Assembly (NCBI GenBank): GCA_946628965.1
Contig: CAMOXI010000006.1
Location: forward strand, 1 to 52,016
Length of the DNA: 52,016 nucleotides
Source: an uncultured Clostridia bacterium
Lineage (GTDB): Bacteria; Bacillota; Clostridia; Oscillospirales; Oscillospiraceae
Direction of reading: 5' to 3'
How positions within the stretch are numbered: the stretch's first letter is position 1; the number at the start of each line of letters is the position of its first letter. Shown here piece by piece: positions 1 to 52,016 of the stretch. Both the position numbers and the translations under genes were made by a program. Under the pieces are notes generated by a model, which saw nothing but the letters and a program-made list of their open reading frames with translations, had not been told where the DNA came from and searched no databases.

Positions 1-148
1 GGCCGACGAAGAAGGTGTCCGCCGCGTTGTAGATGCCGGTGACCAGCATGCTGATCATCGTCGGCACCGCCAAGGTGCAGATCAGGCGCGGGATCGGCGT
101 CTCAGTCAGATAGGCGTGGCGGTCGCCTTTGTGGGGACGGATGCTCAT
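1..148 (-). CDS. MATE-family multidrug/Na+ antiporter, N-terminal fragment
   Basis: Only the first 49 codons lie in the window; the gene runs off the left edge. The start ATG is at 148. The peptide reads TPIPRLICTLAVP followed by a hydrophobic stretch ending YNAADTFFVG, which is the typical first transmembrane helix of MATE (NorM/DinF-type) efflux proteins, where the (V/A)DTxFVG signature closes helix 1. The family exports cationic drugs or metabolites in exchange for Na+ or H+. The start codon overlaps the stop of the upstream HAD gene as ATGA, so the two are probably translationally coupled. The substrate cannot be inferred. Confidence 0.85.
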   Translation of the reverse strand, partial: MSIRPHKGDRHAYLTETPIPRLICTLAVPTMISMLVTGIYNAADTFFVG

Positions 149-726
149 GGCTTCCCTCCTTTTCCCGGCCAGGGGATCCGGTTCTCCCGGTCCAGGACCA
201 GAACAGCCGCGTCCGCGATGCGGGCCATGGGGCTGTCCGAATAGGAATCGGACGCGAATCTGTCCACATGCGCGCCGGGGTACTCCCGATAGAAGCGGGT
301 CACCTTCTCATGGTCGTGGCAGTTTTTGCCGAGGATCTCGCCGGTATGGCGGTCCATGCGCGTGGCGATCAGCCGCACGCCCAGTCGTTCCGCTGCGGGG
401 CGCAGCAGAAATGCCGGCGAGGCGGAGAGGATCAGATCGTCCTCCCGCTTTTCCCTGAGATACCAGTCGGCGACGCCGCGCTCGAAGTTTTCCGCCCAGA
501 ACGCCTCCACGATCCCATCCACATCGTCCAGATCCCGCAGGAAAGAGAAGACCTGTTGCTTGAGTTCCCTGGTGTCCGCCAGATGCAGGAGCTTCTTTGC
601 GCCGATATAGAGCGTTCCGGGCAGAGCGCGGAGAACTGCCCGCGGCCAGTGCCGCAGGCAGTACATCACAAAGAGATAGGAACTGTCCGGAAAGAAGATG
701 GTCTCATCAAAGTCGTAACAGTTCAT
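145..726 (-). CDS. HAD-superfamily phosphatase (HAD-IB, phosphoserine phosphatase-like)
   Basis: A 193-residue soluble protein. It opens with NCYDFDETIF, the DxDx(T/V) nucleophile motif of haloacid dehalogenase phosphatases (Asp5 and Asp7). It has LILSASPAFLL near residue 100 (motif II, Ser) and DSYSDSPMARIADAAVLV near residue 165 (motif IV acidic residues plus the GD/SD turn). An all-helical cap sits between motifs I and II, as in the HAD-IB group that includes SerB. Family members hydrolyse phosphomonoesters such as phosphoserine or glycerol phosphates; the substrate here is unknown. The start lies 1 nt after the stop of the P-type ATPase and the stop overlaps the MATE start, so all three are likely one transcript. 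Confidence 0.85.
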   Translation of the reverse strand: MNCYDFDETIFFPDSSYLFVMYCLRHWPRAVLRALPGTLYIGAKKLLHLADTRELKQQVFSFLRDLDDVDGIVEAFWAENFERGVADWYLREKREDDLILSASPAFLLRPAAERLGVRLIATRMDRHTGEILGKNCHDHEKVTRFYREYPGAHVDRFASDSYSDSPMARIADAAVLVLDRENRIPWPGKGGKP

Positions 727-727
727 G

Positions 728-2689
728 TCAGTCCACCGTGTAGATGCGCAGGGCGTTCAGGGCCGTGAGGGTCATGATCAGGGCCTCACCCGCGGCGCCG
801 AAGGCGATGGGCAGCGTGCCGGTCAGTGTGAGGATGAGCATCAGGGCCTTGAGCACAACACAGAGGAGGATGTTCTGCCACACGCCGCGCAGGGCCGTGC
901 GGGCGATGCGCAGCAGCATGGGGAGCTTCCGGATCTCGCCGGACATGACGGACACGTCCGCCTTATCCGTCCCATCGTCATAGCGCAGCGCATCCATGGC
1001 AATGCCCACGTGCGCCCCCTGGAAGAGCGGCGCGTCGTGGATCCCGTCGCCCACATAGGCCAGGGTATCCCGGTCGCCCAGGCCCTGCAGCAGGTACTGG
1101 ATGGCCGAGAGCTTGCTCTCGGGCGTGAGCTCGGAGCGGACCATGTCGAAATTCAGCGCGGCGGCGATGTTCTTGGAGACGGAGAGCACGTCCCCGGTCA
1201 GCATGACCATCTGCTTGACGCCCTGGGCGCGCAGATCCTCCAGCGCATCGAAAGCCCCGTCCCGCAGCTTGTCGGAGAGCAGGATGTGGCCCCAGTAGCG
1301 GTCCTCCACCGCCACATGGACGGCGGAACCGGCGCGGGTCGGCGTGAGATAGAAGATCCCATGCTCCTCCATGAGGGCGGCGTTGCCCACATAGACATGC
1401 CGCCCCTCGATGAAGGCGGAGACGCCGCGGCCGGGCACTTCCTCGATCTGCAGGACGCCGTCGGCGATATCGCGGGTCCATCCGCCGGCCTGGCGCAGGG
1501 CCTCACCCATGGGGTTGCGGGCATGGCTCTCCGCCGCGGCGGCGACGCCGAGAAGCTCCTCCTCGCCCACCCCGTCGGGGAACACGTCGGTCACGCGGAA
1601 TTTCCCGTCGGTAATGACGCCTGTCTTGCCGAAGGCCATGGTTTTCACATGAGAAAGCCGCTCCAGCACGCTCTTGCCGAAGATGCGCACGCCCTTGCGC
1701 TCGGCGGAGAGCATAGCCCCCTCGAAGCAGAGCGGCACGGAGATGAGCAGCGCGCTGGGTGACGAGAGCAGCAGAAACAGCAGCGCACGGCGCAGGCCGC
1801 CCGCCCAGTCGTGGGTGAAGATGGGCAGCAGCACGCCGAGCAGCAGCGCGCAGACGGCGACGACCGCCGTATAGATGGCGGAATAGCGGTTCAGGCGCGT
1901 CTCCAGAATGGAGTCCAGCGCCCGGGCCTGCTCAAAGCTCTCCAGCCGCAGAGCGGCGGCGGATTCGGCAAAGCACTTCTCACAGCGCATGGTGATGTCC
2001 GCGCTCAGATTCACGCAGCCGGAGCGCAGCCTGCTACCGATGGCGACGTTGACGGGCTCCTCGTCCCCGGAGAGGGCGGAGCAGTCCACGCTGCTCACGC
2101 CGGAGACCACTTCCCCGTCCACGGGGATACGCTCCCCCGCCGCGACGCGCAGCAGATCGCCGATCTGCACATTCTCGGGCACGGTCTCCACCGCCTCGTC
2201 CCCGTGCAGGACGAAGGCCTTCTCAGGCAGGATCTCACGCAGGAGCTCGACCCCGTTGTCGGTTCTGGCCAGCACATAGCCCTGCACCAGTTCCCCGGCG
2301 CGGAGCATCAGCAGCGCGAAGGCGCCCGCCGCGAACTCGCCGATGCAGAAGGCGATCAGCGCCGCTATGAGAAAGAGCAGATCCTCATCGGGCCATCTGC
2401 GGTTCAGCACCCGCTGGAGCGTGCGGCGCATAAGATCAAAGCCGGAGCAGAGCGCGGAGGCGCCCAGCAGCAGCACCTTGACCCAGAGGGGCCGAGACAG
2501 CAGAAAACCCACCAGAAACAGCAGGGCTGCCATGAGCACGGGGATCATCGCCCGGAGCGAAAAGTCACGCGGATAGCGCTTTTTCTCCTTTTCAAAGCGA
2601 AAATCCACCACGCGGGGCAGCTTATCCGTGGGGATGCTGGGCATTTTGAACTGCTTTTTTTCCTTTGACGGGGCAAGATGCTTTGCCAT
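728..2689 (-). CDS. Heavy-metal-type P-type ATPase homologue lacking catalytic and metal-site residues (probable pseudoenzyme)
   Basis: A 653-residue membrane protein with the P1B-ATPase layout: a charged N-terminus with no HMA domain, paired transmembrane helices, an actuator domain (DGEVVSG), further helices, and P and N domains with MLTGD and GDGIHDAP. Key residues are changed. The phosphorylation motif DKTGT reads GKTGV, with Gly354 in place of the acceptor Asp (GGC codon at 1628-1630). The transmembrane CPC is Ser310-Pro311-Ser312. TGES in the actuator is SGDE. The N-domain HP pair is Asn392-Pro. GDGxND has His for Asn. The frame is intact along its whole length, and the start is supported by GGGAG eight bases upstream. 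It cannot form the usual aspartyl phosphate, so pumping is unlikely; a regulatory or structural role is inferred. Confidence 0.85.
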   Translation of the reverse strand: MAKHLAPSKEKKQFKMPSIPTDKLPRVVDFRFEKEKKRYPRDFSLRAMIPVLMAALLFLVGFLLSRPLWVKVLLLGASALCSGFDLMRRTLQRVLNRRWPDEDLLFLIAALIAFCIGEFAAGAFALLMLRAGELVQGYVLARTDNGVELLREILPEKAFVLHGDEAVETVPENVQIGDLLRVAAGERIPVDGEVVSGVSSVDCSALSGDEEPVNVAIGSRLRSGCVNLSADITMRCEKCFAESAAALRLESFEQARALDSILETRLNRYSAIYTAVVAVCALLLGVLLPIFTHDWAGGLRRALLFLLLSSPSALLISVPLCFEGAMLSAERKGVRIFGKSVLERLSHVKTMAFGKTGVITDGKFRVTDVFPDGVGEEELLGVAAAAESHARNPMGEALRQAGGWTRDIADGVLQIEEVPGRGVSAFIEGRHVYVGNAALMEEHGIFYLTPTRAGSAVHVAVEDRYWGHILLSDKLRDGAFDALEDLRAQGVKQMVMLTGDVLSVSKNIAAALNFDMVRSELTPESKLSAIQYLLQGLGDRDTLAYVGDGIHDAPLFQGAHVGIAMDALRYDDGTDKADVSVMSGEIRKLPMLLRIARTALRGVWQNILLCVVLKALMLILTLTGTLPIAFGAAGEALIMTLTALNALRIYTVD

Positions 2690-2737
2690 CGTTCTCTCTC
2701 CCGATCCGCGAAATCGCGGTATTTTTGCTGTGTCATT

Positions 2738-2772
2738 GCCTGCCTGTGACCGTGGTCACCGCTGCGGCAGGC
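2738..2772. other. Inverted repeat in the vanZ-ATPase intergenic gap
   Basis: Outer arms GCCTGCC and GGCAGGC enclose a second perfect pair, GTGACC-GT-GGTCAC. It lies in the 89-nt gap upstream of the ATPase start. No U-tract follows on the minus strand, so a terminator is not supported. It may be an operator for the ATPase-HAD-MATE genes or an mRNA hairpin. Confidence 0.35.
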
Positions 2773-2778
2773 CTTGTT

Positions 2779-5256
<2,478 letters not shown>

Positions 5257-5273
<17 letters not shown>

Positions 5274-5919
5274 TAAACGTTTCCGGGACCTGACCGATCA
5301 CGATGGTGTCGGCGATCAGGACCTGGTTTTTCACCTGTGTGCTCTCGGTGCCCCAGGGCACCAGCACGTCGATATCCACCGTCACGGTGAGCAGGATCTG
5401 GTGCTTGGTCTGGTTGATGCCGGCGGTGACGATGCTGTTTTCAAAGCCCACACGGGAGGAGGTCAGCATCAGGATCTCCACCGGAACCAGCGGTCCGCGG
5501 CCCATCAGCAGGCTCACGCCCGTCAGGTTCCCCAGCGGGATGCGCACGCGCAGGCTGCGGTTTTCCGCCGTGCCCACCACCTGCTCCAGGATCTCGGCCG
5601 AGAGGGCGTTGATGCGCCCCATATCGGCGCTGACGGCGGTGAGGTCCCCGGCCTCGTTTCGTTCAAAGCGGACGAAGCTCTGCCCCTCCAGACTCTCCTG
5701 GGCCATGACGCGGGCGATGACCCGGTTCACCTCCGCGGAGACCAGATCGGATGCGTCGGACACCGCGATCTCGGACGAGAGATCACTCAGAAAGCGGCCC
5801 GACAGCGCAAGGCCAAAGAGCGTCAGCCCCAGCACGAAGAGCGGCCAGAAGCCCCGCTTCGGCTTCTTTTCCTGCGCGGGCGCGGTCACCCGCCCCCGCC
5901 GGAACAAGGATCGGCGCAT
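5257..5919 (-). CDS. yunB: Sporulation protein YunB
   Basis: A 220-residue protein from the ATG at 5919, preceded by GGGGTGA; a GTG six codons upstream is possible but lacks a better site. There is a basic N-terminus, one transmembrane helix at about residues 24-44, then an extracytoplasmic domain. VNRVIARVM, the RIPLGNLTG segment and the closing VTVDIDVLVPWGTES are characteristic of YunB, a protein made in the mother cell and needed for efficient sporulation in Bacillus subtilis. Its biochemical role is unknown. It lies 30 nt after the PLP-enzyme gene and upstream of ligA. Its last residues and stop codon come from a repeat. Confidence 0.88.
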
Positions 5920-5949
5920 GGAATCACCCCCATGCACCAGTATATGCGA

Positions 5950-7203
5950 TTACTCGCCCAGCATTGCCGAGACGGCCATCAGGATGCCCAGCTTGCCGCT
6001 CTCATAGGTCAGGCCGCCCTGCATGTAGACCGTGTAGGGCGGGCGGATCGGCCCGTCGGCCGAGAGCTCGATGCTGCTGCCCTGGATGAAGGCGCCGGCC
6101 GCCATGATGACGGGATCTTCATAGCCGGGCATGGGCCAGGGCTCCGGCGTCACATAGGAGTCCACCGGCGCGCCGGCCTGGATGCCGAGGCAGAAGCGCT
6201 TCATCTTCTCCGGCGAGCCCAGCTTCACCATCTGGATGATATCGCTGCGCTTTTCGTCCACCGAGGGACTGGACTCCAGGCCCAGCTCCTCCATCATGGC
6301 CGCGCAGAAGACGGCGGTCTTCAGAGCCTGGGCCGTGGTGTGCGGCGCGAGGAAGAGGCCCTGGAACAGAAGCCGGTTATTCCCCAGCGTGGAGCCGCAT
6401 TCGCCCCCGATGCCGGGGGTGGTGAGGCGCATGGCCGCGCGCTCCACCAGATCCTTCCGCCCGGCCACATAGCCGCCGGTGGGGGCCACGCCGCCGCCGG
6501 GGTTCTTGATGAGGGAGCCCGCGATGATATCCGCCCCCACATGGGTCGGTTCCAGGACGTCGGTAAACTCGCCGTAGCAGTTGTCCACCATGATGTTGGC
6601 ATTGAGATTCACGGCCCGCACGGCCTTCACGATCTCGCCGATCTCCTGCACGGTCAGGGCCTTGCGGTCCTCGTAGCCGCGGGAGCGCTGGATCATCACG
6701 CCGTGCACCTTCGGATCGGAAGCGGCCGCGCGGATAGCGGCATAGTCCGGCCCGCCGTCGGGGGCCAGATCCACCTGGGCGTAGTTTACGCCGTAGAATT
6801 TCAGGGAGCCGAAGGCGTCCCCGGAGATGCCGATGGCGGTGCGCAGGGTGTCGTAGGGCGCGCCGGTAACGGCGAGCACGGTTTCCCCCGGCGCGCAGAG
6901 GGCGAACATGGCGGCAGTGAGGGCGTGGGTGCCGTTCACAAAGCCAAGGCGCACCAGGGCGCTCTCGGCGCCGAAGATCTGGGCGTAGAGCTTATCCAGG
7001 GTCTCGCGGCCCAGGTCGTCGTAGCCGTAGCCGGTGGTGCCGGCAAAGCAGGCGTCCGACACGCGCTGATCCTGGAAAGCGGCCATGACGCGCAGGGTGT
7101 TCTGTTCCGCCACCCGGTCGATCTCGCGGAAACGCTGCTGACAGCGCATTTCCGCGCGCTCGGCCATGGCAAAGACTTCGGGACGGATATCGGAAATTTT
7201 CAT
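5950..7203 (-). CDS. PLP-dependent methionine gamma-lyase/aluminium-resistance family protein
   Basis: A 417-residue fold-type I PLP enzyme. SLIKNPGGG carries the Schiff-base lysine (Lys233). TTGYGYDDLGR near residue 56 and RLGFVNGTHAL near residue 85 match the family related to cystathionine beta-lyase and annotated as aluminium resistance protein or methionine gamma-lyase family. It probably cleaves a sulfur amino acid; the substrate is not established. The start at 7203 fits family N-termini (MKISDIRPEVF). The frame remains open 47 codons upstream, but only through repeat DNA. No clear promoter was found between it and the repeats. Confidence 0.88.
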   Translation of the reverse strand: MKISDIRPEVFAMAERAEMRCQQRFREIDRVAEQNTLRVMAAFQDQRVSDACFAGTTGYGYDDLGRETLDKLYAQIFGAESALVRLGFVNGTHALTAAMFALCAPGETVLAVTGAPYDTLRTAIGISGDAFGSLKFYGVNYAQVDLAPDGGPDYAAIRAAASDPKVHGVMIQRSRGYEDRKALTVQEIGEIVKAVRAVNLNANIMVDNCYGEFTDVLEPTHVGADIIAGSLIKNPGGGVAPTGGYVAGRKDLVERAAMRLTTPGIGGECGSTLGNNRLLFQGLFLAPHTTAQALKTAVFCAAMMEELGLESSPSVDEKRSDIIQMVKLGSPEKMKRFCLGIQAGAPVDSYVTPEPWPMPGYEDPVIMAAGAFIQGSSIELSADGPIRPPYTVYMQGGLTYESGKLGILMAVSAMLGE

Positions 7204-7234
7204 ATCGTTGTGTTCTCTTTCGTTGTTGGATGTT

Positions 7235-7360
7235 AGTGGCCAGTGGTCGTAGCGCCGACCATTGGTCGGCGAAGAAGTGGTCAGTGGCCGTAGCGCCGAC
7301 CATTGGTCGGCGAAGAAGTGGTCAGTGGCCGTAGCGCCGACCATTGGTCGGCGAAGAAGT
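7235..7360. repeat. Three tandem 41-bp repeats centred on a palindrome
   Basis: The core CGCCGACCATTGGTCGGCG starts at 7253, 7294 and 7335, giving an exact 41-bp period. The core is a perfect inverted repeat of nine bases about one central base. Flanking words GTGGTCAGTGGCCGTAG and AAGAA are shared. One more copy of the core lies near 10395, next to a sister palindrome CGCCGAGCAATGCTCGGCG. Confidence 0.92.
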
Positions 7361-7385
7361 GCTTAGTGGTCAGGAGATACGTTCC

Positions 7386-8159
7386 CTACGTTGTCATTCT
7401 GAGGAGGCGGATGCCGACGAAGAATCTCAAAAGGCCTGACCATGCGCCGGGGACGAGATCCTTCGACTCCGCTTCGCTCCGCTCAGGATGACAGGGACGG
7501 ACACGGTACCGAGACGGAGCAGCGGGCCGCCGGGGCGTCGGCCCCTACGATGAGGGACGGACACGATTCGTAGGGGCGGCCCTTGCGGCCGCCCGTGGAC
7601 GCGGCACAGCGTCGGTCATCGCGGTAGTGGGCAAGCCCCTCCCCTACGTTGTCATTCTGAGGAGGCGGATGCCGACGAAGAATCTCAAAAGGCCTGACCA
7701 TGCGCCGGGGACGAGATCCTTCGACTCCGCTTCGCTCCGCTCAGGATGACAGGGACGGACACGGTACCGAGACGGAGCAGCGGGCCGCCGGGGCGTCGGC
7801 CCCTACGATGAGGGACGGACACGATTCGTAGGGGCGGCCCTTGCGGCCGCCCGTGGACGCGGCACAGCGTCGGTCATCGCGGTAGTGGGCAAGCCCCTCC
7901 CCTACGTTGTCATTCTGAGGAGGCGGATGCCGACGAAGAATCTCAAAAGGCCTGACCATGCGCCGGGGACGAGATCCTTCGACTCCGCTTCGCTCCGCTC
8001 AGGATGACAGGGACGGACACGGTACCGAGACGGAGCAGCGGGCCGCCGGGGCGACGGCCCCTACGATGAGGGGCGAACGTTTCCCCCGTAGGGGCGGCTA
8101 TCAGCCGCCCGTGGACGCGGCACAGCGTCGGTCATAGCGGGTGCGTAATACGCGCCCCT
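7386..8159. repeat. Three tandem copies of a 258-bp composite repeat
   Basis: The word CTACGTTGTCATTCTGAGG starts at 7386, 7644 and 7902, exactly 258 bp apart. Copies 1 and 2 are essentially identical. Copy 3 is identical for about 150 bp and then diverges in its last third. Each unit chains smaller modules: a TGTCATTCTGAGG / CTCAGGATGACA inverted pair, a GGCCGCCGGGGCGTCGGCCC module, and GTAGGGGCGGCC with GGCCGCCCG. Apparent open frames inside the units are identical copies of repeat DNA with no recognisable protein. With the 41-bp array, this accounts for nearly all the sequence between murD and the PLP-enzyme gene. Confidence 0.95.
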
Positions 8160-8165
8160 GCGAGG

Positions 8166-8189
8166 CTGAAATCTGAAAACTGAAAACTG
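8166..8189 (-). repeat. TTTTCAG-type 3'-end repeat, downstream of murD
   Basis: On the minus strand it reads CAGTTTTCAGTTTTCAG then ATTTCAG, 3 nt after the murD stop. A matching copy in the same orientation relative to its gene follows the aldo/keto reductase terminator at 25228-25250. Confidence 0.65.
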
Positions 8190-8192
8190 CCC

Positions 8193-9572
8193 TCACAGGC
8201 CGTTTACGATCTCCTTGAACCGCTCGCCGCGCTCGGCGAAGTTCTTGAAATGGTCGAAGGAGGCGCAGGCCGGAGAGAAGAGCACGATATCCCCTTCCTC
8301 GGCAACGGCCGCCGCGGCCAGCACGTTCTCGGTGAAATCCTCGTGCAGCTCAAAGGTCAGGTCGCTGCCCCGGAAGTACGGGGAGTTGACGATCGCGTCC
8401 TTGATCTTCTCCGCCGTGTCGCCGGTGAGAAAGACCTTTTTCGCCATCTCGCACAGCGCGTCGCCCAGGGGTTCGAAGGGGATGTGCTTGTCGTAGCCGC
8501 CGCAGAGGACGATGGGCTTCACGGTCATGGCCTTGAGCCCCGCGATGGTGCGGGAGGGCGAGGAGCCGATGGAGTCATTGATGAACTTCACGCCGTCCTT
8601 CACGCGCACCAGCTCCAGCCGGTGATCCACGCCGCCGAAGTCCATGGCCACCTGACGGCAGATCGCAGGAGATACCAGCCCATCGGTCGCCTCGAAAGCC
8701 GCCAGATAGTTGAGCACATTGTGCTCGCCCGGGAGCTTGATCTCCGAGCGCTTCATGATCTCCTCGCGCTGACCCTCATGCAGGCGGAAAATGCTGTCCC
8801 CCTCGCGGAAGCAGCCGCTCTCCCCCGCCTTGCCGTTGCAGAAGTAGGAGACGACGCCGGGAGCTTTCGCGGCGTAATAGGGCGCGTGCCCGTCGTCCAG
8901 CTGCAGCACCAGCTTATCCGCCGGGCGCTGTCGGGCGAAGATCGCTGCCTTCGCGTCGATGTAATCCTGATAGTCCTTATGTTTATCCAGATGGTTCGGG
9001 GAGATGTTGGTGATCACGGCCACGTCCGGGCGGCAGACCATGCTGTGCAGCTGGAAGGAGCTCAGCTCCAGCACGGCGAAGTCCTCCGGCCGGATCTCCG
9101 GCACGTCGCAGAGGAGCGGACGGCCGATGTTGCCGCCGAGGTGCACCGTATAGCCCGCGGCCTTCAAGAGCTCAGAGATGATGGTGGTCGTGGTGGTCTT
9201 GCCGTCGGAGCCGGTGACGGCGATGATGCGGCAGGGACAGAGCGCAAAAAAGAGCTCCATCTCCGACGTGAGCACGCTGCCGCGCGCCTTCGCCGCCTCC
9301 AGATGGGGGTCGAAGGGCATGAGGCCGGGCGTGCGGAAGATGAGATCCTCCGTCAGGTTCTCGAGATAGTCCTCCCCCAGGCGGAACTTGCAGCCGAGGG
9401 CGGCAAGCCTCTCGCCGGTCTCGCCCAGATCCTTCAGGCTCCGCCGGTCGCAGGCCGTCACGTCACAGCCGCTGCGCAGCAGCAGCTCGATAAGCGGCGT
9501 ATTGCTCACGCCGACGCCGATGACCGCGATGCTTTTCTCTTTGATGGAATCCACATACTCCTGCAGGGTCAA
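8193..9572 (-). CDS. murD: UDP-N-acetylmuramoyl-L-alanine:D-glutamate ligase MurD
   Basis: A cytoplasmic peptidoglycan-precursor ligase that adds D-Glu to UDP-MurNAc-L-Ala with ATP. VTGSDGKTTTT is the Mur-ligase P-loop, NISPNHLDKH carries the substrate and Mg2+ residues, and FINDSIGSSPSRT marks the C-terminal domain. The frame is open from an ATG at 9635, but a strong promoter (9639-9667) would start transcription just inside that ATG. The better start is therefore the TTG at 9572, preceded by AGAGG seven bases upstream and giving MTLQEYVDSIKEK, 459 residues, as in relatives. No other cell-wall genes are adjacent. A small hairpin (9601-9619) lies in the 60-nt leader. Confidence 0.93.
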   Translation of the reverse strand: MTLQEYVDSIKEKSIAVIGVGVSNTPLIELLLRSGCDVTACDRRSLKDLGETGERLAALGCKFRLGEDYLENLTEDLIFRTPGLMPFDPHLEAAKARGSVLTSEMELFFALCPCRIIAVTGSDGKTTTTTIISELLKAAGYTVHLGGNIGRPLLCDVPEIRPEDFAVLELSSFQLHSMVCRPDVAVITNISPNHLDKHKDYQDYIDAKAAIFARQRPADKLVLQLDDGHAPYYAAKAPGVVSYFCNGKAGESGCFREGDSIFRLHEGQREEIMKRSEIKLPGEHNVLNYLAAFEATDGLVSPAICRQVAMDFGGVDHRLELVRVKDGVKFINDSIGSSPSRTIAGLKAMTVKPIVLCGGYDKHIPFEPLGDALCEMAKKVFLTGDTAEKIKDAIVNSPYFRGSDLTFELHEDFTENVLAAAAVAEEGDIVLFSPACASFDHFKNFAERGERFKEIVNGL

Positions 9573-9638
9573 ACCAATCGCCTCTTTATACAAGATATAG
9601 CGTGCGCTCATTGAGCACGCCACAAACTCTGACATGTT

Positions 9639-9667
9639 ATTATATCCCTAAACTCCGATAATGACAA
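9639..9667 (-). promoter_or_regulatory. Sigma-A promoter of murD
   Basis: TTGTCA (9662-9667) and TATAAT (9639-9644) are separated by exactly 17 bases. The predicted start is near 9632, inside the first in-frame ATG of murD, which supports the downstream TTG start. It is back to back with the rnpB promoter, the two -35 boxes being 9 bp apart. Confidence 0.8.
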
Positions 9668-9676
9668 GAATAATTG

Positions 9677-9705
9677 TTGACTTTGCAGCGGAAAATGAGT
9701 AGAAT
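9677..9705 (+). promoter_or_regulatory. Sigma-A promoter reading into the palindromic element and rnpB
   Basis: TTGACT (9677-9682), a 17-bp spacer and TAGAAT (9700-9705). The predicted start is about 9712, at the left edge of the 165-bp palindrome. No convincing -10 box is visible between the palindrome and rnpB, so this is the likely rnpB promoter. Confidence 0.75.
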
Positions 9706-9709
9706 AACC

Positions 9710-9874
9710 GAGGTTGCCGGTGATCCCGGCGCCGAGAGCAGCTTTCGAGAGAATCCGCGTCATGATGAAGGCATTTTTTTGCAGGAATACTTTGTGTATT
9801 TCAAGAAAAAATGCCAAAATCAGGGCGTGGATTGTCCGGAAGATGCCGAGCGCGATGGGATTACCGTCAACCTC
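9710..9874. repeat. Long palindromic element, copy 1 (upstream of rnpB)
   Basis: A 165-bp imperfect inverted repeat along its whole length, centred on TTTGT at 9791-9795. Outer arms are GAGGTTGCCGGTGATCCC on the left and, reverse-complemented from the right end, GAGGTTGACGGTAATCCC. The inner arms GGCATTTTTT pair near the tip, and the apex GGAATAC-TTTGT-GTATTTC is shared with copy 2 at 39005-39170. It fills the space between a sigma-A promoter and rnpB. It could be a MITE, a structured leader or a separate small RNA. Confidence 0.75.
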
Positions 9875-9878
9875 CAAT

Positions 9879-10242
9879 ATGAGCAGGCCGAACGACCGCG
9901 GGCACGAGCCGAAAGGCTGTGCGTGAGGAAAGTCCGGGCTCCACAGGGCAAGGATAACGGGTAACGCCCGCCAGGGGTGACCCTCGGACAAGTGCAACAG
10001 AGAGATACCGCCGCGCCCTGCGCGGTAAGGGTGGAAAGGTGGGGTAAGAGCCCACCCGTCGCATGGAGACATGTGGACGCTGTAAACTCTATCCGGAGCA
10101 ACACCGTGGAACGGGAGCAGTAAGGCCGGCCCGGCCGCTCCCAGGAGGTGGCTTGAGCCCGTCGGCAACGGCGGGCCACAGATAGATGGTCGTTCAGGGG
10201 GAGCGATCCCCCGGACAGAACCCGGCTTACAGGCCTGCTCAT
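9879..10242 (+). ncRNA. rnpB: RNase P RNA
   Basis: The catalytic RNA subunit of RNase P, which matures tRNA 5' ends. The conserved 5' core GAGGAAAGTCCGGGCTCC lies near 9922. AGATAGATGGTCGTT lies near 10180 and CAGAACCCGGCTTAC near 10216. The ends pair perfectly: ATGAGCAGGCC (9879-9889) with GGCCTGCTCAT (10232-10242), which forms helix P1 and fixes the length at about 364 nt. Internal hairpins are as expected for a bacterial-type RNA. The likely promoter is 9677-9705, which would put the palindromic element in the precursor's 5' leader. Confidence 0.96.
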
Positions 10243-10340
10243 TTACCCTTTAGCGCTAGGTCTTCAGCGCTTAGCATTCAGCGAATAACAAGAAAAGCTC
10301 AGGATAGCGGGGATTCCGCTTTCCTGCGCTTTTTTTCGCA

Positions 10341-10602
10341 TGGGCCGACGCCCCGTCGGCCCCTACGATGTGGGGCGGACGTTCTCCGTAGCGCCGACCA
10401 TTGGTCGGCGAAGAAAAACGCCGAGCAATGCTCGGCGCTACGAATCCCCCGCGGACATGGAAAAAGCCTCCCCTGAAAGGGGAGGTGCTGAGCGAAGCGA
10501 GGCGGAGGGGTTGTTGCGGAGCGTCGGGGACGCCGGCCCCTGCGGGGAAGGACGCCGTTCTCACGTCTCCTCAAAACTCACGCCTCAAAACTCAAAACTC
10601 TC
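10341..10602. repeat. Mosaic repeat region between rnpB and yebC
   Basis: Joined modules include GCCGACGCCCCGTCGGCCCC, the CGCCGACCATTGGTCGGCG palindrome also found at 7253-7353, a sister palindrome CGCCGAGCAATGCTCGGCG, a CCTCCCCTGAAAGGGGAGG hairpin followed by GAAGCGAGGCGGAGGGGTT, and a TTTTGAG-type repeat at the right end (10566-10602). I see no gene between 10243 and 10699. Confidence 0.85.
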
Positions 10603-10640
10603 GGCTTGCCCGGCCCGCCGTCTCAGTACAGCGCTAATAA

Positions 10641-10672
10641 CAAAAAACGAGGGAGCGCATGAGCGCTCCCCC
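10641..10672 (-). terminator. Rho-independent terminator of yebC
   Basis: Arms GGGAGCGC (10651-10658) and GCGCTCCC (10663-10670) enclose a four-base loop. On the minus strand the hairpin is followed by TCG and six Ts (10642-10647). It lies about 30 nt after the yebC stop. Confidence 0.85.
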
Positions 10673-10699
10673 GCGTGTGTGCTGTTTGGGAAAAACCGC

Positions 10700-11440
10700 T
10701 TACTCCGCGTCTTCCCAGTTGTGCCAGACGTTCTGCACGTCGTCGAAATCTTCGAACATGTCGAGCATCTTCTGCAGGTTCTTGATATCGTCCTCATTGG
10801 TGAGCTTGATGTAGCCATTCTGGGGCAGCATCTCCACCTGGGCCTCCAGCAGCTTGTAGCCCTTCTCGGTCAGGGCCTCGGCCACAGCCGCCACATCGTC
10901 CTCGGCGGTGTAGACCGTCATGGTCTCGCCCTCGGCCTCGAAATCGGCGGCGCCGGCGTCCAGCGCGTCCATCATCACGGTCTCCTCGTCCAGCTCCTCA
11001 TCCTCATTGTCGATGACGATGACGCCCTTCTTGTCAAAGGACCAGCTGACGCAGTTGGCGGCGCCCATGTTTCCGCCGTACTTGTCGAAGTAGTGGCGGA
11101 TCTCACCGGCGGTGCGGTTGCGGTTGTCGGTCATGGTCTCCACGATGATGGCGACACCCTGGGGGCCGTAGCCTTCGTAGACGATCTTCTCGTAGTTCTC
11201 GGTATTGCCCGCGCCCAGCGCCTTGTCGATGGTGCGCTTGATGTTGTCGTTAGGCATGTTGGCGGCCTTGGCCTTGGCGATGACGGCAGCCAGCTTGGAG
11301 TTGGAGCGCGGATCCCCGCCGCCACCTTCCTTGACGGCAACGATCATCTCACGGGCGATCTTGGTAAAGGCCTGCGCGCGCTTGGCGTCGGCAGCGCCCT
11401 TGGTCTTCTGTATGTTATGCCATTTGGAATGTCCGGACAT
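10700..11440 (-). CDS. yebC: YebC/PmpR-family protein
   Basis: A 246-residue protein of the YebC/PmpR family, described as a DNA-binding regulator and, more recently, as a ribosome-associated factor that helps translate polyproline stretches. MSGHSKWHNIQKTKGAADAK is the invariant N-terminus. GGGDPRSNSKLA, NMPNDNIKRTIDKA and the GYGPQGVAIIVE segment are further hallmarks. The start is 11440, with AGGAG 11 bases upstream; the frame extends further only through repeat DNA. The gene stands alone and ends in a good terminator. No regulated target can be named. Confidence 0.95.
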   Translation of the reverse strand: MSGHSKWHNIQKTKGAADAKRAQAFTKIAREMIVAVKEGGGGDPRSNSKLAAVIAKAKAANMPNDNIKRTIDKALGAGNTENYEKIVYEGYGPQGVAIIVETMTDNRNRTAGEIRHYFDKYGGNMGAANCVSWSFDKKGVIVIDNEDEELDEETVMMDALDAGAADFEAEGETMTVYTAEDDVAAVAEALTEKGYKLLEAQVEMLPQNGYIKLTNEDDIKNLQKMLDMFEDFDDVQNVWHNWEDAE

Positions 11441-11522
11441 GGTGAAAACAACTCCTCTTTTGTTTCGATTTAACAGCGGTATTTTAGCACATCGCGCCGC
11501 GGCATGCAAGCCCTGATTTGTT

Positions 11523-11793
11523 CGTAGGGGCGATTCCCCTAAAGGGACTACCTCGCTGCGCTCGGGTCGCACGAATCGCCCGCCAACATGGTACAGCGTC
11601 GGACAAGGCGGGCCGTTCGTGAACGGCCCCTACGGTGAGGGACGAACATTTCATTGTAGGGGCGATTCACGAATCGCCCGCGGACGCGGTGCATGCTCCG
11701 ACCTTACGGGCCGCCGAGGGCGTCGGCCCCTACGGTGAGGAACGGCGTTCCCGCATCTCCTCAAAACTCACGCCTCAAAACGCAAAACTCTAC
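11523..11793. repeat. Mosaic repeat region between yebC and the motB-like gene
   Basis: Contains GTAGGGGCGATTC modules paired with GAATCGCCCG (twice), GGGCCGTTCGTGAACGGCCC (a perfect inverted repeat), a GTCGGCCCCTACGG word, and a TTTTGAG-type repeat at 11758-11793 reaching almost to the stop of the motB-like gene. No gene is seen in the 354-bp gap. Confidence 0.85.
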
Positions 11794-11794
11794 G

Positions 11795-12850
11795 TCACGC
11801 GCCGGGGACGTCCATATCCAGGTAGCTCTCCACGATGTCCAGCACCGTGTCGTCCTTGAGGATGATGGAGATCTCGATGCGGCGGTTGGCGGCCCTGCCG
11901 GCCTCAGTGTCATTCGACTCCACGGGCCGTGTCTCGCCGTAGCCCGCCGCGCAGAAATAGGAGGCGTAGCGGGACAGGCCGCCCTGATCCAGCAGGTAGC
12001 CGAGCACGGCGTTTGCCCGGTCGGTGGACAGGACCCGGTTCTCCTCGTCGGAGCCGGTGCTGTCCGTGTGGCCGGAAATGACGATGCTGTCCACATATTT
12101 CACGTTCTCCGGATCCGCGAGGAAAGAGGAGAACACGTCGATGAGCTGGTTGAGCGTGGGCTGCGCCTCCGCCTTGATGTTGGAGGAGCCCACGTCGAAA
12201 AACACGCCGTCCGCGAGGACGATGCTGCCGTTTTCCCCGATGCTGACCTTGGAGGCGTCCCCCATCACGCGCACCACCGCGTCCCGGATCTGCTCCAGGA
12301 TCGACAGGCGCAGCACCGCGATGGTCTGCATCTGGCTGCGCATCGCCAGCAGTTCCTCGGTGGCCGATTTCAGGTAGGCCTCCTGATCGCCGATCAGGGC
12401 CTTCTGGTCCGCCAGCAGCTTGTCCTGGGCGGCCAGATCCTTCTTCTGCTGCTCCATGGTGGCGTTCTGAGCGTCCAGCGTGGCCTGCTGCTCGGAGAGC
12501 GTGAGCTTCGCCGCATCCAGGTCGATGGTGATCTTGTTGAGCTCCTCCTCCGCCTCGTCCACCTTGCTCAGCGTCAGCTGCAGGCGGTCCTGGGTGTCGG
12601 TCAGCTCCAGCATCGTGTCGGAGAGGACCACCCGGGTGTCCGACAGCTCCGTGAGCGCGCTGTCCAGCGAATCCTGGGTGTTGCGCAGGTCGTTGCCGGT
12701 GATCAGGTTCTGGATATAGCTCAGCAGCATCAGGAAAAACAGGATCAGCGCCACGGCCGACATCATGTCCGCATAGGAGGGCCAGAAGCCCTGCTCCCCT
12801 TCCTGGGAGCGCACCATCGCGTCACTGCGCCTGTGGGCCATCCTTCTCAT
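11795..12850 (-). CDS. MotB/ZorB-like protein with OmpA peptidoglycan-binding domain
   Basis: A 351-residue stator-type protein. After a short cytoplasmic tail, GFWPSYADMMSAVALILFFL forms one membrane helix. Asp28 sits at the position of the ion-carrying aspartate of MotB and ZorB. A long heptad-rich coiled coil follows (about 50-165). The C-terminus is an OmpA-like domain (VFFDVGSSNIKAEAQPTLN, VISGHTDSTGSDEEN, NRRIEISI) predicted to bind peptidoglycan. The start overlaps the stop of the motA-like gene as ATGA and has GGGAGG just upstream. No flagellar genes are nearby, and no ZorC, ZorD or ZorE. It could be a Zorya-type anti-phage motor core, a Tol/Exb-like force transducer, or something new. 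Confidence 0.85.
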   Translation of the reverse strand: MRRMAHRRSDAMVRSQEGEQGFWPSYADMMSAVALILFFLMLLSYIQNLITGNDLRNTQDSLDSALTELSDTRVVLSDTMLELTDTQDRLQLTLSKVDEAEEELNKITIDLDAAKLTLSEQQATLDAQNATMEQQKKDLAAQDKLLADQKALIGDQEAYLKSATEELLAMRSQMQTIAVLRLSILEQIRDAVVRVMGDASKVSIGENGSIVLADGVFFDVGSSNIKAEAQPTLNQLIDVFSSFLADPENVKYVDSIVISGHTDSTGSDEENRVLSTDRANAVLGYLLDQGGLSRYASYFCAAGYGETRPVESNDTEAGRAANRRIEISIILKDDTVLDIVESYLDMDVPGA

Positions 12851-13791
12851 TTCTGTCCTCCCTGGAGACGGCGGTTGATCTCCCGCAGCGAACTCGACAG
12901 GTCGCGCACGGCCAGATCCATGCGCTCCACGCTGCCGCGCAGGTTGTAATCCACCTCAGAGAAGTCGTGCACGCCGGCGTTGAAGGTCTCCACGGTCTTG
13001 TTGAAGGAGCCGACGGCCTCCTTCCCGGCGTCCATGGCCTTGGCAAAACTGACAGCCGAGGCGCGGGTGGAGGACACATAGGCCTCGCCCGCGTTGTAGA
13101 GCGTGGTGCGCACCTCCGCGGCCGCCTGGTTCATGCCCTCGATGAGATTGGCCACCAGCGCCGCGTCGTCCTTGGGCCGCTCAGTCTTGAGGGTCGGGGC
13201 GATCTCGTTGTCCAGCCACAGCTCCAGCCGGGTCTCCAGCCGTTCGCGCTCGGCCTGGGGGTTGAAGATCGTGCGCAGCACGGTCAGCACGATGGAGCAG
13301 CCCGCGCCGGCAAGCGAGGTGTAGAAGGCGACGCCCATGCCGCCCAGGGCGGACATCAGCCCGCCGCCCACGCTGTCGAGCACGGAGAGCCACTGTTCGG
13401 GGTCGGAGTAGCCGATCAGCTTCGTCAGCGAGGACACGGCCATGCTCAGGCCCAGGAAGGTGCCGAAGAGGCCCAGCGTCACGAAGAGCGAGACCGCGTT
13501 ATTGAGAAAGCGCTCGCACAGGAGCAGACCGCCCAGGCGCGTGGAGATCACGTCCGTAATGATGGCAGGGGTGTTGACCTCCTGGCCGTATTTGCGGTAG
13601 CTGTCGATATACACGCCCAGCAGTGCGCCCTTGAAGCCCTTGGCCTCCTGATCGTCGCCGCTGGCCTTCCCGGCAAGCACCTTGTAGCGCAGGAACACAT
13701 GGAACAGCAGGATCACCGCGAGGATAAACAGGATCCCGATGATCACGATGACGATAAAGCCGCCTGCGGGCATGTGCTGCAGTTGAGACAT
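12847..13791 (-). CDS. MotA/TolQ/ExbB/ZorA-like ion channel subunit
   Basis: A 314-residue membrane protein. Helix 1 is at about residues 11-33, then a cytoplasmic loop, helix 2 at about 99-122 (SLFVTLGLFGTFLGLSMAVS) and helix 3 at about 152-176 (MGVAFYTSLAGAGCSIVLT). The helix 2-3 block is the MotA/TolQ/ExbB signature. A long helical cytoplasmic tail follows (about 180-314), as in ZorA. With the downstream motB-like protein it should form an ion-driven stator complex. The start at 13791 has GGGAGG 8 bases upstream, and a sigma-A promoter lies at 13874-13902. The pair forms its own two-gene operon, divergent from a surface lipoprotein. Confidence 0.85.
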   Translation of the reverse strand: MSQLQHMPAGGFIVIVIIGILFILAVILLFHVFLRYKVLAGKASGDDQEAKGFKGALLGVYIDSYRKYGQEVNTPAIITDVISTRLGGLLLCERFLNNAVSLFVTLGLFGTFLGLSMAVSSLTKLIGYSDPEQWLSVLDSVGGGLMSALGGMGVAFYTSLAGAGCSIVLTVLRTIFNPQAERERLETRLELWLDNEIAPTLKTERPKDDAALVANLIEGMNQAAAEVRTTLYNAGEAYVSSTRASAVSFAKAMDAGKEAVGSFNKTVETFNAGVHDFSEVDYNLRGSVERMDLAVRDLSSSLREINRRLQGGQK

Positions 13792-13873
13792 GAAACATCC
13801 CTCCCATATCAGATTGGTATCCGTTCAATGGAAATGCATCCGGCGATGGAAAACGCTTCGCCAGTATGCTGCC

Positions 13874-13902
13874 ATTATACCAAAACCGGCAGAAAAAGAC
13901 AA
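13874..13902 (-). promoter_or_regulatory. Sigma-A promoter of the motAB/zorAB-like operon
   Basis: TTGTCT (13897-13902), 17-bp spacer, TATAAT (13874-13879), followed by a leader of about 75 nt before the ribosome site. Confidence 0.8.
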
Positions 13903-13940
13903 AACATTCTGTGAATACTTAAGAATTGCTAAGATTTGGA

Positions 13941-14024
13941 TTCGTAGGGGCGATTCACGAATCGCCCGCCAGACCTGGTGCATCGACTGACACAAGCGGG
14001 CCGTTCGTGAACGGCCCCTACGGC
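13941..14024. repeat. Palindromic repeat pair between divergent promoters
   Basis: Two palindromic modules, GTAGGGGCGATTCACGAATC with a following GCCCG and GGGCCGTTCGTGAACGGCCC, separated by about 30 bp. They separate the motAB-like promoter from the lipoprotein promoter. The rest of the 423-bp gap (13792-14214) holds the two promoters and leaders; no gene is seen. Confidence 0.8.
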
Positions 14025-14111
14025 GAAGGACAGACATAAGCAGTTATTTCGGCACCGCTTCCTCTGCCGCCGGCAGCGCAAGACCGAAATTACTAAGATT
14101 TCTTAACTGTC

Positions 14112-14140
14112 TTGAAGCCTTGCGGAAAGAATGTTACAAT
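14112..14140 (+). promoter_or_regulatory. Sigma-A promoter of the Ig-domain lipoprotein gene
   Basis: TTGAAG (14112-14117), 17-bp spacer, TACAAT (14135-14140), about 75 nt before the start codon. Confidence 0.75.
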
Positions 14141-14214
14141 ACAGCTGCACGGGAGAGGCGAAAGCCTTCCCGCCGCACCGTTTCGGAAAAGAACAGACAA
14201 GGAGAAAACGGGAA

Positions 14215-15462
14215 ATGAAACGCAATCAACGAACGCTCATCATAGGCGCGCTGCTGATCGGCAGTCTCGCGCTCACCGCCTGCGGCATCCGCGATCAGAA
14301 GCCGCACACGGACGATACGATCAATCCGGCCGGTGAGACTGTGATCGATCAGACCACGCCCGTCACACCCAGCACCATCCCCACCGTCGCCCCGGTGACG
14401 ACCCCTGAGGTCGCGGTCACGCCCGCCCCGGCGCCCACGCCGGTTGCCTCCGCGGCCCCGGTTCTCACACCGCCGCCCTCCGCAACGCCGGTTCCGCTGC
14501 AGACCCCGGTGCCCACCCAGGCGCCCGCCCAGAGCGGCGGCCAGTCCGCGGGTCAGTCAAGCTCCGGCCTGCCGGTGGTGACCAAGAGCCCCACCTCCGA
14601 GACCGTGAAGCCCGGCGGCAGCTGCTGGTTCGTCGCCAAGTACAAGGACGCGATCTACGCCGAGTGGCACTTCGTCTCCCCCGACGGCAGCCGCGATCTG
14701 GACTATTCCCAGGCGGCCAAGGAGTTTAGCGGGCTGGAGATCGTGGACGGCTACGCCAGCACCATGCAGCTCAAAAACATCCCCTCCAGCTTGAACGGCT
14801 GGAAGGTCTACTGCCGCTTCTCCAACAAATCCGGTGCCGTCACCACCAGCAAAGCCAGCATCACCGTGACCGGCTCCCAGCAGGGCGGCACGGCCAGCGG
14901 CGTGCCCCTCGTGACCAAGAACCCCACCGGCGAGACCGTCGCCCCCGGCGGCTCCTGCTCCTTTGTGGCCCGCTATCAGGACGCCATCTGGGCCGAGTGG
15001 CACTTCGTCTCCCCCGACGGCAGCCGTGACATCCTGTACACCCAGGCCTGGAACGAGTTCCCCGGCCTGACCATCAAGGGCGGCGACACCAGCGTCCTAA
15101 AGCTCAGCACCATCCCCTCCAGCCTCAGCGGCTGGAGCGTCTACTGCCGCTTCACCAACAATAACGGCGGCGCGAATACCACCCGGGCCGGCATCACGGT
15201 CACGGGCAGCGGCGGCGGTTCGGCCGTCATTGTTCCGGATACCGCCGGCCAGGTCGTCCCCGGCGACCCGGCTAACCCCTACCCCAGCGGCTCCGGCGGC
15301 TCCGGCACGGTCGTCCCCGGTGATCCCAGCGATCCCTACCCCGGCGGACCCAGCGGCTCCGGCACTGTGATCCCCGGCGGCCCCGGAGATCAGGGACCCA
15401 GCGGTTCCGGTACGGTCATCCCCGGCGGACCCGGCGATTCCGGCACGATCATCATCGGGTGA
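14215..15462 (+). CDS. Surface lipoprotein with Pro-rich stalk and two Ig-like repeat domains
   Basis: A 415-residue protein from the ATG at 14215, preceded by AAGGAG. Residues 1-23 form a lipoprotein signal with lipobox LTAC (Cys23 acylated). A Pro/Thr/Ala-rich stalk spans about 45-108. Two homologous domains of about 100 residues follow (118-219 and 229-330), each with PGGSC near the start, AEWHFVSPDGSRD in the middle and GW.VYCRF near the end. The paired cysteines (137/200 and 248/311) suggest Ig-like beta sandwiches with disulfides. The C-terminal tail (about 335-415) is Gly/Pro-rich and repetitive (VVPGDP, VIPGGPGD). Such domains occur in clostridial surface proteins, but I cannot name a function. 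The shared control region with the motAB-like pair makes an envelope partnership possible. Confidence 0.85.
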   Translation: MKRNQRTLIIGALLIGSLALTACGIRDQKPHTDDTINPAGETVIDQTTPVTPSTIPTVAPVTTPEVAVTPAPAPTPVASAAPVLTPPPSATPVPLQTPVPTQAPAQSGGQSAGQSSSGLPVVTKSPTSETVKPGGSCWFVAKYKDAIYAEWHFVSPDGSRDLDYSQAAKEFSGLEIVDGYASTMQLKNIPSSLNGWKVYCRFSNKSGAVTTSKASITVTGSQQGGTASGVPLVTKNPTGETVAPGGSCSFVARYQDAIWAEWHFVSPDGSRDILYTQAWNEFPGLTIKGGDTSVLKLSTIPSSLSGWSVYCRFTNNNGGANTTRAGITVTGSGGGSAVIVPDTAGQVVPGDPANPYPSGSGGSGTVVPGDPSDPYPGGPSGSGTVIPGGPGDQGPSGSGTVIPGGPGDSGTIIIG

Positions 15463-15480
15463 TGTTGTTGGCCTGTGGTC

Positions 15481-15727
15481 TGTAGGGGCGGCCCTAAAGG
15501 ACTAGCTTCGCGTCACTATCAGCCGCCCGCAGACATAGTGCTGCGACGGACAAGCGGGCCGTTCGTGAACGGACCCTACAGGGAAGAACGAACGCTTAAT
15601 CGTAGGGGCGATTCATGAATCGCCCGCGGACGTTGTACAGCGTCGGACATAACGGGAGGGGCAAGCCCCTCCCCTACGGTGAATGAGGGCGTTACCTCGT
15701 ATCCTCAAAGCTCACGCCTCAAAACTG
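15481..15727. repeat. Mosaic repeat region between the lipoprotein gene and ispH-rpsA
   Basis: Contains a GTAGGGGCGG...CCGCCCG module, GGGCCGTTCGTGAACGG, GTAGGGGCGATTCATGAATC with GCCCG, GGAGGGGCAAGCCCCTCCCC (a hairpin), and a degenerate TTTTGAG-type repeat at 15704-15727. Apart from this and the terminator, no gene is seen in 15463-15795. Confidence 0.85.
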
Positions 15728-15747
15728 GCTACCGCATCATACAACGA

Positions 15748-15777
15748 CAAAAAGCCCGCTGCGGATGCAGCGGGCTT
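15748..15777 (-). terminator. Rho-independent terminator of the ispH-rpsA operon
   Basis: Ten-base arms AGCCCGCTGC (15753-15762) and GCAGCGGGCT (15767-15776) with a four-base loop. On the minus strand it is followed by TTTTTG. It lies about 20 nt after the ispH-rpsA stop. Confidence 0.9.
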
Positions 15778-15795
15778 TCGTGTTCTCTTTGGAAA

Positions 15796-17838
15796 TTACT
15801 CCTCGACTTCGGGAGCAACGCCGGAGGCTTCGCCGGACTCGGACACCTCGTAAACAAGAGCGTCGTCGGCGGGCTCATCCTCTTCCTCTTCCACGGGGGC
15901 CACGGGGGCAGGCTCGCCCAGGGCGCGGATGGACAGGGAGATCTTGTGCTTCTCATCGTCGATGGCGGTGACCTTGGCGTCAACCACGTCGCCCACGGTC
16001 AGCACGTCCTCAGGCTTGCCGATGCGGCGGTTGGCGATCTGGCTGATGTGGATCAGGCCGTCCACACCGGGCAGGACCTCGGCGAAGGCGCCGAAGGGCA
16101 TGAGCTTGACGATCTTGACGGAGGCAACATCGCCCACGCCGTACTTGTCGGTGAACATCTTCCAGGGGTTGGCTTCGGGATCCTTGTAACCCAGGGAGAT
16201 CTTGCGCTTCTCCTTATCGAAGTTGATGACGTACACATCGACCTCGTCGCCCACGGACAGGACGTCGGAAGGCTGATGGATGCGGCCCCAGCTCAGCTCG
16301 GACACGTGCACCATGCCGTCAATGCCGCCGATGTCGACGAAAGCGCCGTAGCTGGTGAGGGACTTCACCACGCCGTGGTACTTCTTGCCGATCTCGATCT
16401 CGTTCCAGATGGCCTCGGTGCGCTCGCGGCGCTCAGCCTGGGCAACGCGGCGGATGGAGCCGACCACGCGCTTGCGGGCCTTGTTGACCTCGGTGATCTT
16501 GAGGCGGACGGTCTTCTTCAGCAGCTCGGACATAGCGGCCTCGCGGGGCAGATCGGTCTGAGAGGCGGGAACGAACACGCGCACGCCCTTGACGGAGACG
16601 ACCACGCCGCCCTTGTTTTCCTCGGTGACAACGCCTTCGAGCACAGTGCCGTCTTCCGCGGCGGCCTCGACGTCGGCCCAGACCTTGGCAGCGTCCAGAC
16701 GCTTCTTGGACAGGGTGGCAACACCCTCCACATCGTTCACACGGACCACGACGGCTTCGACGGTATCGCCGACCTTGACGACATCCTCGAGCTTGGCGCC
16801 GCCCTCGGTGAATTCCTCGGTGGGAATCACGCCGGTCTGCTTGGCGCCCAGGTCGACACTGATCTCGGTGCCGGTAATGGCAACGACGGTGCCGCTGACC
16901 TTATCTCCATTATATATAGGTTTGAGGGTCTCCTCCAGCATTTCGTCAAAGGTCATTTCCTTTTCCACTGCGGATTCCTCGATTTTGATTTCGTCACTCA
17001 TTTTGTTTCTTACCTCCTTAATTATCCACGCAGGCGTGGATGCACCGGCTGTGAGGCCGACGATATCGGCATGGCGGAGCCTGCTCATATCCAGCTCGTC
17101 CGTCCGCTCGATAAACTGCACATTGTCACAATGCTCCTCGCAGATCTGAGCCAGGTGGACACTGTTGGCGCTGTGCTTTCCGCCGATGACGACCATCGCG
17201 TCACAGTCGGCAGCGAGGCGTGCCGCCTCTTCCTGCCGCGTAAACGTAGCAAGGCATATTGTATCACTTATTTCTACGTTTGTACATCTTTTTTTTATAA
17301 AATCACAACATTCGGTAAAATTACTGCGGGTCTGGGTAGTTTGCACGACAAGCCTTAGTGGTTTTTCCCAGAAATTGGTATGTTTATCCCAAATTTCAGC
17401 AAGTTCGGCGGCATTTTCCACCACCAGATGTTCGCCGCACCAGCCGCAGATCGCCTCCACCTCGGGGTGCTGCTTCATGCCGATGATGAGCACGTTGCGC
17501 CCTTCACCGGAAGCGCGGCTCACGATCTTGTGGATGGCCTTCACCTTGGGGCAGGTCGCGTCGGTGACCACAGCGCCCTGCGCTTCCAGAGCCTCGATCC
17601 GCTCCGGCGAGACGCCGTGGGCCCGGATCAGCACCTGCTCCCCGGCCTTCGCCTCCGCGGGATCGGCGATGACGCGCATACCCCTGGCTTCCAGGGAACG
17701 CACCACGTCCTCGTTGTGGATCAGCTCGCCCAGGCTCGCGCAGGCGCCGTGCTCGTTCAGGAGCTTCTCCGCCATTTCCACGGATCGCTGCACCCCGAAG
17801 CAGAAGCCCGCGCTCTCCGCCACGCGAAGCTCTCTCAT
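15796..17838 (-). CDS. ispH-rpsA: Fused HMBPP reductase IspH and ribosomal protein S1
   Basis: A 680-residue fusion of two normally separate proteins. Residues 1-279 are IspH, the iron-sulfur enzyme of the last MEP isoprenoid step: GFCFGV, DATCPKV and DTICLATF carry the three cluster cysteines, and HPEVE the catalytic region. From Met280 come four S1 RNA-binding domains (starting near GDKVSGTVV, EGVVTEENKGGVVV, YHGVVKSLTSYGAFVD and ASVKIVKLMPFGAFAE). This fusion is known in Clostridia. A strong ribosome site remains at the junction (17011-17020), so S1 may also be made alone. The start overlaps the cmk stop as ATGA; the gene ends the operon. Confidence 0.96.
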   Translation of the reverse strand: MRELRVAESAGFCFGVQRSVEMAEKLLNEHGACASLGELIHNEDVVRSLEARGMRVIADPAEAKAGEQVLIRAHGVSPERIEALEAQGAVVTDATCPKVKAIHKIVSRASGEGRNVLIIGMKQHPEVEAICGWCGEHLVVENAAELAEIWDKHTNFWEKPLRLVVQTTQTRSNFTECCDFIKKRCTNVEISDTICLATFTRQEEAARLAADCDAMVVIGGKHSANSVHLAQICEEHCDNVQFIERTDELDMSRLRHADIVGLTAGASTPAWIIKEVRNKMSDEIKIEESAVEKEMTFDEMLEETLKPIYNGDKVSGTVVAITGTEISVDLGAKQTGVIPTEEFTEGGAKLEDVVKVGDTVEAVVVRVNDVEGVATLSKKRLDAAKVWADVEAAAEDGTVLEGVVTEENKGGVVVSVKGVRVFVPASQTDLPREAAMSELLKKTVRLKITEVNKARKRVVGSIRRVAQAERRERTEAIWNEIEIGKKYHGVVKSLTSYGAFVDIGGIDGMVHVSELSWGRIHQPSDVLSVGDEVDVYVINFDKEKRKISLGYKDPEANPWKMFTDKYGVGDVASVKIVKLMPFGAFAEVLPGVDGLIHISQIANRRIGKPEDVLTVGDVVDAKVTAIDDEKHKISLSIRALGEPAPVAPVEEEEDEPADDALVYEVSESGEASGVAPEVEE
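16999..17020 (-). promoter_or_regulatory. Internal ribosome-binding site and ATG at the IspH/S1 junction
   Basis: On the minus strand TAAGGAGGTA (17020-17011) lies 11 bases before ATG (17001-16999), which opens MSDEIKIEES, exactly where the S1 part begins. It is a near-perfect Shine-Dalgarno sequence inside an open coding frame, and would allow a free S1-like protein of about 400 residues. Confidence 0.75.
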
Positions 17839-18527
17839 GCGATCTCCTCCACGCCCAGCTTCTCCCGAATGATGGAGCGCATCAGCTGCTTGCTCTCTTC
17901 AAAGTCTATGTCCGTGGTGTCCACCAGCACGGAATCCTCCGCCGGCTTCAGCGGCGCCACGTCCCGGTTGGAGTCCTGCTCGTCCCGGTAAATAATGTCC
18001 CGCAGCACGTCCTCGAACTTTGCCTCCACGCCCTTGGCGTTGAGCTCCAGCATGCGGCGCTCGGACCGGGCCTCGGCGCTGGCGGTGAGGAAGATCTTGA
18101 GCTCGGCGTCGGGCAGCACCACGGTGCCGATATCGCGCCCGTCCATGATCACGTTATTCTCCCGCGCAAGCTTGCGCTGCATCTCCAGCAGATAGGTGCG
18201 CACGGCCGGCAGGGCCGACACGTCGGACGCGCAGATGGAGATCTCCGGCAGGCGGATCTCGGAAGAGACGTCCTCCCCGTCCAGATACATGCGCTGCTCG
18301 CCCTGGGCGTTGTAGCCCATCGTGATCCTGATCTCCGGCAGCATGGCCGAAACCGCCGCCTCGTCCTTCCGGTCGATGCCGCGGCGATAAGCGGCGAGGC
18401 CCACCGTGCGGTAGATGGCGCCGGTGTCCACATACAGGAATCCGAAAGCTCTGGCGCAGGCGCGCGCCAGACTGCTCTTGCCCGCCCCGGAGGGGCCGTC
18501 GATGGCGATGGAATAGTGACCGTTCAT
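17835..18527 (-). CDS. cmk: Cytidylate kinase
   Basis: A 230-residue (d)CMP kinase that makes (d)CDP for RNA, DNA and lipid synthesis. IDGPSGAGKSSLA is the P-loop at the N-terminus. YVDTGAIYR, MDGRDIGTVVLPDAELKIFLTAS and YRDEQDSNRDVAPLK are the CMP-binding and LID segments of the bacterial enzyme. The ATG at 18527 is preferred over a GTG at 18545 because AAGGA is correctly spaced for it. It lies 14 nt after the flavoprotein stop and overlaps ispH-rpsA by four bases; cmk next to S1 is a widespread bacterial arrangement. Confidence 0.96.
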   Translation of the reverse strand: MNGHYSIAIDGPSGAGKSSLARACARAFGFLYVDTGAIYRTVGLAAYRRGIDRKDEAAVSAMLPEIRITMGYNAQGEQRMYLDGEDVSSEIRLPEISICASDVSALPAVRTYLLEMQRKLARENNVIMDGRDIGTVVLPDAELKIFLTASAEARSERRMLELNAKGVEAKFEDVLRDIIYRDEQDSNRDVAPLKPAEDSVLVDTTDIDFEESKQLMRSIIREKLGVEEIA

Positions 18528-18541
18528 AGTATTATTTCCTT

Positions 18542-19774
18542 TCACACAGACATTCCGGCCACATAGCCGGTGGACCAGGCGATCTGCAGGTTGAAGCCGC
18601 CGGTATAGGCGTCCAGATCCAGCACCTCGCCCGCAAAATACAGGCCCTGCACCAGCTTGGATTCCATGGTGCGGGGATTGATTTCTTTCGTGCTCACGCC
18701 GCCCGCGGTGACGATGGCCTCGTCGATGGGCCGCGTGCCGCTGACGGAGACGGGGAAGGCCTTAAAGAGCTGCAGCAGGCGCTGCCGCTGCTCCCGGGTG
18801 ATGGCGTTCACCTTCGTGTCCTCCGGGATGCCGGAGAGGCGTACCAGCACAGGGATCATCGTCCGCCCGGCCAGCTCCCCCAGCGCGTTTTTGAATTCCT
18901 TGTTGGCGTATTTCTCAAAATCCCGCAGGATGCGGGCATCCAGCTTTTTCTCATCCAGCCCGGGTTTGAGGTCGATGGCGAGCCGATAGGTCTTCTCCCC
19001 CATGTGCCGCATCTTGGCGCTGGCGGACAGAACCAGCGGGCCGGAAACGCCGAAGTGGGTGAAGAGCATCTCCCCCAGCTCCCGGTAAATGAGCTTCTCG
19101 TCCTCGTAGGCCGAGAGCGTCACGTTTTTGAGGGCAAAGCCCTGCATTTCGGCGCAGTACTCATCGTTTGATGTCAGCGGCACCAGGGAGGGCCGCCGGG
19201 GCGTCACCGTGTGGCCCAGCTTCTCGGCGAAGCGGTAGCCCGCGCCGGTGGAGCCGGTGAGCGGATAGCTGAGGCCTCCGGTGCAGACGGCCGCGGCCCG
19301 GCAATTTAGCTGCCCCTCGCCGGTCACGACGCCGATCACCGCGCCATCGGACGTGAGGATGTCCTTCGCCTCGGTGTGCAGGACGCGCACGCCGCTTTTA
19401 TCGAGCTGGCGAACCAGCAGCCCCGCCACGTCGTTTGCGTTGTCGGACACGGGAAAGACCCGGTTGCCGCGCTCGGTCTTGAGCGGCAGACCCCGGTCTT
19501 CAAAGAAGGCCATGACCTCCTGCATGCCGAAGCGGTTCACCGCGCTGTAGAGAAAGCGCCCGTCCCCGGGGATGTTGGCCATGAACTCCTTCACGTCGCA
19601 GTTGTTGGTGACGTTGCAGCGGCCCTTGCCCGTGATGCGTAGCTTTCGCCCCAGCTTCTGGTTCGGCTCCAGCAGGCAGACGGAGAGGCCGCGCTCCGCC
19701 GCCGTGATCGCACACATCATGCCGGCGGGGCCGCCGCCGATCACGATGAGATCAAATTCTCTCTGTTTTTCCAT
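18542..19774 (-). CDS. BaiN/HI0933-family flavoprotein (NAD(P)/FAD-dependent oxidoreductase)
   Basis: A 410-residue protein with an N-terminal FAD-binding Rossmann fold (VIGGGPAGMMCAITAAERG, then the acidic LLEPN). KLGRKLRITGKGRCNVTN is the HI0933-family signature, and the C-terminal GLYFAGEVLDLDAYTGGFNLQ is the second FAD-contacting motif. The family includes BaiN, linked to bile-acid 7-dehydroxylation in Clostridium scindens, and YhiN, but most members have no assigned substrate. The start is 19774, 2 nt from the upstream stop. The upstream extension of the frame is the shadow of rluB. The position before cmk and ispH in the operon recurs in Clostridia. Confidence 0.92.
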   Translation of the reverse strand: MEKQREFDLIVIGGGPAGMMCAITAAERGLSVCLLEPNQKLGRKLRITGKGRCNVTNNCDVKEFMANIPGDGRFLYSAVNRFGMQEVMAFFEDRGLPLKTERGNRVFPVSDNANDVAGLLVRQLDKSGVRVLHTEAKDILTSDGAVIGVVTGEGQLNCRAAAVCTGGLSYPLTGSTGAGYRFAEKLGHTVTPRRPSLVPLTSNDEYCAEMQGFALKNVTLSAYEDEKLIYRELGEMLFTHFGVSGPLVLSASAKMRHMGEKTYRLAIDLKPGLDEKKLDARILRDFEKYANKEFKNALGELAGRTMIPVLVRLSGIPEDTKVNAITREQRQRLLQLFKAFPVSVSGTRPIDEAIVTAGGVSTKEINPRTMESKLVQGLYFAGEVLDLDAYTGGFNLQIAWSTGYVAGMSV

Positions 19775-19776
19775 AG

Positions 19777-20484
19777 TCAATCCAGCAACTGCCGTACTTC
19801 CTCGTCTGTCAGATCGCGCCATTTGCCGCGCGGGAGCGTGCCGAGGGTGAGGCCCCCCTCCCGGATGCGCAGCAGGCGCGTGACCTTCAGGCCGGCGAGC
19901 TCGCACATCTTGCGCACCTGGCGGTTGCGGCCCTCGTGGATCGTAATGTCCAGCACCGCGCCGCCGGGGATCAGCTCATGGAATTCCACCTCCGCCGGGG
20001 CGATCACATAGCCGTCGATCTCCATGGGCTCACGCAGATACTCGGCGCGCATTCCCACGTCCTCCCCCTGCACCCAGGTGCGGTAGCATTTCTCCACCTC
20101 GTGGGAGGGGTGCATCAGGTGGTTGGCAAAGTCCCCGTCGTTTGTCAGGAGCAGCAGGCCCTCGGAGTCCATATCCAGCCGCCCCACGGGATAGACGCGC
20201 TCCGGGATATCGCGCAGAAGCTCCGTCACGTCCCGTCTCCCCTGCTCGTCCTTGAGCGTGGTCACATAGCCGCGGGGCTTGTGGAGCATAACATAGCGCT
20301 TGCGCCCCATCTTCGGCAGCGGCGCTCCGTCCACGGTGATCTCGTCCGTCTCCGCATCCGCGCGCTCGCCCAGGGCGATGACACGGCCGTTGACCCGGAC
20401 TCTCCCCTGCTCGATCAGCGCCTCCGCCGCCCGGCGGGACATGAGCCCGGAGGCCGATATGAGTTTTTGCACGCGCTCGGGCAT
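19777..20484 (-). CDS. RsuA/RluB-family rRNA pseudouridine synthase
   Basis: A 235-residue enzyme that isomerises specific uridines in rRNA. An S4 RNA-binding domain is at residues 1-60 (RVQKLISASGLMSRRAAEALI). The catalytic domain has VGRLDMDSEGLLLLTNDG with the catalytic Asp in GRLD, and HEGRNRQVRKM near the C-terminus. The length and motifs fit the RluB/RsuA branch; 23S position 2605 is the usual RluB target, but this is not proven here. The start at 20484 has GGGAGGAG upstream. A hairpin at 20522-20554 lies in the gap from gerW. Confidence 0.93.
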   Translation of the reverse strand: MPERVQKLISASGLMSRRAAEALIEQGRVRVNGRVIALGERADAETDEITVDGAPLPKMGRKRYVMLHKPRGYVTTLKDEQGRRDVTELLRDIPERVYPVGRLDMDSEGLLLLTNDGDFANHLMHPSHEVEKCYRTWVQGEDVGMRAEYLREPMEIDGYVIAPAEVEFHELIPGGAVLDITIHEGRNRQVRKMCELAGLKVTRLLRIREGGLTLGTLPRGKWRDLTDEEVRQLLD

Positions 20485-20521
20485 GGCAGCTCCTCCCTTG
20501 GGAATCATCGGCACGCAGAAA

Positions 20522-20554
20522 CCAAGCACCACCCCAAAGCCGGGCGGTGCTTGG
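20522..20554 (-). terminator. Hairpin between gerW and the pseudouridine synthase gene
   Basis: Arms CCAAGCACC (20522-20530) and GGTGCTTGG (20546-20554) with a GC-rich loop. Only TTTCTG follows on the minus strand, so this is a weak terminator or attenuator that may lower expression of the second half of the operon. Confidence 0.5.
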
Positions 20555-20580
20555 CTTCACGGTATCCTTCAGAAAATCGC

Positions 20581-20967
20581 TCAGTCTTCTTTCTGGCGGG
20601 CGATGAATTCATCCACCCGGTCCATGACCTGGGGCACCATGTCGATCAGCCGATCCACGGTGTTGCTGGCGGGAGGCGTCACGTTCACCATGCGGATGCT
20701 GCCGTCCTTGATGACCAGAAAACCGATGGGGTCGATCTTCACGCCGGTGGCGTTGCCGCCGCCGAAAGGACGGTTGCCATTGGCGTTCTTCTGGTTCAGC
20801 TCGATGCCGCCGCCGCCGAAGCCGACGCTGATGCGGGAGATGGGGATCAGGGTGATCCCGTCCGGAGTATAAATCGGATCGCCGACAACGGTGTCCACCT
20901 TGAGGATGTTCCTCACGTTGTCCATGGTGGTCTGCATGAGTTCGCCGATCGGGTTGATGTTATCCAT
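20581..20967 (-). CDS. gerW: GerW-family sporulation protein (YtfJ)
   Basis: A 128-residue protein matching YtfJ/GerW. It has NPIGELMQTTMDNVRNILKV, DPIYTPDGITLIPISRISVGFG, a glycine-rich centre (GFGGGG, FGGGNATG) and DPIGFLVIKDGSIRMV. In Bacillus subtilis GerW is needed for spores to germinate with some nutrient germinants; the molecular role is unclear. The start overlaps the DUF2953 stop by eight bases, as in the conserved ytfI-ytfJ pair, and AGGAAAGG precedes it. It indicates a spore-former. Confidence 0.93.
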   Translation of the reverse strand: MDNINPIGELMQTTMDNVRNILKVDTVVGDPIYTPDGITLIPISRISVGFGGGGIELNQKNANGNRPFGGGNATGVKIDPIGFLVIKDGSIRMVNVTPPASNTVDRLIDMVPQVMDRVDEFIARQKED

Positions 20968-21685
20968 TTGCTGCCATCCTTTCCTCGTCCTGTATCGTTT
21001 GTTCGTTATCTTTCTTATCGTTATCCGGCGGATCGTTCCCCGCCGCCGTTGCTTCCTCTTTGATGCGCTTTTTCCGCCGCAGCAGCACCTTCAGCGCGCC
21101 CCAGCCGATCACGAAGAGCATGCCGATCACCGTGCAGAGCCGGAAGCTCATGGCGATGGCGAAGTCCACATGGGGCCAGTCGTCCGTGAAGTCCACCGCG
21201 GTCCACACGTCGCTGTTTTTCGCGTTGAGCTTCGTGCAGGCGGGCGCCATGGCCGAGAGCCAGGCGTTGATCTTCCCGTAGGCCATGGCCACGTCATAGG
21301 GATCATAGCCGGCCACGATCAGATGCAGCACAAAGCGGTCCACCCGGATGCGGTGAGTGAAGTGCCCCAGCCCGTGCAGCACAGCCTTCAGCAGATCCAG
21401 GATCTCGTCGAGCGTAATGTCGAGCTTCTTCTTTTCCTTGGGCTTATCGTCCTTCGGCTTTTCCTCTTTGGGCTTCTTCTCTTTTTTCTTTTTCTTCTTT
21501 TTCGGCGGCTTCGGCTCGTCACTCTCCGGCTTCTTCTTGCGCGGGAAGAGCCGGAGCTCTGCGCCCGCGACCGTGGCCGAGACGTGGATCTTCCCCTGCT
21601 CGTAGCCGAGATCGGCCCCGATGGGGACGAGCAGCACTGCCGCGATCAGCAGCACCAGCACGCCCAAAATGATCAGGAATACCAA
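20960..21685 (-). CDS. DUF2953 membrane protein (YtfI-like) with Lys-rich segment
   Basis: A 241-residue protein. The N-terminal membrane helix (residues 2-22) is followed by a short beta region (GKIHVSATVAGAELRLFP). A very lysine-rich linker then runs from about residue 50 to 87, with little but K, E, P and D. Next come LDEILDLLKAVLHGL and the RIRVDRFVLHLIVAGYDPYDVAMAYG block typical of DUF2953, and a second hydrophobic stretch near 187-205. The start is a TTG at 21685 with AAGGAG upstream. The gene overlaps gerW, a partnership conserved in spore-formers. Function unknown. Confidence 0.88.
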   Translation of the reverse strand: MVFLIILGVLVLLIAAVLLVPIGADLGYEQGKIHVSATVAGAELRLFPRKKKPESDEPKPPKKKKKKKEKKPKEEKPKDDKPKEKKKLDITLDEILDLLKAVLHGLGHFTHRIRVDRFVLHLIVAGYDPYDVAMAYGKINAWLSAMAPACTKLNAKNSDVWTAVDFTDDWPHVDFAIAMSFRLCTVIGMLFVIGWGALKVLLRRKKRIKEEATAAGNDPPDNDKKDNEQTIQDEERMAANG

Positions 21686-21691
21686 GCTTCC

Positions 21692-22306
21692 TCACTCCTT
21701 TGCCGGCTCCCCGTCCAGATGCTCCATGGAGATCTGTCCCGGGGTCACGGCATTTTGCAGTTCGTCTATCGCCTGCTGCAGCTTCTGTACGCCCTCGCCG
21801 TTGGTCATATCGGGCAGGGGCGGCAGCTGCGACAGGTCGGAAATGCCCATCGTGCGCAGAAACACATCCGTCGTCTGGAAGAGGGCCGGGCGGCCCGGCG
21901 CCTCCAGATGGCCGCAGACCTCAATGAGGCCGCGCTCCGTGAGAACGCCCACGGTGTAAGAGCTGTCCACCCCGCGCACCCGGTCGATATATGCGCGGGT
22001 CACGGGCTGAAAGTAGGCGGTGATGGCCAGTGTCTCCAGCGCGGGCTGGGAGAGCATGGGGGGCTTGCGCTGCTCCAGCGCCTTGGTAATGAGCGGCGCG
22101 TATTCGGGGGCCGAGCACATCTGCAGCTTATCTCCCAAGCGCAGGATGCGCATACCGCGCCCTTCCTTGGCGTAGCGTTCGGCCAGTTCCCCGGCGATGC
22201 GCGCCAGCTCCTGCTCGTCCGTATCCAGGATCAGCGAGAGCCGCGCGATCTTCACCGGCTCCCCCGCTGCAAACAGTATCGCCTCCAGGGCGGCATAAAT
22301 ATCCAT
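21692..22306 (-). CDS. scpB: Segregation and condensation protein ScpB
   Basis: A 204-residue winged-helix protein of the Smc-ScpAB condensin complex that compacts and separates chromosomes. IYAALEAILFAAGEPV, LSQPALETLAITAYFQPVTRA and GVDSSYTVGVLTERGLIE are ScpB signatures (paired winged helices at about 1-80 and 95-165). It follows scpA by 14 nt and precedes the DUF2953 gene by 6 nt. Confidence 0.96.
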   Translation of the reverse strand: MDIYAALEAILFAAGEPVKIARLSLILDTDEQELARIAGELAERYAKEGRGMRILRLGDKLQMCSAPEYAPLITKALEQRKPPMLSQPALETLAITAYFQPVTRAYIDRVRGVDSSYTVGVLTERGLIEVCGHLEAPGRPALFQTTDVFLRTMGISDLSQLPPLPDMTNGEGVQKLQQAIDELQNAVTPGQISMEHLDGEPAKE

Positions 22307-22320
22307 TGACTGCGTAAATC

Positions 22321-23106
22321 CTATTCTTCGATTTTCTCCAGGATCTCCTCCACGTCGCCGCCGGTAAAGCGGACGCGGTAGTCCTCCCCTTCCCGGTCCA
22401 CGCGGACGCTGCCCATGCTGATGAGTTCCAGCACGCTCATGAAGGTGGCCACCACCTCCGACCGGGAGGCACAGGCGCGGTAGAGCGCCTCCAGCGAGCT
22501 GTCCCCGTTCCGCAGCGTCTCCAGGATCTGGCGGCTCTTGCTGCGCACGCTGTAGATGATGCGCCGCGGGATCGCGCCGGAGATCGTATCCTCAATCTCC
22601 GAGGTCTTGACGCCGCGGGAATAGACCCGGGCCAGGGCTTTTAAGAGATCCACCGGCTCGTGCCGGTATTCATACTCCCGCGTGGTCTTCGGCAGCGGCT
22701 CCGGGAGCTTGGCAAAGTACAGCATACCCAGCTCCGAGGCTTTTTTCAGCTCCGGCGTGACCTGCTGCACGGCGGCGAAGCTGTCCTTGGCCTTGAGCTG
22801 CTCCAGGGACTGCAGCAGCACTTCCAGCTCGGAGACCTCTTCCTCCTGGGTCAGCAGCATGCGGGTCTTGATATACAGCAGATGGGCCGCCATCTGCACG
22901 AATTCGCTCGCGATCTCCAGATCCATGCTCTGCATCTTGTCGAGGTAAGCCAGGTACTGATCCAGAATGTCGGAGATCACGATGTCGCGGATCTCTATTT
23001 TATTTTTGGAGAGCAGCATCAGGATCAGGCTCAGCGGGCCCTCAAAATCCTGCATGTCATTCTTGTCGTGAATGACGCCCTCCAGGTAAAAATTCGGATT
23101 TTCCAT
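22321..23106 (-). CDS. scpA: Segregation and condensation protein ScpA
   Basis: A 261-residue kleisin that bridges Smc heads. The N-terminal domain has FEGPLSLILMLLSKNKIEIRDIVISDI, which binds the Smc neck, followed by a helical region (EFVQMAAHLLYIKTRMLL), an acidic linker, and a C-terminal winged helix that binds the Smc cap. The start ATG at 23106 directly abuts the stop of the M50 protease gene. The gene belongs to the operon starting at the promoter near 23822. Confidence 0.96.
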   Translation of the reverse strand: MENPNFYLEGVIHDKNDMQDFEGPLSLILMLLSKNKIEIRDIVISDILDQYLAYLDKMQSMDLEIASEFVQMAAHLLYIKTRMLLTQEEEVSELEVLLQSLEQLKAKDSFAAVQQVTPELKKASELGMLYFAKLPEPLPKTTREYEYRHEPVDLLKALARVYSRGVKTSEIEDTISGAIPRRIIYSVRSKSRQILETLRNGDSSLEALYRACASRSEVVATFMSVLELISMGSVRVDREGEDYRVRFTGGDVEEILEKIEE

Positions 23107-23775
23107 TCAGCGGTAAAACAACTTTACTGTAAGATCAAACGCGGCATGTGCCACGGGGAGAAGCGCCGTCCAGGCGGCGTTGATGAGCGCGGTCAGCGGC
23201 TTACCGAGAACCCCCAGCGAAACCAGCGCAAACAAAACCAGCGAGCCGTAGCGTTCATAGCGCATGAGCTTGCGGTAGCCCTCGTCCGGCAGCAGGGAGA
23301 AGAGGATCTTGGAGCCGTCCAGCGGCGGGACGGGCAGCAGGTTGAAAATCGCAAGGCCCAGGCTGATGCGGGCCGTGAGGCCGATCATCTGCAGAACATA
23401 GCTCCCCGCCGCGCTTTGCTGCAGGGGCAGATTCAAGGCCCCGAAGAGGGCGAGAAACACCAGCGTGATCACCACGTTGCAGGCTGGCCCGGCCAGGGCC
23501 GTGACGGCCATGCCCTTTTTCGGCTCCTTGAAGCGGTACATGTTCACGGGCACGGGCTTGGCCCAGCCCACGTGAAAGACCACCATCATCAGAAGGCCCA
23601 TCGGATCCAGGTGCTTGAGGGGATTGAGCGTGAGCCGCCCGGCGTCCTTCGCCGTGGTGTCGCCCAGCTTATAGGCGACAAAGCCGTGGCTCAATTCGTG
23701 GAGCGTGATGCACAGCAGCGAGGGGATCACACCCAGCAAAATCTCCAGCAGGTAGCTGAAATCAAAGCCGCTCAT
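23107..23775 (-). CDS. M50-family site-2 protease (YwhC-type)
   Basis: A 222-residue intramembrane metalloprotease. CITLHELSHGFVAYKLGD carries the zinc motif HELSH (His26, Glu27, His30). NLLPVPPLDGSKI supplies the third zinc ligand, Asp. DAGRLTLNPLKHLDPMG is typical of the clostridial M50 subgroup usually found upstream of scpA. There are several membrane helices. The start at 23775 has GGGAAG upstream; the open frame continues further but passes through the promoter region. The substrate is unknown. It is first in the long operon. Confidence 0.92.
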   Translation of the reverse strand: MSGFDFSYLLEILLGVIPSLLCITLHELSHGFVAYKLGDTTAKDAGRLTLNPLKHLDPMGLLMMVVFHVGWAKPVPVNMYRFKEPKKGMAVTALAGPACNVVITLVFLALFGALNLPLQQSAAGSYVLQMIGLTARISLGLAIFNLLPVPPLDGSKILFSLLPDEGYRKLMRYERYGSLVLFALVSLGVLGKPLTALINAAWTALLPVAHAAFDLTVKLFYR

Positions 23776-23807
23776 GATATCTTCCCAGATGCTGATGCCA
23801 TTCACCC

Positions 23808-23850
23808 CCAATATATTGGTTATTCTACCAAACAAATCAGCAAAATACAA
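23808..23850 (-). promoter_or_regulatory. Promoter of the M50-scpAB-gerW-cmk-ispH operon with a start-site palindrome
   Basis: TTGTAT (23845-23850), 17-bp spacer, TAGAAT (23822-23827). A perfect 12-bp palindrome CCAATATATTGG (23808-23819) covers the expected transcription start, where a repressor could bind. Confidence 0.7.
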
Positions 23851-23925
23851 GAGCGGGACATGAAAACTTGCAGTTCTTCCCATCCTGCGGTGATTCTTTT
23901 TCTCTCCCGTGGTATCAAATACCGC

Positions 23926-23954
23926 TTTACAAGCTGAGGTCTCCTCCCTATACT
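23926..23954 (+). promoter_or_regulatory. Sigma-A promoter of the aldo/keto reductase gene
   Basis: TTTACA (23926-23931), 17-bp spacer, TATACT (23949-23954), 38 nt before the start codon. Confidence 0.7.
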
Positions 23955-23992
23955 GTAAGCATACTCTTAAAACATGGAAAGGGAGCATCCTG

Positions 23993-25186
23993 ATGCAATA
24001 CAGAAAAGACCGGAACGGGAACGCGCTGAGTATCCTCGGCTACGGCTGCATGCGCTTTACCCGCAAGGGAAACGGCATCGACCTTCCGAAGACCGAGCAG
24101 GAGCTGCTGGCGGCCTACCGGGCGGGTGTGAACTACTTCGACACCGCCTATATCTACCCCGGGAGCGAGGCCGCCGTGGGCGAGATCTTCGAGCGAAACG
24201 GCCTGCGTGACAAGGTGAATCTCGCCACAAAGCTCCCCCAGTACCTGATCGGGAACCGGGCCGCGCTGGACCGCTATTTTGACGAGGAGCTGAGCCGCCT
24301 GCGCACCGACCACGTGGACTACTACCTGATGCACCATCTGACGGACGTGGCCATGTGGGAAAAACTCAAGCAGGTGGGCATCCTCAGCTGGATCGCGGAG
24401 AAGAAAGCCTCCGGCGCGATCCGCAACATCGGCTTTTCCTACCACGGCAACACCGAGAATTTCCTCAGGATCCAGGACGACTACGACTGGGACTTCTGCC
24501 AGATCCAGTACAACTATCTGGACGAGGTGGCCCAGGCCGGCAAAAAAGGCCTGCAGGCGGCCTACGCCAAAGGCATTGCCGTCATGATCATGGAGCCGCT
24601 GCGGGGCGGAAAACTGGTGAATATGCTGCCTGAAAAGGCCAAAGCAGCCATGCGTGAGAGCGGCCGCGGCTGGAGCCCCGCCGAGTGGGGACTTCGCTGG
24701 CTCTACAACCAGCCGGAGGTCACGGTGGTGCTCTCCGGCATGAACTCGCTGGAGATGGTTCAGGCCAACTGCCGCACGGCGAGCGAGGCCGAGGCGGGGG
24801 CTTTTACCGACGCCGACTTTGAAACCCTGGAAAAAGTCAAGGCCGCCATCCGGGAAAAGGAGCGCGTCGGCTGCACCGGCTGCCGCTACTGTATGCCCTG
24901 CCCAAAGGGCGTGGACATCCCTGGCATCTTCCGCTGCTGGAACACAATGTACACCGAATCCAAGTCCGAAGGCCGCTCCCAGTTTATCCAGACCGTGGGC
25001 CTGACGCGGGAGCCTGCCTTCGCCTCCCAGTGCATCCGCTGCGGCAAATGCGAACAGCACTGTCCCCAGGGCATCTCCATCCGGGACAAGCTGCAGGAGG
25101 CGGACCGGGATCTCCGTCCGCTGCCATATAAACTTGCCATCGGCGCCGCCCGGGCCTTCATGTTCCGCAAGCCGAAGCGGAGATAA
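23993..25186 (+). CDS. Aldo/keto reductase with two C-terminal [4Fe-4S] motifs
   Basis: A 398-residue protein. Residues 1-280 form a TIM-barrel aldo/keto reductase: NYFDTAYIYPG (catalytic Asp and Tyr), LATKLP (Lys) and DYYLMHHL (His). The C-terminal region has two ferredoxin-type cysteine groups, CTGCRYCMPCPKG and CIRCGKCEQHCPQG. Iron-sulfur aldo/keto reductases of this type are common in anaerobes and may take electrons from ferredoxin; the physiological substrate is unknown. GGGAG lies seven bases before the ATG. The gene is monocistronic, with its own promoter and a strong terminator. Confidence 0.93.
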   Translation: MQYRKDRNGNALSILGYGCMRFTRKGNGIDLPKTEQELLAAYRAGVNYFDTAYIYPGSEAAVGEIFERNGLRDKVNLATKLPQYLIGNRAALDRYFDEELSRLRTDHVDYYLMHHLTDVAMWEKLKQVGILSWIAEKKASGAIRNIGFSYHGNTENFLRIQDDYDWDFCQIQYNYLDEVAQAGKKGLQAAYAKGIAVMIMEPLRGGKLVNMLPEKAKAAMRESGRGWSPAEWGLRWLYNQPEVTVVLSGMNSLEMVQANCRTASEAEAGAFTDADFETLEKVKAAIREKERVGCTGCRYCMPCPKGVDIPGIFRCWNTMYTESKSEGRSQFIQTVGLTREPAFASQCIRCGKCEQHCPQGISIRDKLQEADRDLRPLPYKLAIGAARAFMFRKPKRR

Positions 25187-25190
25187 GAGC

Positions 25191-25226
25191 AGCAAAAGGG
25201 ACGTGTGTTCACGTCCCTTTTGCTGT
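25191..25226 (+). terminator. Rho-independent terminator of the aldo/keto reductase gene
   Basis: Perfect 15-bp arms (25191-25205 and 25210-25224) with the core AAAAGGGACGTG / CACGTCCCTTTT and a TGTT loop. The descending arm supplies the T tract. Confidence 0.9.
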
Positions 25227-25227
25227 T

Positions 25228-25250
25228 AGTTTTCAGTTTTCAGATTTCAG
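25228..25250 (+). repeat. TTTTCAG-type 3'-end repeat after the aldo/keto reductase terminator
   Basis: Reads AGTTTTCAGTTTTCAG then ATTTCAG. It is the same word and gene-relative orientation as the copy after murD at 8166-8189. Confidence 0.65.
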
Positions 25251-25277
25251 GAGAGATAACGGACTAACAACGCTAAA

Positions 25278-25312
25278 GCGGGGCAGAGAAAACCAGTGTT
25301 TCTCTGCCCCGC
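25278..25312 (-). terminator. Terminator hairpin of the lon-engB operon
   Basis: Perfect 14-bp arms GCGGGGCAGAGAAA (25278-25291) and TTTCTCTGCCCCGC (25299-25312), loop of seven. A short TTT follows on the minus strand. It lies 14 nt after the engB stop. Confidence 0.75.
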
Positions 25313-25325
25313 AGATTTATGACCT

Positions 25326-25916
25326 TTACAGCAGCTTGAGGATCTCCGCCAGGAGCACTTCCCTGCCCTGGGCCTTCTCGGCCGAGAACGGGATCAGCAG
25401 CACGTCCTCCGGAAGCGAAAGCGTGTCCCGGATCAGCTGCAGGTTCGGCTCGATTTCGCTCTTTTTGAGCTTGTCGAGCTTGTTCGCCACGACCACCAGG
25501 GGCCGCCCGCTGTTTTTGAACCACTCCGCCATGGTCACATCGTCCGCCGTGGGCTTGTGCCGCGCGTCCACGATCATCACGCCGAGGCTCATCAGGCCGG
25601 GTTCCGAGAAGAAATCCTCCATCAGTTTGCCCCAGCGGTCTCGCTCCGCCTGGGAGACTTTGGCAAAGCCGTATCCCGGCAGATCCACGAAATAGACCTT
25701 CTCGTCGATGAAGAAGTAGTTCACGTGCACGGTCTTGCCAGGTTCGGAGCCCACCCGCGCGAAGTTCTTGCGGTTGAGCATCCGATTGATGACCGAGGAC
25801 TTGCCCACGTTGGACTTACCCGCGAACACCACTGTCGGCACAGAGGTACGGATAAACTGCTTCGGATTTGCGGCAGAGCGGATAAACTCCGCCCGGTTCA
25901 CGTTCAGGTTCGCCAT
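25326..25916 (-). CDS. engB: Ribosome biogenesis GTPase EngB (YsxC/YihA)
   Basis: A 196-residue small GTPase for 50S ribosome assembly. G1 is [11 protein letters not shown], switch region [13 protein letters not shown]3 [12 protein letters not shown]4 ANKLDKL and G5 FSAEK. The start at 25916 follows the lon stop by 7 nt and matches family N-termini. lon followed by ysxC is a classic Firmicutes pair. It ends the tig-clpP-clpX-lon-engB block. Confidence 0.96.
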
Positions 25917-25923
25917 GGCGCAC

Positions 25924-28323
<2,400 letters not shown>

Positions 28324-28355
28324 TCTCTGTATCTCCTTTCCGGAGGGGGTGTTTC

Positions 28356-28413
28356 AAAATGAATCATGAAGAATTGTGCTGTCCCTAATGATTCATTTTA
28401 CGTGATTCATTCT
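28356..28413 (-). repeat. AATGAATnATG-type 3'-end repeat at the clpX stop
   Basis: Inverted arms AAAATGAATCAT (28356-28367) and ATGATTCATTTT (28388-28399). On the minus strand GAATGAATCACGTAAAATGAA begins at the last sense codons of clpX, so the TGA stop lies inside the repeat. A longer relative sits at the yraN stop (32751-32846). Confidence 0.7.
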
Positions 28414-29654
28414 CTCTCGATGATCGGTTTCGCGCCGTTAATCACGCAGTCGGCCGTAATGGTGACCTTCTTCACCGTGGGATCGGAGGGCACGGTGTAC
28501 ATGATCTCGGTCATGACACTCTCCATTACGCTCCGCAGGCCGCGGGCGCCGATCTTGCGCTCGATGGCGCGGTCAGCAATGGCCTCCAGCGCGTCGGGCT
28601 CGTAGACGAGCTCCACGTTGTCCATGCCCATGAGCGCCTGGTACTGCTTGGTCATGGCGTTCTTCGGCTCGGTCAGGATGCGCACCAAATCGTCCCGCTT
28701 CAGGGAATCCAGAGAAGCGACGACCGGGAGCCGCCCGATCAGCTCGGGGATGATGCCGAACTTCAGCAGGTCGTGCTGCTGCACCTGAGAGAGGATCTCC
28801 CCCACATCGCGCTCGGTGCTGCTGACGATGTCGGCGCCGAAGCCCATGGACTTCTTGCTGGTGCGCTTCTCGATGATCTTATCCAGCCCGTCGAAGGCGC
28901 CGCCGCAGATAAAGAGCACGTTCGTGGTATCCACATGGATGAACTCCTGGTGCGGATGCTTGCGGCCGCCCTGGGGCGGGACGTTCGCGATCGTGCCTTC
29001 GAGGAGCTTCAACAGCGCCTGCTGCACGCCCTCGCCCGATACGTCGCGGGTGATGGAGGTGTTTTCGCTCTTGCGGGCGATCTTGTCGATCTCGTCGATG
29101 TAAATGATGCCGCGCTGGGCGCGCTCCACGTCGAAATCCGCGGCCTGCAGCAGCTTGAGGATCACGTTCTCCACGTCCTCGCCCACGTAGCCGGCCTCGG
29201 TCAGCGTGGTGGCGTCCGCGATGGCGAAGGGCACGTCCAGCATCTTGGCCATAGTCTGGGCAAAGAGGGTCTTGCCGCTGCCGGTGGGGCCGATGAGCAG
29301 GATGTTGCTCTTCTGCAGCTCCACATCGTCATCTGCACGGCGCAGGATGCGCTTGTAGTGGTTGTATACCGCCACCGCCAGCACCATCTTGGCGCGATCC
29401 TGGCCGATCACGTATTCGTCCAGTCCGGCCTTGATCTGCATGGGGCGCGGCAGCTTTTCAAATTCCAGCGGCAGCCCGTCGTAACCGGTGATCTGGGGCT
29501 GGGGCGCGGGCGTATCGTCCACGATGGACATGCACATGCGCACGCACTCGTCGCAGATATAGCTGCCGTTGCCCGCGATGAGGCGGTTCACCATGGACTG
29601 GGGTTTCCCGCAGAAGGAGCAGCGGATGCTTCTGCGTTCGTCGTTCTTAGCCAT
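28407..29654 (-). CDS. clpX: ATP-dependent Clp protease ATP-binding subunit ClpX
   Basis: A 415-residue AAA+ unfoldase that feeds substrates to ClpP. The N-terminal zinc-binding domain has RCSFCGKPQ and CDEC. Walker A is [10 protein letters not shown], Walker [12 protein letters not shown], followed by sensor and C-terminal domains (DELIGRLPV-type arginine region and the [10 protein letters not shown] motif). The start ATG at 29654 has GGAG six bases upstream; a TTG four codons earlier is less likely. It lies 67 nt after clpP. Its stop codon lies within an AATGAATnATG-type repeat. Confidence 0.97.
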
Positions 29655-29721
29655 TTGCTTCTCCAATCTTCAAAATGGGGGAACAAATATGTTCCCCCAT
29701 CCAGACGTTTTTACAATGCTA

Positions 29722-30303
29722 TTAACGCTTGTAGATGACCTTGTCGATCAGACCGTAGGCCTGTGCCTCTTCGGCGGTGAGCCAGCGGTCGCGCTCGGAG
29801 TCGGCCTTGACCTCCTCGGGCGTCTTGCCGGTGTTCTCCGCCAGGATCTTGTTGAGCCTCTCCTTGATCTTCAGGAAATGCTCCACGTCGATCTCCATAT
29901 CCGTCACCTTACCCTGGGTGCCGGCGGAGGGCTGGTGGATCATGATCTCGGCGTTGGGGAGCGCGATGCGCTTGCCCTTGGCGCCGGAGGACAGCAGGAA
30001 CGCACCCATCGAGGCCGCCATGCCCACGCAGATGGTGGAAACATCAGGCTTGATATACTGCATGGTGTCATAAATGGCCATGCCCGCGGAGACGCTGCCG
30101 CCGGGGCTGTTGATGTAAAACTGGATGTCCTTGTCGGGGTCCTGGGCCTCCAGATACAGCAGCTGGGCCACGATGAGGCTTGCGGTGGTGTCGTTCACCT
30201 CTTCGGACAGCATGACGATCCGGTCATTGAGCAGCCGGGAGAAAATGTCGTAAGACCTCTCGCCGCGGCTGGTCTGTTCTACTACATAAGGAACCAAACT
30301 CAT
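29722..30303 (-). CDS. clpP: ATP-dependent Clp protease proteolytic subunit ClpP
   Basis: A 193-residue serine protease that assembles into the barrel of Clp[14 protein letters not shown] carries the nucleophile (Ser98) and [11 protein letters not shown] the His (His123); the Asp lies near residue 172. [19 protein letters not shown] is the oxyanion and handle region. The start at 30303 has AAGGAG ten bases upstream and gives the usual [17 protein letters not shown]-terminus; the longer frame is not needed. It lies between tig and clpX. Confidence 0.97.
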
Positions 30304-30365
30304 TATATGAAACTCTCCTTTGCAAAAATGTGTATCCAAGAGAGCATATCCCTATCCCGGGGAAA

Positions 30366-31679
30366 TTATTCGGCCTTGTCTTCCTCAGCCTTCGGCTCTT
30401 CCACGACGGCGGAGTCGAAGATCAGGTTCTGGGCCTTCTCCTTGAGGAGTTCGGCCTTCAGCATGGCGTCGCCGAAATAGCTCTTGATCTGCTCGACGGT
30501 GGCACCGACGCTCTCGGAGACCTTCTTGGCGTACTCCTCGATCTCATCCTCGGCGGCGTCCAGCTTCTCGTTCTCGATGACAGCCTCAAGCAGCATGTCG
30601 CTGCGGACCTGGAACTCGGCGGAGGGCAGGATGCTCTGGTTCATCAGCTCGCTGTCCAGACCCATCATCTGGCTGAGCTTCTCGATGGGCATGCTGCGGT
30701 CGGTCAGACCGAAGTTTGCGGCATAGTTGCGGATGATCTCCTCGGCCTTCTCCTTGATCATGACATCGGGCACGGTGACGGTCATGTTGTCGGTGGCCTT
30801 CTTCATGATCAGGTTCCGGAAAGAGCTCTCGGCCTGCTCGTCAAAGTTCTTCTGCATCTTGGCGCGCAGATCGTTCTTGTACTCCTCCAGGGTGTCGAAC
30901 TCGGACACGTCCTTGGCAAACTCGTCGTCCAGCTCGGGCAGCTCGGGCACGGAGATGCTGTTGAGCTTGACCTTGAAGACCACGTCCTTGCCGGCCAGGC
31001 CTTCCACATAGTCGGTCGGGAAGGTGATGTTGAGATCCTTCTCCTCGCCGATCTGCATGCCGGCGACCTGCTCCTCAAAGCCGGGAACGAAGGAGTTGGA
31101 GCCCAGCTCCAGATCATAACCCTCGGCCTTGCCGCCGTCAAAGCGCTCGCCGTCCAGGAAACCGTCAAAGTCGATATTGACCTTGTCGCCCATCTGGGCG
31201 GGGCGGTTGTCGACGGAGATCTGGCGGGCGTTCTGCTTGCGCTGCTTGTCCAGCTCGCGCTCCACCTCGGCCTCATCCAGCTCAACAACAGGCTTCTCGG
31301 CGCTCAGGCCCTTGTACTCGCCCAGGGTGACCTCGGGGTACAGGGTGACTTCGAAGGTAAAGGTCGCAGTCTTGTCCTCGTTGACCTTCACATCGCTGAT
31401 GGAAGGAGCGCCGACCATGCGCAGACCGGACTCGTTCAGGCCCTGCTCGAAAGCACCGGGCGCCAGCTCGTCCAGCGCGTCCTGATAGAAGACCTCGGCA
31501 CCGTACATGCCTTCCACGACGGCGCGGGGGGCCTTGCCCTTGCGGAAACCGGGAATATATATGCTGCTCTTGTTCTTCAGGTAGGCGGCGTTGACAGCCT
31601 TCTCAAAAGCGGCCGCGTCGACTTCCACCGTGAACAGGGCGGTGTTGTTTTCTTTCTTTTCTACGTTCTTGACAATCAT
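30366..31679 (-). CDS. tig: Trigger factor
   Basis: A 437-residue ribosome-bound chaperone and peptidyl-prolyl isomerase. The N-terminal ribosome-docking domain contains the signature PGFRKGKAPRAVVE. A FKBP-type PPIase domain is near residues 150-240 (GDKVNIDFDGFLDGE), followed by a helical C-terminal domain. The start at 31679 (MIVKNVEKKEN) is preferred to the ATG nine bases earlier, because AGGAGG directly abuts that ATG but is nine bases from this one. A sigma-A promoter lies at 31741-31769. First gene of the quality-control block. Confidence 0.96.
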   Translation of the reverse strand: MIVKNVEKKENNTALFTVEVDAAAFEKAVNAAYLKNKSSIYIPGFRKGKAPRAVVEGMYGAEVFYQDALDELAPGAFEQGLNESGLRMVGAPSISDVKVNEDKTATFTFEVTLYPEVTLGEYKGLSAEKPVVELDEAEVERELDKQRKQNARQISVDNRPAQMGDKVNIDFDGFLDGERFDGGKAEGYDLELGSNSFVPGFEEQVAGMQIGEEKDLNITFPTDYVEGLAGKDVVFKVKLNSISVPELPELDDEFAKDVSEFDTLEEYKNDLRAKMQKNFDEQAESSFRNLIMKKATDNMTVTVPDVMIKEKAEEIIRNYAANFGLTDRSMPIEKLSQMMGLDSELMNQSILPSAEFQVRSDMLLEAVIENEKLDAAEDEIEEYAKKVSESVGATVEQIKSYFGDAMLKAELLKEKAQNLIFDSAVVEEPKAEEDKAE

Positions 31680-31740
31680 GTTTGCCATCCTCCTCTGTTT
31701 AAGCCTGAGCCAATCAAATCATTTCAGCCTAAGCTTGCTT

Positions 31741-31769
31741 ACTATATCAGAATTATTTTATAAAATCAA
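31741..31769 (-). promoter_or_regulatory. Sigma-A promoter of the tig-clpP-clpX-lon-engB block
   Basis: TTGATT (31764-31769), 17-bp spacer, TATAGT (31741-31746), about 60 nt before tig. I see no CtsR or HrcA operator sequence near it. Confidence 0.75.
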
Positions 31770-31809
31770 TGACTAAATCGCAAACTTTGCGGGATTTCCG
31801 TGCTTTCGT

Positions 31810-32496
31810 TCAAGCAAGCACCGGCACCGGGGTGAAATTCACCGCGTCGGCAGAGACCAGCCGAAACTTCGTCTGCCCGCGCCAGCCGTTGAAGGCGCCG
31901 GGGATGCCCCGGCCGTGGATATGCCCGTAATAGCACTGCTTCACCTCATAGCGCTCCAGCAGCTCCAGGATCTCCGGGCACTCGTATTTCTGGTAAATCG
32001 GCGGGTAATGGAGAAAGACGATCTTCTCCCGCTCCCCTGCCGCCTGCAGCGACGCCTCCAGCCGCATGACCTCGCGGCGCATGATCTTCTTATCATGCTC
32101 CACGCCGCGCTCCTCCTCGTAGAACCAGCCGCGCGTACCGCAGAGGGCATAGTTCCCGTAGAACTGGGCGTTGTTGTGGAGGATATGGATGCTCCCGATG
32201 CCGTTTTCGGCAAAGAGCTTTTCCGCCTTGGCCGCCGTGCTCCACCAGTAGTCGTGGTTCCCTTTGAGGACGATCTTCGTCCCCGGCAGCGCGTCGATAA
32301 AGCGAAAATCCGCCAGCGCCTCCTGCAGGCCCATGGCCCAGCTCAGATCGCCGCAGAGGACCGTGACGTCCTCCGCCGTCAGCGAGGCAAAGCCCTGCTT
32401 CAGTTTTTCCGCGTGATCGCGCCAGGCCTCGCCGAAGACGTCCATGGGCTTGTCATTGGCGAAGGACAGGTGCAGATCACCGATCGCATATAACAT
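31810..32496 (-). CDS. Calcineurin-like metallophosphoesterase
   Basis: A 228-residue protein with the dinuclear-metal phosphoesterase motifs in order: AIGDLHL (GDxH), VLCGDLSWAMG (GD), VLKGNHDYWW (GNHD), IVFLHYPP and CYYGHIHG (GHxH). HILHNNAQFYGNYALCGTRGW is typical of a Firmicutes subgroup of this family. It presumably hydrolyses a phosphomono- or diester; the substrate is unknown. AAGGAAG precedes the start. The gene stands alone between tig and the DUF1540 gene. Confidence 0.9.
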   Translation of the reverse strand: MLYAIGDLHLSFANDKPMDVFGEAWRDHAEKLKQGFASLTAEDVTVLCGDLSWAMGLQEALADFRFIDALPGTKIVLKGNHDYWWSTAAKAEKLFAENGIGSIHILHNNAQFYGNYALCGTRGWFYEEERGVEHDKKIMRREVMRLEASLQAAGEREKIVFLHYPPIYQKYECPEILELLERYEVKQCYYGHIHGRGIPGAFNGWRGQTKFRLVSADAVNFTPVPVLA

Positions 32497-32554
32497 AGAA
32501 TCTTCCTTTGCATAAAAACGGCATTCCGGCAGATACTGAAGATGAGGTGATACG

Positions 32555-32728
32555 ATGAAAGACAGAAGCTATGAACCCAATCCCGGCGTGGGCTGCGACG
32601 TGACGCAGTGCAAGTACAACACCATCGACTGCCGCTGCAGCGCAAGCCGCATCAGCGTCCAGAACGAGAAGGCCGCCACCAAAGGCGAGACCTACTGTTC
32701 CACCTTCTGCCCGCGGGGGAAAGGCTGA
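32555..32728 (+). CDS. DUF1540 small Cys-rich protein
   Basis: A 57-residue protein starting MKDRSYEPNPGVGCDVTQCK. Cysteines at positions 14, 19, 26, 28, 48 and 52, with YCSTFCPRGKG at the end, match the DUF1540 domain, which probably binds a metal ion. Homologues are frequent in spore-forming Clostridia; no function is established. AGGTG lies six bases before the ATG. It is divergent from the phosphoesterase gene and close to it (58 nt). Confidence 0.85.
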   Translation: MKDRSYEPNPGVGCDVTQCKYNTIDCRCSASRISVQNEKAATKGETYCSTFCPRGKG

Positions 32729-32750
32729 TTCGGCTGAGCCGGATCGGGCA

Positions 32751-32846
32751 ATGAATAATGAATATGACGGAGTCGCTGCGCGACAATTCTTTATCGTCCC
32801 GAAGGGACACCACAATGATTCATTATTCATTTTACATTATTCATTC
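32751..32846 (-). repeat. AATGAATnATG-type 3'-end repeat at the yraN stop
   Basis: Terminal inverted repeats ATGAATAATGAAT (32751-32763) and ATTCATTATTCAT (32820-32832), with an inner GTCCC-GAA-GGGAC hairpin. On the minus strand GGAATGAATAATG overlaps the last codon and TGA of yraN. It is the long relative of the clpX copy at 28356-28413. Confidence 0.7.
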
Positions 32847-33203
32847 CATAAACGCGTTCTCGATATGGTTGATTTTGACCTTTCCGTCCGGCCCCTCCGG
32901 GGCGTAGATCTCGATCACGTCGAAGCGGGGCTGCAGATTCGTCTCATGCTCCTGCAGCCAGAGCTGGGCCGTGGCCAGGATGCGCTCCTGCTTGGCGCGG
33001 TTTACGAATTCCCGCGCCGTACCGAAGCGATCCGTCTTGCGCAGCTTGACCTCCACGAAAACAAGATAGCCGCCCCTGCGGGCGATCAGGTCGATCTCCC
33101 CCAGGCGGCAGCGATAGTTTTTCTCCAAAATCCGATAGGCGCGCAGCCGGAGATAGCGCGCCGCGCGCTCCTCCCCCCAGCTGCCGCTTGTTCTGTTATC
33201 CAT
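32841..33203 (-). CDS. YraN/UPF0102 endonuclease-fold protein
   Basis: A 120-residue protein with the UPF0102 hallmarks: GSWGEERAARYLRLRAYRILEKNYRC, GEIDLIARRGGYLVFVEVKLR and RFDVIEIY. The GEIDLI/FVEVK residues form a restriction-endonuclease-like active site (D-ExK). Biological role not established. The start at 33203 fits the family; a TTG ten codons upstream is the alternative. It follows rnhB as in many Firmicutes. Confidence 0.92.
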   Translation of the reverse strand: MDNRTSGSWGEERAARYLRLRAYRILEKNYRCRLGEIDLIARRGGYLVFVEVKLRKTDRFGTAREFVNRAKQERILATAQLWLQEHETNLQPRFDVIEIYAPEGPDGKVKINHIENAFME

Positions 33204-33262
33204 GGTTCTTGTTCGTTCTTCCTCTCCTGCCAATCCCTACACGGGAAGGGCAGTGAAAGATA

Positions 33263-33868
33263 TCAGTGCATCTTCTTCAGAAAGCTCATGCGGTGGATCG
33301 GCGAAGGGCCGAATTCCCGCAGGGCGGCATAGTGGGCCGCGGTGCCGTAGCCCTTGTGCGCTTCGAAATGATACTCGGGGTACTTCTCCGCCATCTCCAG
33401 CATATACCGGTCACGGCTGACCTTCGCGAGCACCGAAGCCGCCGCGATATCGGCGCAGCGCCCGTCGCCCTTGATGATCGTCCGGCTCGGCAGCGTGATG
33501 CCCGTGTTGCGGTTCCCGTCAATGAGCGCCAGCGCCGGCACGGGGCTGAGCTGCGCGATGGCCCGGTTCATGGCGAGGAAGGTGGCGTTTAAGATGTTGA
33601 GTTCTTCGATCTCCTCCACCTCGGCCCGGGCGATACCGTAGCTGACCGCGGCCTGGCAGATGGGATCAAACAGCGCCTCGCGCTTTTTCTCCGTCAGCTT
33701 CTTGGAGTCGTTGAGACCTTCGATCAGATAACCGCGGGGCAGGATCACCGCCGCGGCGTAGACCGGCCCGGCCAGCGGCCCGCGCCCTGCTTCGTCCACT
33801 CCGCAGAGCAGGGTGAAGCCCTCGTCATAAATCTCGTTTTCCAGTTCCCAGAGGTCAGCGTTATTCAT
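33263..33868 (-). CDS. rnhB: Ribonuclease HII
   Basis: A 201-residue enzyme that cuts RNA embedded in DNA and RNA primers. CGVDEAGRGPLAGPVYAAAVIL carries the first Asp-Glu pair, LNDSKKLTEKKRE follows, ALIDGN has the third Asp, and AAASVLAKVSRDRYM the fourth acidic region. Length and motifs are standard. Its start overlaps the rbgA stop by eight bases. Confidence 0.96.
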   Translation of the reverse strand: MNNADLWELENEIYDEGFTLLCGVDEAGRGPLAGPVYAAAVILPRGYLIEGLNDSKKLTEKKREALFDPICQAAVSYGIARAEVEEIEELNILNATFLAMNRAIAQLSPVPALALIDGNRNTGITLPSRTIIKGDGRCADIAAASVLAKVSRDRYMLEMAEKYPEYHFEAHKGYGTAAHYAALREFGPSPIHRMSFLKKMH

Positions 33869-34712
33869 TTGGATACTCCAGCGTCAGCCTGCCCAGTTTG
33901 CCGTCATGGTATTCGCCCAGCAGGGTATTCGCCATGCGCTCAATGTCATACTCCCCGCGGGAGACGAGAAAGCCCCGTTTCTTCGCCGCGGCCTCCAGCA
34001 GTTCAAACCCGTTTGCCTCCGGGTCCGGCTCAAACTTGTAGCGCTCGCGCAGGGCGTCGGGATAATGCTCCCGCAGGCGAAGCATGAAGTTTGCGCCAAG
34101 GGTCTCCTTGTCCAACACGTCCGCCTTGATGGCGTTGGTGATGGCCAGCATCTCCCCCACTTCCTGGCTGTCGAACTTGGGCCAGAGGATGCCCGGGGTG
34201 TCCAGCAGGTCGAGCCCGCGGTCGATGCTGATCCACTGCTTGCCGCGGGTGACGCCGGGCTTGTCCCCGGCGATGGCGGCCTTCCGCCCCGCGACCTTGT
34301 TGATAAAGGTGGATTTGCCCACGTTGGGGATGCCCAGGATCATCACGCGCAGCGGCCTGCCCACCTGACCCTTGGCCTCGTACTCGGCCAGTTTATCGGC
34401 TAACAGCGCACGTACGGCGGGGGCGAAATCCTTCACGCCCCTGCCGCTTTTGGCGTCCGTCTCCAGGATCGCAAGCCCCTGCGCCTCGAAGTGTTTCCGC
34501 CAGGCGGCGGTCCCCTTGGGGTCTGCCAGATCCGTGCGGTTTAAAATCACGAGCCGCGGCTTGCCGCCCGCCAGCCTGTCAATGTCCGGGTTGCGGCTGG
34601 AGCGCGGGATGCGCGCGTCCAGGATCTCGCACACCGCGTCCACCAGCTTGATATTCTCTTCGATCATCCGCTGGGCCTTGGTCATATGACCCGGGAACCA
34701 CTGGATGTTCAT
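33861..34712 (-). CDS. rbgA: Ribosome biogenesis GTPase RbgA (YlqF)
   Basis: A 283-residue circularly permuted GTPase for late 50S assembly. The motif order is G4 (ILNRTDLAD), G5 (TDAKSGRG), G1 (LGIPNVGKSTFIN), G2 (GVTRGKQW) and G3 (LLDTPGILWP), with a C-terminal RNA-binding helical domain. MNIQWFPGHMTKAQRMIEENI is the usual N-terminus and supports the start at 34712; an ATG five codons earlier is possible, as neither has a strong ribosome site. A repeat and part of the lepB-rbgA gap lie upstream. Confidence 0.95.
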   Translation of the reverse strand: MNIQWFPGHMTKAQRMIEENIKLVDAVCEILDARIPRSSRNPDIDRLAGGKPRLVILNRTDLADPKGTAAWRKHFEAQGLAILETDAKSGRGVKDFAPAVRALLADKLAEYEAKGQVGRPLRVMILGIPNVGKSTFINKVAGRKAAIAGDKPGVTRGKQWISIDRGLDLLDTPGILWPKFDSQEVGEMLAITNAIKADVLDKETLGANFMLRLREHYPDALRERYKFEPDPEANGFELLEAAAKKRGFLVSRGEYDIERMANTLLGEYHDGKLGRLTLEYPNE

Positions 34713-34746
34713 TTTTTCATAATTCATATTACAAAATACCTTGTAG

Positions 34747-34796
34747 CCTTCCCCTCGGGGAAGGTGGCCGGCATTATGCCGGACGGATGAGGGGCG
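34747..34796. repeat. Double-hairpin repeat in the lepB-rbgA gap
   Basis: CCTTCCCC-TCG-GGGAAGG followed by CCGGCATTATGCCGG and GACGGATGAGGGG. This composite is of a type common in intergenic regions of Oscillospiraceae. No gene is seen in the 158-bp gap. Confidence 0.75.
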
Positions 34797-34870
34797 TTCA
34801 TCTATCAGAGCGTAATTATCTGCCCCTCGTATATCGGCCACAGCCGGTTTGTACGGTGCCTGCCGATCAA

Positions 34871-35464
34871 TCAGTAGATCCAGCCGATCTTGGACAGCGG
34901 GAAGATGATCGCGTAGGCACGGCCCAGGATCATGCGGTTATCGACCATACCGATCTCGGCCTTTCGGCTGTCGGTGGACATGTTGCGGTTATCGCCCATG
35001 ACGAAGACACAGCCCTCCGGCACCTTCTTGGGCCCGATGAAGTCCAGCTTCGTGTGGGTGACCTCGGCGATATAGTCCTCCTGGATGGGGACGCCGTCGA
35101 TGTAGACGATGCCGTTATCAAAGTCGATGTTGACGGTCTGCCCCTCGACGGCGATCACGCGCTTGACGAGCGCCTTGTTCGGGTCATAGCTGTCGGTCTT
35201 GAAAACGATGATGTCGCCGACCTCGGGCTTATACAGCAGGTTGGACACGAACATCTTGTCCTCATGGTGCAGCGTCGGCACCATGGAGGTACCGGAAACG
35301 TCGATAATGCGCACGCAGAACACGAACAGAGCCACGCAGGCCACCAGCGCGATCAGCATGCTCATGATCCAGTCATAGATATCTTTGCGCAGCTTCTGGT
35401 CAGGCGGCAGCTTTTCGTAGGCTTCCTTTTCCAGCTGTCTCTTGGTTTTCTTTTTTTCACTCAT
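34871..35464 (-). CDS. lepB: Signal peptidase I
   Basis: A 197-residue membrane protease that removes signal peptides on the outer face of the membrane. A charged N-terminus is followed by one membrane helix (about 33-54). DVSGTSMVPTL carries the nucleophile Ser60 and ALVKRVIA the general base Lys101. GDNRNMSTDSR is the conserved C-terminal box. Its sigma-A promoter is at 35500-35529. lepB-rbgA-rnhB-yraN is the normal Firmicutes order, but rplS, usually just upstream, is separated here by three glycan genes. Confidence 0.96.
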   Translation of the reverse strand: MSEKKKTKRQLEKEAYEKLPPDQKLRKDIYDWIMSMLIALVACVALFVFCVRIIDVSGTSMVPTLHHEDKMFVSNLLYKPEVGDIIVFKTDSYDPNKALVKRVIAVEGQTVNIDFDNGIVYIDGVPIQEDYIAEVTHTKLDFIGPKKVPEGCVFVMGDNRNMSTDSRKAEIGMVDNRMILGRAYAIIFPLSKIGWIY

Positions 35465-35499
35465 GACAATGCCTCACAGCATCCATAGATTTTCAAAGT

Positions 35500-35529
35500 A
35501 TTATACACCCAAAGCCACAGCCCGTGCAA
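35500..35529 (-). promoter_or_regulatory. Sigma-A promoter of lepB
   Basis: TTGCAC (35524-35529), 18-bp spacer, TATAAT (35500-35505). Divergent from the glycosyltransferase promoter, with -35 boxes 8 bp apart. Confidence 0.78.
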
Positions 35530-35537
35530 GATTTTAT

Positions 35538-35566
35538 TTGCCCGCGGCTCCATAGGGGTGTATAAT
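35538..35566 (+). promoter_or_regulatory. Sigma-A promoter of the plus-strand glycosyltransferase
   Basis: TTGCCC (35538-35543), 17-bp spacer, TATAAT (35561-35566), only 18 nt before the start codon. Confidence 0.75.
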
Positions 35567-35584
35567 ACGTTCAGGAAAGGGGGC

Positions 35585-36574
35585 ATGCGCGTGAAACTCA
35601 GCATCATCATCCCAATCTACAATGTGCAGGACTATCTGGCGGCCTGCCTGGATTCCGTGATCGACACTGACAGTTCGGACTATGAGATCATCGCCGTGAA
35701 TGACGGCTCCACCGACCGTTCCCCTCTCATTCTGGAGGAATACGCCGGGAAGTTCCCCGGGCTGGTAAAACCTGTGACCACCCCGAACGGGGGCCTGGGC
35801 CACGCCCGCAACACCGGCATTGCCCTCGCCTCGGGCGAATACCTGATGTTTCTCGACAGTGACGATACGCTCGCCCCCGGCGCGGTCCGGGAGATGCTGG
35901 ACGCGCTCGACGGCGGCTTTGACGTGGGCGTGTTCGATTTTGTCACCGTGGATGTGCAGGGGAAAGAGCTTCGCTATGACAGGGGCTGTGAGCGCGGCGG
36001 AGACTTCCTGTTTTCCGATTTCCCGGCTCTGCTCCTCTCCCCGCCCAACGCGGTGAACAAGCTCTGGCGAAAGAGCCTTTTCACCGAAAGCGGCATCCGC
36101 TTTCCCGACCGGCAATGGTTTGAGGATCTGGCCACGATCCCGCGGCTCTATCTGCGCGCGGGAACGATCCGTTACCTTGCACGCCCCTGGTACCGCTATC
36201 TGCGCCGCCCCGGCTCCATCACGAACAACGCCGGCATCGAGCGCAACCGGGAGATGCTCACCGCGATCCAGACAGTCTGTGACGATTATTCCGCGCGGGG
36301 CGTATCCGACGAGTACCGCGACGAGCTGGAGGCCATGGCGGCCTATCACGAGCTCCTCACTTCTTCCACCCGCGTCAATCTCCTTGACCCCCGCAGCCTG
36401 GTGCAGGACGCGCTGCTGGAGGATTTCACGGCCCGCTTCCCCCACTGGCGGGAAAACCCGTATCTGCACACCTGGCCGAAGAAGCACCGGCTGCTCGTAA
36501 GCCTGATCGTACATAGGCAGCGCCTGCTGCTGCACGGGCTTCTAAAACTGAATGAGTTGAAAAAAGGCGGCTGA
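35585..36574 (+). CDS. Family 2 glycosyltransferase
   Basis: A 329-residue GT-A enzyme that transfers a sugar from a nucleotide donor. LSIIIPIYNVQDYLAACLDS opens the fold, with EIIAVNDGSTD, GLGHARNTGIALASGEYLMFLDSDD (the metal-binding DxD) and the RQWFEDLATIPRLYL acceptor region. The start at 35585 has AGGAAAGGGGG upstream. It converges on a second GT2; the two stop codons meet at the centre of a 36-bp palindromic terminator. Probably exopolysaccharide or cell-surface glycan synthesis; the sugar is unknown. Confidence 0.92.
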   Translation: MRVKLSIIIPIYNVQDYLAACLDSVIDTDSSDYEIIAVNDGSTDRSPLILEEYAGKFPGLVKPVTTPNGGLGHARNTGIALASGEYLMFLDSDDTLAPGAVREMLDALDGGFDVGVFDFVTVDVQGKELRYDRGCERGGDFLFSDFPALLLSPPNAVNKLWRKSLFTESGIRFPDRQWFEDLATIPRLYLRAGTIRYLARPWYRYLRRPGSITNNAGIERNREMLTAIQTVCDDYSARGVSDEYRDELEAMAAYHELLTSSTRVNLLDPRSLVQDALLEDFTARFPHWRENPYLHTWPKKHRLLVSLIVHRQRLLLHGLLKLNELKKGG

Positions 36575-36592
36575 TCAGCCGCCTTTTTTCAA
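36557..36592. terminator. Bidirectional terminator that encodes both convergent C-termini
   Basis: A perfect 36-bp palindrome; each 18-bp arm reads TTGAAAAAAGGCGGCTGA inward. The two stop codons (TGA at 36572-36574; TGA on the minus strand at 36577-36575) touch at the centre, so both glycosyltransferases end in KKGG. A/T tracts at both ends make it work in both directions. Confidence 0.9.
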
Positions 36593-37525
36593 CATTTTCT
36601 TCGCGTTCAGGATCAGTTTGGAGAGATCTTCCAGCCCGTCGTAATTGAGCTTCATGATGATGCGGCGGTTGTGCGGCTCCCGCTGCCAGGCGGCGCAGGC
36701 GCTGAGCTTCGGGATATGCTCCCGCACATAAGCTCGCATGAGCCAGATGACCTCCAGCTTCGCCGGTGTGTGCTGCAGCGTAAGGCGGTTCACCGAATCG
36801 AGCAGGACGTGGTTGATCAGCAGATACTCATAGTCCTCCCGTCTGCCTTCCTGTTCGGTAAACTCCCGCAGATCCTCCATGATCTCCAGCATGTCCAGAT
36901 TCTTGCGGGCATTCTCGTTGTTCATGGTGGATTCCTGCCCGACGCGGTAATCGTACAGATCCTCCGGCAGATACACCGTTTTCTGCGAGCGCATCAGCAG
37001 CTTTGCGGAAAAGGCGAAATCCTCATACCAGAGCCCTTCGGGGAAGCGAATCTCCCCCACCGCGGCGCGGCGGAAGAGCTTGTTGCAGGCAGAGCCCGCG
37101 GCCGCCAGCGGATTCCCCTCCTGCCAGACCGGAAGGCTCGCGGTGACGCCGTCTACCCGCACGGTGCGGATGCCGCAGACCACCACGTCCGCGTTTTCCG
37201 TCTCCGCGGCCGCCAGCATTTTCTCATACAGGGAGGGCTCGACCCAGTCGTCGCTGTCCACGAAGCCCAGGTACTCCCCTTCCGCGATCTCGATGCCCCT
37301 GTTGCGCGCACGGCCCTGCCCGCCGTTATCGATGTGCAGGGTGCGGATCTTCCCCGGATGGGCGGCCGCGTATTCGTCGCAGAGGGCGCCGGAGAGGTCC
37401 GGCGAGCCGTCGTCCACCAGGAGGATCTCAAAATCCTCAACGCTCTGGGCAAGGAGTGAATCCACGCAGCGGGCCAGATATTTCTCCGCCCGGTAGACCG
37501 GGACGATGACGCTAAGCTTTTTCAT
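36575..37525 (-). CDS. Family 2 glycosyltransferase
   Basis: A 316-residue GT-A enzyme. LSVIVPVYRAEKYLARCVDSL, ILLVDDGSPD, GQGRARNRGIEIAEGEYLGFVDSDDW (DxD) and GLWYEDFAFSAKLLM follow the usual GT2 order. It overlaps the upstream polymerase-like gene by 14 nt, so the two form one unit. The C-terminal KKGG is encoded by the shared palindromic terminator. Acceptor and donor unknown. Confidence 0.92.
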   Translation of the reverse strand: MKKLSVIVPVYRAEKYLARCVDSLLAQSVEDFEILLVDDGSPDLSGALCDEYAAAHPGKIRTLHIDNGGQGRARNRGIEIAEGEYLGFVDSDDWVEPSLYEKMLAAAETENADVVVCGIRTVRVDGVTASLPVWQEGNPLAAAGSACNKLFRRAAVGEIRFPEGLWYEDFAFSAKLLMRSQKTVYLPEDLYDYRVGQESTMNNENARKNLDMLEIMEDLREFTEQEGRREDYEYLLINHVLLDSVNRLTLQHTPAKLEVIWLMRAYVREHIPKLSACAAWQREPHNRRIIMKLNYDGLEDLSKLILNAKKMLKKGG

Positions 37526-38945
37526 GGGCCGCTCCCTCTCTCCGGGTCTGATACCAGATCAGGCCCAGCACCAGTGCGAGATAGACAGACACGTTCGGCC
37601 GCCGCAGCACCGCGCCGGAAAACTGCGCGAGCCCCAGAAGCAGCGCAAGGCTGAGCCCCAGGGCAAAATTTTCCTCGGTAAAGCTCGCCTTGAAATCGGT
37701 AAACAGCTTTCGCAGCAGCCGCAGCACAAAATACAGCACAAAGAGGCCGTAGAGCCCGAAGCCAAAATAGCCGTAGTAGTAATAGAGCGCGGGCCAGTCA
37801 TTCTCCAGATCGTGGGTGCCGTCAAAACCGAGCTCCGACACCTCAAAGCCCACAAGCTTCGTCTGCAGGTCGCAGTCCTCCCAGAGGAGATGCGCGTAGC
37901 ATAGCTTGATCTGCCGGGTGTCGATCAGCCGCGCCACGTCGGTACTCATGTGGAAATACTGCAGCACCCGGTCCATGCCGAAGCGCTCGAACAGATCCGG
38001 CAGCACGCCCACCATATAGCGCAGATAGTAATAGGAGAACACCTCCCGCACCTGCGGGTCCTGGAAGCGCTGCTCCGGGGTCATCTTGCTGATGTCAATG
38101 TTCTTTTCCAACAGCGCCGCCTCGATCTCGCCCTCATGGGCGGCCCCGTCCTGGGCCTGGCTGACCTTATAGCGCGGCGTGTAGGGATAGAGCACGACGG
38201 AGACGATCATCAGCGCCGCAAGCAGCAGCACCATGCGCTTTTTGAGCCGCCGCCTGTGCACGATGCCGTCCAGCAGCATAAAGAGCAGATAGCCGCCGAA
38301 GATTGCAAACAGGGAGTAATAACAGCCCTTGGTGCCGTTCACTAGAAAGCCCGCCGCCACGGCAAAGGGGATCAGGATCGCCCAGGTCTTTCTGCCGTTC
38401 AATACCGCGAGACAGACGGCAAAAACCGACAGCGTCACCAGAATGATGCTGTGGGCGTTGCGGTTGTCGTTGATGACCCAGCCGGAAAAGCCGATGCCCT
38501 CGCCGTAGGTGGAGTTGCCGGTGTGCGTAACATAGGCCGCGACCATGATGAGCGCCAGCAGCCCCGCCGCGATCCAGAGCCCGCGATAGGCCTGCCTGCG
38601 GGTCTGCTCGTTGTCGATGAGGCAGGCAAAGCAGACCGCCAGCACGGGCATCTGCAGCACCTTGACCAGGTACGACAAATCAAAATACAGGCTGATATAG
38701 CCATTGCGGAAGCCGTTTAGGACATGCAGACCGCAATAGAATGCCATCACGGCAAAGGCGATCCAGACACGCCGCCCGCCCCTGCGGCGGATCAGCACGA
38801 TTACGGGCAGCAGCACCATGATACCGAGGCGGATATAGCCCGCGATCGTCGCCACCTCGTTCTGGTTGAAAAACGCGACCACATCCAGGATCGGCTGGAG
38901 AATGATCAGCAGCATGAGCCAGTTGTTTCTGAGAATGCTTTTCAT
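37512..38945 (-). CDS. O-antigen ligase/polymerase-like polytopic membrane protein
   Basis: A 477-residue protein with about ten or more hydrophobic segments. The large soluble loop (about 275-400) before the last helices, the GWVINDNRNAHSIILVTL region and NGTKGCYYSLFAIFGGYLLF resemble O-antigen ligase/Wzy-type proteins of clostridia. These polymerise or ligate lipid-linked glycans outside the membrane; that function is inferred from topology and the neighbouring glycosyltransferases. The start at 38945 has AGGAGG nine bases upstream. Confidence 0.75.
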   Translation of the reverse strand: MKSILRNNWLMLLIILQPILDVVAFFNQNEVATIAGYIRLGIMVLLPVIVLIRRRGGRRVWIAFAVMAFYCGLHVLNGFRNGYISLYFDLSYLVKVLQMPVLAVCFACLIDNEQTRRQAYRGLWIAAGLLALIMVAAYVTHTGNSTYGEGIGFSGWVINDNRNAHSIILVTLSVFAVCLAVLNGRKTWAILIPFAVAAGFLVNGTKGCYYSLFAIFGGYLLFMLLDGIVHRRRLKKRMVLLLAALMIVSVVLYPYTPRYKVSQAQDGAAHEGEIEAALLEKNIDISKMTPEQRFQDPQVREVFSYYYLRYMVGVLPDLFERFGMDRVLQYFHMSTDVARLIDTRQIKLCYAHLLWEDCDLQTKLVGFEVSELGFDGTHDLENDWPALYYYYGYFGFGLYGLFVLYFVLRLLRKLFTDFKASFTEENFALGLSLALLLGLAQFSGAVLRRPNVSVYLALVLGLIWYQTRREGAAHEKA

Positions 38946-39004
38946 CTTCACATACCTCCTCTCCACAATTGTGAAGTCAGGCAAAAAGCAGGATTGAAAG
39001 AACA

Positions 39005-39170
39005 AATTACGATCAGCTGTTCAGGAACGCGTGCCGCATTTTCGAGACAGAAGCGTGTCAGACGATGCGAAAAGCGCAGGGAATACTTTGTGTATTTCCG
39101 AGCATTTTCGGGAAGTATGACGCGGTTATGGCCGAAAAGGCGCCGCGTTCGGGGACAGTTGATCGTAAAT
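39005..39170. repeat. Long palindromic element, copy 2 (between rplS and the polymerase-like gene)
   Basis: An imperfect inverted repeat of about 165 bp centred on TTTGT (39087-39091). The outer ends pair as AATTACGATCAGCTGT (left) with ATTTACGATCAACTGT (reverse complement of the right end). GAACGCG, TTTTCG, CG(T/C)GTCA and CGAAAA blocks pair further in. The apex GGGAATAC-TTTGT-GTATTTCC is shared with copy 1 at 9710-9874, and inner words such as TTTCGAGA are similar, but the outer ends differ from copy 1. No coding potential or clear target-site duplication was seen. Confidence 0.75.
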
Positions 39171-39180
39171 AGCCATATAT

Positions 39181-39216
39181 GTTTTATGGCGCCTTCCGAG
39201 GAAGACGCCATAAAAC
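39181..39216 (-). terminator. Probable terminator hairpin of rplS
   Basis: Arms GTTTTATGGCG (39181-39191) and CGCCATAAAAC (39206-39216) with an inner TTCC/GGAA pair, 11 nt after the rplS stop. The tail on the minus strand is ATATAT rather than a clean U-tract. Confidence 0.6.
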
Positions 39217-39227
39217 AGTGTGAACGA

Positions 39228-39569
39228 TTACAGACGCTCTTTGACCTTGGCCTTCTTGCCCACGCGGTCGCGCAGGTAGTACAGCTTGGCACGACGAACC
39301 TTGCCCTTGCGGACGGTGGTCACGGAGACGATGGAAGGAGAATGCACGGGGAAAACCTTCTCGCAGCCGACGCCGTAGGAGATGCGGCGCACGGTGATGG
39401 TCTCGTTGATGCCGCCATGCTTCTTGGCAATGATGGTGCCTTCGAAAGCCTGGGTACGCTCGCGGTTGCCTTCCTTGACGCGGACGAGGACACGCACGGT
39501 GTCGCCGACGTTCATCTCGGGCAGCTCGGGCTTCATGTAACGCTCGCTGAGAACTTTAACCAGATCCAT
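39228..39569 (-). CDS. rplS: 50S ribosomal protein L19
   Basis: A 113-residue ribosomal protein. [54 protein letters not shown] and [21 protein letters not shown] are diagnostic. The start at 39569 is preferred to the ATG two codons earlier because AGAGG is nine bases from it. It has its own promoter at 39672-39700 and a leader of about 100 nt. It is normally flanked by trmD and lepB; here it is isolated between glycan genes. Confidence 0.96.
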
Positions 39570-39665
39570 ATTCATGATCCTCTTTCATATAGATGTTCAT
39601 ACCGGAGGGCATTGCCGCGGCAGCGGACCACCTTTCTCTGCTGTGCGGGAAGATCCAGCACAAGC
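39570..39665 (-). promoter_or_regulatory. Candidate rplS (L19) leader RNA
   Basis: The transcript from the 39672-39700 promoter has about 100 nt before rplS, with a TGCTG...CAGCA hairpin and a CCGCTGCCGCGG stem. L19 leaders that bind their own product are known in Firmicutes, but I cannot confirm a match by eye. Confidence 0.35.
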
Positions 39666-39671
39666 TATGGT

Positions 39672-39700
39672 AGTTTACCATAAGTTTTCAGGGATTGCAA
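39672..39700 (-). promoter_or_regulatory. Sigma-A promoter of rplS
   Basis: TTGCAA (39695-39700), 17-bp spacer, TAAACT (39672-39677), preceded by TGG. Confidence 0.75.
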
Positions 39701-39719
39701 GTACTATTTTCCTTCTTTT

Positions 39720-40769
39720 TCAGGAAAATACTTCCTCCAGTGCGCGGGAGACCTTTTCGTTATACTCCCGCAGGTCGTCCGGCCGCTTTTCCCGCTTCCG
39801 GGCGGCGCACAGCGCGGGCACCATGTCCTCCACGCCGCTGAGGTCTGGATTATAGGGCTCCAGCCGCTTGTGCATGAAAAGCTCCAGCCCCAGGGCCTTC
39901 GCCTCCCACAGGACGATCCCCTGCCCCTCGTAGCGGCTCTCCAGTGCGAAGCCGTCCATCCGCTTTAATAGCGGAAAGGGATTCTGCAGGCTCCCGGTCA
40001 TGGTCACACAGTCGGAGAGGCCAAGGGTCACGATCTGCTGCTCCAGCTTCTCCCGCTCCGGGCCGTCGCCGATCAGGGTCAGATGCATGTCGGGCCGGGC
40101 TGCATGGACTTTTGCGAAATCGTCCAGCAGCAGGTCAAAGCCCTTCTGATGTACGAGCCTGCCCATGCTGCAGAGATTGTACCCGGTCTCATCGACCTGA
40201 CGCTCGCACTCCCCCTCCGCCTTGCGGAAGATCTCCGCGGTGTCGATGAAGTTGGGGACCACGGTGACGGGCACGTCCTTAAGCCCGGTCATCTTCCGAA
40301 AGCCCTGCACGATGCCGCCGGAGACCGGTGCAAAGGCGTCGAAATGCCGGAACTTTCCCTTGAAGAAATGCCAGAGCAGGCGGTATTTCGGCTCTTCTCT
40401 GTACTTGATCTCCATATCGTTGTGCACCCACATGACGCGCTTTTTCGCCTTCACGGCCAGCGCGCCCGCCGCGCATTCTGAACCGTAGCTGTTGAAGTCC
40501 ACAGCCACGTCGTATTCCCGCCCGGTCTTCACCGCGGGAAAGATCCTGCGCGCGAGATCGAAGTACACAAAACGGCTCCAGTAGGGCCATGGTTCGCATG
40601 GAATCACCCGCAGGCCCTCGTGGGGCGCCAGGCTGTAAAAGGGCTTGTCATCAAATACGAAGACGTCCACAGCGTAGCGGCTGTAGTCCAGATTCTCCAG
40701 GATGTTGACCAGGGACTTCTGGATGCCGCCCACCTGAAAGTCCCGCTGAAAAATAGCGATGTGTTTCAT
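39720..40769 (-). CDS. GT-B (family 4-type) glycosyltransferase
   Basis: A 349-residue retaining-type glycosyltransferase. The N-terminal half contains GGIQKSLVNIL, typical of acceptor binding, and the C-terminal half SMGRLVHQKGFDLLLDDF, LTLIGDGPEREKLEQQ and ESRYEGQGIVLWEAKALGLE (the E-x7-E nucleotide-sugar motif). It probably acts in surface glycan assembly with the three genes across rplS. It starts 4 nt after the DUF2344 stop, so it is likely transcribed with the radical-SAM pair rather than with the other glycan genes. Confidence 0.9.
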   Translation of the reverse strand: MKHIAIFQRDFQVGGIQKSLVNILENLDYSRYAVDVFVFDDKPFYSLAPHEGLRVIPCEPWPYWSRFVYFDLARRIFPAVKTGREYDVAVDFNSYGSECAAGALAVKAKKRVMWVHNDMEIKYREEPKYRLLWHFFKGKFRHFDAFAPVSGGIVQGFRKMTGLKDVPVTVVPNFIDTAEIFRKAEGECERQVDETGYNLCSMGRLVHQKGFDLLLDDFAKVHAARPDMHLTLIGDGPEREKLEQQIVTLGLSDCVTMTGSLQNPFPLLKRMDGFALESRYEGQGIVLWEAKALGLELFMHKRLEPYNPDLSGVEDMVPALCAARKREKRPDDLREYNEKVSRALEEVFS

Positions 40770-40773
40770 AGGC

Positions 40774-41433
40774 TCAGCGATACACCTGCATGTCCGCGTC
40801 ATAGGTCTCGACGCGATTGAACTTGGCAAAATCAGGCGCGATCCCGGGTTGAATCTGCCGCAGCGCCTCCGCCAGCAGTTCGGGGTTGATGGTCGGCTCC
40901 TGGGCGGAGATCACGGCCTTCACCAGAACTGCCTTGTCCGCAGCCTCGAAGGAGATCTCCCGGATGCCGGGGCGGATATCCGTCTCCCCCACACCGCGCT
41001 TGGTTCTCTTCGTGATGACGATCGCCTCCTGCGCGTAGAAGTCCCGCAGGGCCGCTGCCATTTCAGCCGGATCCCGCTCGTCATATTCCAGCACGCCCTC
41101 GATGCCGAGCCACTTGAGGAGCGCCACCTTGCGCTCCGGCTCATAGACCTCCAGCACTTCAATGCCCTCCGGCAGGACGCTCGTCAGCTTTGCGGGCAGC
41201 TCCGCCAGGACGGGGTCTTCCTTCAATTTGAAGTCCATGATCTCGCAGACACTGGCAGCGCCCACGGACAGCGGCAGCGCAATGGAGATCTGGGGATGGG
41301 GGTTGAATCCTTCGGAGTATTTCAGTTCATAGCCCGCGCGGGAGAAGCCGCGCTGCATGGTGTGCATCAGATCCAGGTGGGAGATATAGATCGCCCGCCC
41401 GGTTTTGGAAAAACGCAGTCTCAGCTTATCCAT
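40774..41433 (-). CDS. TIGR03936/DUF2344 radical-SAM-associated protein
   Basis: A 219-residue protein beginning KLRLRFSKTGRAIYISHLDLMHTMQRGFSRAG, with YSEGFNPHPQISIALPLSVG, all family hallmarks. In Firmicutes it is almost always paired with a TIGR03960 radical-SAM protein, as here with an eight-base overlap, and in some genomes the two are fused. Its function is not established; neighbouring genes in other genomes (rng, rplU, rpmA) suggest RNA or ribosome work, but those genes are not next to it here. Confidence 0.93.
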   Translation of the reverse strand: MDKLRLRFSKTGRAIYISHLDLMHTMQRGFSRAGYELKYSEGFNPHPQISIALPLSVGAASVCEIMDFKLKEDPVLAELPAKLTSVLPEGIEVLEVYEPERKVALLKWLGIEGVLEYDERDPAEMAAALRDFYAQEAIVITKRTKRGVGETDIRPGIREISFEAADKAVLVKAVISAQEPTINPELLAEALRQIQPGIAPDFAKFNRVETYDADMQVYR

Positions 41434-43264
41434 CGCAGCGGATCCCTCCTTTCAGGAGTTTGGCCGCGCCGCAGGCGGCGCACTGATGACGGCAGTCCGG
41501 CGAGAGTCTGCTCTCGTAGGCCATCTCGCGCTCATGCTGCAGATGGCTCTTTCTCACGCCCACGTCGATATGATCCCAGGGTAGCACGGCGTCCACCGGG
41601 ATCTCCCGATGGGCGTAGAAGGCCGGATCCACCCCGCAGGTCTCGAAGGCCTTCATCCAGCGGTCCAGATCGAAGTAATCCGTCCAGGCGTCGAGCCGTC
41701 CGCCCTGGCGCCAGACCTCCTCGATCACATCGGCCACGCGCCGGTCGCCCTTGGAGAGCACGGCCTCAATGAGGCTCGTGGCGGCGTCGTGCCAGTTATA
41801 GGTCACGTTCCGCGCCGTGATCGCGCCGCGCAGCAGGTTCACCCGGCGCAGATACTCGGGGATCGGGATCATGGCCTCCCACTGGAAGGGACTGTGGGGC
41901 TTGGGGATAAAGAGCGATGTGGAGATCGTGTTCTTTACGCCGCGGTTTTTGTTCTTCGCGTTTTCACGCCAGCAGTGCAGCACCTTGTTCGCCATCTCGG
42001 CGATGCCCAGGATGTCCTCATCCGTCTCGGTGGGCAGGCCCAGCATGTAGTAAAGCTTCACGCTGTTCCAGCCGCCGGAGAAAGCGATGCTGCAGGTGTG
42101 CAGCAGATCCTCCTCGGTGACGTTTTTGTTGATCGCGTCCCGCAGACGCTGGCTTCCGCCCTCCACAGCGAAGGTCAGGCCGCTTTTGCGCACCTTCTGC
42201 AGCTTCTCCATGATCTCCATGGAGAAGTTGTCCGCACGAAGGCTGGGAAGCGAGAGGCCGATGCTCCTGGCCTCACAGTAGTCCAGCAGACCGTCACACA
42301 GTTCGTTCAGCGGTCGATAGTCGCTGGTGGAAAGGGAAAGCAGAGTCACGTCCTCATGGCCGGTGTTCTTCAGGGTCTCGATCCCCTGCCGTACCAGCGT
42401 CTCCGGCTTCTTGGCGCGGATAGGCCGGTACACATAGCCCGCCTGGCAGAAGCGGCAGCCGCGCACGCAGCCGCGGAAAAGCTCCAGATTCACCCGGTCA
42501 TGCACCACCTCGGTGGAGGGCACGATGGGGTCTGTGGGGAAAGGCACGCTGTCCAGATCAGAGATGATGCGCTTCACGACCCGCTCCGGGGCGCCCTCGG
42601 TGGGTTTCACGGCGGCGATGCTGCCGTCCTCATGGTAGCTCACCTCGTAAAGGGAGGGCACGTACACGCCGCCGATCTGCGCGGCCTGCACCAGGAAATC
42701 GTGCTTGCTCCAATGTTCCAGCTTTGCCTGCCGCAGCAGCGTCAGCAGCTCGTTGTTCATCTCCTCCCCTTCGCCGACCACAAAGAGGTCGATAAAGGGT
42801 GCCATGGGCTCCGCGTTCACGGCCGAGGTGCCGCCCGCCCAGACGATGGGCAGCAGATCCTTTCGGTCGGCCGAGCGCAGCGGGAGACCGGCCATATCGA
42901 TCATGTCCAGCACCGTGGTATAGGCCATCTCGTAGCCGACGGAGAAGGCCAGCGAGTCGAAGGCCGAGAGCGGATCGCCGCTTTCCAGGGCGTAGAGCGG
43001 GATCCCCGCCTTTTTCATCTCCTCGTACATATCCCCCCAGGGGGCGAAGCAGCGCTCACACCAGACGAAGTCCAGACTGTTCATGGTGTGATAGAGGATG
43101 CTCATGCCCAGGTTGGACATGCCGATCTCATAGGTATCCGGGAAGCAGAAGGCCAGGCGGATGTCCACCTGCTCCTTGTCCTTCATGATCTGTTTGTATT
43201 CGCCGCCGGTATAGCGCGCAGGCTTCTGCACCCGCGGCAGGATACGCTCCAGTCGTTTATCCAT
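41426..43264 (-). CDS. TIGR03960 B12-binding-domain radical-SAM protein
   Basis: A 612-residue protein. The N-terminal half resembles a cobalamin-binding fold (AFCFPDTYEIGMSNLGMSILYH). The radical-SAM core follows with ELFRGCVRGCRFCQAGYVYRP, where CxxxCxxC binds the [4Fe-4S] cluster, then LPSLRADNF, FAVEGGSQRLRDAINKNV and KLYYMLGLPTETDED. The reaction is unknown. A promoter (43318-43346) overlaps the end of the upstream M50 gene. It heads a three-gene unit with DUF2344 and a glycosyltransferase. Confidence 0.94.
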   Translation of the reverse strand: MDKRLERILPRVQKPARYTGGEYKQIMKDKEQVDIRLAFCFPDTYEIGMSNLGMSILYHTMNSLDFVWCERCFAPWGDMYEEMKKAGIPLYALESGDPLSAFDSLAFSVGYEMAYTTVLDMIDMAGLPLRSADRKDLLPIVWAGGTSAVNAEPMAPFIDLFVVGEGEEMNNELLTLLRQAKLEHWSKHDFLVQAAQIGGVYVPSLYEVSYHEDGSIAAVKPTEGAPERVVKRIISDLDSVPFPTDPIVPSTEVVHDRVNLELFRGCVRGCRFCQAGYVYRPIRAKKPETLVRQGIETLKNTGHEDVTLLSLSTSDYRPLNELCDGLLDYCEARSIGLSLPSLRADNFSMEIMEKLQKVRKSGLTFAVEGGSQRLRDAINKNVTEEDLLHTCSIAFSGGWNSVKLYYMLGLPTETDEDILGIAEMANKVLHCWRENAKNKNRGVKNTISTSLFIPKPHSPFQWEAMIPIPEYLRRVNLLRGAITARNVTYNWHDAATSLIEAVLSKGDRRVADVIEEVWRQGGRLDAWTDYFDLDRWMKAFETCGVDPAFYAHREIPVDAVLPWDHIDVGVRKSHLQHEREMAYESRLSPDCRHQCAACGAAKLLKGGIRCDG

Positions 43265-43281
43265 GCGTTTCTCCTGTCTGA

Positions 43282-43300
43282 CACGCTGATTACAAATCAG
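43282..43300. other. Hairpin in the radical-SAM leader
   Basis: CGCTGATT-ACA-AATCAGCG is a perfect stem-loop just upstream of the radical-SAM ribosome site. No U-tract follows, so it is an mRNA leader hairpin or an operator. Confidence 0.45.
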
Positions 43301-43317
43301 CGGTTCTTATCTGTATT

Positions 43318-43346
43318 ATTTTATATCATTTCCCTTCTCTTGGCAA
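43318..43346 (-). promoter_or_regulatory. Sigma-A promoter of the radical-SAM operon
   Basis: TTGCCA (43341-43346), 17-bp spacer, TAAAAT (43318-43323). It overlaps the last codons of the M50 protease gene. Confidence 0.65.
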
Positions 43347-43923
43347 GTACCGGCCCGCTTTCCTGATACAGCAGGATCCAGATCGATGCGGCCAGCAGGG
43401 CGGCGCCCATCCCCCGCAGCATGACCCAGAGGCCGATTGCCATGAGCATTGTCCCGGTGAAGAGGCTGACCGCCTCGCAGAGCCGCGCGCCTTTCTGCTC
43501 GCCCAGCATGGCGCAGGATAGAGCCAGCACGATCCGTCCCCCGTCCAGGGGCATGGCCGGGAGCAGATTGAAGAGACTGAGGAGCAGACTCACCCCCGCC
43601 GAGAGGCACAGCCAGTCGGCCTGCGCCCTGACTCCCAGGAGGGACGCGCCCGCCGCCCAGGCAAAACCGGCCAGCGGCCCCGCCGCCGCAGCGAGTGCCT
43701 GTCCGAATGCGCCTCTGCCGCCGTAGTACTCGATGCAGAAGCCCCGCAGCTCCAGGCGGAAGCGCCGGATGCGCATCCCCAGAAGCAGGATGGCAAGCAC
43801 GTGCCCCAGCTCATGACAGAGCGCGGGCAGCAGGATCGCCGCGATCTCCAACGGGTTTCCCAAGTAGAAAAACAAAGCCGCCGGCACAAAGGCAGCCAGC
43901 TGCATTGTAAAGCGTTCCCTCAT
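43321..43923 (-). CDS. SpoIVFB-like M50 site-2 protease
   Basis: A 200-residue intramembrane metalloprotease. ALCHELGHVLAILLLG carries HELGH (His37, Glu38, His41), and NLLPAMPLDGGRI the third ligand Asp. About four to six membrane helices. Size and motifs resemble SpoIVFB, the mother-cell protease that activates pro-sigma-K during sporulation; other M50 functions are possible. The start overlaps the stop of the tiny upstream gene as ATGA. The candidate promoter of this pair is of the sporulation sigma-E type, which supports a spore role. Confidence 0.82.
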   Translation of the reverse strand: MRERFTMQLAAFVPAALFFYLGNPLEIAAILLPALCHELGHVLAILLLGMRIRRFRLELRGFCIEYYGGRGAFGQALAAAAGPLAGFAWAAGASLLGVRAQADWLCLSAGVSLLLSLFNLLPAMPLDGGRIVLALSCAMLGEQKGARLCEAVSLFTGTMLMAIGLWVMLRGMGAALLAASIWILLYQESGPVLAKRREMI

Positions 43924-44156
43924 GCGCCGCGGGAAAGCACGGCTTTGAGGAATGCTCCCGCCAACTCCGCCTGCCAGTCACTCTGCACCGACGCTCTGCC
44001 CAGGGTCTCGACCAGCTGCAGCTCATTTAAGTCTGCCGCGAGGATCCGCGCCGCCTCGCTCCGCGTCCTCTCGACCGCCATCGGCCAGCAGAGCCTGGCC
44101 AGGACCACAGCGAAGAGCAATGCCGCAAACAGGATCATCCTCACTTTTACTTTCAA
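43920..44156 (-). CDS. Small single-pass membrane protein upstream of the SpoIVFB-like protease
   Basis: A 78-residue protein from a TTG at 44156, preceded by AGGGGG eight bases upstream. After KVKVR comes one membrane helix (MILFAALLFAVVLARLCW), then a polar segment ending LKAVLSRGA. I do not recognise the family. It occupies the position that spoIVFA, the inhibitor/anchor of SpoIVFB, has in Bacillus, but it is far shorter and shows no recognisable domain. Coupling by ATGA to the protease suggests a partner role. An ATG start at 44138 is an alternative. Confidence 0.6.
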   Translation of the reverse strand: MKVKVRMILFAALLFAVVLARLCWPMAVERTRSEAARILAADLNELQLVETLGRASVQSDWQAELAGAFLKAVLSRGA

Positions 44157-44185
44157 TATGCATTCCCCCTTTTCATACTGCTTCC

Positions 44186-44214
44186 ATGCTATGTACAGAT
44201 GCGGGGGAATATGA
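44186..44214 (-). promoter_or_regulatory. Candidate sigma-E-type sporulation promoter
   Basis: On the minus strand TCATATT (44214-44208), 14-bp spacer, CATAGCAT (44193-44186). The -35 matches the sigma-E consensus fully and the -10 at most positions. It starts in the tail of the upstream terminator, about 30 nt before the TTG start. Confidence 0.5.
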
Positions 44215-44215
44215 A

Positions 44216-44244
44216 AAGGCCTTCTCCAATAAGGAGAAGGCCTT
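44216..44244 (-). terminator. Rho-independent terminator of the NSS transporter gene
   Basis: Twelve-base perfect arms AAGGCCTTCTCC (44216-44227) and GGAGAAGGCCTT (44233-44244), loop AATAA. On the minus strand the arm ends in TT and is followed by TTCATATT. Confidence 0.85.
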
Positions 44245-44266
44245 AGAAAATGACAGTAATGCTTTT

Positions 44267-45601
44267 TTACTTCCACTGGAAGGTGAAGATCCCGTAAAGG
44301 TACAGCCCGGCCACGCAGATGGGCACAAAATACTGGAAGACAGGCCTCATCCAGTTCTGCACCTTCATGCCCTTGCCGGCGTTGGCCTCCGCCAGGAACT
44401 TGTCCCAGCCCCAGCCGATCTTATAGCAGCAGAAGATGGAGAAGATCAGCGCGCCCAGCGGCAGCAGATTGGTGCTGACGATGAAATCCCAGAAGTCCAG
44501 CCAGGCGGTGCCCTCCGCGAAGGGCTGGAAGTGGAACACGCTGTAGCCGAGAGCCGTGGTCAGCGCCAGCAGGAAAATGCCGACGCCGCAGGCGATGCAG
44601 CCCTTGACGCGATTCCAGCCGGTCAGCTCGCGCACGCAGGCCAGAATGTTCTCAAACACGGCAAGCTCCGTGGAGAAAGCGGCGAACACCATGAAGAGGA
44701 AGAAGAGGCTGCCCCAGATGCGCCCGCCGGCCATGTTGTTAAATACAGTTGCCATGGTGTTGAAGAGCAGGCCGGGGCCGGCGTCCACTTCGATGCCGAA
44801 GGTGAAGCAGGCCGGGAAAATGATAAAGCCCGCCATGATGGCCACAAAGGTGTCAAGCAGGATCACGTTCACGGATTCGCCCAGCAGCGAGCGCTCCTTG
44901 CCGATGTAGCTGCCGAAGATGGCCATGGAGCCGATGCCGATCGACAGCGTGAAGAAGGCCTGGTTCATGGCCGCCACCACGACTTCACCGGTGATCTTGG
45001 AGAAATCGGGCACCAGATAAAACTTGAGCCCTTCCTTCGCGCCCTCCAGTGTGGCGCTGTGGATGCCCAGAATGATCATCAGGACAAACAGAGCCGTCAT
45101 AAGATATTTGGTGACGCGCTCAAGCCCGCCCTGGAGATTGAAGCTCAGCACCACGAAGCCGAGCACCACAGCGATCAGCAGATAGGTGACGTTCACGCCC
45201 GGGTTCGTGATCATGCCCACGAAGCCCAGATCCGCCGTCTTTCCGGTGAGAAAGCGCACGAAATAATACATCATCCAGCCGGTGACCACGGTGTAGAAGG
45301 CCATCAGGGCGATGTTGCCCAGGAGGGCGAAATAGCCGTGGATATGCCACTTCTGGCCGGGCTTCTCCAGCTTCTGATACATCTTGACGGGGCTTGCCTG
45401 CGCGGCGCGGCCGATGGCAAACTCCATGGTCATGGACGGCAGGCCCAGCAGAAGCAGGCACAGCACATACACCAGCACAAATCCGCCGCCGCCGAACTGC
45501 CCGGTCATCCACGGAAACTTCCATACGTTGCCGCAGCCGATGGCGCAGCCAGCGCTCACCAGAATAAAACCAAGCCGAGACTGAAAACTCTCCCGTTCCA
45601 T
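44267..45601 (-). CDS. Neurotransmitter:sodium symporter (NSS/SNF) family transporter
   Basis: A 444-residue protein with about eleven membrane helices. GFILVSAGCAIGCGNVWKFPW is the unwound helix-1 signature of LeuT-fold NSS transporters, with GGGGFVLVYVLCLLLLGLPSM in helix 2 and NQAFFTLSIGIGSMAIFGSY in helix 6. Such transporters import amino acids with Na+; bacterial examples carry Leu, Trp or Tyr, and the substrate here is not predictable. AGGGAGGT precedes the ATG. Monocistronic, with a strong terminator. Confidence 0.93.
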   Translation of the reverse strand: MERESFQSRLGFILVSAGCAIGCGNVWKFPWMTGQFGGGGFVLVYVLCLLLLGLPSMTMEFAIGRAAQASPVKMYQKLEKPGQKWHIHGYFALLGNIALMAFYTVVTGWMMYYFVRFLTGKTADLGFVGMITNPGVNVTYLLIAVVLGFVVLSFNLQGGLERVTKYLMTALFVLMIILGIHSATLEGAKEGLKFYLVPDFSKITGEVVVAAMNQAFFTLSIGIGSMAIFGSYIGKERSLLGESVNVILLDTFVAIMAGFIIFPACFTFGIEVDAGPGLLFNTMATVFNNMAGGRIWGSLFFLFMVFAAFSTELAVFENILACVRELTGWNRVKGCIACGVGIFLLALTTALGYSVFHFQPFAEGTAWLDFWDFIVSTNLLPLGALIFSIFCCYKIGWGWDKFLAEANAGKGMKVQNWMRPVFQYFVPICVAGLYLYGIFTFQWK

Positions 45602-45718
45602 CTTGTTACCTCCCTTTACTCATCAATTTAAACACTTGTCGCTGTAAATGGATGAATTGTGTATCATACTACCACAGCCTACCGCAGTTTGGCAACAATT
45701 ATTTTACATTTTCGCGCC

Positions 45719-45747
45719 TTGATTTTTTCACGTGAACTGTGTACAAT
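45719..45747 (+). promoter_or_regulatory. Sigma-A promoter of the FUSC-HAD gene
   Basis: TTGATT (45719-45724), 17-bp spacer, TACAAT (45742-45747), about 88 nt before the start codon. Confidence 0.72.
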
Positions 45748-45834
45748 ACGGCACTTGAAACGGAGCCTGTTTCCGTTTATACTTTTATTATAACTTACAG
45801 ACCGTCTTTTCGACCGTCTTTTGAGGATCCATAT

Positions 45835-47172
45835 ATGAATCTTTTCAATAATCCAAACCGTGAGCCGTTCCACCTGCCGCATATCGGGCAGCGCATTACG
45901 AAAACAGCCATTGCGGTTTTCCTGTGCCTGTTTGTCTTCTATCTGCGGGGCATCGAGGGCGCCTCCCTCTCGTCGGAGGCGTGCATCACCGCCATCATCT
46001 GTATGCAGCCCTATGTACGCGATACCCGCGAATTTGCCGTGAACCGCGTCGCCGGGACGCTGATCGGTTCTTTCTGGGGCCTGCTGTTTTTGCTGCTGTG
46101 CCTCTTTTTCCCGAGCCTTGCCGATCACAGGCTGCTCCTATACGCGATGATGGCGATCGGCATCATGGTCTCGCTCTACGGGGCCGTCGCCATCCGCATG
46201 CCCGACACCTCGAGCCTTGCCGCCATCGTCTTTATCTGCATCGTGATCGCCTATCCGGAGATCGAATCGCCGCTGGAGCAGGCTTTTTACCGCATTACCG
46301 ACGTGCTGCTCGGCACCTTCATCGCCATCGGAGTCAACGTCTTCCGCCTGCCGCGGGACAAAAACCGGAACCTGGTCTTCTTTATCCGCACGAAGGACCT
46401 CGTGCCGGACCGTTTCTCCCAACTCCCCTCCGCGGCGCTCTTTCGCCTCAACTATCTCTATAACGACGGCGCGAAGATCTGCCTGATGAGCGAGCACGCG
46501 CCAGCCTTCTTTACGCTGCAGATGAGCGGCACCCACCTCTCCGTCCCCCTGATCGTGATGGACGGCGCCGCGATCTACGACGCAAACGAGAACAAGTACC
46601 TCTATCACTGGAACATCGAGCCCGAGACCTCGGCATGGCTGCGCGAGTACCTGGACCAACTGGGCCTGAGCTACTTCATCTACACGATCCACAACAACAA
46701 AACCTGCATTTTCCACCAGGGCCGCATGACCGAGCAGGAAAAGCCCGTGTATGACCGCATGCGCTCCTCCCCCTACCGCAGCTATCTGGACGGGGAGATC
46801 TACAAGGACGAAGAGCCGGTCTACTTCAAGCTCATCGATGAGTCAGACAAGATCGAGGCCCTGCGCACCCGCATCCACAAGAAGCTGCGCGAGCAGAAGC
46901 TCCGCTCCGTGGTCCGGCCCCAGGCCGGCGCGCCGGGCATCAGCGCCCTGTATATCTACTCCATTCAGGCCAACAACCACCGCGCCCAGCTCAAGCTGAT
47001 GCAGATGCTCCACGAGAAGGAGCCCCAGCTGGAGGATATGCGCGTCTTCCTGCCCGGCAAATACCGCAGCGAATCCGACGCGATGCACCTGCTTCACACG
47101 GTCGGCAACTACTACGAGCCGCTGAAAATCATGCGTCTCTTCCGCAGGAAAGAGAAGAAAGAAAAAAGCTGA
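45835..47172 (+). CDS. FUSC/aromatic-acid-exporter membrane domain fused to a degenerate HAD (Cof-like) domain
   Basis: A 445-residue protein from the ATG at 45835 (GAGG upstream). Residues about 20-170 contain five or six membrane segments with LSSEACITAIICMQPYVRDT and NRVAGTLIGSFWGLL, typical of the FUSC/ArAE N-terminal domain. From about 178 the protein follows a Cof-type HAD fold, but the nucleophile motif DxDGT reads FFIRTKDLV (182-190). Motif II is CLMSEHAP; the cap has IVMDGAAIYDANENKYLYH; the C-terminal GDxxND loop is not recognisable. It is therefore unlikely to be a phosphatase. A ligand-sensing domain on a transporter is an inference. It ends in a strong terminator. Confidence 0.82.
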   Translation: MNLFNNPNREPFHLPHIGQRITKTAIAVFLCLFVFYLRGIEGASLSSEACITAIICMQPYVRDTREFAVNRVAGTLIGSFWGLLFLLLCLFFPSLADHRLLLYAMMAIGIMVSLYGAVAIRMPDTSSLAAIVFICIVIAYPEIESPLEQAFYRITDVLLGTFIAIGVNVFRLPRDKNRNLVFFIRTKDLVPDRFSQLPSAALFRLNYLYNDGAKICLMSEHAPAFFTLQMSGTHLSVPLIVMDGAAIYDANENKYLYHWNIEPETSAWLREYLDQLGLSYFIYTIHNNKTCIFHQGRMTEQEKPVYDRMRSSPYRSYLDGEIYKDEEPVYFKLIDESDKIEALRTRIHKKLREQKLRSVVRPQAGAPGISALYIYSIQANNHRAQLKLMQMLHEKEPQLEDMRVFLPGKYRSESDAMHLLHTVGNYYEPLKIMRLFRRKEKKEKS

Positions 47173-47191
47173 CACGCCATAACGACGAAAC

Positions 47192-47226
47192 GCCGCCGGG
47201 ATTGCACAATCCCGGCGGCATTTTAC
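47192..47226 (+). terminator. Rho-independent terminator of the FUSC-HAD gene
   Basis: Twelve-base arms GCCGCCGGGATT (47192-47203) and AATCCCGGCGGC (47208-47219), loop GCAC, followed by ATTTTACTTTTT. Confidence 0.88.
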
Positions 47227-47267
47227 TTTTTAAGAGCGATCCTGTCTGCGGCGGAAATCAAACGAAC

Positions 47268-47600
47268 TTAGTCCCAGTCCTTCCAGATCTCGGGGCAGTA
47301 GCCCACAGTGGCCTTTTTTCCATTGCGCACGATGGGCGTGCGCAGCATCTCAGGCACCTCGAAGAGCTTCTCCAGTTTGGCGTCGTTCCCGGCCAGATAC
47401 TGGAAGAGCGGATAGTCCTGATCCTTCGGATCGGCCAAATTGTCAAGCCCCACAGCGTTCTTCACGCTGGTGAGCTCTCCCCTGCTGATGCCGTATTTCA
47501 CGATGTCGATATACTGATACTTGATCCGGCGCTCCTTGAACCAGCGCTCGGCCTTTTTGGTATCAAAGCATTTGGCCTTGCCGAAGATCTGGATGTTCAT
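47268..47600 (-). CDS. ArsC/Spx-family thioredoxin-fold protein
   Basis: A 110-residue protein. MNIQIFGKAKCFDTKKAERWF places a single Cys followed by xxT at the site where Spx has CxxC and arsenate reductase has Cys. IKYQYIDIVKYGISRGEL and MLRTPIVRNGKKATVGY complete the ArsC-like fold (RTP cis-proline region). It may be a redox or arsenate-reductase-like protein; an RNA-polymerase-binding Spx role cannot be told from sequence alone. It lies 15 nt after rnj at the end of the rpe-recR-rnj unit. Confidence 0.85.
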   Translation of the reverse strand: MNIQIFGKAKCFDTKKAERWFKERRIKYQYIDIVKYGISRGELTSVKNAVGLDNLADPKDQDYPLFQYLAGNDAKLEKLFEVPEMLRTPIVRNGKKATVGYCPEIWKDWD

Positions 47601-47615
47601 GCTTCTCTCTCCGAA

Positions 47616-49271
47616 TCAGACTTCCGAAATGACGGGCAGGATCATCGGGCTGCGTCGGGTCGCCTTGTACAGATAGCCCGAGACGTTGTTTTTCACCTTG
47701 CTCTTGATGGTGGTCCAGTCGCTGATATGCTGGGCCTCGCAAGCCTCGACGGACTCCAGCGTCACGCGCTTAAGCTCCTCCATCAGTTCCTCGGCCTCCT
47801 TCACGTAGATGAAGCCGCGGGTCACGATCTCGGGATCGCCGAGCAGCTTGTGATCGTAGGAGGAGAAGGGCATCACGACGACGACCATGCCGTCCTCGGC
47901 CAGCTTATGCCGGTCGCGCATGACGACACTGCCCACTTCCCCGATGCTGCCGTCCACGAGGACAGCGCCGGAGGGCACGTTTTCCTCCGCCCGGATGGAC
48001 TTCTTCGTCAGCTCGATCACGCGGCCGTTTTCCGCAATGACGATGTTCTTCGGCTGTACGCCCATGATGCGTCCCAGCTCCGCGTGCTTGATGAGCATGC
48101 GGTACTCGCCGTGCACGGGGATGAAGAACTTGGGCTTGACCAGAGCCAGCAGCATCTTCTGCTCCTCCTGGCAGGCGTGGCCGGAGACGTGCAGATCGGT
48201 ATGCCGGTCGTAGATGACCTCGGCGCCCTTGTGGAAAAGCTCATCGATGACGCGGCTGATCATGTTCTCGTTGCCAGGGATCGCAGAAGCGGAGATGATG
48301 ACCCGGTCGCCGGAATCCACCTGGATCTGCTTGTGCTCGGAGAAGGCCATGCGGTACAGGGCGGACATGGCCTCGCCCTGGCTGCCGGTGGAGATGATGA
48401 CCACCTTGTTGCGGGGCAGCTTGTTGATCTGATCCAGATCCATCAGCACGCCCTCGGGGATGTTCATGTAACCCAGCACCATGGACACGCGCAGCACGTT
48501 CTCCATGCTGCGGCCCGTGACAGCCACCTTGCGGCCGTACTTTACCGCCACGTCGATGATCTGCTGCAGACGGTGCACGTTGGAGGCGAAGGTGGTGATG
48601 ATGATACGCTTGTCGCAGCCGAGGAAGAGCTTGTTAAAGCCCACGCCCACCTTGCTCTCGGACTCGGAGTGGCCCGGCTTCTCCACGTTGGTGGAGTCTG
48701 CCAGCAGGGCGAGGACGCCCTGATTGCCCAGTTCGCCCAGGCGCACCAGATCCATCATACCGCCGGAAATGGGCGTCACGTCGATCTTGAAGTCGCCGGT
48801 GTGGATGACGGTGCCGATCGGCGTCGTAATGGCCAGCGCCACCGCGTCGGGGATCGAGTGATTCACGTGGATAAACTCAATCGTGAAGTTTCCGAGGCGG
48901 AAGACGGAGCCCGCCTTCTTGGTGAAGATCTGGGTATTGTAGAGAAGGTCGAATTCCTCCAGCTTCAGCTCCACCAGCGCGGCAGTCAGCGGCGTGGTGT
49001 AGATGGGCACGTCCAGCTCCCGCAGCACATAGGGCACGGCGCCGATATGGTCCTCATGCCCGTGGGTCAGGATCAGGCCGCGCAGCCGCGCGGCATTGTT
49101 GCGCAGATAGGTGATATCGGGCAGGACAACGTCCACCCCGTACATATCCTCATCGGGAAAGCCCATGCCGCAGTCCACGACGATGATGTCGTTCCCGTAC
49201 TCAAACGCAGTCATATTCTTGCCGATCTCGCCGAGACCGCCAAGAGGGATAATTTTCAGTTTAGAAATCAT
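47616..49271 (-). CDS. rnj: Ribonuclease J
   Basis: A 551-residue metallo-beta-lactamase/beta-CASP ribonuclease that matures and degrades RNA in Firmicutes. LTHGHEDHIGAVPYVL (His70-His75) binds two zincs. HTGDFKID, LLADSTN and the beta-CASP segment (ISTGSQGEAMSAL, SGHACQEE, PVHGEYRML) follow in order. GGAG lies six bases before the start. It begins 98 nt after recR. The C-terminal domain used for dimerisation is present. Confidence 0.96.
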   Translation of the reverse strand: MISKLKIIPLGGLGEIGKNMTAFEYGNDIIVVDCGMGFPDEDMYGVDVVLPDITYLRNNAARLRGLILTHGHEDHIGAVPYVLRELDVPIYTTPLTAALVELKLEEFDLLYNTQIFTKKAGSVFRLGNFTIEFIHVNHSIPDAVALAITTPIGTVIHTGDFKIDVTPISGGMMDLVRLGELGNQGVLALLADSTNVEKPGHSESESKVGVGFNKLFLGCDKRIIITTFASNVHRLQQIIDVAVKYGRKVAVTGRSMENVLRVSMVLGYMNIPEGVLMDLDQINKLPRNKVVIISTGSQGEAMSALYRMAFSEHKQIQVDSGDRVIISASAIPGNENMISRVIDELFHKGAEVIYDRHTDLHVSGHACQEEQKMLLALVKPKFFIPVHGEYRMLIKHAELGRIMGVQPKNIVIAENGRVIELTKKSIRAEENVPSGAVLVDGSIGEVGSVVMRDRHKLAEDGMVVVVMPFSSYDHKLLGDPEIVTRGFIYVKEAEELMEELKRVTLESVEACEAQHISDWTTIKSKVKNNVSGYLYKATRRSPMILPVISEV

Positions 49272-49369
49272 GCATTACTCCATTCTTGATCAAAACATAT
49301 GTAAAACGCGTGCGACTGTGGAAGCAGATAAAACAGTTTAGCCAAATTGCACGCTAATTATTCGCGCCC

Positions 49370-49969
49370 TTACATGTCCGTGCGGCCTTCCATGGCGCGG
49401 TTGAGCGTCGCGTCATCGGCAAATTCCAGGTTGGAACCCACAGGAATGCCGTAGGCCAGACGGGTGACCCGGATCTCAAAGGGCTTGAGCAGCCGGGACA
49501 GATACATGGCCGTGGCCTCCCCCTCCGTGTCGGGGTTGGTGGCCATGATGACTTCCTGCACATCTTCGGAAGCGATGCGGTTTAAGAGCTCCTTGATGCA
49601 GATATCGTCGGGGCCGATGTGGTTCATGGGCGAGAGAACGCCATGCAGCACATGATAGGTCCCGTTATACTCGTGACCGCGCTCGATGGACAGCACATCA
49701 CGCGGTTCAGACACGACGCAGATGGTGGATTTATCCCGCCGGTCGCTTGCGCAGATCGAACAGACCTCCCCCTCCGTCAGGTTCTGGCATACGCTGCAGC
49801 GGTGGACGCTGCGCTTGGCGTCGGTGATCGCGGAAGCGAACGACAGCGCCTCCTCATCCGAGAGGGCCAGCACGTGAAAAGCCAGGCGCTGGGCGCTCTT
49901 GCGGCCGATGCCGGGGAGCGATGCAAATTTATCGATCAGGTTTTCCAGAGAGGCGGGAAAGAAAGCCAT
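49370..49969 (-). CDS. recR: Recombination protein RecR
   Basis: A 199-residue DNA-binding protein of the RecFOR gap-repair pathway. An N-terminal helix-hairpin-helix (FASLPGIGRKSAQRLAFHVL), a four-cysteine zinc finger (CSVCQNLTEGEVCSIC), a Toprim domain (ICVVSEPRDV, VIMATNPDTEGEATAMYL) and the Walker-B-like C-terminus (LAYGIPVGSNLEFADDATL) are all present. It starts 5 nt after the rpe stop. recR is more often found with dnaX and yaaK; neither is here. Confidence 0.96.
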   Translation of the reverse strand: MAFFPASLENLIDKFASLPGIGRKSAQRLAFHVLALSDEEALSFASAITDAKRSVHRCSVCQNLTEGEVCSICASDRRDKSTICVVSEPRDVLSIERGHEYNGTYHVLHGVLSPMNHIGPDDICIKELLNRIASEDVQEVIMATNPDTEGEATAMYLSRLLKPFEIRVTRLAYGIPVGSNLEFADDATLNRAMEGRTDM

Positions 49970-49974
49970 AAGAA

Positions 49975-50637
49975 TTACTCCGTTTCCGAATTGCGAATTG
50001 CGGCGATGGCGGCGGCCCGGTCGGCCTTGCCGAAGACCGCGCTGCCCGCGACGAGGATGTTGGCGCCCGCAGCCTTGGCAACCGCCGCGGTTTTATCCGT
50101 GATGCCGCCGTCCACTTCCAGGTCGCAGCCGGGATTGACAGCGTCCAGCATACTGCGGAGCGTGCGCACCTTGTCCATCATGTCAAACATGAAGCTCTGC
50201 CCGCCGAAGCCGGGCTCCACGGTCATCACCAGCACCAGATCCACAAGCTGCAGATAGGGTGCCGCGGCCTCCGCCGGGGTGCCGGGCTTGAGCGTGACGC
50301 CGCACTTTTTGCCTTTGGCGCGGATCTTTTCCAACGCGGCCAGGTTGTTCTCCTCGGTGTCGGCCTCCACATGGATGTTCACCAGATCCGCCCCCGCGTC
50401 GCAGAATCGCTCCACATAGCGGATGGGCCGGTCGATCATCAGATGCACGTCGAGAAACAGTTCCGTCGCTTTGCGCAGGGATTTGAGCACCGGAACGCCG
50501 AAGGAGATGTTGGGGACAAAGGCGCCGTCCATCACATCGAAATGCACATAGTCCGCGCCGCCGCGCCGGATCTCCTCCACCTCAGAGCCGAGACACGCAA
50601 AATCCGCGGCAAGAATGGACGGCGCAACTTTGATCAT
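49975..50637 (-). CDS. rpe: Ribulose-phosphate 3-epimerase
   Basis: A 220-residue TIM-barrel enzyme that interconverts ribulose-5-phosphate and xylulose-5-phosphate. APSILAADFACLG, HFDVMDGAFVPNISFGVPV, DVHLMIDRP (metal-binding His/Asp), VMTVEPGFGGQSFM and EVDGGITDKT are the family motifs. The start at 50637 has GGAGG upstream and gives MIKVAPSIL. Promoter at 50676-50704. Confidence 0.96.
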   Translation of the reverse strand: MIKVAPSILAADFACLGSEVEEIRRGGADYVHFDVMDGAFVPNISFGVPVLKSLRKATELFLDVHLMIDRPIRYVERFCDAGADLVNIHVEADTEENNLAALEKIRAKGKKCGVTLKPGTPAEAAAPYLQLVDLVLVMTVEPGFGGQSFMFDMMDKVRTLRSMLDAVNPGCDLEVDGGITDKTAAVAKAAGANILVAGSAVFGKADRAAAIAAIRNSETE

Positions 50638-50675
50638 GGCAGTATCCTCCAGAATCCTTTTGCTCAATTTTAGAT

Positions 50676-50704
50676 ATTATACTACAAGTGATGCGCAAAT
50701 GCAA
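50676..50704 (-). promoter_or_regulatory. Sigma-A promoter of the rpe-recR-rnj unit
   Basis: TTGCAT (50699-50704), 17-bp spacer, TATAAT (50676-50681), about 35 nt before the rpe start. Confidence 0.8.
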
Positions 50705-50732
50705 CATTTCACATTTTTGTACCATAATGGAA

Positions 50733-50759
50733 AAAAGCGGCTGCTGAGCAGCCGCTTTT
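50733..50759 (-). terminator. Rho-independent terminator after the cyclodeaminase-family gene
   Basis: Thirteen-base complementary arms AAAAGCGGCTGCT and AGCAGCCGCTTTT; on the minus strand followed by further Ts (six in all) and CC. It lies 4 nt after the stop. Confidence 0.88.
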
Positions 50760-50763
50760 CTCT

Positions 50764-51366
50764 TTATTCCACTTTTTCCAGGATTATCGCGTAATTCTGC
50801 CGGCAGGTATCCAGCGTGATCTCGTTCTCCCGCTTGACGATATAGCGGTAGGTCTCATCGCTGCACCTGGCCGCCAGATCCAGCACATAGCGCATGCTGG
50901 CGCGCACGGAACCCATGGCCAGGTCGGCAGAGGCCGCGACGAAACGCTTCGCCTCCCCGCTGCAGATCTCCGCCAGCTGGTTAAGCAGCTCCAGCAGCTG
51001 GTTCATCATGTTGATGATTTCATTGGCGATGGCGGCGGCCGGCTGACGGGCGGCTTCCACGGTTCTGGGATCTCCCTCTTTCAGGGCTTTGCGCAGCGGG
51101 CCGCGGCTCTTCACGTCCTCGTCGATCAGGTGGATCATGTAGGAGCGCAGGATCTCGCCGTTGCGGCAGAGATAGTCGAGCTGCTCGGTGTTCCCCTTCT
51201 CCTCCGCCGTCAGAGCGGCGGCGCGGATCAAGTAAGCGGCGGCCGTGGCAGCGCTCAGAGCGGCACCGCTGCCGATGTCGGTGCGGCTGTCAGCCTCGGA
51301 CAGGGCCTTCGTCAGCTCGTCCGGCAGCTTTTTGCGAAAGATTTCGATTTTCAGAGCTTCAGCCAT
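50764..51366 (-). CDS. Cyclodeaminase/cyclohydrolase-family protein (FchA-like)
   Basis: A 200-residue, all-helical protein. SRTDIGSGAALSAATAAAYLIRAAALT corresponds to the glycine-rich folate-binding turn of formiminotransferase-cyclodeaminase C-terminal domains and FchA. Later helices (AANEII-type region near 112, VRASMRYVLDLA near 155) fit the family. Relatives cyclise or hydrolyse one-carbon-loaded tetrahydrofolate. Neither ftcd nor fhs is near, so the exact reaction is open. It starts 12 nt after prfC and ends in a strong terminator. Confidence 0.8.
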   Translation of the reverse strand: MAEALKIEIFRKKLPDELTKALSEADSRTDIGSGAALSAATAAAYLIRAAALTAEEKGNTEQLDYLCRNGEILRSYMIHLIDEDVKSRGPLRKALKEGDPRTVEAARQPAAAIANEIINMMNQLLELLNQLAEICSGEAKRFVAASADLAMGSVRASMRYVLDLAARCSDETYRYIVKRENEITLDTCRQNYAIILEKVE

Positions 51367-51378
51367 CTCGTATTCTCC

Positions 51379-52016
51379 TCAGTCCTTGTTGAATTCCCGC
51401 AGCTGCAGACCTTCATTCTTCTGCAGCGCCCAGTTGATGCACCACTGGGAGGTGAAGAGCAGCAGGTCGTTGCCCTTGAAGTCCTGCACCCACTTGGTGT
51501 CGCTTGTCAGGTTCAGCGAGCGGATGTCGATCCCCTCGGAATCCACCCAGCGCACCAGCTCATAGGGCATGGAGCGGCGACGGATATCCACGCCGTACTC
51601 GGTCTTGAGCCGGTATTCCAGCACCTCGAACTGCAGCACGCCTACCACGCCGACGATCACTTCCTCCACGCCGGTGTGCGGCTCGTGGAAGATCTGGATG
51701 GCGCCCTCCTGTGCGATCTGCAGGATGCCCTTTTCAAACTGCTTGCGCTTCATGGTATCGATGCGCTCCACAGCGGCGAAATGCTCGGGCGCGAAGGTAG
51801 GGATGCCCTCGAAGCAGACGTTCATGCCCTTTTCGCAGATCGTATCGCCGATGGAGAAGATGCCCGGGTCAAAAACGCCGATGATGTCCCCCGCGTAGGC
51901 CTCGTCGATGATCGCTCGCTCCTGGGCCATCAGCTGCTGGGGCTGGGCAAGGCGCAGCGCTTTGCCGCCCTGCACGTGGAAGTACTCCTTATCGCGCTCA
52001 AAGCGGCCGGAGCAGA
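51379..52016 (-). CDS. prfC: Peptide chain release factor 3, C-terminal part
   Basis: The 3' part (about 212 codons) of a gene running off the right edge. SGRFERDKEYFHVQGGKALRLAQPQQLMAQ, DPGIFSIGDTI, FAPEHFAAVE, EGAIQIFH and VVGVLQFEVLEYRLKTEYGV are characteristic of RF3, the GTPase that recycles RF1/RF2 from the ribosome. The GTPase domain lies outside the window. The cyclodeaminase-family gene follows by 12 nt. Confidence 0.95.
   Translation of the reverse strand, partial: CSGRFERDKEYFHVQGGKALRLAQPQQLMAQERAIIDEAYAGDIIGVFDPGIFSIGDTICEKGMNVCFEGIPTFAPEHFAAVERIDTMKRKQFEKGILQIAQEGAIQIFHEPHTGVEEVIVGVVGVLQFEVLEYRLKTEYGVDIRRRSMPYELVRWVDSEGIDIRSLNLTSDTKWVQDFKGNDLLLFTSQWCINWALQKNEGLQLREFNKD

Follow-up and report, generated by a model that had tools for sequence, protein, structure and literature searches.

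The window, by which we mean the whole analysed stretch of 52,016 nucleotides from an uncultured Clostridia bacterium, carries a gene for a relative of the P1B-type metal pumps that, on well-supported sequence evidence, is a pseudoenzyme. Its catalytic residues are lost across orthologues, its frame is under purifying selection, and it is usually linked to a gene for an apparently intact HAD-IB phosphatase. Selection on the cytoplasmic head, together with this linkage, suggests a new, non-pumping job for the pseudo-pump. Our preferred reading, to which we assign a probability of about one half, is that of a membrane-anchored, nucleotide-binding pseudo-pump which derives from a duplicated P1B pump and regulates or scaffolds the phosphatase. 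The features concerned are collected in Table 1.

Table 1. Coordinates of the pseudo-pump gene, its motifs and domains, and its downstream neighbours in the window.
Feature	Position	Strand	Remarks
MATE-type gene, start	1..148	-	overlaps the HAD stop (ATGA, 145-148); cut by the contig end
HAD-IB phosphatase gene, 193 aa	145..726	-	one base after the pseudo-ATPase stop (TGA C ATG); DFDxT and other catalytic residues intact
Pseudo-P1B-ATPase gene	728..2689	-	653 aa, ATG start, 0 internal stops
GDGIHD replacing GDGxND, P-domain Mg loop, residues 547-552	1034..1051	-	
N-domain, residues 373-470	1280..1573	-	includes Glu387, Gly422, Gly435 and Asn392
Gly354 codon GGC, slot of the phosphorylated Asp in DKTGT	1628..1630	-	read from the sequence
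SPS replacing the CPC metal site in M4, residues 310-312	1754..1762	-	motif located in the protein
Actuator (A) domain, residues ~151-245	1955..2239	-	deleted in nine related species
SGDE replacing TGES, actuator loop, residues 207-210	2060..2071	-	motif located in the protein
N-terminal tail, MAKHLAP start	2558..2689	-	residues 1-18 and 25-33 with pLDDT <50

The original prediction, that glycine stands at the position of the invariant aspartate and that CPC, TGES, the HP pair and GDGxND are also altered, was borne out for every one of these motifs; GKTGV spans residues 354-358 and N392-P393 fills the HP slot. Pfam nevertheless assigned E1-E2_ATPase (PF00122) and Hydrolase domains to the protein, its score lies above the NCBIfam cut-offs of TIGR01525 (368 bits versus 346.25) and TIGR01512, and in a sequence search of the PDB the zinc pump ZntA (4umv, E 3e-70) and the cadmium pump 7qbz matched best. 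The AlphaFold2 model (mean pLDDT 87.8, pTM 0.82) shows the helices that a P1B pump should have, and among the fold matches listed CopA 7r0g_B had the top TM-score (0.84) and ZntA 4umw came first by E-value. Because the model is confident and matches CopA and ZntA, the P-type fold is most likely still present. By sequence and fold the ORF is a P1B relative; judged by the phosphorylated Asp of DKTGT, the TGES dephosphorylation motif and the CPC-type intramembrane metal site, it is not a working P1B ATPase. As the protein passes the curated TIGR01525 cut-off, automatic annotation can mislabel such pseudo-pumps as metal-exporting ATPases.

Matches to the window protein were present in 60/60 relatives searched first. 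A profile of the degenerate proteins (E-value threshold 1e-60) matched all 102 genomes of the genus but also picks up canonical pumps, and loci were fetched and proteins read to separate the two. A degenerate P1B paralogue was found in 94 of these genomes, including all 34 of good quality. Full-length copies number 91 (77 in the first set, L215, L216, nine later ones, and L283, L286 and L287), and three are partial (G105, G011, G086). Since full-length copies were collected as open frames, broken copies are under-counted. At the loci fetched from G065, G067, G009, G082, G085, G116, G007 and G028, all at most 80% complete, no degenerate copy was found, and the P1B matches looked canonical where the motifs were covered; the HAD gene was also not found in these eight genomes. 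Beyond the genus, degenerate copies were not seen except in one sister-genus locus (L213): the 23 other-genus loci checked, among 30 returned, all had CPC, DKTG and GDGxND, and as most family matches were not fetched, a divergent copy elsewhere could have been missed. A start of the form M-x-K/R-H, mostly with a lysine-rich tail, was seen in 56/77 degenerate copies versus 0/26 canonical proteins within 40 residues, a count biased by a start-codon choice that favoured M-x-K-H.

The catalytic position is variable among the degenerate proteins. Residue 354 is Asp in 29 of the 91 full-length copies, Gly in 24, Ser in 14, Glu in 11, Asn in 11, and Thr and Cys in one each; the 32 canonical and sister rows have Asp without exception. 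The degenerate proteins form one clade, with SH-aLRT support of 100, 99 and 96 on trees of 77, 88 and 91 rows. On the 91-row tree, which is head-only and leaves out the residue-354 column, there are at least 12 changes at this residue (11 on the 88-row tree, 9 on the smaller one). Because 29 copies still have Asp, the residue must have been lost several times, and these copies could still be phosphorylated, which counts against our reading. In the subclade of the window (29 full-length species), however, residue 354 is Gly in 23, Ser in 6 and Asp in none. The window protein is not a lone mutant, and because its relatives fix the substitution, Gly354 is explained neither by chance nor by sequencing error. 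The loss of Asp is general in the subclade, but SPS is not fixed: of the five full-length proteins nearest to that of the window, three have SPC.

Other motifs have decayed as well. The Glu of TGES (Glu209) is retained in 8/77 degenerate versus 26/26 canonical proteins, and the last Cys of CPC in 7/77 versus 26/26. A single degenerate row (L173) has a complete CPC, and TGES, CPC, DKTG and GDGxND occur together in none of the 77. Over all 91 full-length copies, not one has the complete catalytic set. Among the other fourteen copies, nine have no actuator, L215 reads NKTGT, and L228, assessed by simple motif patterns only, has neither CPC nor TGES. Three are very divergent and have no adjacent HAD gene: L283 (G014), L286 (G070) and L287 (G098) read GMTG, EKSG and EKAG, respectively, at DKTG, and the latter two start with MGKHV. 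All three lose even the Lys, the Thr or the TGD Asp, and this also speaks against our reading, as does the Asn at the His392 position, with the window among 5/91 such copies.

Synteny, regional rates and dN/dS were determined for the first 77 copies. Among the pairs listed (45 of 71 qualifying), NG86 dN/dS was 0.048-0.188 for degenerate proteins (n=30) and 0.086-0.319 for canonical ones (n=15). For the window, the ratio was 0.25 versus L089, 0.22 versus L090, 0.16 versus L001 and 0.29 versus L091, all below 1. In the regional table, the N-tail of the pair L144-L172, a short stretch, gave a ratio >1, and some synonymous rates were saturated.

The distribution of constraint was compared by amino-acid divergence per region in 30 disjoint degenerate and 11 canonical pairs. 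Relative divergence in degenerate versus canonical pairs was 0.67 versus 1.48 for the N-domain and 0.51 and 0.62 versus 0.84 and 1.11 for two pieces of the P-domain. In the opposite direction, it was 1.37 versus 0.94 for the first helices, 1.14 versus 0.89 for the A-domain, 1.09 versus 0.66 for M3-M4 and 1.27 versus 0.82 for M5-M6 (Mann-Whitney p 0.02 to 7e-6 for these contrasts). The N-terminal tail gave no significant difference (p 0.19). By these rates, the pattern of constraint seen in intact pumps is reversed: here the P and N domains evolve slowest, and the membrane helices and the A-domain are relaxed. Within the head, Glu387, Gly422, Gly435 and Lys526 are present in 91/91 degenerate copies, and Lys355 (90), Asp500 (90), Thr356 (89) and His392 (85) are kept in most. 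By this constraint and these kept residues, what is under selection is the cytoplasmic head without its phosphoryl-transfer apparatus.

In nine species (L216, L230-L237), the whole actuator domain is missing, while the P and N domains and the membrane helices are kept and the frames are open. These proteins are nested in the 29-member subclade of the window, and the domain was lost once. PF00122, present in the window protein, is absent in the two actuator-less proteins tested by Pfam (L231, L233), and one of them (L233, 210.6 bits) scores under the TIGR01525 cut-off.

A HAD gene follows the pseudo-pump on the same strand in 75/77 degenerate loci versus 0/26 canonical loci, 24 of the latter with at least 700 bases of downstream sequence. 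Overall, it is adjacent in 89/94 degenerate loci (partial copies included, and L283, L286 and L287 scored as non-adjacent), 86 of which have a full-length pseudo-pump. Among 62 extracted cases, 41 have the two genes -26 to +36 bases apart, and 21 have a larger gap. A nitroreductase-like gene lies between them in 22/77 loci belonging to some clades (e.g., L104, L071) and accounts for most of the larger gaps. The phosphatase retains the hallmarks of a HAD-IB enzyme (DxDxT, motif II Ser, motif III Lys, motif IV Asp pair): DFDxT is found in 75/75 HAD genes detected by profile, and Ser103, Lys141, Asp160 and Asp164 in all 62 of these 75 that were extracted, DxDxT being required for extraction. The model of the window's phosphatase (pLDDT 94.2) resembles 3fvv and SerB-type phosphatases.

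The linkage is not absolute, in this genus or outside it, and by itself it is no proof that the two proteins touch. In G068, G113, G070 and G098 the HAD gene is located elsewhere (in G098, 176 bases from a contig end), which speaks against our reading, and in G014, a genome 71% complete, it was not found. HAD-IB genes are present in 93/102 genomes of the genus, 54/300 of the family and 65/394 of the order. P-type matches occurred at 10 of 65 HAD-IB loci sampled mostly beyond the genus, in a set with some places counted twice, four loci of this genus and flanks of often only 1.5 kb; this count likewise weighs against our reading. Because the HAD gene is often found without a P-type neighbour, it does not always need one. 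Elsewhere, an intact CopA-like pump lies near a HAD-IB gene in another family (L272), a pump of another type lies beside a HAD gene in genus g64 (L181/L218), and UbiA prenyltransferase genes occur near HAD-IB genes in other genera, directly in L223 and two genes upstream in L224. From its neighbours in other genera, one might guess that the phosphatase acts on a lipid-linked or membrane-associated phosphate.

Further neighbours are less constant. The window had originally been described as a run in which a HAD phosphatase and a MATE transporter follow the pump. The HAD part of this arrangement is conserved, but the MATE part is not: a model of the window-type MATE detected it in 6/77 loci, not counting the window's own copy, which is cut by the contig end, and we rejected it as a conserved partner. 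The window gene was named by its likeness to full-length neighbours in relatives (L001, L091), and in the sister genus other MatE-type genes lie downstream of HAD (L208, L211). A VanZ gene is located upstream in 16/77 degenerate loci. A spoIIIAA gene follows downstream on the same strand in 38 of the 68 loci whose downstream sequence extends 4 kb or more (e.g., L075, L100), and its match starts less than 180 bases from the HAD stop in 12/36 measured loci. This proximity would fit a sporulation or envelope component, in which membrane part and head serve spore formation and the phosphatase acts in the same process. We consider this unlikely, since spoIIIAA is lacking in 30/68 loci and was not recognised at the sister-genus loci, and the linkage may be inherited gene order.

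The sister genus g125 indicates where the gene pair came from. In five of its loci (L208, L209, L211, L212, L214), a P1B gene with intact catalytic and metal motifs precedes HAD, although L211 reads TGEA for TGES and L209 is partial, cut by a contig end. In L208, L211 and L214, the gene immediately upstream of the pump belongs to the ArsR cluster (Pfam was run on the L208 gene). Together with L213, these five proteins are sister to the genus clade, with joint-clade support of 98, 87 and 99 in three trees. L213 (G417:C8) itself has a degenerate P1B protein (TGDR, SFA, DKTGT, GDAVSD) beside HAD, which apparently decayed in parallel. Because the sister genus has an intact ArsR/P1B/HAD version, a working pump cassette would have become the pseudo-pump/HAD pair. 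The simplest history is then an ArsR-pump-HAD cassette in which catalysis was lost once in the ancestor of the genus and once, in parallel, in L213.

A second, canonical P1B gene was looked for in the genome of the window and found on a different contig (G000:C7), with TGES, CPC, DKTGT, HP and GDGIND. Among the P1B genes of this genome are L273, a canonical pump of the Zn/Cd type accompanied by an ArsR gene, and a third one, L274, which has an SPH motif. As a canonical pump is retained in the same genome, the pseudo-pump need not be required for metal export. The same coexistence, with at least two P1B-type matches in 99/102 genomes of the genus, would allow the pseudo-pump to be a regulatory partner of the intact pump, through a mixed oligomer or by titration of metal or nucleotide, and an ArsR gene still lies directly upstream in 8/77 degenerate loci. 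Such a partnership is nonetheless quite improbable: the membrane helices, which would offer a natural surface for contact, belong to the fastest-evolving parts, and in the window's genome the two P1B genes are on different contigs, while HAD is adjacent in nearly all degenerate loci.

An unconventional but active pump, as argued for the eukaryotic ERMA/TMEM94, is harder still to maintain. It would agree with the P1B helices predicted by the model and with the Asp of 29/91 copies, and ERMA is reported to be active although it lacks TGES and has GSSANL in place of GDGVND (PMC13322241). The activity of ERMA, however, is reported to need its Asp, D427N having abolished uptake (PMC13322241), and the 29-member subclade of the window has no Asp at this position. 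CPC is lost in nearly all copies, the membrane parts are relaxed, and nine species dispense with the actuator.

Although nearly all genomes are draft or metagenome assemblies, and one MAG (L002, G105:C26) has two ORFs, of 209 and 518 aa, in place of the single frame, we reject a decaying pseudogene and an assembly or sequencing error as hardly credible in view of 91 open full-length frames from different species, substitutions fixed clade-wide, and dN/dS of 0.05-0.29 over the window and the other degenerate pairs. The original interpretation as a maintained pseudoenzyme instead of a sequencing error is thus supported by the clade-wide loss of Asp, by dN/dS and by the canonical copy elsewhere in the genome.

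The preferred reading, a pseudo-pump that regulates or scaffolds the phosphatase, can be set out as a sequence of steps. As far as can be judged from sequences, a duplicated P1B gene of the Zn/Cd type lost its phosphoenzyme, dephosphorylation and metal-binding residues in the genus; purifying selection, acting chiefly on the P and N domains of the cytoplasmic side, retained the pump-like protein; and the HAD-IB gene stayed linked, with an active site that appears intact. The P/N head would plausibly still bind ATP or ADP without being phosphorylated. From the membrane, the head may then control the HAD-IB phosphatase allosterically or serve it as a scaffold, with both the interaction and the direction of control being presumed. 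As the P-domain and the phosphatase share the HAD fold, an inactive HAD-fold protein would control an active one. More tentatively, the pair might be a new bacterial signalling unit, in which a P-type fold that no longer pumps, reduced as far as a membrane-anchored P/N head lacking both actuator and phosphorylatable Asp, senses nucleotide (energy) and switches a HAD-fold phosphatase dedicated to it; this unit would have originated from a metal-efflux cassette that lost catalysis, with the catalytic residue drifting among D, G, S, E, N, T and C. We regard this wider proposal as possible but doubtful.

Older surveys of uncharacterised P-type families exist. In the literature covered here (titles and beginnings of abstracts, with most subscription journals outside this coverage), no bacterial pseudoenzyme lineage of P-type ATPases was found. 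The lineage extends through nearly a whole genus, shows seven different amino acids at the catalytic site and has members that naturally lack the actuator. It offers a series from intact to dead pumps, with the intact pumps of sister species as controls, and opens two questions to experiment: whether a P-type head can sense nucleotide on its own, and whether pseudoenzyme/enzyme pairs exist within the HAD fold.

Compared with known systems, the pseudo-pump shares domain order, fold and membrane topology with P1B Zn/Cd ATPases (ZntA/CadA; 4umv, 7qbz; TIGR01525/TIGR01512). It differs from them in the loss of Asp, TGES, CPC and the HP His, in its relaxed membrane part, in its HAD partner, and in the actuator that has gone in nine relatives. 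With the ArsR-P1B-HAD cassette of the sister genus it shares the HAD neighbour, but the motifs intact there are lost in the genus. The nearest precedent found for a degenerate P-type protein is TMEM94/ERMA, compared here through published descriptions (PMC12134183, PMC13322241): it, too, has the P-type build but lacks TGES and has an altered GDG loop, and its status as a pump is disputed. As described there, TMEM94/ERMA differs in being eukaryotic and in keeping the Asp (DKQGIL) and an A-like domain, and those descriptions mention no HAD partner. The downstream phosphatase shares fold and catalytic residues with HAD-IB phosphatases (PF12710; 3fvv, SerB folds), although the window's HAD protein stays under the cut-off of each NCBIfam model that it matched. 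In pseudokinase/kinase pairs, a dead fold homologue controls a live one; the pseudo-pump and its HAD phosphatase would follow the same logic in a different fold, a parallel that we put forward only as a hypothesis.
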